44,860 bases of DNA from assembly GCA_012523075.1 (NCBI GenBank), contig JAAYJF010000103.1, positions 1-44,860 on the forward strand, read 5' to 3'. Both the position numbers and the translations under genes were made by a program. How positions within the stretch are numbered: the stretch's first letter is position 1; every line of letters starts with the position of its first letter. The DNA comes from Clostridiales bacterium (lineage in GTDB: Bacteria > Bacillota > Clostridia > Ch29). Below the pieces are notes generated by a model. It ran no database searches, was not told the origin of the DNA, and saw only the letters and a list, made by a program, of their open reading frames with translations. This document shows, piece by piece, positions 1 to 44,860 of this stretch.

Positions 1-198
1 CCATCCCCGTTTTACCATGGCCTCCAACACGTCACGGCGCATGCTGTGGGTCTCGTTTAGTATGTTTTCCAGTAAAAGGCCGAAGGCCTCCCCGGTGCTT
101 TCGTTGATAGAATTGTTGTATGAATTTGACAGCTGTTTTTCGGAAAGCAGCAGATCGGTCAGTATTTCTCTGTCTCCGAAATAGTCGGCATCTTTCAT
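1..198 (-). CDS. CotF-type spore coat protein, N-terminal part (runs off the left edge)
   Basis: Reading leftward from an ATG at 196-198, 66 codons stay open to the window edge. The translation starts MKDADYFGDREILTDLLLSE and continues with the helical NSYNNSINES segment typical of CotF-family coat proteins, which are small helical proteins of the spore coat. A strong ribosome site (AAAGGAGG) lies just upstream and overlaps the stop codon of the preceding small gene at 212-442, so the two form an operon. The C-terminal part is outside the window. Family assignment is from recalled motif similarity; the exact paralogue cannot be named. Confidence 0.8.
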   Translation of the reverse strand, partial: MKDADYFGDREILTDLLLSEKQLSNSYNNSINESTGEAFGLLLENILNETHSMRRDVLEAMVKRGW

Positions 199-211
199 GG
201 TAAAACCTCCT

Positions 212-442
212 TTAGTTGCCGCTGCTTCGGGAAATCACGTAGTCAAGCAGTGCGTTGTAATGTTTTTTGTGCTTATCCGCAAGGTTGCTGCACAAATTCT
301 TAATCTCGGAATCCCGACACTGTATTGAATACTGTTTTAGCTTTGATATTATCAGAGATTCGTGGGAAAGCTGGTCCTCTAGTATTGACAGATTCTTGGA
401 TGACAGCGTTTCAAAGGCTTCCGAAGGGTAAATATCCTCCAC
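212..442 (-). CDS. Small helical spore-coat-associated protein
   Basis: This 76-residue protein contains the segments SILEDQLSHESLIISKLKQY and CRDSEIKNLCSNLADKHKKH, two amphipathic helices of the kind seen in small clostridial coat proteins encoded beside CotF. The frame is open back to a GTG at 488-490, but no ribosome site precedes that codon. The GTG at 440-442 has GGGGAGG seven bases upstream, so that start is preferred. The stop codon abuts the ribosome site of the CotF gene, indicating co-transcription, probably during sporulation. It is likely a coat or coat-assembly component. No enzymatic motif is visible. Confidence 0.65.
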   Translation of the reverse strand: MEDIYPSEAFETLSSKNLSILEDQLSHESLIISKLKQYSIQCRDSEIKNLCSNLADKHKKHYNALLDYVISRSSGN

Positions 443-644
443 ACAAAGGCCTCCCCTTATATAAATTTTCTTTTGTATATTATTGTCCACGGGAAGTTTT
501 TTATTTGCGTAAATTGTTGCCCGTTAAGAGATAATACTCCTTAACTGGGACATTTCGCAATATTTTTTTGGTATAATAATACTAACCATTGATGGTGGGC
601 GGGGAAACCGACGACCGGCAGAAAAGGCAAAGTCTAGAAAACGA

Positions 645-673
645 TTGACAAGGTATTTTAATTTGACTATAAT
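645..673 (+). promoter_or_regulatory. Sigma-A promoter of guaB
   Basis: TTGACA at 645-650 and TATAAT at 668-673 are separated by exactly 17 bases, a perfect consensus vegetative promoter. Transcription would start near 680, giving a leader of about 180 nt before guaB that is largely made of repeat copy A. The rest of 443-644 holds no gene I can support; it contains a second TATAAT at 572-577 without a good -35 box. Confidence 0.8.
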
Positions 674-689
674 ACTCAAAAATACCTGG

Positions 690-2318
<1,629 letters not shown>

Positions 2319-2333
2319 GAGAGGAGCATACTA

Positions 2334-3299
2334 ATGTCACAGCCATCCGGCAGGAACATAAAAAGCTTTATAGAGGACCAGCAGAAAAGCATCCGGGAGA
2401 CGGTAGGAGGCAAAAAGGTACTCTGTGCCTTAAGCGGCGGAGTGGATTCGTCGGTGGCGGCGGTACTGGTGCACAGGGCCGTCGGGGATAGGCTTACCTG
2501 TATATTTGTAGACCACGGCCTTTTGCGGAAGGATGAAGAGATACAGGTAGAGAAGGTGTTTAGGGATATTTTCAACATAAACCTTATAACGGTGGACGCT
2601 GCAGATAGGTTTCTGGGCCGACTTAAGGGCGTGATGGACCCCGAGACCAAAAGGAAGATAATAGGCGAGGAGTTTATAAGGGTGTTTGAGGAGGAAGCCG
2701 GCAGGCTGGGCAAGGTGGATTTTCTTGTCCAGGGCACCATCTATCCTGACGTTATAGAAAGCGGTAGCAAGGGGGCCTCGGTGATAAAGAGCCATCACAA
2801 TGTGGGCGGACTGCCGGAGGATATGAAGCTGTCCCTTATTGAGCCCTTGAGAGAACTTTACAAGGACGAGGTAAGAAGGGTGGGAATAGAGCTTGGCATC
2901 CCGGAGGACCAGGTATGGCGTCAGCCCTTTCCGGGGCCGGGCCTTGCCATAAGGATTATAGGGGAGGTCACTCGGGAGAAGCTTGAAATACTCAAGGAAG
3001 CGGATTACATATTAAGGCATGAGATAGCGAAGGCCGGCCTGGACAGGGAAATTTGGCAGTACTTTGCGGTGCTGCTGGACGTAAAATCCGTGGGCGTTAC
3101 GCAGGACGAAAGGACCTACGACCATGTGCTGGCCATAAGGGCGGTTAACAGTTCCGACGGTATGACGGCAGATTGGGCAAGGATTCCCTACGGGGTGCTG
3201 GGAAAGATTTCGTCAGGGATTGTAAATAACGTGCCGGGCATAAACCGGGTGGTGTACGATATTACCACCAAACCCCCCGGAACCATCGAGTGGGAGTAA
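2334..3299 (+). CDS. guaA: GMP synthetase, ATP-pyrophosphatase subunit only (no glutaminase domain)
   Basis: This subunit converts XMP to GMP by adenylating XMP and aminating it with ammonia. The 321-residue protein starts directly in the ATP-pyrophosphatase domain: PP-loop SGGVDSS at residues 34-40, [12 protein letters not shown], and the dimerisation domain with [17 protein letters not shown], ending in the standard PPGTIEWE. Most bacterial GuaA proteins are about 510 residues, with an N-terminal class I glutamine amidotransferase domain that is absent here. guaB ends 15 bp upstream, so no amidotransferase reading frame could have been split off. The architecture matches the archaeal subunit B (GuaAb). 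No partner GATase subunit is in the window, so it either acts on free ammonia or pairs with a distant subunit. Confidence 0.93.
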
Positions 3300-3315
3300 A
3301 ATCAGGGGGACGGTT

Positions 3316-3352
3316 CCTCTGGTTTGCAAACCGAGACAGAGGGGCGTTTTTT
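3316..3352 (+). terminator. Intrinsic terminator after guaB-guaA
   Basis: The stem CCTCTG (3316-3321) pairs with CAGAGG (3337-3342) around a loop that itself contains the palindrome GGTTTGCAAACC, followed by a T6 run at 3347-3352. The upstream half carries the word GGGGGACGGTTCC, shared with the terminator after gatB. Confidence 0.7.
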
Positions 3353-3420
3353 CCATCTGATTGCGTGTGAAATAATAAGGGATAATCTGTGCAAACGGCG
3401 ATTACAGGGAGGGTTAGAAC

Positions 3421-4632
3421 ATGGGCACTGACAACATTCTGGAAGGCCTAATAAAGGAAAACAATTCTAAGATAGCCATGGTTGTGATGGATGGTCTGGG
3501 GGATATACGCAGCCCGGAGTTTGAAAATAAAACGCCGCTGGAGTATGCAACGACGCCCAATATGGATGTCCTGGCAAAGGAATCGGTGTGCGGAAGGCAC
3601 ATGCCGGTTATGCCGGGCATAACCCCCGGAAGCGGCCCCGGCCACTTAGGGATTTTCGGGTACAATCCCCTTGAGGTTATAATAGGCAGGGGAGTGCTGG
3701 AGGCGGTAGGGTTGGGGCTGGAATTAAAGCACGGCGACGTGGCAGCCAGGGCAAACTTTGCCACCCTCGATGGTGACGGAAAAATTTGCGACAGGAGGGC
3801 GGGAAGAATACCCACCGAGAAAAACAAGGAGCTCTGTGGAATCCTAAGCCAGATAAAGGAAATAGATGGGGTGGAGGTAATAGTGGAGCCGGGTAAGGGG
3901 CACCGGTTTGTGGTGGTGTTTAAGGGCGACAACCTAAACCCAGCGGTGAATGACACCGACCCGCAGCATGAGGGTTATGCGCCCCTTAGGGCAAAGGCCC
4001 AGAAGGAAGAAGCAGCCTTCACGGCAGATGTTATAAACAAATTTGTCGAAAGGGCAAGGACACTTTTACAAGAGCAGCAGCCGGCCAACGGGATTTTGCT
4101 CAGAGGTATTTCCTCGAGGCCAAAAATACCTGGTTTCAAGGAGAAATATAAGTTGGAGGCTGCGGCCATTGCGTCCTATCCAATGTACCGGGGTATAGCC
4201 GACCTTTTGGGAATGGCCCTTTTGCCCGCCCCCGATACCATAGAGGGACTGTTTAACACCTACATAGAATACAACAACAAGTATGACTTTTTCTTCATAC
4301 ACATAAAGGGCACCGACCAGGCCGGGGAGGACGGAGAGTTTCTCACCAAGGTAAGCGTGATAGAGAAGGTGGACAGTGCACTGCCCATCCTTTTGAAAAA
4401 AAAGCCCAATGTACTGGCGATAACCGGCGACCATTCGTCGCCCTGTTCGATGTATTCCCACAGCTGGCATCCGGTTCCCGTCCTGGTGAATTCGCAGTTC
4501 TGCGGTATAGACGATGCGGTACGGTTCACCGAAAACCAGTGCAATATCGGTGGACTGGGGCTCTTTGAAAGCCGGCACCTCATGACGCTGCTGCTGGCAA
4601 ACGCGTTGCGCCTTGACAAATACGGCGCCTGA
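3421..4632 (+). CDS. apgM: Archaeal-type cofactor-independent phosphoglycerate mutase
   Basis: This enzyme interconverts 3- and 2-phosphoglycerate in glycolysis and gluconeogenesis without 2,3-bisphosphoglycerate, as part of the alkaline phosphatase superfamily. At 403 residues it has the aPGM length, well below the 510 of GpmI. Metal-binding VVMDGLGD is at residues 21-28. The catalytic Ser71 lies in ITPGSGPGHLGIFGY. The C-terminal metal site is ITGDHSSPCSMYSHSWHPVP. The ATG at 3421 follows GGGAGGG. The gene sits alone between the gua and pur transcription units, with about 120 bp upstream and its own likely promoter. No functional link to purines is evident. Confidence 0.95.
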   Translation: MGTDNILEGLIKENNSKIAMVVMDGLGDIRSPEFENKTPLEYATTPNMDVLAKESVCGRHMPVMPGITPGSGPGHLGIFGYNPLEVIIGRGVLEAVGLGLELKHGDVAARANFATLDGDGKICDRRAGRIPTEKNKELCGILSQIKEIDGVEVIVEPGKGHRFVVVFKGDNLNPAVNDTDPQHEGYAPLRAKAQKEEAAFTADVINKFVERARTLLQEQQPANGILLRGISSRPKIPGFKEKYKLEAAAIASYPMYRGIADLLGMALLPAPDTIEGLFNTYIEYNNKYDFFFIHIKGTDQAGEDGEFLTKVSVIEKVDSALPILLKKKPNVLAITGDHSSPCSMYSHSWHPVPVLVNSQFCGIDDAVRFTENQCNIGGLGLFESRHLMTLLLANALRLDKYGA

Positions 4633-4797
4633 CCGATGTGTATATAATACCCCCATCCTTGGAGGGGTCCTCCATCTCTCCAGGGTCGGGGGTGGGCGTT
4701 CTGGCAAAAACCCGAACATTAGGCATGTTATTATATCGATTATACGTAATATGCAATACAAAAATATATTTTACGGCTCATTTATTCGTCATTTCTA
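4633..4797 (+). other. Intergenic region after apgM, no gene seen
   Basis: It contains a GC-rich inverted segment (CCCCATCC-TT-GGAGGGG near 4654-4670) without a T tract, followed by a G-rich stretch and then an AT-rich run leading into the pur promoter. It resembles a fragment of a dispersed intergenic repeat, but I cannot match it to another copy in the window. Confidence 0.35.
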
Positions 4798-4826
4798 TTG
4801 ACACTGCTATTCCCCTTTGTTAATAT
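4798..4826 (+). promoter_or_regulatory. Sigma-A promoter of the pur operon
   Basis: TTGACA at 4798-4803 and TAATAT at 4821-4826 are separated by 17 bases. The predicted start near 4833 lies just upstream of the riboswitch aptamer, as expected for a riboswitch-controlled leader. Confidence 0.8.
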
Positions 4827-4855
4827 AAAGGAAAGAAAAAGCCAAAAACTTGTTT

Positions 4856-4925
4856 CACTCATATAATGGTGGGGATTGGCCCGCGAGTTTCTACTAGGTG
4901 ACCGTAAATCGCCTAACTATGGGTG
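4856..4925 (+). promoter_or_regulatory. Purine riboswitch aptamer, guanine type
   Basis: P1 is CACTCAT (4856-4862) with ATGGGTG (4919-4925). J1/2 is ATAAT. J2/3 has the invariant GTTTCTAC. P3 is AGGTG/CGCCT, with loop L3 ACCGTAAAT. The specificity base in CTATGGGTG is C, which pairs with guanine; adenine riboswitches have U there. P2 (TGGTGGG/CCCGCGA) shows the family's usual internal mismatch. L2 is GATTGG, one base shorter than the usual GATATGG. It should shut down the pur operon when guanine or hypoxanthine is plentiful. Confidence 0.93.
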
Positions 4926-4978
4926 AAAGCGGATTTGTATTTGCAGATTCGTGTACGGTTTTCGTACCCCCCGTGAAC

Positions 4979-5029
4979 AAAACCCTGCGGAGGTTTCACC
5001 TTTATGCTCCGGCGGGGTTTATCTTTTTT
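4979..5029 (+). terminator. Riboswitch-controlled terminator of the pur leader
   Basis: The arms AAACCCTGCGGAG (4980-4992) and CTCCGGCGGGGTTT (5007-5020) form a long GC-rich stem, followed by TCTTTTTT. The hairpin loop contains TTTCACC (4994-5000), which is complementary to GGTGAAA (4922-4928), the 3' side of P1 plus flank. Without ligand that pairing would compete with terminator folding; ligand-stabilised P1 frees the terminator. This is a transcriptional OFF switch. Confidence 0.85.
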
Positions 5030-5109
5030 CCCGGACCGGCCCATTTTAGGCGGGTGCAGGGCAAAGGGGCGAGGCCGGATGTCCAATATTTTTGAAGGGA
5101 GCTAATGCT

Positions 5110-5592
5110 ATGCCAAGGGTTGCGGTAGTAATGGGAAGCGATTCCGACTTTCCGGTTGTAGAAAGGGCAATTGAAATACTTAAGCGGTTTGACGTCCAAA
5201 GGGAGGTAAGGGTTATCTCAGCCCACAGGACTCCCGATGCGGCGGCGGAATTCGCAAAAGGAGCGCAGCAGTCGGGTGTGGAGGTAATAATAGCGGCCGC
5301 TGGGAAGGCCGCCCACCTTCCGGGGGTGCTGGCCGCCATGACACCGGTCCCGGTTATCGGTATACCGGTAAAGTCCTCCTTCATGGACGGGATGGATTCC
5401 CTTCTGTCCATAGTACAGATGCCAAGCGGAATACCGGTGGCCACCGTGGGAATAAACGGCAGCGAGAACGCTGCACTGCTGGCGGTGCAGATGCTATCGC
5501 TAAAATACCCGGAGCTGGCGGATAGGCTAAAGAACTATAGGGCTGAGATGGCAAGGAAGGTAGCGGAAAAGGACCGGGATATTAGGGGCTAG
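5110..5592 (+). CDS. purE: N5-carboxyaminoimidazole ribonucleotide mutase (class I PurE)
   Basis: This 160-residue enzyme moves the carboxylate of N5-CAIR to C4, giving CAIR in IMP synthesis. The Rossmann-like start is VAVVMGSDSDFPVV. The catalytic motif is SAHRTPD, and KAAHLPGVLAAMTPVPVIG plus SLLSIVQMPSGIPVATV are class I hallmarks. Class I enzymes normally need PurK to make N5-CAIR, and no purK is in this cluster. The ATG at 5110 is preferred over an upstream TTG at 5092, because AAGGGAG lies eight bases before it. It is the first gene after the riboswitch. Confidence 0.95.
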   Translation: MPRVAVVMGSDSDFPVVERAIEILKRFDVQREVRVISAHRTPDAAAEFAKGAQQSGVEVIIAAAGKAAHLPGVLAAMTPVPVIGIPVKSSFMDGMDSLLSIVQMPSGIPVATVGINGSENAALLAVQMLSLKYPELADRLKNYRAEMARKVAEKDRDIRG

Positions 5593-5631
5593 TGGTTAGT
5601 GAGCCGCAAGCCTAACCTGGCGCTTAACAAT

Positions 5632-5660
5632 TACGAACTATCAACTACCAACTACGAACT
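5632..5660 (+). repeat. Heptad repeat array 1 (between purE and purS)
   Basis: There are four consecutive 7-bp units: TACGAAC, TATCAAC, TACCAAC, TACGAAC. It lies in the transcribed spacer just before the purS ribosome site GGGAGGG. Confidence 0.75.
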
Positions 5661-5677
5661 TATGGGAGGGAGATAAC

Positions 5678-5932
5678 ATGTTTAATGCAAAGGTTTACAT
5701 TACACTAAAGAAGAGCATAGCCGACCCCCAGGGGAACGCCATGAAGGAAGCGCTTTTGGCAATGAAATACGACGGAGTAAAGGATGTACGGATGGGCAAA
5801 CTGATAGAGATTAAGCTTGAGAACAAAAACGCTGCAGAGGCAGAAAAAAGGGTCAGGGATATGTGCGAAACCCTTTTGGCCAATACGGTTATTGAGGACT
5901 ATACTTACGACATATTGGAGGTAGGGCCATGA
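5678..5932 (+). CDS. purS: FGAM synthase subunit PurS
   Basis: This 84-residue subunit of the PurS/PurQ/PurL formylglycinamidine ribonucleotide synthase bridges PurL and PurQ and helps channel ammonia. The full family fold is present: [20 protein letters not shown], then [17 protein letters not shown], ending in a helix and the EDYTYDIL strand. Its stop overlaps the purQ start as ATGA (5929-5932), so translation is coupled. The ATG at 5678 follows GGGAGGGAGATAAC. Confidence 0.95.
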
Positions 5933-6636
5933 AGTTCGGGGTAGTGGTATTTCCGGGTTCCAACTGCGACATTGACTGTTATCATGCCCTGAGGGATGTG
6001 CTGGACCAGGATACCGAGTACATCTGGCATATGACAAAGCACCTTGGCTTCTATGACTGCATAGTACTGCCGGGGGGGTTCTCCTACGGCAGTTACCTAC
6101 GGGGCGGGGCCATTGCCCGGTTTTCTCCGGTGATGGACAGGGTTGTAGAGTTTGCGCAAAGCGGCAAACCGGTGATAGGTATAAGCAACGGTTTCCAGGT
6201 ATTGACCGAGGCCGGGCTGCTACCCGGGGCGTTCCTTCGAAACAATAGCATGAAATTTGTCTGCGAGAATGTGTATATAAGGACCGAAAATGCAAGCACT
6301 CCCTTTACCAAACTGTGCGGCGAGGGCCAGGTGCTTAAAATCCCCATAGCCCACGGGGACGGCAACTACTACGTAGATGATAGGACATTAAAAGACATGG
6401 AGCAAAACAACCAGGTAGTATTCAGATATTGTGATGCAGAAGGAGAGGCAACGGCCGAATCAAACCCCAACGGTTCACTGCAAAACATTGCGGGCATCTG
6501 CAACCGAGAGGGGAATGTAGTGGGAATGATGCCCCATCCGGAAAGGTGTATGGAAGAGATACTCGGCAACCGGGACGGAACGGTAATATTCAAGTCCGTC
6601 ATCAACTACCTGAAGGGGGGTGCTGTGAATGACTAA
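5929..6636 (+). CDS. purQ: FGAM synthase glutaminase subunit PurQ with catalytic Cys replaced by Ser
   Basis: PurQ normally hydrolyses glutamine and passes ammonia to PurL. The 235-residue protein is full length and otherwise well conserved: [29 protein letters not shown] and the His/Glu of MMPHPE (H203, E205). The nucleophile motif, normally G-(I/V)-C-N-G-F-Q, reads GISNGFQ here. Codon 86 (6184-6186) is AGC, one base away from the Cys codon TGC. The usually invariant YGDYLRCGA stretch is also altered, to YGSYLRGGA (D55S, C59G). A class I amidotransferase without its Cys should not hydrolyse glutamine. Mammalian CPS I, with the same Cys-to-Ser change, uses ammonia. The subunit probably remains as a structural or allosteric partner. 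It overlaps purL by 8 bp. Confidence 0.93.
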
Positions 6637-8827
6637 AAAAACCTATGAAAGGGTGGGACTTACCTCCGGTGAATATGACCGCATAGTGGAGATACTGGGG
6701 AGGGAGCCCAATGAACTGGAACTAAACCTGTATGGCGTCATGTGGTCGGAACACTGCAGTTACAAAAACTCCAAACCGGTGTTGAGGATATTTCCCACCT
6801 CCGGCGAGAGGGTGCTGCAGGGCCCCGGAGAAAACGCCGGTATAATTGATATAGGCGATGGTCTGGCGGTGGTCATGAAGATAGAAAGCCATAACCACCC
6901 GTCGGCGGTGGAGCCCTACCAGGGTGCTGCCACCGGTGCCGGGGGTATAATAAGGGATATATTCACAATGGGCGCAAGACCCATTGCGCTTCTTAACTCG
7001 CTGCGGTTTGGCGAACTAAGTAACGACAGGACCAAGTACCTGTTCGAAAACGCGGTAGCAGGGATTGGAGATTACGGTAACTGTATAGGCATCCCCACCG
7101 TTGGCGGTGAGATTTATTTCAACGACTGCTACAGAGGCAATCCGCTGGTTAACGCTATGTGTGTGGGGATAATCCGTCATGGTGATATAAAGCGAGGCAC
7201 CGCCTCAGGGGCGGGCAACGCGGTAATGATAGTGGGTGCTTCCACTGGTCGGGACGGCATTGGAGGTGCCAGCTTTGCTTCAGTGGAATTAAGCGAGGAG
7301 TCCCAGGAAAACCGTTCGGCAGTACAGGTGGGGGATCCCTTTATGGAAAAACTGCTGCTGGAGGCATGCCTTGAACTGTTTGAAACCGGTTGCGTGGTAG
7401 GGGTGCAGGACCTGGGCGCTGCGGGCCTTACCTCTGCATGCAGCGAGACCGCCAGTAGGGGCAGCAGCGGCATGAACATTGACGTAAGCCTGGTTCCCAG
7501 GCGGGAAACCGGTATGATACCGGTGGAGGTTATGATATCGGAATCCCAAGAACGGATGCTTGTGATAGTGGAAAAGGGCCGGGAAGAAGAAGTAACCGGC
7601 GTGTTCAAAAAATGGGGCCTTAATTCATCGGTAATAGGACGGGTAACCGATGACGGGATGCTAACTATAAGGGACGGGGACGAAGTTGTAGGGCGTGTCC
7701 CAGCAAAGTCACTGGCGGAGGACGCCCCGGTCTATTATAGGGAATATGAGAAGCCGGCCTATCTGCAACAGGTGGGGGTTTTGGACGAAGAAAGCCTGGA
7801 AGTCCCGAAGGATTTGAACGGTGTGCTTGTTGGGCTTCTAAAAAGCCCTAACATAGCATGCAAGGAATGGGTGTACCGTCAGTATGATTACATGGTGCGA
7901 ACCTGCACCGCGGTGGCACCCGGTTCAGACGCGGCGGTTGTAAGGATTAGAGGTACAAACAAGGCCATTGCCCTTACCACCGACTGCAACAGCAGGTACT
8001 GCTACCTTGACCCGGCGACCGGAGGGGCCATAGCGGTGGCAGAGGCGGCACGAAACCTAATATGCAGCGGTGCGCAGCCCTTGGCGGTAACCGATTGTCT
8101 AAACTTTGGCAACCCGGAAAAGCCGGGGGTGTTCTGGCAGTTCCGCCAGGCGGTATCGGGAATGAGCGAGGCCTGCCGGGTACTGGGCACTCCGGTTATA
8201 AGCGGCAACGTGAGCTTTTACAACGAGACGGACACCAATGCTATTTTTCCCACTCCGGTGGTGGGTATGGTGGGGCTTGTTGAAGATACCAGCCATATTA
8301 CAACCCAGGGTTTCAAGGAAGAAGGGGATGCAGTATTGCTGCTGGGGGAAAATACCCAGGAGGCAGGCGGAAGCGAGTATTTGAAGGTTGTACACGGGCT
8401 TGAACAAGGCAGCGCCCCCAGGCTTGACCTTGACAAGGAAAAAAGGGTGCAAGATTGCTGCCTTGAACTTATAAGGGCTGGGGTGGTTAAATCAGCCCAC
8501 GACTGTAGCGAGGGCGGTATCGCGGTGGCCCTTGCGGAGTGCTGCATATCCGGCGGTATAGGGGCCGAGATTGAGTTTGAAAGCCGTTGCCGAAAGGACT
8601 TCCTGCTATTTGGTGAGGGCCAGTCAAGGATAGTGATTACTGCCTGCCAAAGCGACCTTGAAAGGATAAAGGACACCGCTGCGCGGCTTGACGTACCCTG
8701 CACAGTACTGGGAAGAGTTAAGGGTAAGGAACTTGTTATTGATATCGCGGGGCAAAGGGAAATGGAAATAGCGGTGGAGGATATGGGAACCAGCTGGCGG
8801 GAGGCGATAGGGTGTATAATGGGCTAA
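6629..8827 (+). CDS. purL: FGAM synthase subunit PurL (small type)
   Basis: This ATP-dependent synthetase subunit converts FGAR to FGAM using ammonia. At 732 residues it is the small PurL that works with PurS and PurQ, not the 1,300-residue fused form. Visible signatures are [34 protein letters not shown] with [31 protein letters not shown] and, in the second half, [16 protein letters not shown]. All look intact, so synthetase chemistry should work even if PurQ does not supply ammonia. It overlaps purQ at the 5' end and purF at the 3' end by 16 bp. Confidence 0.97.
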
Positions 8828-10188
8828 CTGTTGAAAGCGACAAGCTGAAGGAAGAGTGCGGCGTTTTCGGCGTCTACGGCAAAGAAGGGGATGGCCTCGC
8901 CCGGACAACATACTACGGCTTGTACGCGCTGCAGCATAGGGGACAGGAAAGCGCTGGAATAGCCGTGGCAAGGGACGGCAAAATTATGCACCACAAGCAG
9001 ATGGGCCTTGTATCCGAGGTGTTTGATGATGTCCTGCTGGAGGAACTGGAGGGGAGCATTGCCTGCGGCCATGTAAGGTATTCCACTGTGGGGGATAGCC
9101 ATGTGATAAACGCCCAGCCGTTGGTGGTAAAATACAGGAACGGTAGCCTTGCCCTGGCCCACAACGGCAACCTGGTAAACGCAGTACATTTGCGCGGTCA
9201 GCTTGAGCAGGAGGGTGTAATATTCCAGACCTCGGTGGACAGCGAGGTTATTGCAAACCTGGTGGCGCGAAAGGACAAGGGTGACATACTGGAAGCGGTA
9301 AAGGAGACCATGAACTGCATAAGGGGTGCCTATGCGCTTATAATAATGACCTCCGCCCGGCTTATAGGAGTCAGAGACCCTAATGGTATAAGGCCCTTAA
9401 GCCTCGGTATAAAGGACGGACGATACATGCTGTCTTCTGAAAGCTGTGCCTTTGATACGGTGGGGGCAAAGCTTATAAGGGACATCGAGCCGGGGGAGAT
9501 GGTGGTAATCGACGGGGACGGGCTGCAAAGTTTCTACAGCGATGGGCCAAGGGCAAACAGGCTGTGCGTTTTTGAATTCATATATTTTGGCAGACCGGAC
9601 AGCGTGATGGGCGGTAAAAACATCTACATGTCTCGCCGCAGGGCCGGGGCCAATCTTTTTAAGGAACATCCGGCGGACGCCGATATAGTTATTTCGGTGC
9701 CGGATTCCGGTACCGCGGCGGCCATTGGCTACTCGGAAGCCTCCGGAATTCCCTTTGTGGAGGGACTTGTCAAAAACCGTTACGTGGGAAGGACCTTCAT
9801 TCAGCCTAAACAAAGGCAGAGGGAGATTGGTGTTGCCTTAAAATTAAATGTGCTTGAGGATATGGTAAAGGGTAAGAGGGTGGTAATGGTGGACGATTCC
9901 ATCATAAGGGGCACCACAAGCCGCAACCTGGTAAGGATGCTAAAAAACGCCGGTGCGGTGGAGGTGCATTTTCGGGTGAGCTCACCGCCGGTGCAGCACC
10001 CCTGCTATTTCGGCATAGATACCCCCGACCGGGAGAACCTGGTAGGCGCAAATTTCACCGTTGAGGAGATAAGGGACAAGATTGAGGCGGACAGTTTAGG
10101 ATACCTGAGCTTGGAGGGGCTTATTGAAGCGGTGGGGGATTGCAGGGAATACTGCCACGCATGCTTTAGCGGTAATTACCCTATTTAG
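8812..10188 (+). CDS. purF: Amidophosphoribosyltransferase
   Basis: PurF makes phosphoribosylamine from PRPP and glutamine, the first committed step of purine synthesis. The GTG start at 8812 lies inside the end of purL, with GGGAGG about seven bases upstream. Fifteen propeptide residues precede the catalytic Cys ([10 protein letters not shown]), the form processed by self-cleavage. The glutaminase residues are intact: [17 protein letters not shown] and the Asp of TSVDSEVI. The PRPP loop is [14 protein letters not shown]. Cysteines in [16 protein letters not shown] and [11 protein letters not shown] match the oxygen-sensitive 4Fe-4S PurF of the B. subtilis type. It is the one glutaminase in this pathway segment that still looks active. 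Confidence 0.97.
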
Positions 10189-10219
10189 AGGAAAGCAGGC
10201 GAATTGTTATATTTTATTC

Positions 10220-10422
10220 GGCTTCATGAATACTCGCTTTATGCAAAAATGCTTTAGAGGAAACTAAAGCCTTGCTTCTTGAAAATCCTAACGCATTTTA
10301 TGCGCCGTCCATGGCGCGAAAAGCCTGATTTGGCGTCCTGCCAAATCTACGGATTTTCTGCGAAGCTTCGGCAAGTTTCCTTGCTAAACCATTTCAAGTA
10401 TGCGCTAGCGTTTCATGAAGCC
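10220..10422 (+). repeat. 203-bp imperfect palindrome between purF and purM
   Basis: The ends are GGCTTCATGAA (10220-10230) and TTCATGAAGCC (10412-10422). The complementarity continues inward: TTTAGAGGAAACT against AGTTTCCTTGCTAAA, and GAAAATCC (10281-10288) with GGATTTTC (10351-10358). Two inner hairpins are GCGCC/GGCGC (10302-10317) and GATTTGGC/GCCAAATC (10327-10347). No reading frame is supported. It would fold into a long branched hairpin in the pur mRNA, and could be a small inverted-repeat insertion or an RNA stabiliser or processing site. Confidence 0.7.
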
Positions 10423-10423
10423 T

Positions 10424-10507
10424 ACGAACTACGAGCATTGACCCGGAACTTGTGACCCGGACTCTGTGATCTGTGAACTACGAACTACGAACTGTGATCT
10501 GTATAAG
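10424..10507 (+). repeat. Heptad repeat array 2 (before purM)
   Basis: Twelve consecutive 7-bp units stay in perfect register, including ACGAACT (four times or near), GTGATCT (twice), GTGAACT, GTGACCC and GGAACTT. The array directly follows the 203-bp palindrome and ends just before the purM ribosome site. Confidence 0.8.
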
Positions 10508-10522
10508 ACTGGGAGGGTTACT

Positions 10523-11560
10523 ATGGATAGGATGACCTACAGGGATGCCGGGGTGGATATAGACGCCGGCGCCCGGGCAGTGGAACTAATGAAGGAGCAC
10601 ATCAAGAAAACCCATACCCCCGGGATGCTGGGCGGCATAGGCGGCTTTGGCGGCGTCTTCCGGCCAGATTTTACCGGGTACAGGGACCCGGTGCTGGTTT
10701 CCGGGACCGACGGCGTGGGTACTAAACTGAAGATTGCCTTTCTGATGGACCGCCACGATACGGTGGGCATAGACTGCGTGGCCATGTGCGTAAACGATAT
10801 TGCCTGCATGGGGGCAAGGCCCTTATTCTTCCTTGATTACATAGCTATCGGAAGGCTGGAACCTGCTAAGGTAGCGGATATTGTGAAAGGCATATCCGAG
10901 GGCTGCTGCCAGGCGGGGTGCGCCCTTATAGGCGGTGAAACGGCGGAGATGCCTGACTTTTACAGACCCGGGGAATATGACATGGCGGGCTTTGCGGTAG
11001 GTATCGCTGACCGGGACGACATTATAGACGGGAGCAGCATACGGGCGGGGGACCTTTTAGTAGGGCTGCCCTCCTCAGGGCTACACAGCAATGGTTATTC
11101 GCTGGTAAGAAAGGTCCTCTTCGAAAAGGAGCGCATGAACGTCGAAACCTATGTGGAGGAATTGGGCTGCACCCTCGGCGAAGAACTCATTAAACCCACC
11201 AGTATTTATGTAAGACAGGTGTCAAAGGTTTTGAAAGCTGCCGACATTAAGGGCATAGTACATATAACCGGCGGCGGTTTTTACGAGAACATACCGAGGG
11301 TGATACCCGGTGGTTTGAAAGCCGATGTATACCTTGATGGCTGGGAAGTGCCAGCGGTGTTTAGGCTTATTCAGGGCCGGGGCGGCATTGAGGGGGAGGA
11401 AATGTACAGGACCTTCAATATGGGAATAGGCCTTGTAATGGTTGCGGCACCGGACCAGTCAGACCGGCTTCTTAAGGAGCTAAAGGACGACGGTGCCAGG
11501 GTTATAGGCAGGATATCCCAAGGAACCGGAGGAGTTGAACTATGGCCGGGAAAAGTATAG
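10523..11560 (+). CDS. purM: Phosphoribosylformylglycinamidine cyclo-ligase (AIR synthase)
   Basis: PurM closes the imidazole ring, converting FGAM to AIR with ATP. The 345-residue protein carries MTYRDAGVDIDAG at the N-terminus, VLVSGTDGVGTKLKIA, CVAMCVNDIACMGARPLFFLDY and ALIGGETAEMPDFY, all family signatures. The frame is open upstream into the heptad array, but ATG 10523 has GGGAGG about six bases before it and gives the normal N-terminus. It overlaps purN by 19 bp. The 334-bp gap after purF holds only the palindrome and the heptad array. Confidence 0.96.
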   Translation: MDRMTYRDAGVDIDAGARAVELMKEHIKKTHTPGMLGGIGGFGGVFRPDFTGYRDPVLVSGTDGVGTKLKIAFLMDRHDTVGIDCVAMCVNDIACMGARPLFFLDYIAIGRLEPAKVADIVKGISEGCCQAGCALIGGETAEMPDFYRPGEYDMAGFAVGIADRDDIIDGSSIRAGDLLVGLPSSGLHSNGYSLVRKVLFEKERMNVETYVEELGCTLGEELIKPTSIYVRQVSKVLKAADIKGIVHITGGGFYENIPRVIPGGLKADVYLDGWEVPAVFRLIQGRGGIEGEEMYRTFNMGIGLVMVAAPDQSDRLLKELKDDGARVIGRISQGTGGVELWPGKV

Positions 11561-12207
11561 CGGTGCTGGCGTCGGGCAGGGGTACAAACCTGCAGTCGTT
11601 AATAGACGGAATAAATTCCGGCAGCATCAAAAACGCAGCCCTTAAGCTTGTGGTCTCGGACAACCAAAGGGCCTATGCGCTGGAAAGAGCTATGACGGGT
11701 GGCATTGAGGCTATATGGATTAACCCACAGGCCTATAAGGGGCGCGGGGATTATAACGACGCAATAATGGAGGAGTTTAGGAAAAGGGACATTGACCTGG
11801 TGGTGCTGGCGGGGTACATGAGGATTTTGTCGGCGGCCTTTGTCCGGGCCTACAGGGATGCCATAATAAACGTCCACCCCTCGCTAATACCCTCATTCTG
11901 CGGCAAGGGGTACTACGGGGAGAGGGTACACCGGGAGGCGCTGGAGTACGGGGTAAAGGTCACCGGTGCCACGGTACACTTTGTGGACGAGGGCACCGAT
12001 ACCGGGCCGATAATACTTCAGCAGGCGGTGGAGGTGTTGCCGGGGGATACGGTGGACAGTCTGGCCAAAAGGGTGCTGCAGGTTGAACATACTCTTTTGC
12101 CCAGGGCGGTGGACCTGTACTGCCGGGGTTGTCTTAGCATAGAGGGAAGAAGGGTAATTATTTGCGGGGAAAATAACGGAGGTGCGTTATGCAAAGGAGA
12201 GCATTGA
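11542..12207 (+). CDS. purN: Phosphoribosylglycinamide formyltransferase
   Basis: PurN transfers a formyl group from 10-formyl-THF to GAR. The 221-residue protein has [19 protein letters not shown], the catalytic [10 protein letters not shown] (Asn-His pair) and [19 protein letters not shown] with the catalytic Asp. The FCGKGYYG sequence is the variant usual in clostridia, against the PG.HT loop of enterobacteria. The tail after residue 195 ([19 protein letters not shown]) is a little longer than in E. coli. It overlaps purM and purH by 19 bp each, implying strong translational coupling. Confidence 0.95.
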
Positions 12208-13733
12208 TAAGTGTTTCGAACAAAAACGGTATTATAGAGTTTGCGAAGGGGCTGGTGGACCTGGGCTACGAGATTATTTCGACCGGCGGTACCGCCAGTA
12301 CGCTGGAGCAGGCGGGAATAGCCGTTACCGGCGTTTCGGATATCACCGGTTTTCCCGAATGCCTGGACGGAAGGGTGAAGACTTTGCATCCCAATATCCA
12401 TGCGGGGCTGCTTGCCAGGAGAGACAACAGCGACCACATGAAACAGATTGAAGACCTTGGAATAAAGCCCATCGACCTGGTGGCTATTAACCTATATCCC
12501 TTTAAGGAGACTATACAAAAGCCTGGTGTGAGCCTTGAGGAGGCCATCGAAAATATTGACATTGGCGGGCCTACCATGCTGAGGGCCGCCGCTAAGAACT
12601 ACCAGGACGTGGCGGTGGTGGTGGACCCTGCGGATTACGGAAGAATTGTTGAGGAAATAGCAAAGCATGGGGAAGTATCCGTCGAGACCAAGTTTGAACT
12701 ATGCGCAAAGGTATTTATGCACACCGCCCACTACGATGCTTTAATCACCGATTATTTTGGTCGTAAAAAGGGTGTTCATTTTCCGGAGTACCTCACGCTG
12801 ACTTACGAGAAGGTTCAGGACCTCCGCTATGGTGAAAATCCGCACCAGAGGGCGGCCTTTTACAGGGAAATTGGCAAAAGGGAAGGGACGCTGGTGGAAG
12901 CCCGGCAACTGCACGGCAAGGAACTCTCCTTCAACAACATAAACGATACCAACGGTGCCCTGGAGCTTTTAAAGGAGTTTGAACCGTCAACACCGGTGGT
13001 TATTGGAGTTAAGCATACCAATCCCTGCGGAGTGGGAATGGGAGATACCATTTTTGAGGCCTGGCAGAAGGCCTTCCAGGCAGACCCGGTTTCTATATTC
13101 GGCGGGATTGTGGCGATAAACGGCCAAGTGGATGAGGAGACGGCAAAGGGTATTAATGAAATATTCGTGGAGATAGTGGTGGCTCCCTGCTACACCGATG
13201 GGGCGCTGGAAATACTAAAGGGCAAGAAGAACATAAGAATCCTAAAGCTTGATAACATAGAAAATACCAAGGCCAGTTCGGTAATTGACTTCAAAAAAGT
13301 AAACGGCGGCCTGCTGGTGCAGGACAGCAACCTTTTGCTACTGCAGGATGATTTAAAGGTGGTTACTAGGGAGAAGCCGGATGCGGCAGCCCTGCAGGAC
13401 CTACTGTTTGCCTGGAGGGTGGTAAAACATATTAAATCCAACGGGATAGTGCTGGCAAAGGATGGACAGACCCTTGGCATAGGCCCTGGCCAGGTGAACA
13501 GGATATGGGCGGTAGAGAACGCGATAAAACAGTCCAGGTTTGACCTTGAGGGCGCTGTGATGGCCTCCGATGCCTTCTTCCCCTTCCCCGACTGCGTCGA
13601 AGCGGCGGCCAGGGCCGGCATAAAGGCCATTATCCAGCCGGGCGGGTCGCTAAAGGACGGGGAATCGATAGAAGCGGCGGACAGGCTGGGGGTCGCGATG
13701 GTGCTTACCGGCATGAGGCACTTCAAGCACTAG
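12189..13733 (+). CDS. purH: Bifunctional AICAR formyltransferase / IMP cyclohydrolase
   Basis: PurH performs the last two steps to IMP. It is full length at 514 residues. The N-terminal cyclohydrolase domain shows [34 protein letters not shown] and INLYPF. The C-terminal formyltransferase domain has the catalytic [21 protein letters not shown] and [18 protein letters not shown] 12189 follows GGAGGTGCGTT and overlaps purN. The next gene, purD, follows heptad array 3. Confidence 0.97.
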
Positions 13734-13774
13734 GTTAGTGGCTAGTGGATAATCACTAACCACTAACCACTAAC
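13733..13774 (+). repeat. Heptad repeat array 3, self-complementary (purH-purD)
   Basis: Units GGTTAGT, GGCTAGT, GGATAAT are followed in the same 7-bp register by CACTAAC three times. The second half is the reverse complement of the first, so the transcript can form a hairpin directly before the purD ribosome site. Confidence 0.8.
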
Positions 13775-13790
13775 AGGAAGGAGTGTGTAC

Positions 13791-15044
13791 ATGAAGATAC
13801 TAATAGTCGGGAGTGGGGGCAGGGAGCACACCCTTGCGTGGAAGGTATCCCAAAGCCCCCTTATAGACAAAATCTATGCCGCTCCCGGCAATGGCGGCAT
13901 GGCGGACATTGCCGAGTGCGTTGACATAAAGGATACCGACATAAAAGGGCTTAGGGAGTTTGCGCAAAAAGAGGGGATAGACCTGACGGTGGTAGGCCCC
14001 GAGGCGCCCCTTATGGCGGGTATCGCCGACGAGTTCCAAAGGTACGGGCTGCGGGTCTTTGGTCCCAGTGCCAAAGCGGCCCTGTTGGAGGGAAGCAAGG
14101 TATTCTCCAAGGAGTTTATGAAAAGAAACGGTATCCCCACCGGCGACTTCAAGGTGTTTGACAGCTATGAGGAGGCGGTAAGGCAGGTGGATACCTACGG
14201 TTTTCCAGTGGTAATCAAGGCGGACGGCCTTGCCGCCGGCAAGGGGGTTATTATTGCCGGGGACAGCGAGGAAGCCAAAGATGCGTTAAGGGAAATGATG
14301 ATAGAACGCAAATTCGGTAGCGCCGGTGACAGGATATTGGTGGAGGAATTCCTTACGGGAACCGAGATGACAGTGCTCTGCTTTGTGGACGGCGAAACAA
14401 TAGTGCCGATGGAAAGTGCCAGGGACTACAAAAGAATCTTCGACGACGACAAGGGCCCGAATACCGGGGGTATGGGTACCTTCTCTCCCAACGATGTTTA
14501 CACCCCCGACATTGAAGAGGAGTTTCGCACCAAGGTAATGTTACCGGTGCTGGAGGCCGTCAAAAATGAGGGGATAGAGTACAGGGGTGTCCTATATTTT
14601 GGCCTTATGGTTACCGGAGACGGGATAAAGGTTCTGGAATTCAACTGCCGCTTCGGTGACCCGGAGACCCAGGTTATTCTGCCGCAGCTGGAGAGCGACC
14701 TGGTAGAGGTAATGAACTCGGTGGTGGATAAAAGGCTCTCCAAGCAGCACATTCGCTGGTCGGATAAGTCCTGCGTGTGTGTGGTCCTTGCCTCCGGCGG
14801 ATATCCCGGAAGCTACCAAAAGGGACTTTTGATAGAAGGCCTTGAGCAGGAGACCGGGGAAGAAGTATTTGTATTTCATGCAGGAACAAGGAAGGAGCAA
14901 GGCAGATACTATACAAATGGTGGCCGGGTAATGGGTGTTACCGCCCTGGGTACAGACATGCAAGAAGCCCGGGAAAAGGCCTATGCCGCCGCCGGTAGTA
15001 TACATTTTGAAGGAATGCAGTATCGAAGGGATATTGCAAAATAA
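13791..15044 (+). CDS. purD: Phosphoribosylamine-glycine ligase (GAR synthetase)
   Basis: PurD joins glycine to phosphoribosylamine with ATP. The 417-residue ATP-grasp enzyme starts MKILIVGSGGREHTLAWK. It has VVGPEAPLMAGI, the ATP-grasp VVIKADGLAAGKGV, NTGGMGTFSP and the metal-binding EFNCRFGDPETQ. ATG 13791 is preferred over a GTG two codons upstream, because GGAAGGAG is spaced seven bases from it. It is the last gene of the pur operon. The cluster lacks purC, purB and purK, which must be elsewhere if the pathway is complete. Confidence 0.96.
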   Translation: MKILIVGSGGREHTLAWKVSQSPLIDKIYAAPGNGGMADIAECVDIKDTDIKGLREFAQKEGIDLTVVGPEAPLMAGIADEFQRYGLRVFGPSAKAALLEGSKVFSKEFMKRNGIPTGDFKVFDSYEEAVRQVDTYGFPVVIKADGLAAGKGVIIAGDSEEAKDALREMMIERKFGSAGDRILVEEFLTGTEMTVLCFVDGETIVPMESARDYKRIFDDDKGPNTGGMGTFSPNDVYTPDIEEEFRTKVMLPVLEAVKNEGIEYRGVLYFGLMVTGDGIKVLEFNCRFGDPETQVILPQLESDLVEVMNSVVDKRLSKQHIRWSDKSCVCVVLASGGYPGSYQKGLLIEGLEQETGEEVFVFHAGTRKEQGRYYTNGGRVMGVTALGTDMQEAREKAYAAAGSIHFEGMQYRRDIAK

Positions 15045-15049
15045 TCGTG

Positions 15050-15095
15050 AAACAAACAGGGAACCGGGTCAAGAGCCCGATTCCCTGTTTGTCTC
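15050..15095 (+). terminator. Long hairpin ending the pur operon and the opposing small genes
   Basis: The arms ACAAACAGGGAACCGGG (15052-15068) and CCCGATTCCCTGTTTGT (15076-15092) pair with one mismatch around TCAAGAG. It lies between convergent genes and overlaps the last codons of the minus-strand gene, so it can serve both strands. The T tract is weak. Confidence 0.65.
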
Positions 15096-15260
15096 GTCGA
15101 CGTTTTGTCTGATAAATAGATAGTATGCGTTGTAGGCAAGTACCACCAGGCCGACGATAGAATTAAAGAATGCCCTGCTTGTTTCATCCATAAGGCCCCA
15201 GAAGTTTACTGCCGCAAGGACGGCCCCAACAACAACGTGTATGAGATGAAAAGTGGTCAT
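15069..15260 (-). CDS. Small two-helix membrane protein, unknown function
   Basis: This 63-residue protein has two predicted membrane segments, around HVVVGAVLAAVNFWGLM and SIVGLVVLAYNAYYLFI, separated by a short charged loop, and ends in a polar tail. ATG 15258-15260 follows GGGAGGTGAGATA, a strong ribosome site; upstream in-frame codons lack one. It is downstream of the other small minus-strand gene (15347-15550), probably in one transcript. I do not recognise a family. Confidence 0.65.
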   Translation of the reverse strand: MTTFHLIHVVVGAVLAAVNFWGLMDETSRAFFNSIVGLVVLAYNAYYLFIRQNVDETNRESGS

Positions 15261-15346
15261 TATCTCACCTCCCTGCAAGGTAGTTATTCCATCTTTCAAT
15301 ATAATGCCATTATGTTTTGAGAATTATTCCCTCCCGGTGCGTTTTT

Positions 15347-15550
15347 TCACCCTTCAAACCAGCCGGGAGAGGAAAGGTCCTCGCCGCTTATAACCTCCTC
15401 ACCGTCTATGAGCTTTAAAGGAAAGATAAGGGCATTGGTTGTCCGGTAGGGCGCAGGATAATCCTCGGTGTCATAGCTTTCAAACACGTTGTCGGGCAGG
15501 CGGCCGTAATCGCCGTATTCCTTGTATTTCTTTCGTTGGTTGTCCGTCAT
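15347..15550 (-). CDS. Small acidic hypothetical protein
   Basis: This 67-residue hydrophilic protein is rich in Tyr, Asp and Glu (YKEYGDYGRLPDN, ESYDTEDYPAPY) with no membrane segment, Cys motif or known domain. The start at 15548-15550 has GGAAGG six bases upstream. It diverges from yerC, with about 170 bp of AT-rich DNA between them that should hold both promoters. Coding status rests on the ribosome site and absence of a competing gene. Confidence 0.55.
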   Translation of the reverse strand: MTDNQRKKYKEYGDYGRLPDNVFESYDTEDYPAPYRTTNALIFPLKLIDGEEVISGEDLSSPGWFEG

Positions 15551-15661
15551 TGCATACCTTCCTTTCGTGCAATAATAATTATTGTTTACGCAAAAGTCAG
15601 GTATATTCCCGGTAAGCCGTGGGAAAGCTTGGTATACGTTAAAATTTTGCTCATAAAAGTG

Positions 15662-15690
15662 TTAAAGTATTAAACTTTTTGGGTTATAAT
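15662..15690 (+). promoter_or_regulatory. Probable yerC promoter with overlapping palindrome
   Basis: TATAAT at 15685-15690 is preceded, at 17 bases, by TTAAAG, a weak -35 box. The interval 15658-15679 reads AAGTGTTAAAGTATTAAACTT, an imperfect inverted repeat that could be an operator, perhaps for the TrpR-like product itself. The operator idea is inference. Confidence 0.4.
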
Positions 15691-15721
15691 TGATATAGAA
15701 AAAATGGAGGAGAGATGGAAT

Positions 15722-16048
15722 ATGGCCGTTAATCCGAAACTAAAGGATGAAGAGACCGACCACCTTTTCAGAGCCATTCTGCAGCTTAGAAACATGGACG
15801 AATGCTATATGTTCTTCGAGGACCTCTGTACCATCACCGAGCTTAAGGCCCTGGCCCAGAGGTTTACCGTTGCCCGTATGCTTAAGGAGGGAAAGACCTA
15901 CGGTGAGATCGTGGAGGCTACCGGAGCAAGTTCCGCCACCATAAGCAGGGTAAACCGATTCATCAAGTACGGGGCCGATGGGTATAATATTGTGCTGGAG
16001 CGGCTGGCAAAAGGTTCCGGCAGCGACAGGGAGTACAAGCCGGAATGA
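15722..16048 (+). CDS. yerC: YerC/YecD family TrpR-like DNA-binding protein
   Basis: This 108-residue protein has the Trp-repressor-like helix-turn-helix: AILQLRNMDECYMFFEDLC, TELKALAQRFTVARML, then the recognition region TYGEIVEATGASSATISRVN. It corresponds to B. subtilis YerC, which likewise lies between purD and pcrA. The regulon is not established to my knowledge; TrpR itself senses tryptophan, but no such link can be read here. ATG 15722 is chosen because GGAGGAGA ends eight bases before it, whereas ATG 15704 lies ahead of that site. Confidence 0.88.
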   Translation: MAVNPKLKDEETDHLFRAILQLRNMDECYMFFEDLCTITELKALAQRFTVARMLKEGKTYGEIVEATGASSATISRVNRFIKYGADGYNIVLERLAKGSGSDREYKPE

Positions 16049-16140
16049 GCAACCGGGTTTGAAAACTCTGTTTACGTAGCAGCATAGCAGTGTATCTATA
16101 GAACGAGGGAAAGAATCAAAAAATTTCGGGAGGTAGGTCT

Positions 16141-17097
16141 ATGGTAAAGGTAGTATGCACTTATACGCTATCCGAGGAGCAGCTGGGAAGGATAGAAAGA
16201 AGGCTGGGTGACAGGGCGGAGGTAATCAAGGTAAAGGACTTCGAGAAGGCAGGGGACGTGCTGGCCCAGGCAAGGGTGCTCCTGACAAACCAGCTAAAGA
16301 TTGACCAAAAAGACCTGGAAAAAATGGAAAACCTGGAATGGGTTCAGTGCGTTTTTTCGGGGATTAACCATTTCCCCCTTGATTATTTAAAGCACAAAGG
16401 AATAATACTAACCAACGCCAGGGGAGTACACAGGATACAAATGTCGGAGTTTATAGTAAGCCTTTTGCTCTCCATAGTAAGGAAATCCTATCATTATACA
16501 AAGGCCCATCTTGCAGGAAAATGGGACCCGGTCAAAATTGACGAGTTGTACGGAAAGACCATCGGGTTTATTGGCGTCGGTGCGGTGGCCCGGGAGACCG
16601 CCAGAAAATTACGCCCCTTTGATGTGCGTATAATAGGCGTAAAAAACACCGTGGAGGGCGTGGAACACTTCGATGAAATATACGGGATTGACGGGCTGGA
16701 CAGTTTGCTTGAACAAAGTGATTTTGTAATTACCCTTGTACCCCTTACCGATGAAACCGAAAAAATGATAGGTAAGGAGCAGTTCAGGAAAATGAAGCAG
16801 ACCGCCTGGTTTATAAACGTGGCCCGGGGACCGGTGGTAGACGAGCAATCTCTTATAAAGGCGGTCAAGGAAGGCTGGATAGCCGGGGCGGGGCTGGATG
16901 TGTTCGAGCAGGAGCCGCTGCCGGAGAATAGCCCGATATGGGGCCTGGACAACGTGATACTTACTCCTCATATTGCAGGACCGACACCGCATTATATGGA
17001 CCGGCTGATGGATTTGTTTATTGATAACCTGGAAGCCTTCGTAGAAGGCGATACGGAAAAAATGGTTAATGTAATTGATTACGATAAGCAATATTAA
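16141..17097 (+). CDS. D-isomer-specific 2-hydroxyacid dehydrogenase family protein
   Basis: This 318-residue NAD(P)-dependent oxidoreductase would reduce a 2-keto acid to a D-2-hydroxy acid, or the reverse. The dinucleotide loop is GFIGVGAVARETARKL, with Ala in place of the usual third Gly. The catalytic residues are present: Arg in NVARGPVVDEQSL, Glu in FEQEPLPENSPIW and His in LTPHIAGPTPHYM. After the second beta strand the sequence is IIGVKNTV, without the Asp that favours NAD+, so NADP+ is possible, as in GhrA-like enzymes. It is monocistronic. The physiological substrate cannot be read from sequence. Confidence 0.85.
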   Translation: MVKVVCTYTLSEEQLGRIERRLGDRAEVIKVKDFEKAGDVLAQARVLLTNQLKIDQKDLEKMENLEWVQCVFSGINHFPLDYLKHKGIILTNARGVHRIQMSEFIVSLLLSIVRKSYHYTKAHLAGKWDPVKIDELYGKTIGFIGVGAVARETARKLRPFDVRIIGVKNTVEGVEHFDEIYGIDGLDSLLEQSDFVITLVPLTDETEKMIGKEQFRKMKQTAWFINVARGPVVDEQSLIKAVKEGWIAGAGLDVFEQEPLPENSPIWGLDNVILTPHIAGPTPHYMDRLMDLFIDNLEAFVEGDTEKMVNVIDYDKQY

Positions 17098-17100
17098 GGA

Positions 17101-17240
17101 ATGGGGACACACCCTATTGTGATGTGTGAGGTGAGATATTAGATGTGGGATTTTAGCATAGCTTGGAAGGGTTGTCCTAGCTCCCACTTCCCTCATCCCA
17201 TATCCCACTTCCCAGAAGGATATCCTCATCGGTGTCCCAT
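17101..17240 (+). repeat. REP-like arms enclosing a heptad array (array 4)
   Basis: An ATGGGGACACACC arm at 17101-17113 is matched by an inverted GGTGTCCCAT near 17231-17240. Between them, 17119-17153 contains heptads GTGATGT, GTGAGGT, GAGATAT, TAGATGT, GGGATTT. The interval 17182-17216 contains TCCCACT, TCCCTCA, TCCCATA, TCCCACT, TCCCAGA, roughly the reverse complement type. No gene is visible in 17098-17469. Confidence 0.65.
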
Positions 17241-17250
17241 AGTTAGTCTT

Positions 17251-17286
17251 AGGAAGCAAGTGAACCGTTCCCTTGCTTCCTTTTTG
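17251..17286 (+). terminator. Intrinsic terminator after the 2-hydroxyacid dehydrogenase
   Basis: The perfect 10-bp stem AGGAAGCAAG (17251-17260) / CTTGCTTCCT (17272-17281) is followed by a run of T. A second, weaker hairpin with TTTTTT lies at 17301-17332 (GACAGG / CCCCATGTC). Confidence 0.8.
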
Positions 17287-17345
17287 ATTCAGACAGGAGC
17301 AGACAGGAGAACCGTCCCCATGTCTTTTTTCGACAATAATATATA

Positions 17346-17374
17346 TTGAAAAACCGGACTGGGTTGTTTAATAT
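17346..17374 (+). promoter_or_regulatory. Probable glnA promoter with near-match GlnR/TnrA box
   Basis: TTGAAA (17346-17351) and TAATAT (17369-17374) are 17 bases apart. The 17-mer at 17367-17383, TTTAATATATAATTACA, matches the GlnR/TnrA consensus TGTNA-N7-TNACA except at one position and overlaps the -10 box. Because the region is AT-rich, the box could be chance. Confidence 0.5.
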
Positions 17375-17469
17375 ATAATTACAAATATGTGGTGGGCCGG
17401 GAATATACTGGATATTACAGACAGAGAAATACTATGAATAAAAATTAGGTTAATAAGGAGGTAAGGTCT

Positions 17470-18900
17470 GTGTTTAACAGCTTTGACCAGCTGAAGACTT
17501 ATTGCGCCGACCAGGGTATCAAATTCGTGGACTTCAAGATGATAGACCTAAAAGGTAGGTGGCACCATCTTACTATGCCCTTAGAGCGGTTTACCGAAGA
17601 AGTAATGGTGGAGGGTATAGGCTTTGACGGGTCCAGCTACGGCTTTCTGACGGTGGAAAAATCCGACATGGCGTTTATACCCGATATAAAAAGCGCCTTC
17701 GTGGACCCCTTTACCAAGGTGCCCACCCTTGCGATGATAGGGGACATCTATACCCTCAACGGAGAACGGCAGCGTTACAGCGGGGACCCAAGGTTTGTGG
17801 CGGAAAAGGCGGAAAGGTACATGAAGCAAAGCGGCATAGCCGATACTTGCCTTTTGGGCCCGGAGTTGGAGTTCTATATCTTGGACCACGTTTCCCATAA
17901 GAATACACCCAATCACATGGAGGTATTCCTGGATTCGGCCCAGGCGGAGTGGAACTCCGCCGAAAGGGAGACCAAAAACTTAGGCTACAAGGTACCCGCC
18001 CACGGAGGCTATCATGTAGATTTGCCGATGGACATAACATTCGATTTAAGGAACGAAATGGTGGCCAACCTGGAAAACATCGGGGTGCCGGTTAAGTACC
18101 ATCACAGCGAAAACGGCGGTCCGGGCCAGGTGGAGATTGAGCTGGGATTTGGTTCATTAGGGATAAGCGCCGACAGGACAATGCTTTCAAAGTACATAGT
18201 AAAGAACACCGCCGTTGCCAACAACAAAACGGTAACCTTCATGCCAAAACCCTTCTTTGGCGAGGCGGGTAGCGGAATGCACGTACACATTCACCTTTTC
18301 AAAGAAGGGAAGCCTGTATTTTACGACCCAAAGGGGTATTCCGCTCTTAGCGATACTGCCCTTTATGCCATAGGCGGCATCCTTAAGCACTCCCCCGCCC
18401 TTATGGCCTTTACAAACCCCAGCACCAATTCTTATAAGCGCCTGGTACCCGGCTATGAAGCCCCGGTAAGCCTGTGCTTTGGCACCGCCAATAGGAGTTC
18501 GGTTATTAGGATACCGGGATACGCTACCACACCCGATGAAAAAAGGTTCGAGTACCGGCCGCTGGACGCAACCTCAAACCCCTATACTGCTTACTCTGCC
18601 CTTCTTATGGCGGCAATTGACGGAATAAAGAGCAAAATACACCCCACCGCCGAGGGCTTCGGGCCCTATGATATAAACGTTTACGACCTGGACGATGAGC
18701 AAAGGTCAAGGATTAAAAGCCTTCCCAAGTCGCTGGAGGAGGCCGCCGACAGCCTGGAGAAAGACTATGCCTTTCTGCTGGAGGGTGGGGTATTCACCGA
18801 GGGCATCATAAAGGACCAGCTTATGAGAATAAGGGAGGAAGCGCTAAGTATCGGTATAATACCGCACCCTGCAGAATATCAGTTGTATTATGACCTGTAG
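17470..18900 (+). CDS. glnA: Glutamine synthetase, GSI-beta type
   Basis: This enzyme makes glutamine from glutamate, ammonia and ATP. The 476-residue protein has GFDGSSYGF, the Glu-binding LGPELEFYI, MHVHIHLF, the NRSSVIRIPGY loop and EYRPLDATSNPY. It is longer than the 444-residue GSI-alpha typical of Firmicutes. Its C-terminal part (DINVYDLDDE, SLEEAADSLEKDYAFLLEGGVF, IIPHPAEYQLYYD) resembles proteobacterial GSI-beta, including a Tyr where adenylylation occurs there (NLYDLPPEE). No glnE or glnB is nearby. The GTG start at 17470 follows AAGGAGGTAAGG. The ABC importer downstream may share nitrogen control. Confidence 0.96.
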   Translation: MFNSFDQLKTYCADQGIKFVDFKMIDLKGRWHHLTMPLERFTEEVMVEGIGFDGSSYGFLTVEKSDMAFIPDIKSAFVDPFTKVPTLAMIGDIYTLNGERQRYSGDPRFVAEKAERYMKQSGIADTCLLGPELEFYILDHVSHKNTPNHMEVFLDSAQAEWNSAERETKNLGYKVPAHGGYHVDLPMDITFDLRNEMVANLENIGVPVKYHHSENGGPGQVEIELGFGSLGISADRTMLSKYIVKNTAVANNKTVTFMPKPFFGEAGSGMHVHIHLFKEGKPVFYDPKGYSALSDTALYAIGGILKHSPALMAFTNPSTNSYKRLVPGYEAPVSLCFGTANRSSVIRIPGYATTPDEKRFEYRPLDATSNPYTAYSALLMAAIDGIKSKIHPTAEGFGPYDINVYDLDDEQRSRIKSLPKSLEEAADSLEKDYAFLLEGGVFTEGIIKDQLMRIREEALSIGIIPHPAEYQLYYDL

Positions 18901-18940
18901 ACAGGTCCATATAGCGATATATGGTTAAATAAGGGATATT

Positions 18941-18968
18941 TTGACACTACATCAAAAAACGGAATACA
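18941..18968 (+). promoter_or_regulatory. Possible promoter of the amino-acid ABC importer
   Basis: A perfect TTGACA (18941-18946) is followed 16 bases on by AATACA, a poor -10 box. A seven-residue frame with a strong ribosome site (GGAGGTGAT, ATG 19063, reading MGTAWHQ) lies in the leader. It has no Leu/Ile/Val codons, so it does not look like an attenuation peptide. Just upstream, hairpins GACCTG/CAGGTC (18892-18907) and CCATATA-GCGA-TATATGG (18907-18924) may end the glnA transcript. Confidence 0.35.
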
Positions 18969-19119
18969 ACAACATAACACCCTATTACTTACAAAAAATC
19001 CTTTATTTTTCCACTGATACATACTAATATATTAGGTAGTACAACCATTAAACGGAGGTGATATGGGAACAGCTTGGCATCAATGAGTTCGTAGAAGATA
19101 AAATAAGGAGGGTCTTAAA

Positions 19120-20301
19120 GTGAAAAAGAGAGTTACACTGTTAGTTAGTTGTGTAATACTTACTCTGAGCCTGGCTTTGACCGGAGGTACTCCTGCAGCG
19201 CCCACCGACATTCCGGCCGAAGAGGAGCCGGAAGTGATCAAGGTCGGGTGGATAGGTTCACTTACCGGAGACCAGGCAGTGTGGGGCACCTGTGAACTCA
19301 ATACAGTAAAAATGCTGTTTGAAGACATAAATGAAAAGGGAGGACTTTTGGGTAAACAGGTTGAGGTAATAGGCTACGACACCCGCGGCGATGCCACCGA
19401 GGCCGTTAACGCGGTCAGGAGGCTTACGGCCCAGGATAAGGTGATTGCCGTTTTGGGTCCCAATGCCAGCGGTCAGGCCATATCCATCTCGTCGGTACTT
19501 GAAGAGATGAAGGTACCGGACATAGCAACCGTTGCCACAAACCCGAAAGTTACTGTGAACGACGATGGAAGTGTAAAGCCCTTCAACTTCAGGGTATGCT
19601 TCATTGATCCTTACCAGGGAGCGGTGGCGGCGGGATACGCCTATGACATCCTTGGCTTTAGGAAGGCTGCGGTGCTCTATGACGTGGCGGACGACTATTC
19701 CCAGGGTCTTACCGAGTTCTTTGAGAAGTACTTTATTGAAAAGGGCGGCGAAGTGGTGGCCAAGGAAGCCTTCAAGTTCGGGGACGTGGACTTTAGGCCT
19801 CAGCTTAGCAAGATAAAGGAGGCGGGGCCGGAAATAATATTTATGCCCTATTACTACAAAGAGGTTGCGCTGGGTGCCAACCAGGCCAGGGAGCTTGGCA
19901 TAGACGCTGTACTTATGGGCGGCGATGGCTGGCCGTCGGAGGTACTGCTGGAGATGGCGAAGGATGCCATAGAAGGATGCTACTTCGTAAACCACCTGGA
20001 CTTCGACGACCCGGATGTCCAGGACTTCAAAGCCGCCTATACGGCTAAGTACAACCTTCCGGTAGAGCTTAACGGTTATCTGGCATACGATGCAGTAGAG
20101 CTTCTGGTACATGCCGTTGAAAAGGCGGGTAGCCTAGACCCGGTGGCAATAAAGGATGCCCTGGAAACGGCTCAGGTTAGGGGAATTACCGGCCAGATAA
20201 ATATAAGCAAGGACACCCATAACCCGGAGGGTAAGGATGCCGCTATCATCAAGATAGAAAACGGTGCCTACGTATTCCAGCAGAAATATTCTGCTCAGTA
20301 G
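19120..20301 (+). CDS. livJ: Branched-chain amino acid type ABC transporter, substrate-binding protein
   Basis: This 393-residue periplasmic-binding-fold protein belongs to the Leu/Ile/Val family: VGWIGSLTGDQAVWG, VLGPNASGQAISIS and PYQGAVAAGYAYDIL, with the second lobe ending at IKIENGAYVFQQ. The signal peptide is MKKRVTLLVSCVILTLSLAL, but the expected lipobox Cys is missing. The sequence runs ALTGGTPAAP where LTGCGG would be usual, and the only nearby Cys (residue 11) is too close to the start for a normal lipobox. The GTG start follows AGGAGGG, and an in-frame stop lies at 19099. The ligand may be Leu/Ile/Val or another amino acid or amide. Confidence 0.9.
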   Translation: MKKRVTLLVSCVILTLSLALTGGTPAAPTDIPAEEEPEVIKVGWIGSLTGDQAVWGTCELNTVKMLFEDINEKGGLLGKQVEVIGYDTRGDATEAVNAVRRLTAQDKVIAVLGPNASGQAISISSVLEEMKVPDIATVATNPKVTVNDDGSVKPFNFRVCFIDPYQGAVAAGYAYDILGFRKAAVLYDVADDYSQGLTEFFEKYFIEKGGEVVAKEAFKFGDVDFRPQLSKIKEAGPEIIFMPYYYKEVALGANQARELGIDAVLMGGDGWPSEVLLEMAKDAIEGCYFVNHLDFDDPDVQDFKAAYTAKYNLPVELNGYLAYDAVELLVHAVEKAGSLDPVAIKDALETAQVRGITGQINISKDTHNPEGKDAAIIKIENGAYVFQQKYSAQ

Positions 20302-20306
20302 AAGCG

Positions 20307-20331
20307 GAGAGGGGCAACCCTCTCTCTTCTT
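20307..20331 (+). terminator. Hairpin between livJ and livH
   Basis: The stem GAGAGGG/CCCTCTC closed by a GCAA tetraloop is followed by TTCTTT. It probably reduces read-through, so the binding protein is made in excess over the membrane parts, as is usual for such operons. Confidence 0.55.
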
Positions 20332-20342
20332 TAATCCCTTGT

Positions 20343-20580
20343 CTATATATAGAGTGACAAAAACTTTACATCTTGCAGCGTGTCATCCTGAGCGAAGCAA
20401 AGGATCTTGCGAAGCAAAGGGTCCTATCTATCTCTAAAAGATTCTTTACTGCGTTCTTAAGCGACAGAGCCGGATTCTTCGGGCTCCGCCCTCAGAACGA
20501 CAAAGTCGGATTCTTCGGATTTCGCTTCTTCACAATGACAAGTAAAGCAATGCAATATCATTAACACTTTGTATATAGAT
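20343..20580 (+). repeat. MITE-like repeat, copy B (full length)
   Basis: The left end CTATATATAGAGTGACAAAA and right end TAACACTTTGTATATAG are inverted relatives of each other. The core contains TCATCCTGAGCGAAGCAAAG and, in the right half, several GGATTCTTCGG-type segments. It separates livJ from livH in an otherwise compact operon. Confidence 0.75.
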
Positions 20581-20604
20581 AGGGTTCCACTAAGGAGGTA
20601 AAAC

Positions 20605-21486
20605 ATGTCCGTATTTCTTCAGCAGCTTATAAACGGTCTGTCCATAGGAAGCGTGTACGCACTTATGGCCGTTGGCTATTCCCTTGTTTACAGTATAATG
20701 AATTTTAGCAACTTCGCCCATGGGGGCGTAATAATGATTGGCTCCTACATAGGCTTTTTTGCCATGACCGCCTTTGAGCTGCCCTTTGCCACCGCTTTTT
20801 GCTTGGCTGCGATGGGTACGGGGCTATTGGCGGTTCTAATAGAGAGGATAGCCTACAGCCCGCTTCGCAAAAGGGATGCTCCCTTTCTCTATTTCATAAT
20901 ATCCGCCATGGGCGTTTCAATATTCCTGGAAAACATAATTATTGCCTCCCCAATAGGTCCCACCTTCAGGACCTACCCGAAGGTGTTCGGCGTGGCGCCC
21001 TTCATGGTAGGCGGGGTGAATATTGGACGCCTTGATGTGATGATGTTTTTTATATCCGCCATAAGCCTTACGCTGCTAATTTTTATTATAGAGAAGACCA
21101 GAACGGGTATGGGTATAAGGGCCAGTGCGTACAACTTAAAGGCCAGTGCCCTTATGGGGGTTAATACCGACCGGATAATAATAATCGTCTTTGGCCTTGG
21201 CGGGCTCTTGGCCGGTATCGCCGGCGTATTGTTTGGTATGAAATACACTGTGTACCCGCAGATAGGCAATATTACGCTTAAGTCCTTCATCGCGGCGGTT
21301 TTCGGCGGCCTGGGGAGCCTACCCGGTGCGGTTATCGGTTCCATCCTATTAGGTGTAATAGAGACATTTACATCGGGATATCTGTCATCACAGTTTAGAG
21401 ACCTAATTGCCTTTGTCCTTTTAATTTTAATCCTGGTGGTACGCCCGAGGGGTCTTATGGGTAAGATCACCGAGGATAAGGCCTAA
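20605..21486 (+). CDS. livH: Branched-chain amino acid ABC transporter permease LivH
   Basis: This 293-residue inner-membrane permease has about eight hydrophobic segments. The N-terminal signature is LINGLSIGSVYALMAVGYSL with the conserved NFSNFAHG. The coupling-helix region is RTGMGIRASAYNLKASALMG, followed by FGGLGSLPGAVIGSILLG. It pairs with LivM to form the channel. The ATG follows AAGGAGGTAAAAC. A 303-bp gap from livJ is filled by the hairpin and repeat copy B, so livHMGF may also have its own promoter, though I cannot point to a good one. Confidence 0.94.
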   Translation: MSVFLQQLINGLSIGSVYALMAVGYSLVYSIMNFSNFAHGGVIMIGSYIGFFAMTAFELPFATAFCLAAMGTGLLAVLIERIAYSPLRKRDAPFLYFIISAMGVSIFLENIIIASPIGPTFRTYPKVFGVAPFMVGGVNIGRLDVMMFFISAISLTLLIFIIEKTRTGMGIRASAYNLKASALMGVNTDRIIIIVFGLGGLLAGIAGVLFGMKYTVYPQIGNITLKSFIAAVFGGLGSLPGAVIGSILLGVIETFTSGYLSSQFRDLIAFVLLILILVVRPRGLMGKITEDKA

Positions 21487-21501
21487 AAGGAGGGGCAGAC
21501 A

Positions 21502-22398
21502 ATGAACTGGTTTTATATTAAGGGAATTTTGATACTCTCGGGAATCAACCTTATGGCGGTGCTGGGCTTGTCGCTCCTTACCGGATTTACCGGGCTTTTT
21601 TCCTTCGGCCATGCGGGGTTTATGGCAATCGGTGCCTACGTGACCGCCATGGGTACCATGAAACTTGGCCTTCCCTTTGTTCCCTCGCTGTTCTTGGGTG
21701 CGGCAGGGGCCGCCCTGGCAAGCTTTTTTATAGGCAGGCTTACCCTTAACCTCAAGGGCGACTACTTTTGTATCGCCACCTTGGGCTTTGGCGAAGCCAT
21801 AAGGCTTATACTGGATAATGTGCAGTATTTCGGCGGGGCCAGGGGCTGGCCGGGCATACCGGTTAGTACAAACCTTACAACCGTAGTTATTATTGACGTC
21901 ATAGGCGTGGTAATCCTTGCCAACCTGATACGCTCAAGGCACGGGCGGAACTTCAAGGCCATCCGGGAGGAGGAACTGGCCTCCCAGACCATTGGCATAA
22001 ACGTGTTCCGGTACAAGATGACCGCCCTTATGATAAGTGCCGCCTATGCGGGGGTGGCCGGTGGCATGCTGGCCCATTTGCTGGGGTTTATCCAGCCAAA
22101 GTTGTTTCAGTTCATTAAGTCCACCGAGCTTACCATAACGGTTATTTTCGGCGGTTTAGGCAGCATATCCGGTAGCGTAATAGGTGCCCTGGTGCTTACC
22201 TCCCTGCCGGAACTCCTTAGGACCTTTGCGACATGGAGGCTGGTTGTGTACGGTGCCGCGGTGGTATTTATAATGATATGCAGGCCCCAGGGCCTTATGG
22301 GGGGTTACGAGATTACCTTTACCAGTATTAAAGGGCTGTTTTATAGACTTTCCAGGCCCCTTGGTAAAAAACACGCGGTGGGGGGCGATAAAAAATGA
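21502..22398 (+). CDS. livM: Branched-chain amino acid ABC transporter permease LivM
   Basis: This 298-residue polytopic permease starts with GINLMAVLGLSLLTGFTGLF, then FSFGHAGFMAIGAYV, both LivM signatures. The EAA-like loop RHGRNFKAIREEELASQTIG contacts the ATPases, and FGGLGSISGSVIGALVL follows. It ends in a basic tail. It overlaps livG by 4 bp (ATGA) and lies 15 bp after livH, so the subunits are made together. Confidence 0.94.
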   Translation: MNWFYIKGILILSGINLMAVLGLSLLTGFTGLFSFGHAGFMAIGAYVTAMGTMKLGLPFVPSLFLGAAGAALASFFIGRLTLNLKGDYFCIATLGFGEAIRLILDNVQYFGGARGWPGIPVSTNLTTVVIIDVIGVVILANLIRSRHGRNFKAIREEELASQTIGINVFRYKMTALMISAAYAGVAGGMLAHLLGFIQPKLFQFIKSTELTITVIFGGLGSISGSVIGALVLTSLPELLRTFATWRLVVYGAAVVFIMICRPQGLMGGYEITFTSIKGLFYRLSRPLGKKHAVGGDKK

Positions 22399-23171
22399 AG
22401 CTCCTGGAGCTAAAGAGCGTAACCAAGCAGTTCGGCGGCCTGACGGCGGTGGGGGACGTAAGCTTTGTGGTGGAAAAGGATAGCATATTCGGGCTAATAG
22501 GTCCCAACGGTGCGGGCAAGACCACCATATTCAACCTAATAACGGGAATATACAAGGTTACCGAGGGAGAGATACTGTTTGAGGGTATAGAGACCAACTC
22601 GATGGAGCCCTACCGGGTGGCGGAGCTGGGCATTACCAGGACATTTCAGAATATACGGCTTTTCAAAAAACTAACCACCTACGATAACATACTGACTGCG
22701 TGCCATTACAACGCACGGTACGGACTTTTGGATGCTATATTAAGAAACAAAAAATATAGGGTGGAAGAAAAGGGCCTGCTGGCCCAGGCAGAAGAGCTTA
22801 TGAATATAATGGGCCTTGAGGACCGAAGGGACATAATTGCGGGAAACCTCCCCTACGGGCTACAAAGGAGGCTGGAAATTGCCCGGGCCCTGGCCCTAAA
22901 ACCCAAGCTGCTTCTTCTGGATGAGCCGGCGGCGGGCATGAACCCCGACGAGACGGCCCGGCTTATGGCCCTTATAAAGGAGATAAGGGACAATTTCAAA
23001 CTAACCATTCTTGTTATTGAACACCACATGGACCTTATTATGGGCGTCTGTGAAAGGATTGTTGTGCTAAACTTTGGCAAAAAGCTTGCCGAGGGCACCG
23101 CCAGCGAGGTGCAGGCTAACCCGAAGGTAATAGAGGCCTATCTTGGGGAGGAGGAGGTAGTGGTTTGCTGA
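22395..23171 (+). CDS. livG: Branched-chain amino acid ABC transporter ATPase LivG
   Basis: This 258-residue ATPase has Walker A GPNGAGKTT and the Q-loop region ITRTFQNIRLF. In place of a canonical LSGG signature it has NLPYGLQRRLEIARAL, the normal LivG form. Walker B is LLLLDEPAAGMN and the switch His is in VIEHHMD. It overlaps livM by 4 bp and livF by 7 bp. Confidence 0.95.
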   Translation: MKLLELKSVTKQFGGLTAVGDVSFVVEKDSIFGLIGPNGAGKTTIFNLITGIYKVTEGEILFEGIETNSMEPYRVAELGITRTFQNIRLFKKLTTYDNILTACHYNARYGLLDAILRNKKYRVEEKGLLAQAEELMNIMGLEDRRDIIAGNLPYGLQRRLEIARALALKPKLLLLDEPAAGMNPDETARLMALIKEIRDNFKLTILVIEHHMDLIMGVCERIVVLNFGKKLAEGTASEVQANPKVIEAYLGEEEVVVC

Positions 23172-23869
23172 AGGTAGAGAACTTAAACGTTTTTTATGGA
23201 GGCATACATGCCCTAAAGGGAGTAAGCATTGACGTCCGGGAAGGGCAAATAGTGTCTATAATTGGTTCAAACGGTGCCGGCAAATCTACCCTCCTTAACA
23301 CCATCTCCGGGATAGTAAAGCCGAAGGAAGGGCGCATTGAATATAAGGGGAAGGACCTTTCCCGGCTGCCCCACCGGGTGGTCAAGGCGGGCATATCCCA
23401 GGTACCGGAGGGAAGGCTTGTGTTTGCCAACCTTACTGTTAAGGAAAACCTTATGATGGGTGCTTATCTTAGGCGGGATACAAAGGGAATCGAAAAAGAC
23501 CTTAAGTCGGTGTTTAGGCTTTTCCCCCGGCTGGAGGAAAGGATAGGCCAGATGGCGGGCACCCTTTCTGGCGGTGAGCAGCAGATGCTGGCCATGGGCA
23601 GGGGACTTATGAGCAGCCCCGACCTGATACTGCTGGATGAGCCCTCACTTGGTCTTGCACCGCTGCTTGTAAAGACCATATTTGAAATAATTGAGGACAT
23701 AAAGAGCATGAACAAGACCATACTTCTGGTGGAGCAAAATGCCTACAAGGCCCTGTCGGTGGCTGATAAGGCCTATGTGCTGGAGCAGGGCAGAATTACG
23801 ATGGAAGGCAGCGCCCGGGACCTTTTGAGGGACAAAACAATCCAGGAGGCTTACCTTGGCAAAGCATGA
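23165..23869 (+). CDS. livF: Branched-chain amino acid ABC transporter ATPase LivF
   Basis: This 234-residue second ATPase of the importer has Walker A GSNGAGKST, the Q-loop ISQVPEGRLVF, signature TLSGGEQQMLAMGRGL, Walker B LILLDEPSLGLAP and VEQNAYKAL. It starts with TTG inside the livG stop region; GGAGGAGG lies close upstream. It completes a five-gene importer. A 10-bp perfect hairpin at 23948-23975 follows about 80 bp downstream. Confidence 0.94.
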   Translation: MLKVENLNVFYGGIHALKGVSIDVREGQIVSIIGSNGAGKSTLLNTISGIVKPKEGRIEYKGKDLSRLPHRVVKAGISQVPEGRLVFANLTVKENLMMGAYLRRDTKGIEKDLKSVFRLFPRLEERIGQMAGTLSGGEQQMLAMGRGLMSSPDLILLDEPSLGLAPLLVKTIFEIIEDIKSMNKTILLVEQNAYKALSVADKAYVLEQGRITMEGSARDLLRDKTIQEAYLGKA

Positions 23870-23947
23870 TAACAACCTCATCCTTTCGCTCATTTTAAGA
23901 ACCTGTTCAGTGAGTCCGATGACGCTGTAACAACGGAATTTTTCTTT

Positions 23948-23975
23948 GGGCAACTCCACAAAGCAGGAGTTGCCC
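23948..23975 (+). terminator. Stem-loop after livF
   Basis: GGGCAACTCC and GGAGTTGCCC form a perfect 10-bp stem with an eight-base loop. Only TT follows, so termination is plausible but weak. Confidence 0.45.
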
Positions 23976-24039
23976 TTACATCTATAGGAAATATAATAAG
24001 TAATAGAAGGGTCTGGAAATATTAAGGAGGTATAGTTCA

Positions 24040-24960
24040 ATGAAAAAAAGGGTAGCGGTGATTAGTATAATAGCAATTCTTGTATTGGGATTTTCCCTGA
24101 TGGCAGGCTGCGTAGGCAATACTCAGGAAACCGAGGGAGACAGGCCTGGCGACCAAAACCACATTGCTGATGCTGATACGGATTCTAAAGAAAAGACCGA
24201 AGAGAACTTGTAGCATGAAAAACTTCACCTGATAAGCGAGAAATATGGTTTTTACCTTACAGCGCCCGCTTCCTGGAGCGGAAAGGTGGATGTAAGCGAA
24301 GACGACTGTGGTTTCATCGTGAGACACAGAACAATCTCCAGCGAGGCAACGGTGCAAAGCCCAATTATTATCAATATCATACAATACGGCACCGTTGGGG
24401 AATGGGAACGGGATTCGGAAAAGGAGGATGAACCCTTTCCCTATGATAAAGTGGGTGTAATGGACGGGAAGGTGTTTGCCAGCGTATTTCTTTTCGATTT
24501 CCCCTATGACGCTGGGAGTCCGGAGGACGCGAAAGAATTTGAAGACCTTCTGTCTTCGCTGGATGAGGTCTTAGAATCCTTTACACCCGTTGATAATGCC
24601 GGTACTTCATCAACAGGTAACAAGTACGAGGTGGCCGGCATAGACGACCCGGTAGGCTTTGAAGAGTATTTCCGTGAAATTAGGGACCTTATTACACAGG
24701 ATGACCGCCGGCAGGTTGTTAAGCATTTCAGGTATCCGGTGGAATTGAATATAGATGATACAAAGGTTACGATAAAAGACGAAACGGAAATGCTTGATAG
24801 GTATGATGCCGTACTTAGTGAAAATGTTGCAAGGGCGGTGGAGGAGCAAAAAGTAGAGGACCTTTTTGTAAATGCCATGGGGGTAATGGTGGGAGACGGG
24901 CAGATATGGTTTGGTGTGACCGAGCAGGACGAATACTTTATCCTTTCCGTTAATCCATGA
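24040..24960 (+). pseudogene. Lipoprotein gene interrupted by an in-frame TAG at codon 58
   Basis: ATG 24040, preceded by AAGGAGGTATAGTTC, opens a lipoprotein signal peptide with lipobox LMAGC (Cys24) and an acidic linker. TAG at 24211-24213 interrupts the frame, which then continues in the same phase without another stop to TGA at 24958-24960. The downstream part reads like a real protein (SEKYGFYLTAPASWSG, VGFEEYFREIRDLITQDDRR, MVGDGQIWFGVTEQDEYF), so the whole would be 306 residues. TAG is used as a normal stop by many genes here (purE, purF, purH, glnA), so general amber decoding is unlikely. A recent nonsense mutation is the simplest reading; local readthrough is possible. The function is unknown. 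Confidence 0.75.
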
Positions 24961-25018
24961 TATGAGATAGGCAGAAGCAGCCCACCAATAGTGATATACT
25001 TTTTCACCTTTAATGATG

Positions 25019-25125
25019 GATACAACGCATCAATAATATTACATTTTTTTCTGTCATTCCGAAGAAGCGAAGCCGGAAGAATCTGACACACCAGGGGATG
25101 TAAAGTTATAAACGCGTTGTATATC
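25019..25125 (-). repeat. MITE-like repeat, copy C (short, inverted)
   Basis: It begins GATACAACGCATCAATAATA and ends AAACGCGTTGTATATC, so the terminal inverted repeats are clear. The interior is deleted to about 45 bases around TGTCATTCCGAAGAAGCGAA. At about 107 bp it is half the length of copies B and F. The remaining bases of 24961-25262 show no gene. Confidence 0.7.
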
Positions 25126-25262
25126 GGATATGCCCATTCTATCATTGAAGGTTTATTTTGTTTTAAACTCGTTCTGTTTTGAATTGTCTGCAAGTTTATC
25201 GCTACGGTCTTTTGTGGTAAAATTAATGTAAGAACAAAAGCTAACCCGAGGGGAGAATCACA

Positions 25263-27431
25263 ATGGACTTTTTGGACGAACTAAACCCGCAGCAGAAGAA
25301 AGCTGTCATCACCACCGAGGGCCCCCTTCTGATACTGGCGGGAGCAGGATCGGGCAAGACTCGGGTGCTGACGCACAGAATAGCGTACCTTATTCGGCAA
25401 AAGGGAATACATCCCGGCAGCATACTGGCCATAACCTTTACCAACAAGGCGGCGGAGGAGATGAAGGAAAGGGTGTTCGGGCTGCTTGGGCAGGAAAACT
25501 ATCCGGTGTGGGTGAGCACCTTCCACTCTGCCTGCGTAAGATTTCTAAGGCATGATATTGAAAAAATAGGATACGACAGGAATTTTGTTATATACGATTC
25601 ATCGGACCAACAGGTGGTTGTAAAGGACTGCCTCAGGGAACTGAATATAAACGAGAGGGACTTTTCTCCCAAAAAAGTACTGGCAGTCATAGGCAGGGCC
25701 AAGGACAACCTGCAGTCGCCGGAGGAGTTCATCGCCGCGGCAGAGGACAGCTTTTCCGCCGAACAGATAGGACGGGTGTACCGGCTTTACCAGAAAAAAC
25801 TTAAGACAAACAACGCGCTGGACTTTGACGACCTTATACTTAAAACGGTGGACCTTTTCAATGAACATCCCGAGGTGCTCGCCTTTTACCAAAACAAGTT
25901 CCGCTACATACTGGTGGACGAGTACCAGGACACTAACACGCCCCAGTACCGGCTGGTGCATTTATTGTCCCAAAGCCACAGGAACCTTTGCGTTGTGGGG
26001 GACGATGACCAGTCCATATACAAGTTCAGGGGGGCAAACATCGAAAACATACTGAATTTTGAGCTGGACTACCCGGAGGCCACGGTGATAAAGCTGGAGC
26101 AGAATTACCGATCCACAAAAAATATACTGGATGCCGCCAACCGCGTTATCTCGAACAACGATCGTCGTAAGGCAAAAAAGCTGTGGACTCAGAAGCCGGA
26201 GGGCTACAAGGTGAGGTACCGTCAGGCCTCCACCGAAAGGCAGGAGGCGGAGTTTGTGGTGCATGAGGCCATGCGCCTATGTGCTGATGGGGGTATAAAA
26301 CTATCCGACGTGGCGGTGCTGTACAGAACAAACGCTCAGTCAAGGGTGCTGGAGGAGGCCTTCATCACCAGGGCGGTACCCTACAAGGTGGTGGGGAGTC
26401 TCGGGTTCTATCAGAGGAAAGAGATAAAGGACGTACTAGCCTACTTAAGGGTAATACTCAACCCGGCGGATGACATTTCCCTTAAAAGGATTATAAACCA
26501 GCCCCGACGGGGCATAGGCGATAGGACAATAGAAATGCTGGAGCAGTACGCGTCCCGGTTGGAGGTAAGCCTGTTTGAGGCACTTAGCGGGGCGGCGGAA
26601 GAAGGGTACATCGCCGCCGGGCCGGCAAAACGCGTTAAGGAATTTGCTGGCATGATGAAGGGCCTTATAGGCATGCGGGATAAGCATTCGGTGGTGGCGT
26701 TTATTTCGGAGGTGCTTGACAAGACCGGCTACGTTAAGGCCCTGGAGCAGGAGGATACAATAGAATCCAGGGGAAGGATAGAGAATATCCGGGAACTGGT
26801 TTCCGCAGCGGTAGGGTTTGAGGAAAACCATGAAGGGGAAGCCACCCTCCTTGAGTTTCTGGAAAGGGTAGCCCTTGTATCCGAGACCGACAACCTTGAC
26901 GAGGGCGAGGGCGTGACACTGATGACTTTGCACAGCGCTAAGGGGCTTGAATTTCCGGTGGTGTTTATGACCGGCATGGAGGACGGCGTATTTCCGTTGT
27001 CCCGGGCCATAGACGAGCCGGAGGAATTGGAGGAGGAAAGAAGGCTGTGCTATGTCGGTATGACAAGGGCAAAGGAAATTTTGTACCTCACCCGGGCGGA
27101 GATGAGAACGCTGTACGGTTATACCAACGTTAACCTGCCATCGCGATTCTTAAAAGAAGTACCGGAGGAGCTGCTGGAGGCGGTGGGAAACGGCCCGGCG
27201 GATGCAAAGGCCCCGGGGGGCCGGTTCTTTGGCGTTGGCGGCGGTTCCGGTGGTACCGGCAGTACCGGCAAGTACAGGCCGGGCAGCCGTATACAGCACC
27301 GCATCTGGGGCATGGGCACCGTTATAAAGGCGGAGCACAAAGGGGATGATACTGAAATAACCATCGCATTTCCGGGACTGGGTGTTAAAAAGGTGCTGGC
27401 GTCGGTGGCACCGCTCAAAGCTTTGAAATAA
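25263..27431 (+). CDS. pcrA: ATP-dependent 3'-5' DNA helicase PcrA (UvrD/Rep family)
   Basis: This superfamily 1 helicase acts in replication restart, repair and removal of RecA and RNA polymerase. At 722 residues it is full length. The motifs in order are Q-motif LNPQQKKAV, I GAGSGKTRVL, Ia ITFTNKAAEEM, II LVDEYQDTN, III VVGDDDQSIYKFRGA, IV EQNYRST, V TLHSAKGLEFPVVF and VI RRLCYVGMTRAKE. The C-terminal Tudor-like domain (GSRIQHRIWGMGTVI onward) matches the PcrA tail that binds RNA polymerase. The pcrB gene that precedes it in Bacillus is absent. ATG 25263 follows GAGGGGAGAATCACA. Confidence 0.96.
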   Translation: MDFLDELNPQQKKAVITTEGPLLILAGAGSGKTRVLTHRIAYLIRQKGIHPGSILAITFTNKAAEEMKERVFGLLGQENYPVWVSTFHSACVRFLRHDIEKIGYDRNFVIYDSSDQQVVVKDCLRELNINERDFSPKKVLAVIGRAKDNLQSPEEFIAAAEDSFSAEQIGRVYRLYQKKLKTNNALDFDDLILKTVDLFNEHPEVLAFYQNKFRYILVDEYQDTNTPQYRLVHLLSQSHRNLCVVGDDDQSIYKFRGANIENILNFELDYPEATVIKLEQNYRSTKNILDAANRVISNNDRRKAKKLWTQKPEGYKVRYRQASTERQEAEFVVHEAMRLCADGGIKLSDVAVLYRTNAQSRVLEEAFITRAVPYKVVGSLGFYQRKEIKDVLAYLRVILNPADDISLKRIINQPRRGIGDRTIEMLEQYASRLEVSLFEALSGAAEEGYIAAGPAKRVKEFAGMMKGLIGMRDKHSVVAFISEVLDKTGYVKALEQEDTIESRGRIENIRELVSAAVGFEENHEGEATLLEFLERVALVSETDNLDEGEGVTLMTLHSAKGLEFPVVFMTGMEDGVFPLSRAIDEPEELEEERRLCYVGMTRAKEILYLTRAEMRTLYGYTNVNLPSRFLKEVPEELLEAVGNGPADAKAPGGRFFGVGGGSGGTGSTGKYRPGSRIQHRIWGMGTVIKAEHKGDDTEITIAFPGLGVKKVLASVAPLKALK

Positions 27432-27445
27432 GGGGGGTAAAAGCT

Positions 27446-27745
27446 GTGGCAAATATTAAGGATACCATTAAGAAAGGCCTGAAATTCCTGGCGGACGTAA
27501 ACCGCGGTTTTTTTGAAGGGGCCAGGGAAAACTCGGTGCGTATAGTAAAAAAGGATGCGCTGGACGGCAATGATTATTTTATACTGCTTTGTTTTTCAGA
27601 CTTTTTGGGCATACCCTCCCCTGCCTCCTATTATACGCTGGAACTTCTGCCCTATATGGCCGAGGAGCTGGAGGGCTGGGAGCTGCGGATGGCGGATAAA
27701 AAGGATATATTAGACGAACAGTTCGAAAAGTATCATTTCCATTGA
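27446..27745 (+). CDS. Conserved-looking small protein between pcrA and the ArsA-type ATPase
   Basis: This 99-residue protein starts with an amphipathic stretch (IKDTIKKGLKFLADVNRGFF) and has a central hydrophobic region FILLCFSDFLGIPSPASYYT and an acidic C-terminus. It has no Cys cluster or catalytic motif. GTG 27446 follows GGGGGGTAAAAGCT. It is 14 bp after pcrA and 17 bp before the ATPase start, so it is within the same operon. The pairing with the ATPase suggests a partner or client; that is inference. Confidence 0.7.
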   Translation: MANIKDTIKKGLKFLADVNRGFFEGARENSVRIVKKDALDGNDYFILLCFSDFLGIPSPASYYTLELLPYMAEELEGWELRMADKKDILDEQFEKYHFH

Positions 27746-27762
27746 TGGAAGGGGATAAGGTT

Positions 27763-30731
<2,969 letters not shown>

Positions 30732-30740
30732 TCGTTGTGT

Positions 30741-30962
30741 CCATATACAGCGCATTAATAGTATTATACTCCTTTACCTGTCGTTCTACAGAAGTGAAGC
30801 TGCCAGTCATTTAAGAGGGCGAGCCCGAAGAATCCGACACGCCTTTATGTCGTTCTGAACGTAGTGAAGAATCCTTCGAAGGCAGGCATAAGATCCTTCG
30901 CTTCGCTCAGGATGACAGAAGCGCTCAGCATGACAGGCTTAGGGATGTAAATGTTATATACG
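30741..30962 (-). repeat. MITE-like repeat, copy D (inverted), abutting the gatC ribosome site
   Basis: The left end CCATATACAGCGCATTAATA matches the right terminus of copy F in reverse. The other end, GGGATGTAAATGTTATATAC, is a shortened form of the left terminus and runs straight into GGAGGTGAC, the gatC ribosome site. The core contains both TTCGCTTCGCTCAGGATGAC and TCGTTCTGAACGTAGTGAAG. Confidence 0.7.
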
Positions 30963-30973
30963 GAGGTGACAGG

Positions 30974-31255
30974 ATGATTACAAAGGAGGACGTGGAATAC
31001 GTTGCAGGCCTTGCAAGGTTAGAGTTAACCGAAGAGGAGAAGGAGGAGTTCGCAAAAACCCTTGGCGATATACTGGAATATGTGCAGCGGCTTGAGGATG
31101 TGGATACCGGTTCTGTGCAGACAACCGCCCACATACTGCCGCTAATAAATGTATATCGGGAAGACGAGGTGGAACCTTCCGTCGACAGGGAAAGAATACT
31201 GGCAAACGCTCCGGACACACTAAACGGATGTTTCAGGGTGCCAAGGGTGATTTAG
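30974..31255 (+). CDS. gatC: Asp/Glu-tRNA amidotransferase subunit C
   Basis: This 93-residue subunit stabilises the GatA-GatB complex that converts mischarged Glu-tRNA(Gln) and Asp-tRNA(Asn). The helical N-terminus DVEYVAGLARLELTEEEKEE and the extended C-terminal belt (YREDEVEPSVDRERILANAP) are typical. ATG 30974 follows GGAGGTGACAGG, whose upstream neighbour is repeat copy D. Confidence 0.95.
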   Translation: MITKEDVEYVAGLARLELTEEEKEEFAKTLGDILEYVQRLEDVDTGSVQTTAHILPLINVYREDEVEPSVDRERILANAPDTLNGCFRVPRVI

Positions 31256-31288
31256 AACTCTGTTTATAGGATTGGAGGTAGCTGATAG

Positions 31289-32761
31289 ATGCACTATTAC
31301 ATGACGGCCAGTGAGTTGGCCCAAAGGATTAAGAAAAAAGATGTAAGCGCCGAAGAGACAGCCCGGTCATTTATAGAAAGGATAGAAGAACTTGACGGAA
31401 GCATTGGCTCTTTCATAACGGTAGAAAAGGACCGTGCCCTTGATACTGCAAGGGATATTGACAAAAAGCTAAGGCAGGGATGCGAATTATCCCCCCTGGC
31501 GGGGATACCGATAGCTCTTAAGGATAACATTTGTACCGAAAACATAAGGACAACCTGTGCATCCAAAACTCTGGAGGACTTTGTACCGTCCTATAGCGCC
31601 GACGTTTATGAAAGGTTGGAGAAAGCGGGATGCATAACTTTAGGAAAGACAAATATGGACGAGTTCGCAATGGGGTCATCCACCGAAAGCTCTGTCTTTA
31701 AGGTCACAAGGAACCCCTGGGATTACAGCAGGATACCGGGGGGCTCAAGCGGTGGCTCGGCGGCAGCGGTGGCTGCCGGCATGGCAGCCTTTGCCCTGGG
31801 TACCGACACCGGCGGGTCGGTGAGACAGCCAGCGGCCCTGTGCGGTATGGTGGGAATGAAGCCAACCTACGGCAGGGTATCCAGATACGGGGTTGTGGCC
31901 TTTGCCTCGTCTTTGGACCAGGTTGGGCCCATAACAAGGGACGTAAGGGACTGTGCCCTTGTACTAAATCATATTTGCGGCCATGACCGGCGGGATTCCA
32001 CATCCATGAATGTAGCGGTGCCAGACTTCCAGCAAGGCCTTGAAGAGGGCATAAAGGGAATGCGGATAGGAATACCTTCCGAGTATTTCGGTGAAGGTAT
32101 AGAGCAGGGAGTCCGGGACAGGGTGACCGATGCAATAGGTGTGCTGGAGGACCTTGGCGCGGAATGCGAAGAGGTGTCGCTGCCCCATACCCCTTACGCG
32201 CTGTCGGTCTATTACATAATCTCGTCGGCGGAGGCCAGCTCCAACATGGGAAGATACGATGGGATAAGGTACGGTTACAGGGCAAAGGATTACTCAGACC
32301 TTTTGGATATGTACATAAAAACACGGAGCGAAGGGTTCGGGGCGGTGGTTAAGCAAAGGGTTATGCTGGGCACCTATGCCCTTAGCTCCGGCTGTTATGA
32401 AGCGTACTACAAAAAGGCCCAGAAGGTAAGAACGCTTATTAAGGCTGATTTTGACAGCGTGTTTGAGGATTATGACCTCATTGTATGTCCCACATCGCCC
32501 TTTGTGGCCTTCAGGTTAGGAGAAAAGACCGATGACCCGCTTGAGAATAGCCTGTCCGACGTATACACTATCCCGGCCAACATTGCAGGCCTGCCGGCGT
32601 TGTCGGTACCCTGCGGCTTTTCGGAGGGGCTGCCGGTGGGGCTGCAGTTTATTGGGAAACCCTTTGCAGAGAACACGCTTCTTAGAGCGGCCTACGCATA
32701 TGAGCAGAATACAGGGTTTCACACAACGCACCCGCAGGTTAAAGGAGGCGCTATGCAATGA
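31289..32761 (+). CDS. gatA: Asp/Glu-tRNA amidotransferase subunit A
   Basis: This 490-residue amidase hydrolyses glutamine and sends ammonia to GatB. The amidase triad is visible: Lys in PIALKDN, the cis-Ser and nucleophile Ser in [15 protein letters not shown] and [16 protein letters not shown]. GatA-specific segments include [17 protein letters not shown]. It overlaps gatB by 4 bp (ATGA). Unlike PurQ, this glutaminase keeps all catalytic residues. Confidence 0.97.
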
Positions 32762-34185
32762 ACTATGAGACGGTAATAGGGCTTGAAATACATGCCGAAC
32801 TAGCTACAAAGACCAAAATATTTTGTGGCTGCACCACATCCTTTGGCGGCGGGGAAAACACCCAATGCTGCCCGGTGTGCCTGGGGCACCCGGGGACGCT
32901 GCCGGTGCTAAACAAAAAGGTGGTTGAATACGCCGTTAAGGCGGGGCTTGCTACTAACTGTAGCATTAACGGTTTCAGCAAGCTGGACCGTAAGAATTAT
33001 TTTTATCCTGATTTGCCAAAGGCGTACCAGATATCCCAGTTCGACCGGCCGGTTTGCGAAGAAGGGTACCTGGAGATAAAGGGGGGGTTTGGGAGCAAAA
33101 GAATTGGCATAACGCGGATACATATTGAGGAGGACGCCGGTAAGTTGCTGCACGAGACGGAGGATGGCAGCACCCTAGTGGACTATAACAGGGGCGGTGT
33201 ACCTCTTATTGAGATTGTATCCGAGCCGGATATGAGGAGCGCGGAAGAAGCGCGGCTGTATGCGGAAAAGATTAAGACAATACTGGAATACACCGGTGTT
33301 TCCGACTGCAGGATGCAGGAGGGGTCATTAAGGTTTGACGTCAATTTGTCGGTAAGGCCGAAGGGAAGCGAAAAGCTGGGCACAAGGACTGAGATCAAAA
33401 ACTTAAACTCCTTTAGAGCATTGGTTAACGCCATCGAGAATGAAAGCGAAAGACAAATAAAGGTATTGGAATCCGGTGGTGAGGTGGTACAGGAAACCCG
33501 TAAATGGGATGATATAACCAGCAAGAACACCTCATTGCGGAGCAAGGAGGAGGCCCACGATTACCGGTATTTCCCCGAGCCGGACCTGGTGCCGGTGGTG
33601 CTGGATAAGGAGTATATTGAGCGTATAAGAAAGGACCTTCCGGAGTTGCCGGACATAAGGAGCAAGAGGTACGTGGAGAAATGGGGCCTTCCGGAATACG
33701 ATGCCGGGGTGATAACCGCATCACAATCTATGGCCGTGTTTTTTGAAGATTGCGTTAACGCCTATGACGGCGATCCCAAGACGGTCAGCAACTGGGTGAT
33801 GGGAGAGCTTATGAGGCTTTTGAACGAAAAGGGCGCCGGAGCCGAGCATATATCCTTCCCAGCTGTGTACCTGGCGGACCTGCTGAAGCTTGTGGACGAC
33901 GGAACGGTGAGCGGCTCCGCTGCAAAGAAGGTGTTCGCCGAAATGTTTGAAACCGGGGAGCAGCCAAAGATATTGGTGGAACGGTTGGGACTTTCGCAGA
34001 TAAGCGATGAGGAGGCCCTTACCCGTATAATTAGCCAGGTAATGGAGAAAAATCCACAGTCGGTGGAGGACTATAGAAGAGGCATCAAGAAAGCGATGGG
34101 GTTCCTTGTTGGGCAGACCATGAAGGAGACAAAGGGTAAAGCAAACCCCGCCCTTGTTAATAAAATACTCAAAAAACTTCTGTAA
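32758..34185 (+). CDS. gatB: Asp/Glu-tRNA amidotransferase subunit B
   Basis: GatB phosphorylates the mischarged aminoacyl-tRNA and amidates it. The 475-residue protein starts [13 protein letters not shown]. It has the zinc-binding CGC...[43 protein letters not shown]-like [32 protein letters not shown] and the C-terminal YqeY-type tail [20 protein letters not shown]. It is the last gene of gatCAB and is followed by a strong terminator. Confidence 0.97.
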
Positions 34186-34186
34186 A

Positions 34187-34224
34187 TCAAAAACCAGGGG
34201 GGACGGTTCCCCTGGTTTTTTGAT
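34187..34224 (+). terminator. Bidirectional terminator between gatB and the ABC exporter
   Basis: CAAAAACCAGGGG and CCCCTGGTTTTTTG form a long stem whose loop contains GGACGGTT. A-rich and T-rich flanks make it work in both directions, suiting the convergent genes. It carries the same GGGGGACGGTTCC word as the terminator at 3316-3352. Confidence 0.85.
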
Positions 34225-34235
34225 CTGTACCTGGA

Positions 34236-34970
34236 TTAGTAGATCCACCTTTTTCTTATATTATGGGTACTAATTAAGAAAAGCCCCAGGCTGTAGCCCA
34301 AAAGCACTAAAAGGCTAACCCACATCTGAATGGAGCCATTGTAATTGATCGAGGATTTAAGAATGTCAGCACCGTAGGTTAGTGGCAGCATATAGGATAG
34401 TGGCCTCACAATAACTGGGAGGTCCTCTATCGGGATAAAAAGGCCACAAAGAAACATCATGGGGAAGCGGAAAAAATTGGAGAACGTTTGCGCTTCAAAG
34501 ACTTCGCTCACTGAGACTGCAATAAACAGCCCAAGAAAAGTAGACGTAACGGCGATGAAAACGACACCTATTATGGCAGAAATCCAGTTGACACCGGAAA
34601 GGTTAGCCAAGAATGAAGCGAAAACTACTGGAATGAAAGCGTTGATAATACCGAACACTATTGCACCAGTGGTTTTGGCCAACATCAGAAGGTTTAGGCT
34701 AATTGGTGCAAGCAGTAGCCTCTCAAAGGATCGGCTCTTTCTTTCAAAGGTTATCGTTACTGCAAGCATCGAAGTGGTTCCAAACAGGACGGATAAGGCC
34801 ATAACCCCTGGTAGGATGCCCCTGATATCAACGTCACTGGATGACCTAATGAAAAACATAAGCGTCCAGGATACGGGGAAGATTATGCCCCAGCTTATAT
34901 TTGGCGGTTTAAGGTAGTAGTTCTTCATGTCCTTCATCAAAATGCTAAAGAAAGCCAAAAGTTTTTTCAT
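34236..34970 (-). CDS. ABC-2 type transporter permease
   Basis: This 244-residue membrane protein has six hydrophobic segments. The N-terminus is KKLLAFFSILMKDMKNYYLK, then SWGIIFPVSWTLMFF. The conserved TFERKSRSFERLLLAPISL loop and MFLCGLFIPIEDLP region are typical of ABC-2 (DrrB/YhgE-like) permeases. Its start overlaps the ATPase stop as ATGA. Together they form an exporter, often for drugs, lipids or peptides; the substrate cannot be read. Base composition here is visibly more AT-rich than in the gat or pur genes. Confidence 0.88.
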   Translation of the reverse strand: MKKLLAFFSILMKDMKNYYLKPPNISWGIIFPVSWTLMFFIRSSSDVDIRGILPGVMALSVLFGTTSMLAVTITFERKSRSFERLLLAPISLNLLMLAKTTGAIVFGIINAFIPVVFASFLANLSGVNWISAIIGVVFIAVTSTFLGLFIAVSVSEVFEAQTFSNFFRFPMMFLCGLFIPIEDLPVIVRPLSYMLPLTYGADILKSSINYNGSIQMWVSLLVLLGYSLGLFLISTHNIRKRWIY

Positions 34971-35932
34971 TTTTTCTTCCCCTCCTTTTCCTTCCTTAGC
35001 TTGTCAATTCCGATTCCTGTGATTTTGACGAAGATGTCTTCCAGGGAAGGGCGTATGACTTTGGCTTCGCTTACTTTGATGCCATTGTCATCGAAAAACC
35101 TCATGAACGGCATCAGCTCAATCTCTGCTGCAGAGCTAATTCTGATACTATGGTCAGTCATGTTTTTAATAGTTATGCCGGAAAAGTTGCTTAATAGGAG
35201 TTTTTCCAAGCTAGAACCGCTTTTATCCATGGCAAATTCAACGGTGTTTTCCTGTTGCGCTTCAACCATTAAATCGTTGACTTTACTTACCTTGACAACC
35301 CTGCCTTCAACAATGAAGCCTATTCGATGGCAAAGCCTTTCGGCGTCTTCTATGTAATGGGTGGTTAAGAAAATGGTTGTACCCTTTTCGTTAAGTTCTT
35401 TTATCATCTTTCTGATTTGCCTTGCGCTTTCTACGTCGATACCGGTGGTTGGTTCATCTAAGAATAATATCTCCGGCTCATGAATGATACCGGCAGCGAT
35501 GGTAAGTTTTCTTTTCATACCCTTTGAATAGGCCCTGAAAGGCCGGTTTCCCGCACTATCAAGAGTGAACTGTTTTAATAGTTCTTTGGCTCTTTTTTCT
35601 CGAACTGTTTTTTCAATACCGTAAAGGGAAGCACAAAAAACGAGATTCTCGAATCCGCTCATGTCATCATAAAGATTGCTCTCATCGGGTACTATACCGA
35701 TGATCTGCTGAACCTTTTTAATATCCTTGATACCGTCCTGTCCTGCAATGGTAATCTTGCCGGATGTAGGATTGGCTAATCCAGTAAGCATGTTGATGGT
35801 TGTGGTTTTACCCGCACCGTTAGGGCCCAAAAAGCCAAAAACCTCACCCTTCTCCACGGAAAAGCCGATTTTTTTTACGGCTTTGAAGTTGCCAAAATTT
35901 TTGCTAAGGTTTTTTACTTCAATGATGTTCAA
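34967..35932 (-). CDS. ABC-2 type transporter ATP-binding protein
   Basis: This 321-residue ATPase of the DrrA/CcmA type has Walker A GPNGAGKTT, the Q-loop region IGIVPDESNLYDDMSG, signature RAYSKGMKRKLTIAAGI, Walker B ILFLDEPTTGID and switch His TTHYIEDAERLC. About 90 residues follow the nucleotide domain (AEIELMPFMRFFDDNGI, SLEDIFVKITG), the usual C-terminal extension. TTG 35932 is the likely start, with AGGAGG eight bases upstream. The pair is transcribed from the side where repeat copy E lies. Confidence 0.92.
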   Translation of the reverse strand: MNIIEVKNLSKNFGNFKAVKKIGFSVEKGEVFGFLGPNGAGKTTTINMLTGLANPTSGKITIAGQDGIKDIKKVQQIIGIVPDESNLYDDMSGFENLVFCASLYGIEKTVREKRAKELLKQFTLDSAGNRPFRAYSKGMKRKLTIAAGIIHEPEILFLDEPTTGIDVESARQIRKMIKELNEKGTTIFLTTHYIEDAERLCHRIGFIVEGRVVKVSKVNDLMVEAQQENTVEFAMDKSGSSLEKLLLSNFSGITIKNMTDHSIRISSAAEIELMPFMRFFDDNGIKVSEAKVIRPSLEDIFVKITGIGIDKLRKEKEGKKK

Positions 35933-35951
35933 ATTCTAAGCCTCCTAAAAA

Positions 35952-36205
35952 AGCTTAACATGAGCAAGCTATATACAACGCACTAATAGCATTACATTCC
36001 CTTATATGTCATTCCGGAGAAGCTAAGCCCCAAGAAGCCGACTCCGTCGTTTAAGAGGACGTTCTTATATGTCATTCTGAGGGCGAAGCCCGAAGAATCC
36101 GACACGCCTTTATGTCGTTCTGAACGTAGTGAAGAATCTTCCTAGAGGCAGACATAAGATCCTTCGCTGCGCTCAGGATGACAATCGCTTTGCTCATGTT
36201 AAGCT
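35952..36205 (-). repeat. MITE-like repeat, copy E, flanked by a 16-bp perfect inverted repeat
   Basis: The element proper starts at 35969 (CTATATACAACGCACTAATA) and contains two GTCATTC-type cores, TCGTTCTGAACGTAGTGAAG and CTTCGCTGCGCTCAGGATGA; its distal terminus is missing. It is bracketed by AGCTTAACATGAGCAA (35952-35967) and its exact reverse complement (36190-36205), which no other copy has. Confidence 0.7.
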
Positions 36206-36211
36206 AAAATC

Positions 36212-36343
36212 TTACTTGTTCTCTTCTTCCTTACAATCGCAAGGATGGTCTTTCTCATCACAGTGGCAATGCTTAATTTGCTCTTCGCTGCACTTTCCTT
36301 CCTCTGGCTTTAGCTCTGGGTGTTCACATTTTGATTTACACAT
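36212..36343 (-). CDS. 43-residue Cys/His-rich putative metal-binding peptide
   Basis: The ATG (36341-36343) immediately follows the stop codon of the ArsR-type gene (36344-36346), so the two are one operon with coupled translation. The product has seven Cys (residues 2, 6, 18, 26, 28, 35, 37) and four His (8, 25, 27, 33) in 43 residues, with the dense segments MCKSKCEHPE and KHCHCDEKDHPCDCKEEE. Lys and Glu make up most of the rest, and it has few hydrophobic residues. This composition and its position resemble SmtB/SmtA-like regulator-metallothionein pairs, but the sequence does not match SmtA that I can recall. Buffering or sequestering a soft metal (Zn, Cd, Cu, As) is a reasonable inference. 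Confidence 0.7.
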   Translation of the reverse strand: MCKSKCEHPELKPEEGKCSEEQIKHCHCDEKDHPCDCKEEENK

Positions 36344-36688
36344 TTATTCTTCCCCCTTTCCACAGCATGAATGATTTTTTGAAATATATTTATGGCAATC
36401 TGAATTAATCTGAACCGTCTCGGATAACTCAACAATCTCTTTTGCTGCATCCTTTAATAAATTCCGATCCACGTAATAATGCGTAAAGTAGCCTCGTTTG
36501 TCTCCTTTAACTAACCCAGCGGTTCGCAGGATTTTTAAATGTTGAGAGACTGCAGATTCAGATATGTTAAGTCTTTTTGCCAATGCGCCCACACAATAAT
36601 CATGGCTTAAAAGTAGCTTTATCAAGTTGTATCGAGTTTCATCGGATAGAGATTTTAATATTTCAATTAATTCAGGTATGGCTATCAC
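36344..36688 (-). CDS. ArsR/SmtB-family metal-responsive repressor
   Basis: This 114-residue winged-helix repressor has ILKSLSDETRYNLIKLLL, the sensing-helix Cys in HDYCVGALAKRLN, the recognition helix ISESAVSQHLKILRTAGLV and the wing KGDKRGYFTHYYVD. The C-terminus is unusual: CHKYISKNHSCCGKGEE adds three Cys and two His beyond the alpha-5 helix, suggesting an extra metal site. The GTG start at 36686-36688 has only a partial ribosome site (GCGAG), so the N-terminus may be slightly off. The product probably represses its own operon through the palindrome at 36723-36743 and is released by metal. Confidence 0.88.
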   Translation of the reverse strand: MIAIPELIEILKSLSDETRYNLIKLLLSHDYCVGALAKRLNISESAVSQHLKILRTAGLVKGDKRGYFTHYYVDRNLLKDAAKEIVELSETVQINSDCHKYISKNHSCCGKGEE

Positions 36689-36720
36689 CTCGCATTTTAA
36701 TTAAGTAAATCCTAAAATAA

Positions 36721-36749
36721 ATAATATATCACTAAAATATATTTGTCAA
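36721..36749 (-). promoter_or_regulatory. Promoter and operator of the arsR - Cys-rich peptide operon
   Basis: On the minus strand TTGACA (36744-36749) and TATTAT (36721-36726) are 17 bases apart. The spacer contains a 7-7-7 inverted repeat, AATATAT-N7-ATATATT at 36723-36743 on the plus strand, which covers the whole gap between -35 and -10. That is the expected place for an ArsR/SmtB repressor to block RNA polymerase. Confidence 0.7.
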
Positions 36750-36782
36750 TACTTAATATCCGAACCCTCAAAATAACGCAAA

Positions 36783-36823
36783 GATACCCCAAACCCTAAT
36801 GCTGCAAGGGTATCGGTTTGGGG
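36783..36823 (+). other. Two competing stem-loops upstream of the transporter gene
   Basis: GATACCC (36783-36789) can pair with GGGTATC (36808-36814), and CCCCAAACC (36787-36795) with GGTTTGGGG (36815-36823). The two stems share three bases, so they are mutually exclusive or form a strained junction. A GGTGTGTCACCATTCC word of the REP-like family follows at 36877-36892. Confidence 0.4.
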
Positions 36824-36960
36824 CGGGTGGGAATTCGATTTATATGTAAATATGGTAGTAGCTTTGATCGCAATACGGTGTGTCACCATTCCTTTTTTCA
36901 CACAACTGTCTTACGGGCATATATTGGTATTATATTATTCGTAAGGAGGTCAGCATTTTA

Positions 36961-38343
36961 ATGGTTGAACTTACTTTGCTACACTGGATATATACCATAA
37001 TGGTTATTGTGATATTGGCAGTCATGATAGCCCGCAGGGATACCATAATACCTTGTATAGCGGGTATTTTTTTGATTGGACTTGCCGCAAAGGGTTCGGT
37101 GATCGACGGTACCCGCGCCATATTCGATTCCCTTGTTGTTGCAGGCTTTGAATTATTCTCGGTAATACTGGTAATATCCCTCATTGTGGCGATGTCCAAA
37201 TTAATGGAGGACATAGGGGCCAATGTCCTTATGGTGAGACCCTTTGCGCGGTTTATAAAAACTCCTGATATCGCTTTTTGGTTTATTGGAATAGTCATGC
37301 TGGTGGTATCGTGGTTCTTCTGGCCCTCCCCCGCCACCGTCCTTGTGGGAGCGGTGCTGCTGCCGGTGGGCCTTAAGGTAGGGCTTCCAGCCATTGGGGT
37401 TGCGATGGCGATAAACCTGTTCGGCCACGGGATCGGGCTGTCGAGCGACTATATTATCCAGGGCGCGCCCACCATAACTGCCACCGCCGCCGGGGTTGAG
37501 GTAGTGGACGTAATGGTCAAGGGTATCCCCTTGGTGGCCGTAATGGGCATCACCACTGTGGTGGCGGCATATATATTTCTTAAAAGGGATATGAGGCTTG
37601 GCAGGATTGAGAATACATTAGTTCAAGAATATGAAAAGAAAAAGCACATAAAGCCTACCGGGATAAGCAGATTTACCGCTGTTTTGGTACCTGTTGCCTT
37701 CGCCCTTGATGTGGTGGCCATGTTTGTCTTCGATTTAACGGGCGGCGATGCCACAGCCCTTGTGGGAGGCACTGCACTGATACTAATGGCACTAATAAGC
37801 GTTCTGGCCTATAAGGGCAAAGCCCTGGACCGGGCAGCGACGTTTATGAGGGAAGGCTTCAAGTTTGGAATGGAAATATTCGGACCGGTTATCCCGATAG
37901 CTGCCTTCTTTTACCTGGGCGAGATAGCCCCTATACAATCAGTGTTGGGCGAGGCTGTGATGCCGGTGGGTTCGGAAGGGATACTTTCGGATATGGGCCG
38001 TGCCCTTGCGGCTGCGGTCCCGATGAACAGGCCCATGGTTGCAACGATGGAAACAATAGTGGGTGCTATAACGGGCCTGGACGGCTCGGGCTTTTCCGGG
38101 ATGTCGCTGGCAGGGTCGCTGGCACGGGTCTTTGGCACCGCCGTTGACGGCTGCATAGCAACACTGGGTGCCCTCGGGCAGATCGGTGCTATATGGGTGG
38201 GCGGTGGAACCCTGATACCCTGGGCGTTACTGCCTGCTGCAGCCATATGCAGGGTCCTGCCCATTGACCTGGCAAGGCGGAACTTCAAACCTGTTATGAT
38301 TGGTTTTATAGTGACTACCATTATAGCTATGTTTCTTATTTAG
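36961..38343 (+). CDS. Polytopic membrane transporter, family uncertain
   Basis: This 460-residue protein has about 11-12 hydrophobic segments (YTIMVIVILAVMIARR, FELFSVILVISLIVAMS, FWFIGIVMLVVSWFFW and others). Repeated re-entrant-like motifs (WPSPATVLVGAVLLPVGL, DGSGFSGMSLAGSLARVFG) recall the ion transporter superfamily, which carries organic anions or cations. No ATPase or binding protein is adjacent, so it is probably a secondary carrier. ATG 36961 follows AAGGAGGT by ten bases. It is convergent with the small Cys protein, overlapping it by 8 bp. I cannot name the substrate. Confidence 0.75.
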   Translation: MVELTLLHWIYTIMVIVILAVMIARRDTIIPCIAGIFLIGLAAKGSVIDGTRAIFDSLVVAGFELFSVILVISLIVAMSKLMEDIGANVLMVRPFARFIKTPDIAFWFIGIVMLVVSWFFWPSPATVLVGAVLLPVGLKVGLPAIGVAMAINLFGHGIGLSSDYIIQGAPTITATAAGVEVVDVMVKGIPLVAVMGITTVVAAYIFLKRDMRLGRIENTLVQEYEKKKHIKPTGISRFTAVLVPVAFALDVVAMFVFDLTGGDATALVGGTALILMALISVLAYKGKALDRAATFMREGFKFGMEIFGPVIPIAAFFYLGEIAPIQSVLGEAVMPVGSEGILSDMGRALAAAVPMNRPMVATMETIVGAITGLDGSGFSGMSLAGSLARVFGTAVDGCIATLGALGQIGAIWVGGGTLIPWALLPAAAICRVLPIDLARRNFKPVMIGFIVTTIIAMFLI

Positions 38344-38488
38344 GACTGGCCCTTGACTGCGGCGAATCTTTTTGCTCGAAATAGGCACATTTTGAACTGC
38401 CTATGGCTGATACAATGCCCACATGGGTAAGCTCGCATTTGCCGTTATTTTGATGGCGACAGTTCTCGGAACAATTGATGTTGGTCAA
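38336..38488 (-). CDS. Small four-Cys protein of a clostridial type
   Basis: This 50-residue protein has Cys spacing NCSENCRHQNNGKC...KCAYFEQ, a pattern I recall in small clostridial proteins of unknown function that may bind a metal or Fe-S centre. The TTG at 38486-38488 is preferred because GCGGAGGTGG lies about eight bases upstream; extension to 38527 has no ribosome site. The last 8 bp overlap the 3' end of the transporter gene on the other strand. Confidence 0.6.
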   Translation of the reverse strand: MTNINCSENCRHQNNGKCELTHVGIVSAIGSSKCAYFEQKDSPQSRASPK

Positions 38489-38531
38489 AAAAATCCACCT
38501 CCGCATATTAGAATGCCCATTGTTCACGAAA

Positions 38532-38575
38532 AAAACCTAAGGCCTCGGATAACCAAGGCCTTAGGTTTTATATTA
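38532..38575 (+). terminator. Strong bidirectional hairpin downstream of the transporter
   Basis: AAAACCTAAGGCCT (38532-38545) and AGGCCTTAGGTTTT (38556-38569) form a perfect 14-bp stem with a ten-base loop, with A and T tracts on either side. It lies beyond the overlapping small minus-strand gene and so ends the transporter transcript. Confidence 0.75.
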
Positions 38576-38638
38576 CTATAATCAGGCTCCATGAAGCCCT
38601 ATGAAAAGATCAAGCAGTTGCTTTATAATAAGACTATA

Positions 38639-38657
38639 GCCCCGGTAATGCCGGGGC
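38639..38657 (+). other. GC-rich stem-loop
   Basis: GCCCCGG and CCGGGGC form a 7-bp stem around TAATG, followed by CTTTGAATATTATTATT. It might be a second terminator. Between the two hairpins, at 38585-38598, lies GGCTCCATGAAGCC, which resembles the fused ends of the 203-bp palindrome at 10220-10422. No gene is seen in 38489-38950. Confidence 0.4.
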
Positions 38658-38722
38658 CTTTGAATATTATTATTCATAATTCCAAACCTTAACATATGTA
38701 CAACTCATTTAAAACTTTACAT

Positions 38723-38912
38723 CTATATATAACGTGATAAAGACTTTACATCTCCTAGCGTGTCATCCTGAGCGTAGCGAAGGATCTTATGTCTGCCTCC
38801 AATAAAGATTCTTCAGGCTTCGCCTTCAGAACGACATAGTCGGATTCTTCGGGCTTCGCTTCTTCGGAATGACAGATAAAGGGATGTGATACTATTAGCA
38901 CGTTATATATGG
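38723..38912 (+). repeat. MITE-like repeat, copy F (best-preserved ends)
   Basis: Left end CTATATATAACGTGATAAAG and the reverse complement of the right end, CCATATATAACGTGCTAATA, match at 23 of 32 positions when extended to 32 bases. The core holds TGTCATCCTGAGCGTAGCGA near the left and TTCGGGCTTCGCTTCTTCGG near the right. Length is about 190 bp. Confidence 0.8.
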
Positions 38913-38950
38913 AAAGCGGCAAGATAGCGGCCAGATAAAGGAGGTGTGAC

Positions 38951-39544
38951 ATGTTATTTCCCGATTACAGCCAGACTGGACTAGTTTATCACGTGATTTC
39001 CCTTAACGACCTTGCAAAGGTTAAGACCCACGGCATAAGCTACGATGATAAGGCAACCTACCAGGAAAAATACAAGGACTATCATGTTTTTGTGAACCGG
39101 TACAGGCCTAAAAAAATACCCGATTGGGTGGATAGGACAAGGGCCGTATTTGCCAGCATGAACTTCAGGGAGGACCACGCATTTCATTCCCACAGCATGC
39201 TGCTGGCGTTTAGTATTGACCCCTCAAGGTGCTGGGTTGCCAATGAAAATCGGGCCAACCAGCTTTACGAGCCTTTTATACTGCACAGCGTTGAGGGCTT
39301 TTACGATGCAAGGGATTATCTTGAAGGACCGGGCAGGGATTTAATAAAAGAGTACTGGGATACATCCCTTTCCTTTACCGATAATCTGAGTATAAGAAGG
39401 GACAGGACAAAGGGGTACGACGCAGAGGTCCTGGTGTTCCACGACATAAAGCCGGAGGATATTCAGTACATCGCGATAGTGTCCGACCACAGGATTATGA
39501 CGGTGGATACGTGGAGGAAAACTTTTTGCAGCGGTAAGGAATAG
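38951..39544 (+). CDS. Possible ADP-ribosyltransferase-fold protein (DarT-like pattern)
   Basis: This 197-residue protein begins with LVYHVISLNDLAKVKTHGIS, like the start of DarT/DUF4433 proteins (YHIT..NL..IL..GL). It ends with GYDAEVLVFHDIKPEDIQYI, like the DarT AEFLV segment, where the Glu is catalytic; by analogy His14 and Glu159 would be the NAD and catalytic residues. The middle (AVFASMNF, CWVANENRANQLYEPF) is not familiar from DarT. No DarG macrodomain antitoxin is adjacent, so a toxin role is doubtful; it could be a housekeeping relative. ATG 38951 follows AAAGGAGGTGTGAC. The next gene begins 53 bp downstream. Fold assignment is inference from pattern only. Confidence 0.5.
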   Translation: MLFPDYSQTGLVYHVISLNDLAKVKTHGISYDDKATYQEKYKDYHVFVNRYRPKKIPDWVDRTRAVFASMNFREDHAFHSHSMLLAFSIDPSRCWVANENRANQLYEPFILHSVEGFYDARDYLEGPGRDLIKEYWDTSLSFTDNLSIRRDRTKGYDAEVLVFHDIKPEDIQYIAIVSDHRIMTVDTWRKTFCSGKE

Positions 39545-39597
39545 TGATATAATCAAATAATAGGTTAATATTACATAATGCAAAGAGGGGATAGGTC

Positions 39598-40575
39598 ATG
39601 AAAAGCGGCAAGCTGCCATCCGACGTTCTTGAACAGAAGATATTCTCCAATTTCCGGTTCAAAAGGGAAGAGGTGCTGGTAAGGCCGCAGGTGGGCGAGG
39701 ACTGCAGCGTGCTAGACTTCGGGGATTACGTCTGCGTTTTGTCCACCGACCCAATCACCGGCGCGGCAAACGAAATAGGGCGTCTTGCTGTACATATTTC
39801 CTGCAACGACGTGGCGGCCAACGGCGTAGAACCCTTCGGGCTGCTGCTTACCATACTTGCCCCGGAGGGGACAACCCTGGAGGTGCTGCAGGACATTGTA
39901 CGCCAGGCTGCAGAGGAGGCGGCCTCCCTTAGGGTTGAGATAATAGGGGGGCATACCGAAATAACCCAGGCCGTTAACCGAATAGTGGTGTCTACCACCG
40001 CCATAGGCAGGGTAGAAAAGGACAAAGTGGTAAAATCCGCCGGTGCCCTGCCGGGGGACAGTATTATACTTACCAAGTGGGCCGGTCTTGAGGGCACCGC
40101 CATTATAGCCCACGACCTTGCAAAGCGGCTGGATGACAGGGTGGATGGGCGGCTTTTGGAGAACGCCCGGTCCTTTATGGAGCATATAAGCGTGGTCAAG
40201 GAAGGAATGATAGGGGGCAGAATGGGCGCTTCGGCGATGCATGATGTGACTGAGGGAGGGGTGCTGGGTGCCCTGTGGGAGATCGCCGAGGCCTCGGAAG
40301 TGGGTATTAGGGTGTACCGGGACAGGATACCGGTAAGGCCCGAAACCAGGGCCATATGCGAAGAACTGGGGTTGGACCCCCTTAAGCTTATCTCCAGCGG
40401 CTGTATGCTAATTACTTGCCGTGACGGGGGGAAAATATTAAAAGCCCTCCGGGATGAAGGAATCCCAGCGTCAATTATAGGGGAAGTGGTGGAAGAAGGA
40501 AGAACACTTGTGACCGATGAAGGGGAAGTGCCCATTGACTCGCCCCAGAGCGATGAACTCTATAAAGTCCTTTAG
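39598..40575 (+). CDS. AIR-synthase-like / HypE-like ATP-binding protein
   Basis: This 325-residue member of the PurM/HypE/SelD/ThiL superfamily has VGEDCSVLDFGDYVCVLSTDPI, HISCNDVAANGVEPFGLLLT, IIGGHTEITQAVNRIVV, MHDVTEGGVLGALWEIAE and SGCMLITC. It is closest in pattern to the HypE-like proteins found widely in clostridia. The C-terminal Cys that HypE uses in nitrile transfer (PRIC) is absent, so it is not the hydrogenase maturation enzyme. No hyp genes are nearby. The exact reaction is unknown. ATG 39598 follows AGAGGGGATAGGTC. Confidence 0.85.
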   Translation: MKSGKLPSDVLEQKIFSNFRFKREEVLVRPQVGEDCSVLDFGDYVCVLSTDPITGAANEIGRLAVHISCNDVAANGVEPFGLLLTILAPEGTTLEVLQDIVRQAAEEAASLRVEIIGGHTEITQAVNRIVVSTTAIGRVEKDKVVKSAGALPGDSIILTKWAGLEGTAIIAHDLAKRLDDRVDGRLLENARSFMEHISVVKEGMIGGRMGASAMHDVTEGGVLGALWEIAEASEVGIRVYRDRIPVRPETRAICEELGLDPLKLISSGCMLITCRDGGKILKALRDEGIPASIIGEVVEEGRTLVTDEGEVPIDSPQSDELYKVL

Positions 40576-40576
40576 A

Positions 40577-40639
40577 GGTCACAGGTAACAGTTCATAGTT
40601 GGTAGCTCGTAGTTCGTAGTTTCTGAGCCACAGGTATCA
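40577..40639 (+). repeat. Heptad repeat array 5
   Basis: Nine in-register 7-bp units directly follow the stop codon: GGTCACA, GGTAACA, GTTCATA, GTTGGTA, GCTCGTA, GTTCGTA, GTTTCTG, AGCCACA, GGTATCA. Several are reverse complements of units in array 2. Confidence 0.75.
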
Positions 40640-40642
40640 ATC

Positions 40643-40747
40643 GGGGACATACCTCAGCAAGGAATTCTGATGGGGACATACCGCGACAAGGAATACCCAC
40701 AAAAAGCGGTGTGTCGCCTTACCTTAATTCAGCAGAGGTGTGTCCCC
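40643..40747 (+). repeat. REP-like nested palindrome with GGGGACATACC arms
   Basis: The outer arms are GGGGACATACCTC (40643-40655) and GAGGTGTGTCCCC (40735-40747). The inner arms are GGGGACATACCGC (40672-40684) and GCGGTGTGTCGCC (40706-40718). The nested pairs predict one long hairpin. Related single arms occur near 17101 and 36877, and the GGGGGACGGTTCC terminator word is similar. Confidence 0.75.
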
Positions 40748-40764
40748 ATTCCTTAAACAGCATT

Positions 40765-40905
40765 TTCACGGATCACAGGTCACGGATTATTAGCCTCTTC
40801 GTTTTAGACGGAGGGGCATTCGGTTTTTTTGGAACATTACGCTGTCGATTTAGGTCAAATGATTTGGTTGGTAGTTTGTAGCTGGTAGTTGGTAGGTGTT
40901 GGGGT
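40765..40905 (+). repeat. Heptad repeat arrays 6 and 7
   Basis: The interval 40765-40785 holds TTCACGG, ATCACAG, GTCACGG. The interval 40864-40905 holds TTGGTTG, GTAGTTT, GTAGCTG, GTAGTTG, GTAGGTG, TTGGGGT. Between and after them up to 41121 I see no gene; TATAAT at 41038-41043 may belong to the amidase promoter but has no clear -35 partner. Confidence 0.65.
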
Positions 40906-41121
40906 AAAGCTTTCGTATCAAGGAATACACGTCGCCGACCATTGGCCGCTATATTACACTGTTATTACAGCAGTATTACAGGGGCATTAAATTTACATAA
41001 TTGAACTAAAACCAACAAAAAATAGGGGGTTTTATGATATAATAAGTCGAAAACACGTGATAGAAAACGGAGTATTGGACACGTGATACAAGGTATTTTT
41101 TTACATCAGGGGGTTATGGAA

Positions 41122-43119
41122 TTGAAAAAGGCAGCGGCGCTGGTATTGATTGTGGTTATACTTATGTCGTGCACCAACGTATATGCACTTAAGGAGCAAC
41201 AGCTAATACTACATATGGATGGTAAACAGGTTACATACAAAGCCCCCCCGGTTACGATAAAACTGGACGGCGAGGTACTTAATTCGGACGTTCCCGCAGT
41301 TATAATAGATGACAGGACTCTTGTACCAATACGCATAATAACCGAAAGCACCGGAGCTAGCGTTGACTGGGACGGGGAAAGCTACCAGGTAACCATAAAT
41401 ACCGGGGACAAAAGAGTTAAGCTAAAAATAAACAGCAGCGAGATGGATATTAACGGTAGCAAGGTGAAGCTGGAGGTCCCTGCCAAGCTGATAAACGACC
41501 GGACAATGGTCCCGGTAAGGGCCATTACCGAGGTGTTGGGCCTGGATGTGGGCTGGGATAGTTCCACCTACACGGTGCTGCTTACATCACCAAAGGCCGA
41601 GATACTGGATATGCGGTACGACAGTCGGGAGGATGCAATTATACTCAAGACCACCGGTGATGCTACTTACCGGACCATGTTTTTGCAGGAGCCGGACAGA
41701 TTGGTAATAGACTTCCACAACACCGTCTTCCGGTCAGATACGAACAGGATAGACGTAGACAGGGGTAATATGCTCCGGGTAAGGGCGTCGCAGTTTGAGG
41801 TAAACCCCAACATATCCAGGGTTGTGATAGACCTTACCAGCCCCTCGGGATATAGCATAGACTATGACGGGGATGCAAAGCAGATTAAGATAAGAACGGT
41901 AAATACGATAGATGATATTCGCTACGTGGATGCGGGAGATAGAAAACTGCTTGTGGTGGACGCCACCTCAAGGCTGGACTTTCAGACCATGACGCTGCAA
42001 AAACCCGACAGGATTGTGGTGGATATGTTCAACACCCGCCTTGGGAATATGAAAGACGGCTCCATTCCTATAGCAAGGGACGGTATCCGGGCGATAAGGT
42101 TTTCACAGTTCGAGGAGAACACTGTAAGGGCGGTAATAGACCTTGACCATGCTCTCCAGTACAACATAGAGAATAGCGAAAAGGGGCTGCAGGTGTTCAT
42201 AGACGGTTTCCCGCTCCGGTCTATTGAGTACGTCGGCACGGGATGGAAGACAGGTACCCTTTCGATAGACATAAGGGAAAGGGTGGAATACAGCGTAAAG
42301 TACGATGAGGATGAAAGGACCGTCACCATTGGAATACCCGACAAGAACGCCTTTATTGAAGAAGGGGAAGTACTAATTAACAACGGGGTTGTAGACAGGA
42401 TAGTATCCATACCCTACAAATCTTCCGACAAGGCTGGCTATATAGTTGTGTATCTCAAGGAGGAGGCCAGGTACAGGGTAACCTCGCCTAAAAAGGCCAG
42501 CGAAATTATGCTGGAACTATCGGCGGTGCCTTCTTTGTACCAGGATACGCTAATAGTAATAGACCCCGGTCACGGCGGTGCTGACCCAGGAGCAAACCAC
42601 GCCGGTGTCAAGGAGAAGGACATAAACATAGATGTGTCCAACCGGCTGAGAGCACTGCTGGAGGACTTAGGTTTCAGGACCCTTATGATAAGGGAGGGCG
42701 ACACCTTTGTAGACCTGTACGAAAGGGCAAATATTGCCAACGCGGCTAATGCTGATTTGTATATAAGCGTTCATGCCAACGCTCATGAGACCAACAGCTC
42801 CATTTACGGTGTGGAGACTCTGTACTACCCCTCTGAGAATAGCGAACTGGACTACAGGGACAACTACACGCTGGCAAAGATAATACAGCAGGAGCTACTC
42901 CGGGAGCTCAAAACCGTTGACAGGGGATTAATACCAAGGCCAAACCTGGTGGTTACCCGGGAGACAAAGATGCCGGCTGTTATTGCGGAACTAGGATTTT
43001 TGACAAACAGCAATGAAAGGGCTCTGCTGTTAACCGAGGATTATAGACAGAGGTGTGCCCAAGCGTTATCAAACGGTATAGTGCGGTATGTAAATGAGAT
43101 ACTGCTGACCAATGAATAA
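41122..43119 (+). CDS. N-acetylmuramoyl-L-alanine amidase with stalk and AMIN domains
   Basis: This exported cell-wall hydrolase cuts between MurNAc and L-Ala. The 665-residue protein has a signal peptide (KKAAALVLIVVILMSC, then VYA), and two copper-amine-oxidase-N-like stalk repeats (IIDDRTLVPIRIITESTGA; LINDRTMVPVRAITEVLGL). AMIN-type beta repeats follow (EPDRLVIDFHNTVF; KPDRIVVDMFNTRLG). The C-terminal Amidase_3 domain has zinc ligands in VIDPGHGGADPG and ISVHANAH, and the catalytic Glu in VIAELGFLTN. TTG 41122 is favoured because AGGGGG lies eight bases upstream; ATG 41116 is too close to that site. The adjacent gerM points to sporulation or germination cell-wall work. LMSC could also be a lipobox. 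Confidence 0.92.
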   Translation: MKKAAALVLIVVILMSCTNVYALKEQQLILHMDGKQVTYKAPPVTIKLDGEVLNSDVPAVIIDDRTLVPIRIITESTGASVDWDGESYQVTINTGDKRVKLKINSSEMDINGSKVKLEVPAKLINDRTMVPVRAITEVLGLDVGWDSSTYTVLLTSPKAEILDMRYDSREDAIILKTTGDATYRTMFLQEPDRLVIDFHNTVFRSDTNRIDVDRGNMLRVRASQFEVNPNISRVVIDLTSPSGYSIDYDGDAKQIKIRTVNTIDDIRYVDAGDRKLLVVDATSRLDFQTMTLQKPDRIVVDMFNTRLGNMKDGSIPIARDGIRAIRFSQFEENTVRAVIDLDHALQYNIENSEKGLQVFIDGFPLRSIEYVGTGWKTGTLSIDIRERVEYSVKYDEDERTVTIGIPDKNAFIEEGEVLINNGVVDRIVSIPYKSSDKAGYIVVYLKEEARYRVTSPKKASEIMLELSAVPSLYQDTLIVIDPGHGGADPGANHAGVKEKDINIDVSNRLRALLEDLGFRTLMIREGDTFVDLYERANIANAANADLYISVHANAHETNSSIYGVETLYYPSENSELDYRDNYTLAKIIQQELLRELKTVDRGLIPRPNLVVTRETKMPAVIAELGFLTNSNERALLLTEDYRQRCAQALSNGIVRYVNEILLTNE

Positions 43120-43134
43120 ATAAGGCAGTAATTA

Positions 43135-43164
43135 GCCCGGGAACCCGAGTTTCCCGGCTTTTTT
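43135..43164 (+). terminator. Intrinsic terminator after the amidase
   Basis: GCCCGGGAA and TTCCCGGC pair, with one bulged C, and are followed by TTTTTT at 43159-43164. Confidence 0.8.
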
Positions 43165-43258
43165 ATGTTGACTTTGTTCGAAGGAAATATTAGTATTTTC
43201 TTTGAATATGAAATAATAAGGACCAAAAATTTAATACTAATCCTATGGAGGGAATCAT

Positions 43259-43782
43259 ATGGGTGTTCTATTTAATTTTCTATTTATATTCTTTGCAAGG
43301 GTTATAGATGTGTCTATGTTCACGGTCAGGACGCTGTTGTTAGTGCGGGCAAAAAATATATTGCTGCCATCCTAGGTTTTTTTGAGGTAACCATTTACAT
43401 CGTGGCTCTTGGCAGGGTTATGAGTACATTGGACAATTGGGTAAACATACTGGCGTATTCCCTGGGTTTTGCTGTGGGCAATGTTATGGGAAGCATAATT
43501 GAAAGTAAAATGGCCATCGGAACCATTACGGTCAGGATTGTCCCGAAAAAAACATGCGATGAAGAGCTGGCAGAAAAGCTCCGGGGCATGGGCTTTGGCG
43601 TTACAATGATTGAGGGTATTGGCAAGAACGGTCCCGTGTGCATGCTGGATACAACGCTTCATAGAAAAGAACTGCACGTGTTGATGGACTACATTAAAAA
43701 AACCGATGCCGAAGCCTTTGTTACCGTCAGCGATGCCCGGGAAACAAGGGGCGGATACATGAGGAGCGTTAAGAGGAAATAA
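43259..43782 (+). pseudogene. UPF0316 (YebE-like) membrane protein with a -1 frameshift at A AAA AAT
   Basis: ATG 43259 with GGAGGG seven bases upstream begins a membrane protein (FARVIDVSMFTVRTLLLVRA) that hits TAG 37 codons on. A -1 shift at the heptamer AAAAAAT (43351-43357) joins it exactly to the next frame, giving YIAAILGFFEVTIYIVALGR, AYSLGFAVGNVMGSIIESKM and a DUF2179-like C-terminal domain (KTCDEELAEKLRGMGFGVT) to 43782. The combined product, about 174 residues, matches the UPF0316 family (B. subtilis YebE) along its whole length. The heptamer is in the correct phase for programmed -1 slippage, but a single-base loss in the A6 run, or in the GGG before it, explains it equally. The function of the family is unknown. 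Confidence 0.75.
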
Positions 43783-43832
43783 AAATCATAGCGTCCAATC
43801 CTTCCTAATATATTTTAACAGGGGACCAATAT

Positions 43833-43948
43833 GGGAAGTGGGAAGTGGGAAGTGGGAAGTGGGAAGTGGGAAGTGAGAAGCGGGAATGATGAAGCAAAGA
43901 ATCTAAGCTAAAAATCCCATCTCTGACAATCCATCTTCAATATCCCAG
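43833..43948 (+). repeat. Heptad repeat array 8, near-perfect and self-complementary
   Basis: Six identical GGGAAGT units (43833-43874) plus GAGAAGC are followed, after a spacer, by ATCCCAT, CTCTGAC, AATCCAT, CTTCAAT, ATCCCAG (43914-43948), units of the opposite orientation. It lies immediately upstream of gerM. Confidence 0.85.
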
Positions 43949-43995
43949 CAAGGTATACCCCGGCTTTAGTCAAAGAAGATCAGGGAGGAATTGGA

Positions 43996-44860
43996 ATGTC
44001 AAAACGCATTGCTGCGGTGGCAATAATAGTCTGTATGACGGTCTTTATAACGGGCTGCCAGAACCCCGTTACCATGTTTTTAGATTGGCTAAACGGTAGT
44101 GGCGACAGCCGGGAGGCACCTAGGGCTGATATCCAATCCGGAGAGGATGTGGAGATTGGCGGGGCGGCAGGCGCCAGGATAAGGGACACGGTGATGTATT
44201 ACAGGGACAGCGAGGGATACCTTGTCCCGGTTTTGGTTGATATAGAATGGGAGGAAGGCATCGCCAAGGCCGCGCTGCAAAGGCTTATTTCCGACACTGA
44301 GCTGTCTGTGATGGCACAGGATACAGGGCTTTATTCCGCCATTCCTGCGGGTACCGAGGTGTTGGGACTTACCATAAGGGACGGGTTGGCCAAGGTGGAC
44401 CTGTCGCATGAGGCTTTAGGCTACGGTACTGCGCAGGAGGAGGAATTGATGCTTAAGAGCGTGGTGTATACTCTCACCGAATTCAATACGGTGGATAGGG
44501 TTCAGTTTATGTTTGATGGGAAAGTGGTGGAGGCGATGAAGTACGGAACCCGCACCGGCAGCCCTACTGAAAGGGAAGATATAAATGCCATTGGCGATGT
44601 GGCAGGCTCCAAGGTAACGGTATTTTTCCACCGTACAAACGAAAGGGGTTACGAATACTTTGTACCGGTAACACTGGGCACCGGTACCGCTGGGTCGGAT
44701 ATGGACGCGGCGGTTAAATGCCTTATAGAAGGTCCGCCGGCTGGAAGCGGTTTGCAGTCCTCTATACCGGACAATGTGAAGGTAAAAGGAATGGGGACAA
44801 AAAACGGCATAGCTTATCTCAATTTTGAGAAAGGAATTTTCAATTATGAGGGTGGCGAGA
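43996..44860 (+). CDS. gerM: GerM-type spore lipoprotein (runs off the right edge)
   Basis: GerM is a sporulation and germination lipoprotein with paired GMN domains. ATG 43996 follows GGGAGGAATTGGA. The signal peptide ends in lipobox FITGC (Cys20). The first GMN domain spans roughly residues 58-175 (DTVMYYRDSEGYLVPVLVDI, AIPAGTEVLGLTIRDGLAKV, SVVYTLTEFNTVDRVQFMFD). The second starts near residue 205 (SKVTVFFHRTNERGYEYFVP) and is cut by the window edge in the GIAYLNFEKG strand. The amidase two genes upstream is a usual neighbour. 288 codons are visible. Confidence 0.9.
   Translation, partial: MSKRIAAVAIIVCMTVFITGCQNPVTMFLDWLNGSGDSREAPRADIQSGEDVEIGGAAGARIRDTVMYYRDSEGYLVPVLVDIEWEEGIAKAALQRLISDTELSVMAQDTGLYSAIPAGTEVLGLTIRDGLAKVDLSHEALGYGTAQEEELMLKSVVYTLTEFNTVDRVQFMFDGKVVEAMKYGTRTGSPTEREDINAIGDVAGSKVTVFFHRTNERGYEYFVPVTLGTGTAGSDMDAAVKCLIEGPPAGSGLQSSIPDNVKVKGMGTKNGIAYLNFEKGIFNYEGGE

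Follow-up and report, generated by a model that had tools for sequence, protein, structure and literature searches.

We consider it probable that the heptanucleotide arrays in the genome of this Clostridiales bacterium are the arms of short, dispersed, non-coding dyad elements, which were inserted into intergenic spacers and whose 7-bp units have been turning over since. This main point was missed by a sequence-only reading of the window (the whole stretch that was analysed, 44,860 nucleotides, contig C54 in our numbering), which had described degenerate period-7 arrays with differing words at eight or more sites. In the process that we propose, an element of about 40-250 bp with head-to-head arms would enter a spacer between genes in a step resembling transposition, presumably mediated by an enzyme acting in trans, and each arm would then gain, lose and swap whole 7-bp units by local duplication and deletion, through slippage or unequal exchange. 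The CT and the A of every unit would be held fixed, either by a factor that recognises them or by their being needed for the unit-exchange step itself, and the elements may well have no function for the host. Operon spacers of the genome, three of them in the pur operon alone, would on this account be undergoing remodelling by small inserted elements.

The source genome (G000; 2.04 Mb in 185 contigs, 99.7% complete) was compared with a sister species of the same genus (G001, ~85% identity to G000), a sister genus of the same family (G004), the further family relatives G005, G002 and G003, with G002 as the likely outgroup, and a genome from an unrelated family of the phylum (G128); L numbers denote sampled loci or stretches. 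The comparisons are between species, above the strain level, the assemblies are metagenomic or fragmentary, and genes were called by simple and crude ORF rules.

A local period scan of the window (scoring +1/-1.5, threshold score >=11) returned seven period-7 segments (Table 1), against a mean of 0.017 expected from 60 order-2 Markov resamples, and zero or one segment at each of the other periods between 4 and 13. The 7-bp period is thus real, as had been claimed, and it recurs across the genome and the family. Sampled stretches beyond the window were scored at >=12; all G004 stretches and most of those from G000 had been picked for holding matches. At this score, 177 kb of G000 that were unselected for arrays and included the window contained six period-7 segments, all of them inside the window, along with four at period 9, five at period 21 and zero to three at other periods. 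The 257 kb of G000 selected for matches held 21 period-7 segments. The 400 kb of G004, likewise selected for matches, held 70, whereas no other period between 4 and 13 exceeded two. For none of the three sets did resampling produce a period-7 segment. By our crude gene calls, 7-11% of array bases fall in predicted genes, versus a gene coverage of 83-87%. The arrays therefore share with the long simple sequence repeats (LSSR) and short tandemly repeated repetitive (STRR) sequences a tandem 7-bp period that is far above chance and mainly intergenic.

Table 1 Heptad elements and associated features of the window (segments: period-7 segments with score >=11)
Feature	Position	Strand	Period-7 segment	Location	Composition
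Purine riboswitch RF00167 (Rfam, 79 bits)	4839-4939			Upstream of purE / pur operon	
Dyad element	5585-5661	.	5636-5660 (right arm)	purE-purS spacer	Left arm CTAGTGG TTAGTGA; core AGCCGCAAGCCTAACCTGGCGCTTAACAATT; right arm CTATCAA CTACCAA CTACGAA
Two outlying units, then non-periodic DNA	10421-10462	.		Precedes the 10463 array	CTACGAA CTACGAG (CTACGAACTACGAGC)
Right-type (CTR) array	10463-10502	+	10463-10502	Immediately upstream of purM ribosome-binding site	CTGTGAT CTGTGAA CTACGAA CTACGAA CTGTGAT CTGT
Short dyad	13733-13774	.	13733-13774	purH-purD spacer	GGTTAGTGGCTAGTGG-AT-AATCACTAACCACTAACCACTAAC
Second-family element	17119-17214	.	17182-17214	Between D-2-hydroxyacid dehydrogenase gene and glnA	G-rich left words TGTGAGG/TGGGATT; core TTTTAGCATAGCTTGGAAGGGTTGTCCTA; right words TCCCACT/TCCCATA
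Left-type (YAG) array	40576-40621	+	40576-40621	Immediately 3' of HypE/ThiL-like gene stop	AGGTCAC AGGTAAC AGTTCAT AGTTGGT AGCTCGT AGTTCGT AGTT
Sub-threshold site, not counted	40765-40790	.			GGATCACAGGTCACGGATTATTAG (GGATCACAGGTCACGGAT), ~2.5 units
Left-type array, then half core	40867-40910	+	40867-40898		Half core GTAGGTGTTGGGGTAAAGCTTTC; resembles L045 and L049 copies
Second-family dyad	43832-43945	.	43832-43886		Left arm (TGGGAAG)x7-8 at 43832-43886, then AT-rich core; right arm degenerate, C-rich: TCCCATC TCTGACA ATCCATC TTCAATA TCCCA

The earlier list of sites needs some amendment. Seven segments exceed the threshold, and the site at 40765 falls below it; the array that had been placed at 10424 begins properly at 10463, the preceding stretch offering two units and then non-periodic DNA that weakly matches the right-hand half of the family's core. 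Four arrays had been assigned to the pur operon or its vicinity; three arrays do lie inside it (purE-purS, purF-purM and purH-purD), and the 17119 element lies next to glnA. Since the purE frame ends on a TAG (5590-5592) that lies inside the 5585-5661 element and was apparently supplied by it, the insertion would have altered the C-terminus of PurE by a few residues. Several contigs of G000 end inside heptad arrays (L039 1-46, start of C3; L044 6516-6556, end of C48; L042 2-27, start of C32; L048 1-27, start of C161), and C3 and C48 carry identical alternating words at their array ends; because of these contig ends, the assembly probably breaks at arrays, which are then likely to be undercounted.

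Elements of the family share a layout of left-arm words NTNNYAG, an often conserved core and right-arm words CTRNNAN. In arrays found by period alone, the successive positions of C T R N N A N are conserved at.93.92.71.61.59.84.62, and CTR belongs to the consensus in 53/53 of them. The words do vary, as had been noted, but not arbitrarily: CT and A are conserved in phase at 0.84-0.93, against 0.59-0.71 at the other four positions, and four genera or species of the family draw on one and the same short list of words, which contradicts the proposal that the period is maintained while the sequence is free. The two arms use different lists, with CTGGCAA, CTGGTAA, CTGATAA and CTGTCAT on the left and CTACGAA, CTGTGAT, CTACCAA, CTGCGAT and CTAGCAC on the right. 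CTG and CTA are also the start sites of DnaG primase, which the CTR words brought up as a candidate; the second family, described below, has no CTR. Many cores in G004 have the same length of 43 bp. The core model matched 120 times in G004, a count that takes in palindromic copies on both strands and stands for dozens of sites, five times in G005, three times in G003 and once in G001. G000, where the core is only partly conserved, had no full match to it; half-core matches are present in G000 and G001.

A second family, devoid of CTR words, combines left words TGGGAAG/TGAGAGG and right words TCCCACT with a core of its own, and was found in the window (17119 and 43832), in L060 and in G004 (L087 5694-5790, related to the 17119 element). 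The left half of the 17119 element (TGTGATG TGTGAGG TGAGATA TTAGATG TGGGATT) is too degenerate to pass the threshold alone, and the right half passes; we count the 108-bp element as real because a 75% identical copy occurs elsewhere in G000 (L060 5891-5998). The G-rich arm at 43832-43886 has the GGG-N4 spacing of reported G-quadruplex heptamers. With GGG every 7 bp, this (TGGGAAG)n arm resembles the GGGNATC repeats known from Xanthomonas and Nostoc (Rehm 2015, PMC4692102), which also have the same polarity relative to genes; those, however, prefer four units of one word, whereas the G-rich family here is one of two and possesses a core and a C-rich right arm.

Insertion is indicated by the comparison of orthologous spacers. 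Five relatives are syntenic with G000 across the pur region, and the elements at 5585-5661 and 13733-13774 are missing from the ~85% identical G001, the latter also from G002 and G003. In the purH-purD spacer, G004 and G005 have different heptad elements, G002 a REP and G003 nothing. The 17119 element and the 40576 array (an 86% match to the L056 array over 50 bp) are likewise absent in G001. Cleanest of all is an 88-bp dyad at L054 12654-12741, which sits between GGTCAA and AAGGAGG where G001 reads GGTCAA|AGGAGG; the outgroup-like G002 has no array there either. Between genomes as distant as G000 and G001 (~85% identity), a deletion might also account for the difference at some of these sites. 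Such presence-absence polymorphism between close relatives is MITE-like. The combination of terminal inverted repeats and target-site duplication that marks MITEs was not seen: no duplication of more than 2 bp is visible at the clean L054 site, and the inverted arrays have no fixed termini. An older element, with five left-arm units in G003 and ~10 in G004, lies behind one fumarase-subunit gene common to both genomes; the second fumarase copy of G004 lacks it, as do G001 and G002.

Turnover of units is evident within the arms. At the site upstream of purM (10464) an array occupies the same point in G000 and G001 with different units in another order; the orthologous arrays of these two congeneric species differ by whole units. 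Identity between units is 0.087 at lag 1 and 0.015 at lag 5, compared with 0.042 after shuffling within arrays; together with the differences at 10464, this decay bears out the claim of a shared process that works at many loci in 7-bp steps. Because neighbours are the most identical and single-base differences between them are mostly C/G swaps at one position (88/208), the data point to existing words being duplicated and exchanged rather than freshly mutated.

The closeness of neighbouring units would also be expected from ordinary heptanucleotide microsatellites, arising by slippage from a chance heptamer pair, as has been suggested for prokaryotic LSSR, with 7 nt as a favoured slip length of the replicative polymerase, an explanation we regard as unlikely, though it deserves the most serious hearing. 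Pure runs do exist elsewhere (TAGTTGT*17 TAGTTGG*18 in L199, GGTTCTT*11 in L141), and heptanucleotides are reported to be the most frequent class (Mrazek 2007, cited in PMC4679880). The 7-bp unit, the intergenic position and the patchy taxonomy are features that our arrays have in common with the LSSR (Mrazek et al. 2007) and with cyanobacterial STRR. Slippage from a chance seed should nevertheless leave one word per array, and we found compound words on the CTRNNAN grammar, head-to-head arms, and a word list and conserved core that are common to unlinked loci and across genera. Whole elements were cleanly inserted, arm polarity is universal, and the neighbour differences, being mainly C/G at one position and not transitions, imply that words are shuffled. 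Plain slippage predicts neither the 50:0 polarity described below, nor a CT...A frame with free positions, nor whole-element insertion.

The order of the arms is invariant. All 44 G004 dyads in the arm comparison run from YAG to CTR and none from CTR to YAG; with arms defined as YAG and CTR, the order is 50:0 (four dyads in G000, 21 in G004, nine in G128 and 16 in other genomes). The last 16, among the matches listed, stem from ~14 genomes, including Tychonema, Rivularia, Acidobacteria, Chloroflexi, Omnitrophota and Microgenomates; one of them, L202, is the same sequence as a G128 locus. Copies within a genome family are non-independent, and counted by lineage the polarity amounts to ~15-17 events. 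When the YAG/CTR rule is dropped, the GT-rich partners (>50% G+T) of CA-rich seeds are inner in 18 cases and outer in none among the matches listed, where about half of the non-CTR inner arms carry YAG; a strict YAG/CTR rule for all bacteria is not claimed. Among the same matches, 72/110 seed runs have no inner partner arm, and such single arms in the wider sample could be plain microsatellites. The G128 loci L305-L310 contain dense heptad dyads with words of their own (AGCTACC, AACTATG, TCAGTCG) and a recurring core, GCTGGCTTGCAAGCCTCTCAAAGACTAAAGGAACTACCC.

Single arms, in turn, are oriented with respect to genes: co-directional spacers have YAG arms close to stops and CTR arms closer to starts (53/7 vs 25/33; Fisher p 2e-7). 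Selection for gene polarity is insufficient as a cause of dyad polarity, because dyads in convergent spacers retain the same order (7:0, small numbers), as do those in divergent spacers. The orientation of single arms also speaks for post-transcriptional RNA elements, stems or leaders of the kind proposed for TAACTGA repeats, and Rehm et al. (PMC4692102) give the same polarity for GGGNATC heptamers. We nonetheless judge this reading very improbable, as dyad polarity is indifferent to the type of spacer and the arms are non-complementary at their variable positions. These match less across the arms of one element than between elements, in registers -3 to +3, and the core folds weakly (6 pairs, -3.1 kcal/mol). 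An Rfam scan of the window found the purine riboswitch only and no structured RNA at the arrays, nor did we observe complementary arms or a covarying stem. The fold-back of the RNA that had been suggested applies to the 13733 dyad, which is 83% self-complementary, but is no general rule, and fold-back is not the property being maintained, because the arms are not complementary beyond the CT...A grammar; the RNA-stem hypothesis was rejected on the arm comparison and the weak core folding.

TAACTGA repeats themselves (MacGregor 2015, PMC4679880), reported from Beggiatoaceae, Cyanobacteria and Bacteroidetes, often lie just upstream of starts and are split by related 7-bp words. Read from its CT, TAACTGA is CTGATAA, a word of G004, where it is in the minority. 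Unlike our elements, they are described as a single word in direct repetition, a lone indirect repeat excepted, lack core and dyad, and have up to six units in the main genome.

A GT to CA polarity would also result if a telomerase- or DRT10-like enzyme extended both 3' ends at a break by templated synthesis of GT-rich heptamers and the two extended ends were then joined head to head. Bacterial reverse transcriptases that make tandem-repeat DNA exist (DRT10, PMC12632851). We find this scenario scarcely credible: a conserved core is not expected from a random join, and synthesis of this type is disfavoured because the array-bearing genomes G000 (99.7% complete), G001 and G005 yielded no reverse transcriptase in a PF00078 search, an over-divergent or lost enzyme excepted, while G003, without period-7 pattern matches, has a PF00078 protein.

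If the elements were inserted, a mobiliser has to be sought, and the anatomy suggests one. RAYTs cleave at CT, guided by the AG of GTAG (PMC8266576), and a Y1 HUH transposase of this kind might cut at the CT of each unit, guided by the AG 5' of the core hairpin, and rejoin at another CT, so moving elements and exchanging units in 7-nt steps. Small palindromic intergenic repeats with AG 5' and CT 3' of a hairpin-like core are indeed what REP/REPIN and our elements have in common, the latter bearing YAG and CT around a palindromic core on both strands, and PF01797 proteins occur in 7/7 genomes searched. Still, we rate this model as improbable. REPs are 20-40 bp long and have no heptad arms; most RAYT genes adjoin GGGGAC-type REPs, those of the family's own genomes included, and none is flanked by heptad arrays; RAYTs are present in the array-free G002, no RAYT clade tracks array presence, and the 7-nt step is left without explanation. 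The REP/REPIN arrangement, in which a short hairpin has a GTAG or GGAG foot and its cognate RAYT is flanked by the repeats, was not seen for our elements, and no heptad arrays were seen around the IS200-type or RAYT genes examined. A RAYT/REPtron mobiliser was hence rejected for want of genomic association despite its suggestive anatomy, and no mobiliser emerged among the RAYT, IS200-type and PF00078 candidates examined. In this family, most RAYT-type PF01797 genes (L234, L235, L266, L272, L274) have inverted copies of GGGGACGGTTCTYTTG or GGGGACGTACC on their flanks, and copies of the GGGGACGGTTCTYTTG-type repeat (CAGACAGGAGAACCGTCCCCATGTC) occur in the window at 17287-17330.

An in-phase CT...A constraint with free positions between could also reflect a series of sites that are bound by a regulator or nucleoid protein and kept by selection, and CT/AG is retained in 11/11 units of the old fumarase element of G003. 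Paired sites on opposite strands have been described in Geobacter metallireducens, whose class 3 'global regulator binding sites' consist of five tandem MTYCTGA heptamers (PMC2700814); the CTG heptamers, the pairs in opposite orientation and the variable gap are alike, whereas that class is short, numbers ~8 pairs, is read as binding sites and is not known to insert or to turn over its units. We are doubtful of such a role here, and somewhat more so than of a RAYT: the context is not regulon-like, the types of spacer follow the genome, presence varies between close species and we saw no constant placement with respect to promoters. Inserted dyad elements with local exchange of units remain our preferred account.

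Within the family, matches to the period-7 pattern number 204 in G004, 48 in G000, 20 in G005, five in G001 and 0 in both G002 and G003. Three consecutive CTACSAA words occur in only 4/398 genomes of the phylum, G000 included. The exact 25-base array was found in more than 110 stretches from many phyla, a lower bound, in a set that was seeded with one word. Similar heptamers had been expected in cyanobacteria, and CTACSAA arrays are indeed present in Tychonema, Rivularia, Hormoscilla and Chamaesiphon. A phage origin was discounted, as the word array occurs in just 13 of 2.9 million viral contigs.

Heptanucleotide repeats as such are already known (STRR, LSSR, TAACTGA, GGGNATC), and in decades of bacterial records the number seven has had no explanation; the dyad grammar and the polarity look new, and no earlier description of dyads with heptad arms was found in the open-licence literature. 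It is conceivable, though we think it rather unlikely, that many bacterial heptanucleotide repeats belong to one mobile dyad class, GT-rich/YAG on the left and CA-rich/CTR on the right in 7-bp register, on which a common type of enzyme acts at AG and CT once per unit. If true, this would explain both the period-7 excess and the polarity shared across phyla.

Other repeats accompany the heptad elements. A dispersed repeat of the form (AAGGA)ATGGGGACACACC ... GGTGTGTCCCC(ATTCCTT) is located at 17101-17117 and 40645-40756 of the window, next to several of the heptad elements, as it also is in G004. Positions 721-775 hold a third dispersed repeat (GTCATCCTGAGCGAAGGATCTT...), which is also present in G001. 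The purH-purD spacer of G005 (about 10354-10717; L226 2400-2730) contains a 36-bp tandem array of GATTCTTCGGGCTTGGCCCTCAGAACGACAGAGTCG.

Follow-up and report, generated by a model that had tools for sequence, protein, structure and literature searches.

What function can be served by a 43-residue peptide, rich in cysteine and histidine, that is encoded directly behind the gene of an ArsR-type repressor? This question is raised by a locus in a 44,860-nucleotide stretch of DNA from a Clostridiales bacterium (contig JAAYJF010000103.1), further called the window. An initial annotation, made from the letters of the DNA, had read the pair as a metal-sensing and metal-buffering unit, possibly with a metallothionein of a new family. 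In this work, we examine the gene organization of this locus, the conservation and genomic neighbourhood of the peptide in relatives, and the signals that control its synthesis.

Gene organization of the cassette

The cassette consists of four minus-strand genes in a row: arsR, the 43-codon ORF, a gene for a DrrA-like ABC ATPase and a gene for an ABC-2 permease. The first (36344..36679, with the ORF extending to 36688) encodes an ArsR/SmtB-family repressor, whose ArsR domain scores above curated cut-offs (NF033788, 77.3 bits against 55; PF01022, 53 against 22). The peptide, MCKSKCEHPELKPEEGKCSEEQIKHCHCDEKDHPCDCKEEENK, is encoded at 36212..36343, and its putative ligands C6, C18, C26, H27, H33 and C35 are assigned from conservation in relatives. 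Its ribosome site, AAAGGGGGA (36351..36359), is located within the arsR 3' end. Compared with DrrA/DrrB-type ABC-2 exporters, the ATPase (34967..35932) is just over the TIGR01188 cut-off (312.8 bits against 312.45), and the permease (34236..34970), matched by PF01061 and PF12698, falls far under that of drrB (64.7 against 223.05 bits).

At the junction, which reads GAA TAA ATG TGT, the arsR stop codon (36346-36344) abuts the peptide ATG (36343-36341), so that the window holds an in-frame arrangement of the two coding regions interrupted by a stop codon. The ORFs and the junction are thus as the initial annotation had described them; the seven Cys (2, 6, 18, 26, 28, 35 and 37) and four His (8, 25, 27 and 33) of the peptide and the unusual Cys-rich tail of the regulator, DCHKYISKNHSCC, are present as well, and every number given there holds. 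It overlooked, however, the ABC exporter encoded in this operon, the fusions that keep a ribosome site inside the frame, and the occurrence of the module in several phyla, all described below.

The window ArsR carries a Cys in helix 3 (DYCVGAL) besides its Cys/His-rich tail, and the helix 3 Cys (DLCVGAL) is invariant across 17 rows of fused relatives. The model of one of these, L121, comes closest in the PDB to structures of the ArsR family, CzrA, SmtB and CadC among them. Translation of arsR in the window likely begins at ATA (AUA, 36679-36677), because the GTG at 36688 falls within the arsR Shine-Dalgarno sequence GAGGTG, relatives have ATG (L024, L025, L030) or TTG (L021) at the same place, and L023, which shares ATA with the window and L022, has no upstream ATG, GTG or TTG ahead of an in-frame stop.

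Promoter and predicted operator

The promoter (36721..36749, minus strand) is composed of TTGACA (36749-36744), a 17-bp spacer and TATTAT (36726-36721). In an alignment of 17 upstream regions (A2), TTGACA is followed by a spacer half-site, TATTTAAGT, which in the window is TATTTTAGTG at 36739-36730, and by TTAAGTA-N2-TACTTAA right after the -10 box. We regard this last dyad, which adjoins the -10 box on its 3' side and overlaps the transcription start region, as the conserved predicted operator. In the window it takes the form TTTAGGATTTACTTAA (36716-36701), the core of an imperfect 12-2-12 inverted repeat, TTTATTTTAGGA-TT-TACTTAATTAAA (36696..36721), in which 9 of 12 positions pair. Such a repeat taken alone occurs in 8.6% of shuffles and is not significant, so the operator prediction rests on conservation. 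When 81 upstream regions were scored for the dyad, most surpassed their shuffles, with a Fisher value that is inflated, as the template was taken from the same relatives that were scored. Many ArsR genes devoid of the peptide are among them, and for this reason the dyad is assigned to the ArsR subfamily.

A different element, a palindrome at 36743-36723, had been proposed as the operator. It is present and fills the promoter spacer, though it also runs into the -10 box; the operator role was rejected, since an exact palindrome with 7-bp arms (gap 0-9) appears in 9.9% of shuffles of the 110-bp upstream region and this one is not conserved in relatives.

Conservation of the peptide

An ArsR-based genome scan, from which 80 of 237 loci were kept, revealed many loci with the same peptide directly 3' of arsR. 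The shared pattern, C-x(11-12)-C-x7-CH-x5-H-x-C, further called the CHG module, was collected from 68 distinct loci of Bacillota, Desulfobacterota, Atribacterota and other hosts. This number leaves out L103 and L148, whose modules are partial, and L145, whose contig is as long as that of L027; L170 and L172, drawn from the same genomes as L058 and L045, were dropped, and L119, a locus with masked bases sharing a genome with L021, may be an assembly copy. In an alignment of 46 rows C6, C18 and C26 are invariant, while P9, E21, I23, H27, H33 and C35 are kept in at least 90%. The peptide of a genome from the same taxonomic family as the window (G004) is 63% identical.

Profile searches indicated a patchy occurrence. 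Among 391 genomes from the class to which the window belongs, a profile of 17 rows (A1) found the module convincingly in 3; of its five matches there, one (L103) is part of a module located at the N-terminus of an ArsR, and another (L104) seems to be a chance match. Judged by the same profile, sequence matches among relatives at E values of 0.01-1 are mostly chance too. A1 was positive in 22 of 297 genomes from the phylum of a Desulfobacterales MAG (G403) and in 7 of 50 from that of an Atribacteria MAG (G401), and profile A3 in 25 of 97 from the class of a Syntrophomonadaceae MAG (G398), these three groups including the seed genomes.

The window and L021 peptides differ by 21 synonymous changes over 18.2 sites and by 18 non-synonymous changes over 101.8 sites. 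Further distant pairs show the same pattern; the very close L138/L139 and L140/L142 hold too few changes. These counts show strong purifying selection on the peptide frame, and with a Cys/His frame shared by orthologues the frame is conserved in relatives, a point on which the initial annotation had made its proposal depend.

No Pfam or NCBIfam model matched any of 17 members at E values up to 10, and a PDB sequence search with profile A1 was equally without a match. Searched by tblastn, the window peptide matched nothing among plasmids and phages, nor did a relative's module among plasmids. A literature search among open-licence papers brought up no description of the peptide or of a nested arsR-peptide gene. 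By these comparisons, the CHG module is a peptide family that recurs across anaerobes and is absent from the profile libraries tried, which agrees with the earlier suggestion of an ArsR-family sensor coupled to a Cys/His peptide of an undescribed family.

The search motif proposed for this family, C-x3-C...HCHC...C-x-C, was retained in part: C6, C26, H27 and C35 are kept, but C28 and C37 are not conserved in the 46 rows, and 'HCHC...C-x-C' was rejected as a family motif. The suggested metallothionein membership did not stand. SmtA-type metallothioneins are defined by many conserved cysteines, which build a multi-metal cluster. The CHG peptide differs from SmtA and NmtA in that only four Cys and two His are conserved, with no family-model match and no conservation of a multi-Cys cluster; membership was rejected, and because the conserved residues fit about one metal site, a metallothionein cluster is unlikely. 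AlphaFold modelled the peptide alone with a mean pLDDT of 62.7 and a single helix at 20-27; low confidence of this kind is expected of a small domain that folds only with metal, but is no proof of it.

Neighbours of the module

Neighbours were counted by hand over the 68 loci (70 rows minus the repeats L170 and L172). ArsR shares an ORF with the module in 30 loci, where L122 is scored as fused on the strength of L143, the other half of its contig, and is an adjoining separate gene in 22, which together makes 52. PadR adjoins the module in four loci, and 12 have no recognised regulator beside it, among them the contig ends L141, L184 and L190. Twenty of the loci (the window and 19 others) were found through ArsR itself. 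The remaining 48 came from module searches, so that the linkage was not forced by the query, and 36 of these are regulator-linked (32 with ArsR, four with PadR).

A gene for an ABC-2 ATPase or permease follows downstream, on the same strand, in 41 of the 68 loci. Instead of it, four loci (L077, L132, L146, L166) carry an ArsP_1-like permease, with the ArsP_1 match under cut-off, three (L155, L157, L168) a chromate transporter and two (L088, L154) TauE/SafE. As the partners vary (TauE, ChrA, ArsP_1-like, FmdE and FmdB-like proteins), no single substrate is implied, and these swaps argue for the module being a general accessory rather than one tied to a single substrate. In L023 and L024 a degraded module is continuous with the N-terminus of the ABC ATPase, and the close operon relatives L022, L025 and L031 lack the peptide, from which it follows that the exporter can manage without it.

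Several other arrangements were noticed. In L155, L159 and L160 a PadR protein with its own N-terminal Cys/His motif directly precedes the module, and chromate or MOT1-type transporter genes are close by in L155 and L160. In L163 and L185 the module lies behind a gene for a P-loop ATPase-like protein; nearby genes of L163 look like FecCD-type and substrate-binding ones, perhaps a metal-uptake setting. Mailhella MAGs (L052, L059, L060) have a reduced module, e.g. CPEDIRRACHG, at the ArsR C-terminus. A different Cys-rich peptide (SCGCGC or similar) is encoded 3' of arsR in several loci of Desulfobacterota, Nitrospinota and Nitrospirae (L093-L100), seemingly a second, unrelated ArsR companion.

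A predicted nested start in fused relatives

In the 30 loci in which the arsR frame continues into the module, a Shine-Dalgarno sequence and a start are nearly always kept at the module's first residue, which is a Met start (GTG in L183). Each internal site was scored against the anti-Shine-Dalgarno sequence and ranked among all other tested codons of the same ORF. It ranked first in 12 of 18 fusions of the discovery set, with six in which it did not (L050 has no site at all), and in 12 of 12 held-out fusions, which were fetched after the idea arose yet are kin of the first set (L170 and L172 dropped). Fisher p values of the rank test are 7e-13 (discovery) and 1e-12 (held-out), and as the loci share descent they overstate the evidence. 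Synonymous recoding of the seven upstream codons seldom scores as well (combined p 3e-5 and 4e-6). AGGAGG was found in codon phases 0, 1 and 2 and encodes, according to phase, RR, KE or EE, or GG; since the residues differ, it is the RNA that is kept and not the amino acids. With a loose pattern, a ribosome site was recognised ahead of the module in 57 of the 58 rows linked to a regulator (two of them repeats), the exception being L050. In loci where arsR and the module lie in different frames, the stop codon of the one often overlaps the start codon of the other, as ATGA or as TAA within ATGTGTAA.

In the fused relatives two products, the sensor with its module and the peptide by itself, are thus probably made from one gene, and the window form, with its stop at the junction, should yield separate proteins only. 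A role for the long product as well is modestly supported: in 10 fusions that are related to each other (of 13 chosen ORFs), 61 amino-acid changes accumulated in the linkers and no stops, against 3.7 expected (p 0.024). An ArsR tree of 52 rows, in which L180 and L183 are unplaced and L029 is labelled 'nomodule' though its contig ends 5 bases after arsR, shows seven changes of the fused label, at least five of them forced by well-supported branches. This suggests that the regulator-module frame switched repeatedly among separate, overlapping and continuous states while the ribosome site stayed.

Surroundings and possible acquisition of the cassette

The cassette has 41.3% GC, compared with 50.4% for the remaining window. 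In G005, from the same family, gatB and a GntP-like gene are about 106 bp apart and the cassette is missing between them, and in G001, from the same genus, gatB is followed by the counterpart of the ORF at 38951, again with no cassette; a search for a close ArsR in G001, G003 and G005 found none. The earlier remark that the segment may be acquired is supported by its GC content and by the cassette-free G005. For the long membrane protein encoded at 36880-38343, which we regard as GntP-like, no Pfam family matched at E values up to 1, and the ORF at 38951-39544 shows a weak resemblance to DarT (PF14487, E 0.009, below cut-off). An interspersed repeat, CCTGAGCGnAGCGAAGGATC, lies at 36156-36177, 38767-38788, 30890-30911 and 20387-20408, one copy being placed between the peptide gene and the ATPase gene; its pattern has 101 matches genome-wide (49 forward, 52 reverse), and the reversed control pattern has 0.

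Discussion

The reading we prefer, and to which we give about an even chance, is that of an autoregulated detoxification or homeostasis operon with an ArsR repressor, the CHG-module peptide and an ABC-2 exporter, in which the peptide would carry or buffer metal at a single site. The Cys sites of ArsR would be filled by a soft metal ion or metalloid (of the Zn, Cd or As(III) class), and the loaded repressor would leave TTAAGTA-N2-TACTTAA. The peptide, made in step with ArsR through translational coupling, would bind the same ion via C6/C18/C26/H27/H33/C35 and act between sensor and exporter. One gene with a retained internal start would, in about half of the relatives, give a sensor with a carrier domain together with the free carrier. 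We give similar, about even odds to a broader proposal, in which the CHG module would form a new family of metal carriers, encoded within the 3' end of the gene for the sensor itself and with two starts in about half of the loci examined; sensing and buffering would then share one ligand site, with their dose tied by translation.

The main rival to a carrier or buffer is a co-sensor role. The module would be the sensing part of the regulator, which when fused sets the metal threshold and when free acts in trans on ArsR or PadR as a co-sensor, competitor or anti-repressor. The 36 of 48 module-search loci next to or inside an ArsR or PadR gene speak for it, as does the fact that regulators vary less than exporters. 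It is weakened, however, by modules found with no regulator alongside (L150, L158, L161, L162, L163, L185), by those of L023 and L024, joined to the ATPase instead, and by the L121 fused model, where the ArsR domain is confident (pLDDT 86-98 in blocks of ten, through residue 90) but the linker has a mean pLDDT near 40 and the module, whose placement is unsure, is not confidently packed on ArsR. We therefore hold this role to be rather unlikely.

Somewhat less probable still is a structural zinc knuckle, with Zn required only for folding and the peptide acting as an adaptor that links the exporter or the regulator to other proteins. The conserved non-ligand residues P9, E21 and I23 suggest an interaction face and the helix predicted at 20-27 would suit it, but there is no match to a zinc-finger family or a PDB sequence, and no partner protein is common to all loci. 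Slightly further down we place a thiol or reactive-sulfur system, whose Cys would detect or buffer not metal but persulfide, sulfite or the redox state: conserved His beside Cys fits metal binding better and most partners are ABC-2 exporters, against which stand the TauE/SafE partners in L088 and L154, weak BigR and TsoR profile matches, far under cut-off, and the many hosts which, judged by name, belong to sulfate-reducing groups. A by-product of the arsR 3' end, either untranslated or in decay, is very improbable as an account of the peptide: its absence from the close operons L022, L025 and L031 might suggest it, but the selection on its frame and on the ribosome site already contradicts it.

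Several known systems come close to this locus. In E. coli, the copper chaperone product of copA is named CopA(Z). Frameshifting on this one gene is reported to yield a copper transporter and a copper chaperone (PMC9548414, citing Meydan 2017, Drees 2017). The case resembles the fused loci, by our inference, in that a single gene supplies a small, free metal-binding protein besides a larger one that handles metal; it differs in that frameshifting shortens a pump to a chaperone, whereas in fused arsR the C-terminal domain of a sensor would be made by internal initiation. A comparable second-product signal inside the frame is seen in the fused relatives as an internal Shine-Dalgarno sequence with ATG or GTG, while the window has a stop.

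An ArsR-family repressor is combined with a metallothionein in SmtB/SmtA of Synechococcus and AzuR/NmtA of Anabaena (PMC8790569). Both have in common with the window the pairing of an ArsR/SmtB repressor with a small Cys-rich protein and a 12-2-12 type operator near the transcription start. Their metallothionein gene is divergent (smt) or remote (nmtA), in contrast to the CHG-module gene, which is co-directional, overlapping or in frame, and accompanied by an ABC-2 exporter. Internal starts and small overlapping ORFs are reported to have been found by ribosome profiling (PMC9094748, PMC11955535); those products are likewise nested in other genes and apparently not tied to metal sensors or the CHG module.

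At the fused loci gene callers may annotate the long ArsR ORF only and miss the peptide. If the proposed reading is true, metal biology would gain a peptide family that is widespread in anaerobes and missing from the profile libraries tried, and a further route, besides separate genes and frameshifting, to a free metal carrier alongside the protein it serves. The separate, overlapping and nested forms would then be natural replicates in which the dose balance of sensor and buffer could be studied.
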